Of a DNA stretch of 10,197 nt, positions 1 through 10,197 are shown in pieces. How positions within the stretch are numbered: the first letter of the stretch is position 1; each line of letters begins with the position of its first letter. The notes beneath the pieces are model-generated. The model saw only the letters and a program-made list of their open reading frames with translations, was not told the origin of the DNA and ran no database searches. This DNA comes from an uncultured Selenomonadales bacterium (GTDB lineage Bacteria > Bacillota_C > Negativicutes > Selenomonadales > Selenomonadaceae). The position numbers and the translations under genes were made by a program. The DNA is taken from contig CAMJNB010000016.1 of NCBI GenBank assembly GCA_946407175.1, positions 1 through 10,197 of the forward strand, in the 5' to 3' direction.

Positions 1-98
1 AAACCTATGCGCGAGTCTTTGATATCCATCAGCAACATTTTGCCGACTTCTTGCTTGATAAGTTCCTGCAATTTTTCTATACGCAGTTGATTGCTCAT
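1..98 (-). CDS. rbfA: Ribosome-binding factor A, N-terminal fragment
   Basis: RbfA binds the 30S subunit near the 5' end of 16S rRNA and helps late maturation and cold adaptation. Only the first 32 codons lie in the window. They read MSNQLRIEKLQELIKQEVG, then KMLLMDIKDSRIGF. This fits the family start: a basic Arg/Lys-rich first helix followed by a D-x-R-I-G-F segment leading into the KH-like core. The ATG at 98-96 has an AGAGGCGG-like ribosome binding site about 5 bases upstream. The neighbour upstream is yfcE rather than infB, the usual partner in Firmicutes. No convincing promoter is seen in the 77-base gap, so read-through from yfcE is likely. The call rests on a short fragment, but the N-terminal pattern is characteristic. 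Confidence 0.8.
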   Translation of the reverse strand, partial: MSNQLRIEKLQELIKQEVGKMLLMDIKDSRIG

Positions 99-144
99 TT
101 TTTTCCGCCTCTTTTGAAACAGTCGGAATAAGAATGAAAAATTA

Positions 145-186
145 ATTCTAAATTCTTAATTCTAGATTCTTAATTCTAGATTCTTA
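145..186. repeat. Heptamer tandem array, ATTCTNN type
   Basis: Six consecutive 7-bp units begin with ATTCT: one ATTCTAA, then alternating ATTCTTA and ATTCTAG, so the higher-order period is 14 bp. The array overlaps the 3' end of yfcE and supplies its TAG stop (CTA on the plus strand at 176-178) and its last residues. A related array with the same core lies at 5787-5821. Confidence 0.9.
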
Positions 187-745
187 ATTCCATTAGTACT
201 TCGCCGCTGTCAAGGTCGAAAATTTTAATATCCTCGTCGGTGATAACGGCGACGGAAGTCTTTTTGTCTTCGCGATTTGTAAGGTACGGTGACGGCGTGC
301 CGGGATTGAGAAAAATCGTATTGCCGCGCTTTTCCAAAACGTTTTTGTGGACGTGACCGGTTATGAAAATGTCGGCTTTAAGATGCTCCGCCATAGAATT
401 TTTTTCCTCGTCACTCATCACTGTATGTCCGTGCGTCAAGACAATTCTTTTACCATTGGCGTAAACGTAAGCATACGGCGCTTGAATAGGCAAGTTGATA
501 ACCATTTGATCCACTTCCGAATCGCAGTTGCCGCGACAGATTATAATCGGAATTTCTGAATTGTTGATTCTGTTTGCCAATGCTTTCGGCGCGTAGTCAT
601 CGCCCTTGCAGTTGGGATTGTTGGGACCGTGATTGAGTACGTCACCTGCATGCAAAATTAAATCGGCGCCTTCAAAAAATTTTTCGCAAGCCATTACAAA
701 ACGTCCTTCGTAGCCGTGCGTATCGCTTATAACACCTATCTTCAT
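176..745 (-). CDS. yfcE: YfcE-type metallophosphoesterase (phosphodiesterase)
   Basis: Small single-domain metal-dependent phosphodiesterase of the YfcE/MJ0936 group. E. coli YfcE hydrolyses artificial phosphodiesters and its physiological substrate is unclear. Using the ATG at 745, the protein has 189 residues, close to the 184 of E. coli YfcE. Metal-binding motifs appear in order: D8-T-H10, G34-D35 followed by VLNHGP, G72-N73-C-D-SEVDQM, H105-G-H107 and G130-H-V-H133. The GDVLNHGP and GNCDSEVDQ stretches are typical of YfcE itself rather than of generic phosphatases. The start is fixed by AAGGGAG eight bases upstream; a longer in-frame reading has no such site and runs back into the efp terminator. 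A promoter lies at 778-806. The C-terminus (MELRI-stop) is encoded by a heptamer repeat array, so the tail is probably not conserved. It may be co-transcribed with rbfA. Confidence 0.92.
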   Translation of the reverse strand: MKIGVISDTHGYEGRFVMACEKFFEGADLILHAGDVLNHGPNNPNCKGDDYAPKALANRINNSEIPIIICRGNCDSEVDQMVINLPIQAPYAYVYANGKRIVLTHGHTVMSDEEKNSMAEHLKADIFITGHVHKNVLEKRGNTIFLNPGTPSPYLTNREDKKTSVAVITDEDIKIFDLDSGEVLMELRI

Positions 746-777
746 TAAAATCGCTCCCTTCAAAAAATCTGCAGAAA

Positions 778-806
778 AGTATATCAAAAACGCCGAAATT
801 TTACAA
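778..806 (-). promoter_or_regulatory. Sigma-70-type promoter for yfcE
   Basis: On the minus strand, a TTGTAA -35 box (plus-strand 801-806) is followed 17 bases later by a TATACT -10 box (778-783). Transcription would start near 771, giving a leader of about 25 bases that carries the AAGGGAG site. The -35 box lies immediately downstream of the T-run of the efp terminator, so efp and yfcE transcription are insulated within a few bases. Both boxes and the spacing match the consensus well; assignment is by eye. Confidence 0.65.
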
Positions 807-807
807 C

Positions 808-838
808 AAAAAAACCTTGCAGAATAATTCCGCAAGGT
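808..838 (-). terminator. Rho-independent terminator of efp (rpoC-efp unit)
   Basis: On the minus strand, arms ACCTTGCGGAAT and ATTCTGCAAGGT (plus 814-838) pair over up to 12 bp with a single G-U wobble. The 3' arm is followed by seven T residues (plus-strand A run 808-814). It lies about 90 bases past the efp stop, beyond a heptamer array, and there is no other intrinsic terminator between rpoC and this point. Confidence 0.88.
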
Positions 839-846
839 CAGATTGG

Positions 847-930
847 AGCTTAGAGAGCGTTTAGCTTACAGCTTACAGCTTGTAGCTTACAGACTTCTGA
901 AAGCTAAAAGCTGAAACCTGAAAGCTAATT
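847..930. repeat. Heptamer tandem array, 12 units, AGCTT/GCTNAAA type
   Basis: Twelve 7-bp units in unbroken phase fill the space between the efp terminator and the efp stop codon. The left part is built on ACAGCTT, GTAGCTT and TTAGCTT. The right part is built on GCTAAAA, GCTGAAA, CCTGAAA and GCTAATT. The last unit ends at 930, directly against the efp stop codon (931-933). The unit sequence drifts along the array while the 7-bp register holds. Confidence 0.88.
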
Positions 931-1488
931 TTAAGCGCGTTCAATGTAGTTGCCGGTCCGAGTATCAATTCTCAAAACGTCGCCTTCATTGATGAAAAGC
1001 GGCACGCGGACAACGTAGCCTGTTTCAAGCGTGGCATTTTTCGTGGCGCCGGTAGCAGTGTTGCCTTTAACAGCCGGTTCGCATTCGGTGACTTTCAATT
1101 CTACCGAATTGGGAAGGTTAACGCCGATAATGCGGTCTTTGAAAGTCTGCAGGTTGACTTCCATATTTTCCATAAGATAGTTAAGCGCGTCGCCGAGTTG
1201 CTCTTTAGTAAGTTCGGTCTGCTCGTAGGTTTCGGTGTCCATAAAGGTGTAGTTGCCGCCCTCTTCGTAGAGGTACTGCATTTTGCGCGTGTCGAGACGT
1301 GCAGGCGGCATTTTTTCATTGGGGTTGAAGGTGCGCTCAACTACGGCGCCTGTTTCGACGTTTTTAATTTTCGTGCGGACAAACGCCGCGCCTTTGCCGG
1401 GTTTTACGTGCTGAAATTCGACGACTTGCCATGCACTGCCGTCAATTTCTATTGTCAAGCCCGTTCTGAAATCTGTACTTGAAATCAA
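931..1488 (-). CDS. efp: Elongation factor P
   Basis: EF-P enters the ribosomal E site and relieves stalling at polyproline stretches. The three OB-like domains are complete: an N-terminal KOW-like domain with [12 protein letters not shown] and [12 protein letters not shown], a middle domain with QYLYEEGG and FMDTETYEQ, and a C-terminal domain with GDTATG-like GNTATGATK and VPLFINEGD. The modifiable loop lysine is in P-G-K-G. With the TTG start at 1488 the protein has 185 residues and this lysine is residue 32, exactly as in Bacillus subtilis EF-P. An ATG three codons upstream (1497) is in frame, but its ribosome binding site would touch the start codon. The gene follows rpoC after about 70 bases made almost wholly of heptamer repeats with no promoter, so it is probably co-transcribed with rpoC. 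A strong terminator follows. Confidence 0.95.
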
Positions 1489-1497
1489 TGGTAACAT

Positions 1498-1503
1498 CTC
1501 CTT
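1498..1503 (-). promoter_or_regulatory. Ribosome binding site that decides the efp start
   Basis: AAGGAG on the minus strand ends directly against the ATG at 1497 (zero spacing) but nine bases before the TTG at 1488. The nine-base spacing is the usable one and yields an N-terminus [10 protein letters not shown] that aligns with known EF-P proteins. Confidence 0.7.
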
Positions 1504-1507
1504 TTTA

Positions 1508-1570
1508 TTAGGGGTTAGGTTTTAGGGGTTAGCTTTTAGGGTGTAACTCCTAGCCCCTACTCACTAACAC
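1508..1570. repeat. Heptamer tandem array, NTAGGGG type, overlapping the rpoC stop
   Basis: Nine units keep TA at positions 2-3 of every heptamer: TTAGGGG, TTAGGTT, TTAGGGG, TTAGCTT, TTAGGGT, then GTAACTC, CTAGCCC, CTACTCA and CTAACAC. The array fills most of the rpoC-efp gap and runs into rpoC, providing its TAG stop (CTA at 1557-1559) and last codons. G-rich units at the left and C-rich units at the right could pair as a loose hairpin in RNA, but there is no T-run, so it is not a terminator. Confidence 0.85.
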
Positions 1571-4500
1571 TTTCTTCTTTTTCAAGGTCGATAACTTCCA
1601 AATCGCGATAACGCGGCATGCCGGTACCTGCAGGAATAAGTTTGCCGATAATGACGTTTTCTTTCAAACCTATAAGCGGATCTACCTTGCCTTTAATCGC
1701 GGCGTCGGTCAAAACCTTAGTAGTCTCTTGGAAACTTGCCGCGCTTAAGAACGAGTCCGTAGCAAGTGACGCCTTAGTAATGCCCAAAAGTATCGGCTTG
1801 GCAACCGCCGGCATTTTACCAGCCTCAATCGCCTTTGTATTCGCCGCCTCAAAAACGTTTATATCTACAAATTCGCCGGGCAAAAAGTCTGTGGAGCCGG
1901 ACTCTTCAATTTTAACTTTGTGCAACATTTGACGCACGATAACTTCAATATGCTTGTCGTTAATCTCAACGCCCTGCGACTTGTAAACCTTTTGCACTTC
2001 GTAAACGAGGTAGCGTTGCGTCTCCTTAAGCCCGCAGACGCGCAGAATGTCATGAGGATTTTTGGCGCCTTCTGTAAGTCTGTCACCCGCCTTAACCAAA
2101 TCGCCTTCTTCAACCAACCTGCGCGACGAGAAAGGTACGGTGTAGTCACGCGGCGCACCGATATCCGGCTTAATGGTAATTTGCGGCAAGTCATTTTTCT
2201 CATTAATGCCCATAGTGACTTCGCCGTCAACTTCCGCGATAATTGCGTTATGCTTAGGTTTACGCGCCTCAAAAAGTTCCTCGACGCGCGGCAGACCTTG
2301 AGTGATATCGTCGCCTGCAACGCCGCCGGTATGGAAAGTACGCATTGTAAGCTGGGTACCGGGTTCACCGATTGACTGCGCGGCGATAATGCCGACCGCC
2401 TCACCGACTTCAACCGGCGTCTGATTTGCAAGGTCACGACCGTAGCACTTAATACAAACGCCGAATTGCGATTTACACGTCAAGACACTGCGAATTTTAA
2501 CTCTCGGATTGCCGGACGCCTCTTTAACCTTGACAATTTTCTTTGCAAGCTTTTTGTCAATCATATCATTGATTTTGGCAACCGGCTTGCCGTCCGCGTC
2601 GAAAATATTTTCTGCAAGGTAACGACCTAAAATTCTGTCCTCAAGCGATTCAATGACGCCGCTGCCTTCGGTTATCGCCTCAACTTCAATGCCGCGTACG
2701 TTGTTGTTGCGTACGAAAATTTCGCCGATATCGTTATCCGCCAAAATTTCTTCCACCATGTCATGCGTCAAGCGTTCGCCTTCTTCGTAGGTGTAAAGCG
2801 TCAATTCAACCGGTTTGGCAAGCTCCTTGTCAAGAATCTCATGTATGAAGGAATGGAGAAGTTCCTCACGTTTAGTTTCATCGCGCGTACCGAGAGTGAT
2901 TGTTTCCTGTACGAGAGAGTGACTTGCCGAGTTGGGAGAAGTCAAACTCCTGCCGCGCAGAGTAATTGTTTCGGCGCCGAGTTCACCGATTTTTTCAAGG
3001 CATTTGTCATCCAAAATCGTGTCACGCGGTATTACAACTTCGCCTGTTTCGTTATTTATAATATCATCAGCAAGTATACGACCTAAAAGCGCGTCGTTTA
3101 AAATTTCCAGCGCGTCAAATGTTTCATGAGCAAGCAAGGCACGTTCCAACTTCAAATTAATTGTGGAAACGTCGCAGTCTTCCTCTCTTACAATTACGTC
3201 CTGCGCAACGTCAACAAGGCGGCGCGTCAAATAACCGGAGTCAGCCGTTCTAAGCGCGGTATCGGCAAGACCTTTTCTAGCGCCGTGACTTGAAATGAAG
3301 TAGTCAGAAACGCTTAAGCCTTCGCGGAAGTTCGCGGTTATCGGTAAGTCGATAATTTTACCGGAGGGGTCCGCCATAAGTCCGCGCATACCTGCAAGCT
3401 GACGCATCTGCTGTTTATTACCGCGCGCGCCGCTGTCCGCCATCATATATATGGGGTTAAACGGATCCATATTCTCCATCATCGCGTCGGCTACGTCTTC
3501 CGTCGCCTTATTCCAAAAGTCAACAACTTTTTGATAACGCTCTTCTTCAGATAAAAGACCTTGACGGAATTGACGTTCAACGCGGTCAACTTTTTTCTTG
3601 GTGTCGGCAATGATATCTTTCTTTTTCGGCGGTACGATAACGTCGGAAATTGCAACGGTCATACCGGCAAGGCAGGCGTAATGGTAGCCGAGATTTTTAA
3701 CCTCGTCGATAACCTCCGCCGTAACTGTCGCGCCAAATTCGTCGAAACACGCGGCTACAAGTTTACCAAGCTCCTTTTTATTCATAACCTTGCCGTATTG
3801 CCAACTGCCGTCGTCCGCCTTCGTGCAGTAGCGCAGACTGGGTTTAAGCTTTTCATTAAAAATCATTCTGCCGAGTGAAGTTTTTACAAGCAGGTAACCG
3901 CTTTTAACTTCCTTTCTCACGTTGTCGGGAAGTTGGTTTACGTTAAGCCGCGCGGTAATTTCCGCCTGCAAGTCAAGCGTTCCCTGCCTATTCGCCATTA
4001 TCGCTTCTTCAATGCCGGTTACGATTTTACCTTCGCCCTTAGCGCCGGGACGTAACGTAGTCATGTAGTAAGTACCCAAAACCATATCTTGTGTCGGCAC
4101 GATAATGGGCTTGCCGTCTTTCGGTGCAAGAATGTGATTCGCCGCCAGCATTAATACGCGAGCCTCCGCCTGCGCCTCTGCACTTAAGGGAAGGTGAATC
4201 GCCATTTGGTCACCGTCGAAGTCAGCATTGTACGCGGTACAAGCAAGCGGGTGAAGGCGAAGTGCGCGACCTTCAGTCAAAACAGGTTCAAAGGCTTGAA
4301 TGCCGAGTCTGTGAAGTGTCGGTGCACGGTTTAAAAGCACGGGGTGTTCCTTGATAACTTCTTCCAGCACTTCCCAAACTATCGGTTCTGCGCGTTCAAC
4401 TTTTCTTTTCGCAGATTTAATCGTAGTGTTGCCGTCGGCGGAAAGTTTTTTCATGACAAAGGGCTTGAAAAGTTCCAACGCCATTTCTTTAGGCAAGCCG

Positions 4501-5594
4501 CATTGGTGCAGTTTTAATTCCGGTCCTACGACGATAACCGAACGACCTGAATAGTCAACGCGCTTACCGAGAAGGTTTTGGCGGAAACGTCCTTGCTTAC
4601 CCTTTAACATGTCACTTAAAGATTTCAGTGAACGATTGCCGGGACCGGTTACGGGACGACCGCGCCTGCCGTTATCAATCAGCGCGTCAACCGCCTCTTG
4701 CAACATACGCTTTTCATTGCGGACGATTATGTCAGGCGCCTCAAGACCGAGAAGGCGTTTAAGGCGATTGTTGCGGTTAATTACGCGGCGATAGAGGTCA
4801 TTTAAATCACTGGTAGCGAATCTGCCGCCGTCAAGCTGTACCATAGGACGAAGTTCCGGCGGAATTACGGGAATAACTTCCATAATCATCCATTCGGGAC
4901 GATTGCCGGATTTACGAAAAGCCTCAACAACTTCAAGGCGGCGAATGGCACGAATACGTTTTTGACTGGACGCGGTTTTAAGTTCTTCGCGCAGTTGCTT
5001 ACTCATTTCGTCCAAGTCCAATTCGCGCAGAAGGTATTGAATAGCCTCCGCGCCCATACCGACTTTGAAATTTTTTCTGCCGTACTTTTCGCAAGCCATA
5101 CGGTATTCGCTTTCAGTGAGAATTTGTTTTTTTTCAATCTTTTTTTCGGACTTGTCATTAACAACGACATTTTCCGGCGCTTCAAGTACGATATAGGAGG
5201 CAAAGTAGAGAACCTTTTCTAAGTTTCGCGGCGAAATGTCGAGAATAAGTCCCATTCGGCTGGGTATGCCTTTAAAGTACCAAATGTGCGAAACGGGCGC
5301 GGCAAGTTCAATATGCCCCATGCGTTCACGGCGCACTTTTGCCCGCGTCACTTCAACGCCGCAACGATCGCAGATTATTCCCTTGTCACGAACTCTTTTA
5401 TATTTTCCGCAGTGGCATTCCCAATCGCGCGTAGGTCCGAAGATGCGTTCGCAAAAAAGTCCGTCACGCTCCGGTTTAAGCGTACGATAATTAATCGTCT
5501 CCGGCTTTTTCACTTCACCGTGCGACCATTCGCGGATTTTTTCCGGCGATGCCAGTCCCACGCGCATTGAATCGAAAACATTTACGTCAAGCAT
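1557..5594 (-). CDS. rpoC: DNA-directed RNA polymerase subunit beta-prime
   Basis: Catalytic large subunit of RNA polymerase, 1345 residues from the ATG at 5594, which has AAAGGA six bases upstream. In order: first zinc site C60, C62, C75, C78; the catalytic [12 protein letters not shown] at 456-467 with Mg-binding D458, D460, D462; bridge helix near 773-802; second zinc site C807, C1040, C1047, C1050; trigger loop near 1064-1095 without the large insertion found there in E. coli. The family length in Bacillus is about 1200. The extra length here lies mostly between C807 and C1040, 233 residues apart against about 74 in E. coli, and looks like duplication of the local barrel module. An upstream in-frame GTG (5609) is rejected because it overlaps the ribosome binding site. 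rpoB is not upstream; the gene has its own promoter and is followed by efp. Confidence 0.98.
2475..3176 (-). other. Expanded barrel-module region inside RpoC (C807 to C1040)
   Basis: Residues 829-882 (LGRILADDI, then [17 protein letters not shown] and ITLRGRSLT) and residues 983-1039 (LGRYLAENI, then [18 protein letters not shown] and KIRSVLT) follow the same order of motifs. Both match the single E. coli segment that has LGRVTAEDV followed by VRSVVSC. A third, more diverged copy may lie near 914-963 ([14 protein letters not shown], then GEIFVRNN). Only the last copy runs into the zinc cysteines C1040, C1047 and C1050. The duplication is read by eye. Such insertions in RNA polymerase are often lineage-specific, so this one may be shared by relatives. 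Confidence 0.65.
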
Positions 5595-5654
5595 GGTAAT
5601 TCCTTTCACTAAAAAAAATATTTATATCAGCTGGCTTAGTTGCTAAGTTTTTTT

Positions 5655-5681
5655 ACGGCGGAAAAAAATCTTTCCCGCCGT
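5655..5681 (-). promoter_or_regulatory. Hairpin at the 5' end of the rpoC leader
   Basis: On the minus strand, ACGGCGG pairs with CCGCCGT, extendable by GAAA against TTTT to about 11 bp with one G-U and a 5-base loop. It would lie within a few bases of the predicted transcription start. It is followed by an A-run, not a T-run, so it is not a terminator for rpoC. A second small hairpin (CTTAG-CAA-CTAAG, plus 5635-5647) follows. A role in mRNA stability or regulation is possible but not shown. Confidence 0.55.
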
Positions 5682-5691
5682 GCATTTAGTT

Positions 5692-5720
5692 ATTTTAATG
5701 TTTTAATTAATTCTAGTCAA
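5692..5720 (-). promoter_or_regulatory. Sigma-70-type promoter for rpoC
   Basis: On the minus strand, TTGACT (plus 5715-5720) and TAAAAT (plus 5692-5697) are separated by 17 bases in an AT-rich context. The predicted start near 5685 gives a leader of about 90 bases before the rpoC ATG. It is a close match to consensus and the best candidate in the gap. Confidence 0.7.
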
Positions 5721-5728
5721 GATATTTG

Positions 5729-5763
5729 TTAGGGATTAGGGGCTAGGAACGAGGAACTAGGAT
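5729..5763. repeat. Heptamer tandem array, NTAGGNN type
   Basis: Five 7-bp units: TTAGGGA, TTAGGGG, CTAGGAA, CGAGGAA, CTAGGAT. The core TAGG matches the array at 1508-1570, so similar arrays lie on both sides of rpoC in the same orientation. It begins eight bases beyond the rpoC -35 box. Confidence 0.85.
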
Positions 5764-5786
5764 TTTTAATTACGTCTTACGCATTA

Positions 5787-5821
5787 ATTCTTAATTCTAC
5801 ATTCTTCATTCTTAATTCAAT
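5787..5821. repeat. Heptamer tandem array, ATTCTNN type
   Basis: Units ATTCTTA, ATTCTAC, ATTCTTC, ATTCTTA and a partial ATTCAAT follow each other in strict 7-bp phase. The same core as the array at 145-186, 5.6 kb away. It ends eight bases before the -35 box of the receptor promoter. Confidence 0.85.
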
Positions 5822-5829
5822 AAAAGTCA

Positions 5830-5859
5830 TTGCTATTTTCAGAATGTTTGTGTTATAAT
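5830..5859 (+). promoter_or_regulatory. Promoter of the TAXI receptor gene
   Basis: TTGCTA at 5830-5835 and a perfect TATAAT at 5854-5859, 18 bases apart. A TG just before the -10 box (TGT-TATAAT) makes it an extended -10 promoter. The predicted start near 5866 leaves a leader of about 34 bases with AAGGAG at 5886-5891. Confidence 0.82.
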
Positions 5860-5899
5860 TCGCATGAAAAGTTAGATTTTTTTGTAAGGAGTGATTTAG

Positions 5900-6865
5900 A
5901 TGAGTCCCGGTAAAATTTTTAAGAGAGTGGCAACATTTTGCTTAGCTCTTGCGGTAGCTGTAGGAGTTGCCGGTTGCGGCGGCGGACAATCCGGCGAAAA
6001 CTTCGTAAACATTGCTACCGGCGGTACGGCGGGTACTTATTACCCGATAGGCGGCGCCATTGCCGATATTATTAACAAAGACGTTAAAGACGTTAATGCC
6101 AGCGCTCAAAGTACGGGCGCGTCTGTTGCCAACATCAATATGCTTAGTGACCGGCAGGTTGATTTGGCGATTGTTCAAAACGATATCGCTTACTACGCCT
6201 TGAACGGTACTGAAATGTTTGAAAAGAAAATTGAAAACCTGCGCGGCGTCGCATCACTCTATCCCGAAACTTGCCAATTCGTAACGCTTGAAGGTTCCGG
6301 CATTAATTCAATCGCCGACCTTAAAGGCAAAAGAGTTGCAGTAGGTGCGGCAGGTAGCGGCGTTGAAGGCAACGTTCGCCAAATTCTCAAAGCTTATGGA
6401 ATGACTTATGACGATATAAACCCGCAATTCCTTTCATTCGCCGAAGGTGCTACCGCGCTTAAAGACGGCACGGTTGACGCCGCTTGCCTTACGGCAGGTT
6501 ATCCTACCGCCTCTGTACAGGATATCGCGTCACAAAAACAAATTCGCCTGATTCCGCTTGATTCCGACAAAATCGACGCACTCATTGCAGATTATCCCTT
6601 CTACACAAGAACTTCAATTCCGGCTAACACCTATCAAGGTTTCAGCGCCGAAGTTCCTACCGTCAGCGTAATGGCTATCCTCATTACCACCGACAAAATG
6701 ACGGATCAGCTCGGTTATGACATTACTAAGGCGATTTTAACCAACACCGATAAACTTTCTGCCGCGCATTCTGCCGCGAAGGCTATCAGCAAAGATACCG
6801 CGCTTAACGGTATGAATTTTATTAAGATGAATCCCGGCGCAGAAAAATTCTTGAAAGAAAAATAA
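5900..6865 (+). CDS. TAXI-family TRAP transporter solute receptor (lipoprotein)
   Basis: Periplasmic substrate-binding protein of the TAXI type, which hands a small organic substrate (glutamate or other carboxylates in the few studied cases) to a TRAP permease driven by an ion gradient. It has 321 residues, normal for the family. A signal peptide with a basic start and hydrophobic core ends in a lipobox V-A-G-C with C26 as the probable lipidated residue. The mature start FVNIATGGTAGTYYPIGGAIA is the TAXI hallmark, followed by the AQSTGASVANINML, D-L-A-I-V-Q-N-D and LKGKRVAVGAAGSG-VEGN segments. The start ATG has AAGGAG eight bases upstream. It has its own promoter and a terminator, and no TRAP permease subunit lies next to it, so its membrane partner must be elsewhere. 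The ligand cannot be predicted from the sequence. Confidence 0.93.
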   Translation: MSPGKIFKRVATFCLALAVAVGVAGCGGGQSGENFVNIATGGTAGTYYPIGGAIADIINKDVKDVNASAQSTGASVANINMLSDRQVDLAIVQNDIAYYALNGTEMFEKKIENLRGVASLYPETCQFVTLEGSGINSIADLKGKRVAVGAAGSGVEGNVRQILKAYGMTYDDINPQFLSFAEGATALKDGTVDAACLTAGYPTASVQDIASQKQIRLIPLDSDKIDALIADYPFYTRTSIPANTYQGFSAEVPTVSVMAILITTDKMTDQLGYDITKAILTNTDKLSAAHSAAKAISKDTALNGMNFIKMNPGAEKFLKEK

Positions 6866-6875
6866 TTAGTAGCCG

Positions 6876-6910
6876 GTAGCTCGTAGCTGGTAGCTCGTAG
6901 CTCGTAGCTG
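6876..6910. repeat. Heptamer tandem array, GTAGCTN type
   Basis: Five exact-phase units, GTAGCTC or GTAGCTG, starting ten bases after the receptor stop codon. This is the most regular array in the window. AGCT in each unit makes the array self-complementary, so the RNA could fold on itself. Confidence 0.92.
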
Positions 6911-6940
6911 ATGAATAATTTACAAGTTACCGGATAAAAG

Positions 6941-6961
6941 CTAATCGCTAATAACTAATCG
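6941..6961. repeat. Short heptamer array, CTAATNN type
   Basis: Three units CTAATCG, CTAATAA, CTAATCG. The final G is also the first base of the terminator stem, so array and terminator touch. Confidence 0.75.
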
Positions 6962-6986
6962 CTCCGAATGTTGGAGCTTTTTTTTT
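6961..6986 (+). terminator. Rho-independent terminator after the TAXI receptor
   Basis: GCTCC pairs with GGAGC around a 7-base loop, followed by nine T residues. The stem is short but the T-run is long. It ends only 18 bases before the glycosyltransferase ATG. Confidence 0.8.
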
Positions 6987-7004
6987 GCAACGAAAGGATT
7001 TCTT

Positions 7005-8132
7005 ATGCGTATTGCAATTTTTGAAAACATTATGACTGAAGGCGGTCACGAAGTCGACTTCGACAGAATTTTGGTTGAAGAATTTTTAGCACTCGGTCAC
7101 GACGTCAAATTTTACGTTCCCGCCAATTTTATTTTTAAATTCGATTACAAAGTTCCCGCCGTCAAACTCGCAGGTGACGCAGTGATTTACAGCACGTCGC
7201 GCGGCTTAAAAAAAATCGCCGCATCAATCAAGCGTGAAATTAATCGGCAACGTTGGTACAGTCAGCTTTTCGACGCACAAAAAAATTTCGACGCGCTAAT
7301 TGTTCCGACTTCCACCTACCGTTACCTGCGCGCACTCAATCACAACAGCTTAAAAAAAATTTCCGTGCCGCTGATTTTTATCCTGCACGGAATTAATCCC
7401 AATGAGTCTGCCAATTTCTTTGAACAGGCAGAAAAACTTTTGCCGTACCGTAACGTAAAACTTTGCGTGTTGACTTTGGATAAAAATTTTTTCGCCGGTA
7501 AACCTGCAAATATTTTTCCGACGTACCCGCCGACTTATACGCCGCGTGACGTTAAACTTTTTGAACGGCAGGTTGGTGACGAATTGCAAATTGGTTTTTT
7601 CGGTCAATATCGACGTGAAAAAAATCTGCGCGGTCTCCTTGATGTCTTCATTAACGCCGCCTATAAACGCAAGGTCAATCTGCTTGTACAGGGTTCAACA
7701 ATACATGAAGAAGACGCGGAAGACTTTGAAGAGATTATCGCGCAGTATAAAAATTATAACGGTTTGAGTTTTATGCACAAAAGTTTAATCGGCGCCGATT
7801 GGCAACGTGCAATTTTAAATGTCGACGCGCTTTTAATGCCGTACTCTGCGCCGCGTTATCGCTACCATTGGAGCGCCATGCTTTTCAACGCGATAGGCTA
7901 CAAAAAGCCGGTAATTGCGTCGAGTGAGATTAATCCCGAAGTTTGGCAGGATTACCGAATCGGTGAAACTTTTGAAAGCGGCAACTTGAAAGGTTTGGAC
8001 GCCGCGCTAAAAATTTTTATTGATAACTTTGATGAAAATGTTGCAACGTACAGACAGAATTTAAATGCCGCCGCGCAGATTTTTTCGCCGCAAAATTTCG
8101 CCTTAAACTTAATCAAGCTTTGCAACGGCTAA
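7005..8132 (+). CDS. GT-B fold glycosyltransferase, group 1/GT4-like
   Basis: Predicted cytoplasmic glycosyltransferase of 375 residues that would move a sugar from a nucleotide donor to an unknown acceptor, perhaps in surface polysaccharide synthesis. The N-terminal half opens with a Rossmann strand (MRIAIFENIMTEGGHEVDF) and has a helix-rich acceptor-side domain. The C-terminal half has the donor-side signature: IGFFGQYRREKNLRGLLDVF at 196-215 (R203, K206 typical), NVDALLMPYS at 272-281, and AIGYKKPVIASSEINPEV at 296-313. The usual acidic residue before the A-x-G-x-PVI motif is replaced by N295, so catalytic details are uncertain. The ATG has AAAGGA six bases upstream. No other polysaccharide gene is adjacent. 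A terminator sits just upstream, and its stop codon overlaps the stop of the converging gene. Confidence 0.82.
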   Translation: MRIAIFENIMTEGGHEVDFDRILVEEFLALGHDVKFYVPANFIFKFDYKVPAVKLAGDAVIYSTSRGLKKIAASIKREINRQRWYSQLFDAQKNFDALIVPTSTYRYLRALNHNSLKKISVPLIFILHGINPNESANFFEQAEKLLPYRNVKLCVLTLDKNFFAGKPANIFPTYPPTYTPRDVKLFERQVGDELQIGFFGQYRREKNLRGLLDVFINAAYKRKVNLLVQGSTIHEEDAEDFEEIIAQYKNYNGLSFMHKSLIGADWQRAILNVDALLMPYSAPRYRYHWSAMLFNAIGYKKPVIASSEINPEVWQDYRIGETFESGNLKGLDAALKIFIDNFDENVATYRQNLNAAAQIFSPQNFALNLIKLCNG

Positions 8133-9619
8133 ATTCTGATTCTAAGCGTCGTGGTGGTATTTGGTCTGCATTCAAAATTTCTTTCATTCGGCAATGACAC
8201 GCGCAGAATAAATTTATCGTTACGCGGCGGTGCGTCCGTCTGATTTTCCGAAACTTGCGGCGTTGCATTTATCGCGTCGGTAGGTTTGGCAGGTGGACTT
8301 TCAGTCGGTGAAGTCGAAGTGTCAGCAGGTGTCGCGGCATTTTCAGCGGCAGGTTGACTTTCAGTCGGTGCAGATTCAGCAGGTGTCGCGGCATTTTCAA
8401 CCGGCGGCGTCTCTGCAGGTGCGGTAACTTCTTCGGCGTAAGCTACTGAAAATAATTTTAATAAGGCTGATTGATTTTCCGCAGGTGCAGGTGTTTCAGT
8501 AGGCGCAGGTTCTTTAGCAGGTTCAACAGGCGGCGTATCAGTCGCGGCAGGTGTTTCAGTCGGTGCAGACTCTGTAGCCGCGTTTTCAGCCGGTGCATTT
8601 TCAGTAGCAGGTTGACTTTCAGTAGTCGGTAAATTTTCTGCGGCAGGTTCTGTAACTTCAGCCGGTGCAGGTTCGGGCGAAATTTTTTCAATTACAGTGC
8701 CGGTCAAGTTGTTGCCGTCAATGCTGTAACTGACAAGTTTGCCGAGCGGAATTTTATTAAACGTCTCTTCGCTGACTTCAGCGGCAAGCCAAAGTTCGTT
8801 GCTGTCACCGATTTTCGCAACAACGTCACCTGCTTGTAAGTCTTTTTGCGGTTCGGTTGAATAGTAAATCGTGCCGTCAACCGGCGCAATAATTTCAGTT
8901 TCTTGAGCCTCCTGCAGTGCAACATTCAAAGAAAGTTCCGCCTGCTTAATGGCGTTTTCGGCGCCGTACAAAACTGCGGGCGGCGTAGGTTGAAGTTCGT
9001 CGACGTATTCAATTTCTTCAACGTAAGTCGTCTCATACCGCACGCTTGATTCAGAATAGGTGTAAGAGGACGAATTAGCCTTCGCGTTTTCGTAGGCTTG
9101 TATCGCGGCGTCACGTTGCACAGCACTGACAGCGCCCATTTCAAAAAGTTCACGCATACGGTTTGCGCGTTCTTCCAAGCTTGCCAAATTAGCCGAGCCG
9201 CCGCCGCTTGTATGTGAAGATTCGGTGTAAACCGGCGTTTGAACTGCGCGGGTTCGTGTCACGGGGACTTTTACCCAAGTGCCTCTTTGCAACTCTTCAT
9301 AATTTTGGCGTGCAAGTTCGACGGTACTTTCAAGTTGCTCGATCATATCTTCGGTGACGCTGATTTCAAGCCGCGCTATCACGTCACCGGCTTTAACTTC
9401 GTCGCCGTCTTGAAATAAAAATTCGCTGACTCTGCCGTTTACCAAAGTACGCACGGAAACCATTGTACCGGTGACTTTGGCGTTTTCAATTTGTATTTCG
9501 CGTACTGCGTGGTAGTGTTCAAAGACGCCGTAACCAATCGCGCCTGCAGTTGCCAAAAGCAGAATCAAGCCGAATTTTATAAAAAATTTTACTTTACCTG
9601 AAAGGTCTATCGTTTCCAA
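8129..9619 (-). CDS. HlyD-family membrane fusion (periplasmic adaptor) protein
   Basis: Adaptor that links an inner-membrane exporter to the outer membrane. It has 496 residues: one N-terminal membrane segment (about 13-33), first half-lipoyl motif near 45-85 (VSVRTLVNGRVSEFLFQDGDEV-like, GDVIARLE), helical hairpin 87-240 with RANRMRELFEMGAVSAVQRD typical of HlyD proteins, second half-lipoyl near 242-270 (IIAPVDGTIYY, LQAGDVVAKIG), then a beta-barrel domain. That barrel is split by a Pro/Ala/Thr/Glu-rich stretch (about 314-467), after which it resumes with FILRVSLPNERNFECRPNTTTTLRIRI. The start is TTG at 9619, with AAGGAG six bases before it; no ATG fits. No exporter subunit is adjacent. It follows mutS2 by 72 bases and may be co-transcribed. 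Its stop overlaps that of the converging glycosyltransferase gene. Confidence 0.87.
   Translation of the reverse strand: METIDLSGKVKFFIKFGLILLLATAGAIGYGVFEHYHAVREIQIENAKVTGTMVSVRTLVNGRVSEFLFQDGDEVKAGDVIARLEISVTEDMIEQLESTVELARQNYEELQRGTWVKVPVTRTRAVQTPVYTESSHTSGGGSANLASLEERANRMRELFEMGAVSAVQRDAAIQAYENAKANSSSYTYSESSVRYETTYVEEIEYVDELQPTPPAVLYGAENAIKQAELSLNVALQEAQETEIIAPVDGTIYYSTEPQKDLQAGDVVAKIGDSNELWLAAEVSEETFNKIPLGKLVSYSIDGNNLTGTVIEKISPEPAPAEVTEPAAENLPTTESQPATENAPAENAATESAPTETPAATDTPPVEPAKEPAPTETPAPAENQSALLKLFSVAYAEEVTAPAETPPVENAATPAESAPTESQPAAENAATPADTSTSPTESPPAKPTDAINATPQVSENQTDAPPRNDKFILRVSLPNERNFECRPNTTTTLRIRI
8219..8680 (-). repeat. Low-complexity Pro/Ala/Thr/Glu coding stretch in the adaptor gene
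   Basis: About 154 codons made of recurring APTE, PAEN, AATPAE and ESQPA phrases. At DNA level there are exact direct repeats, for example a 23-base repeat at 8323-8345 and 8377-8399, offset by 54 bases (18 codons, in frame). This points to growth by tandem duplication. A single hydrophobic patch, SALLKLFSVAYAEE (residues 384-397), interrupts it. Confidence 0.85.
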
Positions 9620-9644
9620 AATATTCTCCTTTAGTGAGTAGTCA

Positions 9645-9694
9645 CTATCGATCTATCGATCCATCGATCCAGCCACTATCGATCCATCGATCTA
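9645..9694. repeat. Octamer tandem array, CNATCGAT type, rich in GATC
   Basis: Units CTATCGAT or CCATCGAT repeat with an 8-bp period, broken once by a 7-base CCAGCCA. It holds five GATC sites in about 45 bases. The array runs up to the mutS2 stop, and the TAG stop (CTA, 9692-9694) is the start of its last unit. An inverted repeat TAGTGA-GTAG-TCACTA (9632-9647) borders it on the side of the adaptor gene. Confidence 0.9.
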
Positions 9695-10197
9695 TTTCAG
9701 CGTTACCAGCGTGGCACCGGCGCCGCCTTCGTCAATGTCGGCAAGTACAAAACTTGCAACGGAATGATGCCTCCGCAAAAAATCTTGTACGCCTTGCCTA
9801 AGTGCACCCGTACCCTTGCCGTGAATGATTAAAACCTGCTTAAGCCCGGCAAGTTGCGCGTCGTCAATGAACTTGCCGCAGATAATTTCAGCCTCATCAA
9901 CCATCATGCCGCGTATGTCCAAATTTCGCGTGACGGTAGAAACTTTTTGCAGTAAAGACGTCGAACCGCGATTTGAACTTGAAACCGGAGTTGAAGTTAT
10001 CTCGGCGTGACTGATAAATCTGCAGTCAGAAAATTTTACCGTAGTTGTCAAGGCGCCGACCTGCGCGGTAAGTTTGTTGCCGTCCAAGTCGATTGAAAGA
10101 ATTTTGCCGTTTTGGTCAAGCGGCTTGATATAAACCGTGTCGCCTATTTCGAGAGATTCTTTGTTTATGCGCTTGCCTACGGATTTATCGGCAAGAA
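9692..10197 (-). CDS. mutS2: MutS2 (C-terminal part with Smr domain), cut by the window edge
   Basis: MutS2 proteins act in recombination control and, in Bacillus, in splitting collided ribosomes. The 167 visible residues are the C-terminal end. They open with a KOW-like strand region (LEIGDTVYIKPLDQNGKILSID) typical of the segment after the MutS2 ATPase. A linker rich in Ser/Thr follows. The Smr nuclease-like domain comes last: NLDIRG near 91-96, IIHGKGTGALRQGV near 123-136, and GGAGATLVTLK at the very end. The frame is open to the window edge, so the ATPase part lies outside. The LDxRG and HGKGTG motifs are intact. The downstream gene is the HlyD-type adaptor. Confidence 0.93.
   Translation of the reverse strand, partial: LADKSVGKRINKESLEIGDTVYIKPLDQNGKILSIDLDGNKLTAQVGALTTTVKFSDCRFISHAEITSTPVSSSNRGSTSLLQKVSTVTRNLDIRGMMVDEAEIICGKFIDDAQLAGLKQVLIIHGKGTGALRQGVQDFLRRHHSVASFVLADIDEGGAGATLVTLK

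Follow-up and report, generated by a model that had tools for sequence, protein, structure and literature searches.

Degenerate tandem heptamer arrays between the genes of an uncultured Selenomonadaceae bacterium and its relatives

Arrays in the gaps of the window

The window, by which we mean the whole 10,197-nucleotide stretch of DNA analysed, carries a phosphoesterase gene, the genes for EF-P and RpoC, a TAXI gene, a MutS2-like gene with an Smr domain and an HlyD-like gene. It belongs to the genome of a rumen Selenomonadaceae bacterium, and its closest records are labelled as Selenomonadaceae MAGs, in agreement with the first-pass annotation, which had taken the host for a diderm Firmicute. 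Six gaps lie between genes (99-175, 751-930, 1498-1556, 5595-5899, 6866-7004 and 9620-9691), the seventh junction, at 8129-8132, being a gene overlap. Arrays had been claimed for nearly every gap, and all six contain one, with a period of 7 bp, or of 8 bp in one gap (Table 1).

TRF and an autocorrelation scan recovered the 7-bp arrays to within a few bases of where they had been placed, with two exceptions: the supposed single array at 847-930 is in fact two, and the one at 1508-1570 is present, but its scored part stops at 1541 and its best score belongs to a 14-bp double unit. The array at 144-190 also reads as a 14-bp double unit, TTAATTCTAGATTC, and on the minus strand as GAATTAA/GAATCTA. 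The 8-bp version described at 9645-9694 was found again, one base longer; it lies in the MutS2-like/HlyD-like gap. The array at 6940-6963 is weak (TRF score 34, 76% matches).

Table 1. Array features of the window, with the evidence for each.
Feature	Position	Strand	Evidence
Period-7 array AATTCTA	144..190	-	TRF, autocorrelation, ORF end, sequence
Two facing period-7 arrays, 863-888 (AGCTTAC) and 897-926 (CTGAAAG)	863..926	-	TRF, autocorrelation
TAGG-type array, rpoC/EF-P gap	1508..1559	-	Sequence, TRF, autocorrelation (scored part 1508-1541, 14-bp period)
TAG-type arm TTAGGGA/CTAGGAA, left half of facing pair	5729..5762	+	Autocorrelation
Right half of facing pair, TTAATTC/TTCATTC	5784..5818	+	TRF, autocorrelation
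TAG-arm, unit GTAGCTC	6869..6909	+	TRF, autocorrelation
CTA-arm, unit GCTAATC (weak)	6940..6963	+	TRF
8-bp array, unit CTATCGAT	9645..9695	-	Sequence, TRF

The 832 bp of intergenic DNA thus hold six period-7 arrays (144-190, 863-888, 897-926, 5729-5762, 5784-5818 and 6869-6909) and one of period 8. Enrichment over shuffled intergenic DNA was evident: 1000 first-order Markov shuffles gave three period-7 arrays in total, with at most one in any shuffle, and a single one appeared among 300 shuffles of the complete window. The arrays of the window are confirmed as real. No Rfam family matched the window at the gathering threshold.

Unit composition and distribution in related genomes

Genome-wide statements refer to samples of related genomes, designated by number, and not to the window's own genome. 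Period 7 had been predicted to stand out from its neighbours, and in most of these samples it outnumbers periods 5, 6, 9 and 10, which have three arrays or fewer each; samples without any period-7 array are G006, G007 and G008, those of G011 and G009 have one each, and in G115 period 8 (six arrays) exceeds period 7 (two). Arrays are abundant in some members of the family and sparse in the rest of the phylum. Some or all contigs of G001, G002, G004, G005, G015 and G011 were chosen for carrying a hit, and G363, G293, G098, G110, G019 and G115 were chosen as hit-rich genomes, so that array densities are biased upward. In several phylum genomes a reversed control scored as high as the TAG pattern (82 against 53 in G298, 66 against 59 in G486, 50 against 45 in G347), and those counts are therefore uninformative on TAG. 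First-order Markov shuffles were used for period counts, and mononucleotide shuffles for the fold, unit and arm tests in the related genomes.

A 7-bp period with a unit that changes from gap to gap, as first described, was borne out, and with it a process that favours steps of 7, or of 8 in certain units. It had further been proposed that the period, and often a TA/TAG core, is conserved and not the sequence; the period is indeed conserved, but so are the phase of TAG/CTA, the fixed and free positions, the polarity and the rule for gene flanks. TAG/CTA is the trinucleotide with the strongest 7-phase, the lag-7 excess of TAG reaching 22.5 in G002, 16.3 in G004, 15.0 in G005, 12.2 in G015 and 7.0 in G003, against only 1.5 in G006 and G011. 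Successive TAG-like triplets also make up the DnaA-trio, a candidate that was dropped given the spacing of 7 between TAGs here.

Units combine fixed and free positions; in TAGTNAG, for example, with 172 units, one free position is common to many loci. What follows TAG differs between genomes, with CTTG in 68 of 216 units of G004, TGAG in 29 of 146 units of G005, and 81 different tetramers among the 451 units of G002, and several unit families coexist within one genome. Some arrays have G-rich units (TAGGGAN, TAGAGGG).

Placement, pairing and folding

Gene borders were taken from a simple ORF caller, with which a few clusters could not be assigned to any gap (one of six in the window, 2/47 in G002, 3/56 in G004, 3/41 in G005, 3/26 in G015 and 2/6 in G003), and nine of the 47 arms of G004 lie mostly inside called ORFs. 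With these borders, TAG-arms begin at or within the stop codon of the preceding gene and CTA-arms end about 20-30 bp upstream of the next start, a spacing rule that is loose in G115, G098 and G110. Where arms are paired, the TAG-arm precedes the CTA-arm in 51 cases and follows it in 2 (38 against 2 by GC skew), whereas unpaired arms are oriented without preference (39 T and 43 C on the stop side), though they keep the same distances.

An array often supplies the TAG stop codon of a gene: 78 of 169 stops at arrays are TAG, compared with 168 of 878 elsewhere, the excess being absent in G015 (1/14 vs 10/79) and in the window (1/3 vs 3/4). Within the window, the TAG stop codons of the phosphoesterase gene (176-178) and of the MutS2-like gene (9692-9694) lie inside arrays, that of rpoC (1557-1559) is 7 bp from the next TAG and outside the scored part of its array, and the TAG-arm at 6869 starts three bases past the stop codon of the TAXI gene.

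Neutral slippage on its own, by which arrays arise anywhere and survive where harmless, with chance and history accounting for the rest, fits the concentration of arrays between genes and their depletion in divergent gaps; an excess of heptamers, with a proposal of slippage, is already in print, credited to Mrazek et al. in the Introduction of MacGregor (2015; PMC4679880), a source of which we cover part. The reading is nevertheless highly improbable in view of the phase of TAG above other triplets, the recurrence of one dialect at many loci, and the composition of TAGTNAG, which would require a large difference in mutation rate between adjacent positions. The free position shared by the TAGTNAG units and a bias in pair order that is absent from single arms make slippage alone insufficient.

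Paired arrays fold well, with a mean z of -5.3 for 39 pairs against mononucleotide shuffles, and in G005 about twenty similar hairpins with like loops occur at different loci. In the window, the two arrays at 863-926, between the EF-P gene and the phosphoesterase gene, fold as one hairpin (z -3.58 against dinucleotide shuffles), and the facing pair in the divergent rpoC/TAXI gap folds over 5722-5822 (z -2.57); these are the only two of six window elements with z below -2.5. A universal hairpin was rejected, since single-unit arrays have no folding advantage over their shuffled versions outside G004; in that genome, with a mean z of -2.76, a 4-bp palindrome is present in 46 of 47 units, 20.0 being expected. 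Evidence that the two arms are copies of one another comes from G002 alone (P 0.0075), with no support from G005 (P 0.054), G015 (P 0.24) or G004 (P 1.0). Free positions across the stem form Watson-Crick pairs in 7 of 54 cases against 14.0 expected (P 0.017), a deficit that is suggestive only; a looser count that includes incomplete units gave 5/68, 6/57 and 10/57 in three registers, about 26% being expected.

REP/BIME elements, associated with RAYT transposases, are palindromic intergenic repeats placed after stop codons; the pairs described here are likewise palindromic repeats between genes, but their arms are tandem heptamers. They might accordingly be a non-autonomous mobile family, MITE- or REP-like, with TTTAG/CTAAA ends and arms that happen to be heptamer arrays, a suggestion to which the recurrent G005 hairpins, differences in presence between close genomes, and an order of the TTTAG/CTAAA pattern that is never reversed in G005 (0 against 44 matches) lend weight. 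We consider it improbable: unpaired arms outnumber pairs by 110 to 40, unit families vary by locus, and sites inspected by eye showed no target duplication or constant junction. REP/RAYT mobility as such was rejected, the Y1 transposase (PF01797) having no match in G001, G002 or G004, one partial match in G005 and matches in 72 of 189 family genomes; all are fragmentary MAGs, in which gene absences are weak evidence.

Comparison of close genomes showed arrays in both at 13 of 18 gaps, with changed heptamers and the array sequence kept in none, and in one genome only at 4 of 18. At L062 4492-4529 the TAGs are aligned between genomes and only the four bases between them are altered; the G002 gap equivalent to that of the 8-bp array has 7-bp TAGCTNN arms instead. 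Such retention of sites under changing units would be expected of selected intercistronic punctuation, that is, of hairpins or protein platforms in mRNA or DNA whose fixed heptamer positions are read by a protein, with proposed roles such as setting 3' ends, insulating neighbouring cistrons or protecting mRNA. Fixed and free positions common to different loci, the good folding of pairs and their strong order argue in its favour, whereas the poor folding of most single-unit arrays and window elements, the gain and loss of sites, the several unit families per genome, and terminator-like sites beside arrays in two window gaps (839-813, after the pair at 863-926, and 6961-6977, directly after the CTA-arm) argue against it, and on balance we find it unlikely.

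Known repeats and a joint explanation

Tandem degenerate heptanucleotides lie between genes in heterocystous cyanobacteria (STRR), and the likeness noticed in the first-pass annotation holds in style but not in units, as a search of 15 samples for the STRR1-3 units gave no tandem pair of any of the three. On the parts of the article used here, the closest precedent is provided by the degenerate tandem heptamers GGGNATC/GGGGA(C/T)T of Xanthomonas and Nostoc, for which G-quadruplexes were proposed (Rehm et al., 2015; PMC4692102). Those are mostly intergenic and rare between divergent ORFs, with the sense strand near or over a stop codon and the antisense within 50 bp upstream of an ORF; convergent pairs number 70 and 75 in two Xanthomonas genomes, and sites are kept across species while length and sequence vary (same parts of PMC4692102). 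Our arrays share with them tandem heptamers with fixed and free positions, the TAG strand at the stop codon with its complement before the start, the scarcity in divergent gaps, and convergent inverted pairs, equal polarity being our interpretation of the portion of Rehm et al. (PMC4692102) concerned. They differ from what is described there in having several unit families per genome, period-8 variants, a TAG phase, capture of TAG as stop codon and unit families that change in place, and in being mostly unable to form quadruplexes (PMC4692102). GGGAATC, GGGGATT and GGGGACT gave no tandem pairs in 15 samples. To the extent that this source is covered, the arrays are members of the broad class of degenerate heptamer intergenic repeats, and not of its GGGNATC unit family (PMC4692102).

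Despite the same placement and pairing as in that class (PMC4692102, in part) and some G-rich units, G-quadruplexes are barely credible here and as a general explanation are refuted, a four-run GGG motif being present in no more than 16 of the 348 arrays from 13 samples (10/68 in G002, 4/55 in G001, 2/20 in G098 and none in the other ten samples); they could still be relevant to the G-rich minority. The TAACTGA arrays of Beggiatoaceae, cyanobacteria and Bacteroidetes, as far as the consulted parts of MacGregor (2015; PMC4679880) describe them, are also intergenic heptamer direct repeats at gene borders, patchy across phyla, with stop codons in the forward unit, but they have a single unit, mostly forward toward the start codon, and only one inverted pair in BOGUAY. 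TAACTGA gave no tandem pair in 15 samples.

We tentatively favour a joint explanation, to which we give somewhat less than even chances, in which degenerate heptamer arrays are generated by slippage, spread within the genome and filtered at gene borders. DNA slippage in steps of 7 nt (8 nt for some units) would extend and shrink arrays, and units may spread from array to array within a genome by template switching or gene conversion, leaving each species with a few heptamers of its own. Most arrays occupy the stretch from a stop codon to the ribosome-binding site that follows, presumably surviving where they are least harmful: the TAG strand, richer in G than in C, reads away from the gene end, where it could offer a stop codon straight away, and its C-rich complement runs up to the start of the next gene. 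Such a filter on flanks could produce the facing pairs of TAG-arm and CTA-arm, often hairpin-forming. It accounts neither for the one or two free positions that the units of many loci have in common nor for the near-exclusive order of pairs beside unbiased single arms, and both features suggest a further constraint that is specific to sequence.

Two other sources of arrays were rejected. Templated synthesis by reverse transcriptase was discarded as PF00078 matches occur in 64 of 189 family genomes, including G001, G002 and G004, and are absent from the array-bearing G005, G015, G098, G110 and G019. Loss of mismatch repair was discarded as MutL_C is found in 169 of 189 family genomes, the ten sampled array-bearing ones among them; G024, G105 and G128, which belong to the 20 that lack a match, do carry arrays.

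Genome-wide heptamer arrays have been reported without an established function, according to the portions of the two articles considered (PMC4692102; PMC4679880). That arrays whose units are mostly incapable of quadruplex formation follow the placement and polarity of the Xanthomonas and Nostoc repeats weakens the structural explanation for that class, and TAG phase, stop-codon capture and in-place change of unit families are added as clues. It is conceivable, though quite unlikely, that the arrays belong to a class of intergenic punctuation, evolved convergently or exchanged among unrelated bacteria, and that a trans-acting factor reads its grammar: period 7, a fixed core with free positions, and facing arms anchored at the stop codon and the ribosome-binding site. 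The heptamer dialect would then co-evolve with the factor, and unit families would be replaced in place genome-wide. A single bacterial family offers array-rich and array-poor relatives for comparison: if a factor reads the arrays, this genome set is the place to find it, and if there is none, the arrays would be a record of 7-nt slippage and of selection at gene borders.

Heptamer arrays in the window and its relatives

Pfam matches in the window comprise a phosphoesterase, EF-P, an NMT1-like/TAXI protein, a glycosyltransferase, an HlyD-like protein and a MutS2-like protein with an Smr domain; a 1350-codon ORF is, in our reading, rpoC. The best matches to the TAXI-type substrate-binding protein (97%, 95%, 86%, 83%, 80% and 75% identity) come from goat, reindeer and water buffalo MAGs that carry the label Selenomonadaceae, and they place the window in a rumen-type Selenomonadaceae genome. 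The first-pass annotation had placed tandem arrays in almost every gap, and all six true gaps indeed hold one or two each (octameric in one gap), the seventh junction being a 4-bp overlap of the glycosyltransferase and HlyD genes. An Rfam search of the window gave no family match. Promoter-like matches in the window number 23 against a shuffled mean of 11.4 (about twofold); as two of them fall within one AATTCTA array, arrays of this type can mimic promoter hexamers.

A scan of contigs sampled from related MAGs (G-numbers) covered periods 4 to 20 under a single score threshold. The preference for a 7-bp period proposed in the first pass was borne out: period 7 exceeds periods 5, 6, 9 and 10 in most samples, and the 832 bp of intergenic DNA in the window hold six period-7 arrays, against three in total in 1000 first-order Markov shuffles. 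The array-poor samples G011 and G009 have one period-7 array each, and the same scan at the same threshold found none in G006, G007 and G008. Periods 5, 6, 9 and 10 gave at most two arrays each in the ten first samples; period 8 gave 25 in G004, where the unit GATCGATN accounts for 21 of the 29 period-8 or period-16 arrays. Among seven further samples, two of them (G363 and G293) from a phylum-wide draw, G098 also has three arrays of period 6 and G115 six of period 8.

Array counts, TAG/CTA recurrence and border distances by sample (distances in bp; from-stop values for the window and G002 to G015 are median cluster starts in co-directional gaps)
Sample	Period-7 arrays	TAG/CTA 7-bp recurrence over expectation	From stop	To start	TAG-arm start from stop	CTA-arm end before start
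Window			9.5		-3	29 (n=2 arms)
G002	47	22.5x	1.5		1.5	26
G003	5	7.0x	3		3	97 (n=2 arms)
G004	31	16.3x	-1		-3	21
G005	49	15.0x	4		5	20
G015	23	12.2x	3		6	18
G001	45		-0.5	27.5
G019	9		-5	16
G098	17		1	52
G110	4		-4	0.5
G115	2		21	178
G293	4		2	24
G363	15		16	25.5

TAG/CTA is the trinucleotide recurring most strongly at 7 bp in intergenic DNA, at 7.0 to 22.5x expectation in the array-bearing samples G002, G004, G005, G015 and G003 and at 1.5x in G006 and G011. Across those five array-bearing samples TAG recurrence stays at 0.1 to 1.3 for lags 5, 6 and 9; at lag 8 only G004 shows an increase (5.9). The motif (TAGN4)x3-TAG is present in 70 of 189 family genomes, high counts clustering in one block of the genome list, and in 74 of 299 genomes of a phylum draw that includes G002 and some family members, mostly at a handful of places each. 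It outnumbers its reversed control in G002 (2565 places vs 47), G363 (534 vs 5) and G293 (334 vs 12); in G298, G486 and G347 the control is nearly as high.

Coordinates of arrays and other repeats
Feature	Location	Observation
Array	window 144-190	contains the phosphoesterase-gene TAG stop
AATTCTA array	window 145-187	the same array as at 144-190; contains two promoter-like matches
Low-complexity stretch in HlyD-like gene	window 8288-8638	TRF 54-bp and 18-bp repeats; codes a Pro/Ala/Glu/Thr-rich segment whose length varies among relatives
TRF repeat	window 9645-9695	contains the MutS2-like-gene TAG stop
Array gap	L060 2972	arm part or related unit kept
Array gap	L062 4492-4529	TAGs aligned one for one, four intervening bases different
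Array gap	L062 17784	arm part or related unit kept
Imperfect ~22-bp repeat, not a heptamer array	L175 near 1435-1515 (G001)	three unit copies inserted at gene border; none in G002
TAGCGTA run in a phylum relative	G308:C1:618866-618973	at least 13 overlapping matches, unbroken; longer and purer than arrays in the window's relatives

Unit structure, arm polarity and folding

The first-pass claim that the period, often with a TA/TAG core, is conserved rather than the sequence stands as to the period and the unit changes from gap to gap, but conservation goes further, units combining fixed and free positions. The four bases between TAGs are diverse (81 different inter-TAG tetramers in 451 G002 units). 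In 20 G005 stretches, fetched for their resemblance to a G002 hairpin, the unit is TAGTNAG (172 units, counted if they started with TAG or lay in TAG phase with at least four fixed letters matched): T stands at position 4 in 170 units, A at position 6 in 157 and G at position 7 in 154; the free position is the fifth (A 41, G 50, C 27, T 54). Free positions opposed across the stem are Watson-Crick in 7 of 54 cases, against 14.0 expected (P 0.017, 17 elements). Where arrays were detected from their period only, 0.76 to 0.89 of all deviations fall in the two most variable phases, compared with 0.62 to 0.73 if random. At four G005 loci (L152, L160, L162 and L070) a second dispersed sequence seemingly recurs near arrays, a GC-rich stretch around GGACGCGGCG or GGACGCGCG, followed in three of the four by AATTTGCGCCAAAAGAAAAG.

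Arms were defined as at least three TAGs (T-arm) or CTAs (C-arm) at 7, 8 or 14 bp, and neighbours as lying within 80 bp. Neighbouring arms were T-C 40, C-T 2, T-T 3 and C-C 4 times in six samples including the window, and T-C 11, C-T 0, T-T 4 and C-C 4 times in seven more; at this spacing G006 and G011 have no arm pairs. When TAG is ignored and adjacent period-7 arrays are classed by the sign of their GC skew, 38 pairs are plus-minus vs 2 minus-plus (p 1.5e-9), with 13 further pairs in other classes. Across all of G005 the TAGTNAG hairpin pattern gives 44 T-C matches (overlapping, at about 20 places) and none in C-T order, which occurs at two places in G002 and at none in G001 and G004.

Compared with mononucleotide shuffles, the 39 T-C pairs fold better, at a mean z of -5.3. 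A second count gave paired clusters a mean z of -5.2 in G002 (18), -4.9 in G005 (6, median -1.3) and -1.3 in G004 (3), and single-unit arrays about 0 in G002, G003, G005 and G015 and -2.8 in G004; against dinucleotide shuffles, two of six window elements fall below -2.5. In two window gaps terminator-like sites follow the arrays, which are thus not simply the terminators; such sites show no overall enrichment (18 vs 16.7 in shuffles).

Gene borders and turnover

Pooled over G002, G004, G005 and G015, clusters number 3.6 per kb of co-directional gap, 4.1 of convergent and 1.1 of divergent gap, and in these samples the median length of a co-directional gap is 60 to 112 bp where arrays are present vs 22 to 31 bp where they are not. 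Median cluster ends in co-directional gaps of the earlier samples (table rows down to G015) lie 21 to 40 bp upstream of the next start. As the table distances show, G115, G098 and G110 follow the spacing rule only loosely. In multi-arm gaps the T-arm lies on the stop side in 40 of 47 and the C-arm on the start side in 42 of 47; single arms have no such preference in orientation (T 39 and C 43 on the stop side), T singles lying -3 bp and C singles +23 bp from stops.

Genes ending at a TAG-arm have a TAG stop in 47 of 70 cases, and in 37 of those 47 the stop is a member of the run. For arrays of any kind in 13 samples, 78 of 169 stops at arrays are TAG, and away from arrays 168 of 878 (p 9.5e-13, Fisher test). 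The excess is strong in G002 (16/32 vs 21/142) and G004 (30/42 vs 29/123), small in G005 (7/27 vs 16/84) and G001 (8/25 vs 19/76), and absent in G015 (1/14 vs 10/79) and the window (1/3 vs 3/4). GAATTAA arrays, which carry TAA, are numerous in G005 and G015. The TAG stop of rpoC in the window shares the 7-bp phase of the next TAG, yet lies outside the scored array.

Over aligned DNA the window shares 90-96% identity with G001 and 85-93% with G002. Eighteen gaps were compared among the three (six by hand, eight at G002-G001 alignment breaks and four G002 arrays within aligned blocks); on two G002 contigs 9 of 17 array clusters were comparable, the others lacking G001 alignment on both flanks. 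Arrays were present in both genomes with changed sequence in 13 gaps, in one genome only in four and in neither in one. Three of the 13 kept an arm part or related unit, rpoC-efp (window vs G001) among them. In the TAXI-to-glycosyltransferase gap the array changed, and the terminator-like site and ribosome-binding region are nearly identical; in the MutS2-like-to-HlyD gap the window has an 8-bp array where G002 has 7-bp TAGCTNN arms. At the rpoC/TAXI gap the left neighbour differs in G001. Among distant relatives, the TAXI gap holds an array in G005 and none in G003 and G004.

Known heptamer repeats and interpretation

TAACTGA arrays are described in PMC4679880, where Mrazek et al. 2007 is the source given for the abundance of heptamers and for the idea of a 7-nt polymerase contact. 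GGGNATC-type heptamers of Xanthomonas and Nostoc, reported in PMC4692102, overlap stop codons and follow the same placement rule; they share their layout with the Selenomonadaceae arrays and differ in unit. Pairs "with convergent orientation" are given there in 70 and 75 cases, which in our reading is the polarity of T-C pairs. The authors proposed quadruplexes, with function remaining to be found; in 13 of our samples, a quadruplex motif occurs in 16 of 348 arrays. Published heptamer units were not found in tandem in 15 samples, and among the papers listed by searches of the open-access literature none gave an account of such arrays in Selenomonadaceae. The arrays are most safely described as a variant within a known class of repeat, following rules that are sharper than those described before.

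Slippage in 7-nt steps would explain the 7-bp period, and selection at gene borders would be consistent with the flank rule. Neither accounts for the strong pair polarity or for the free positions that loci share; here a factor reading the arrays, or an element spreading as one unit, may have a part.
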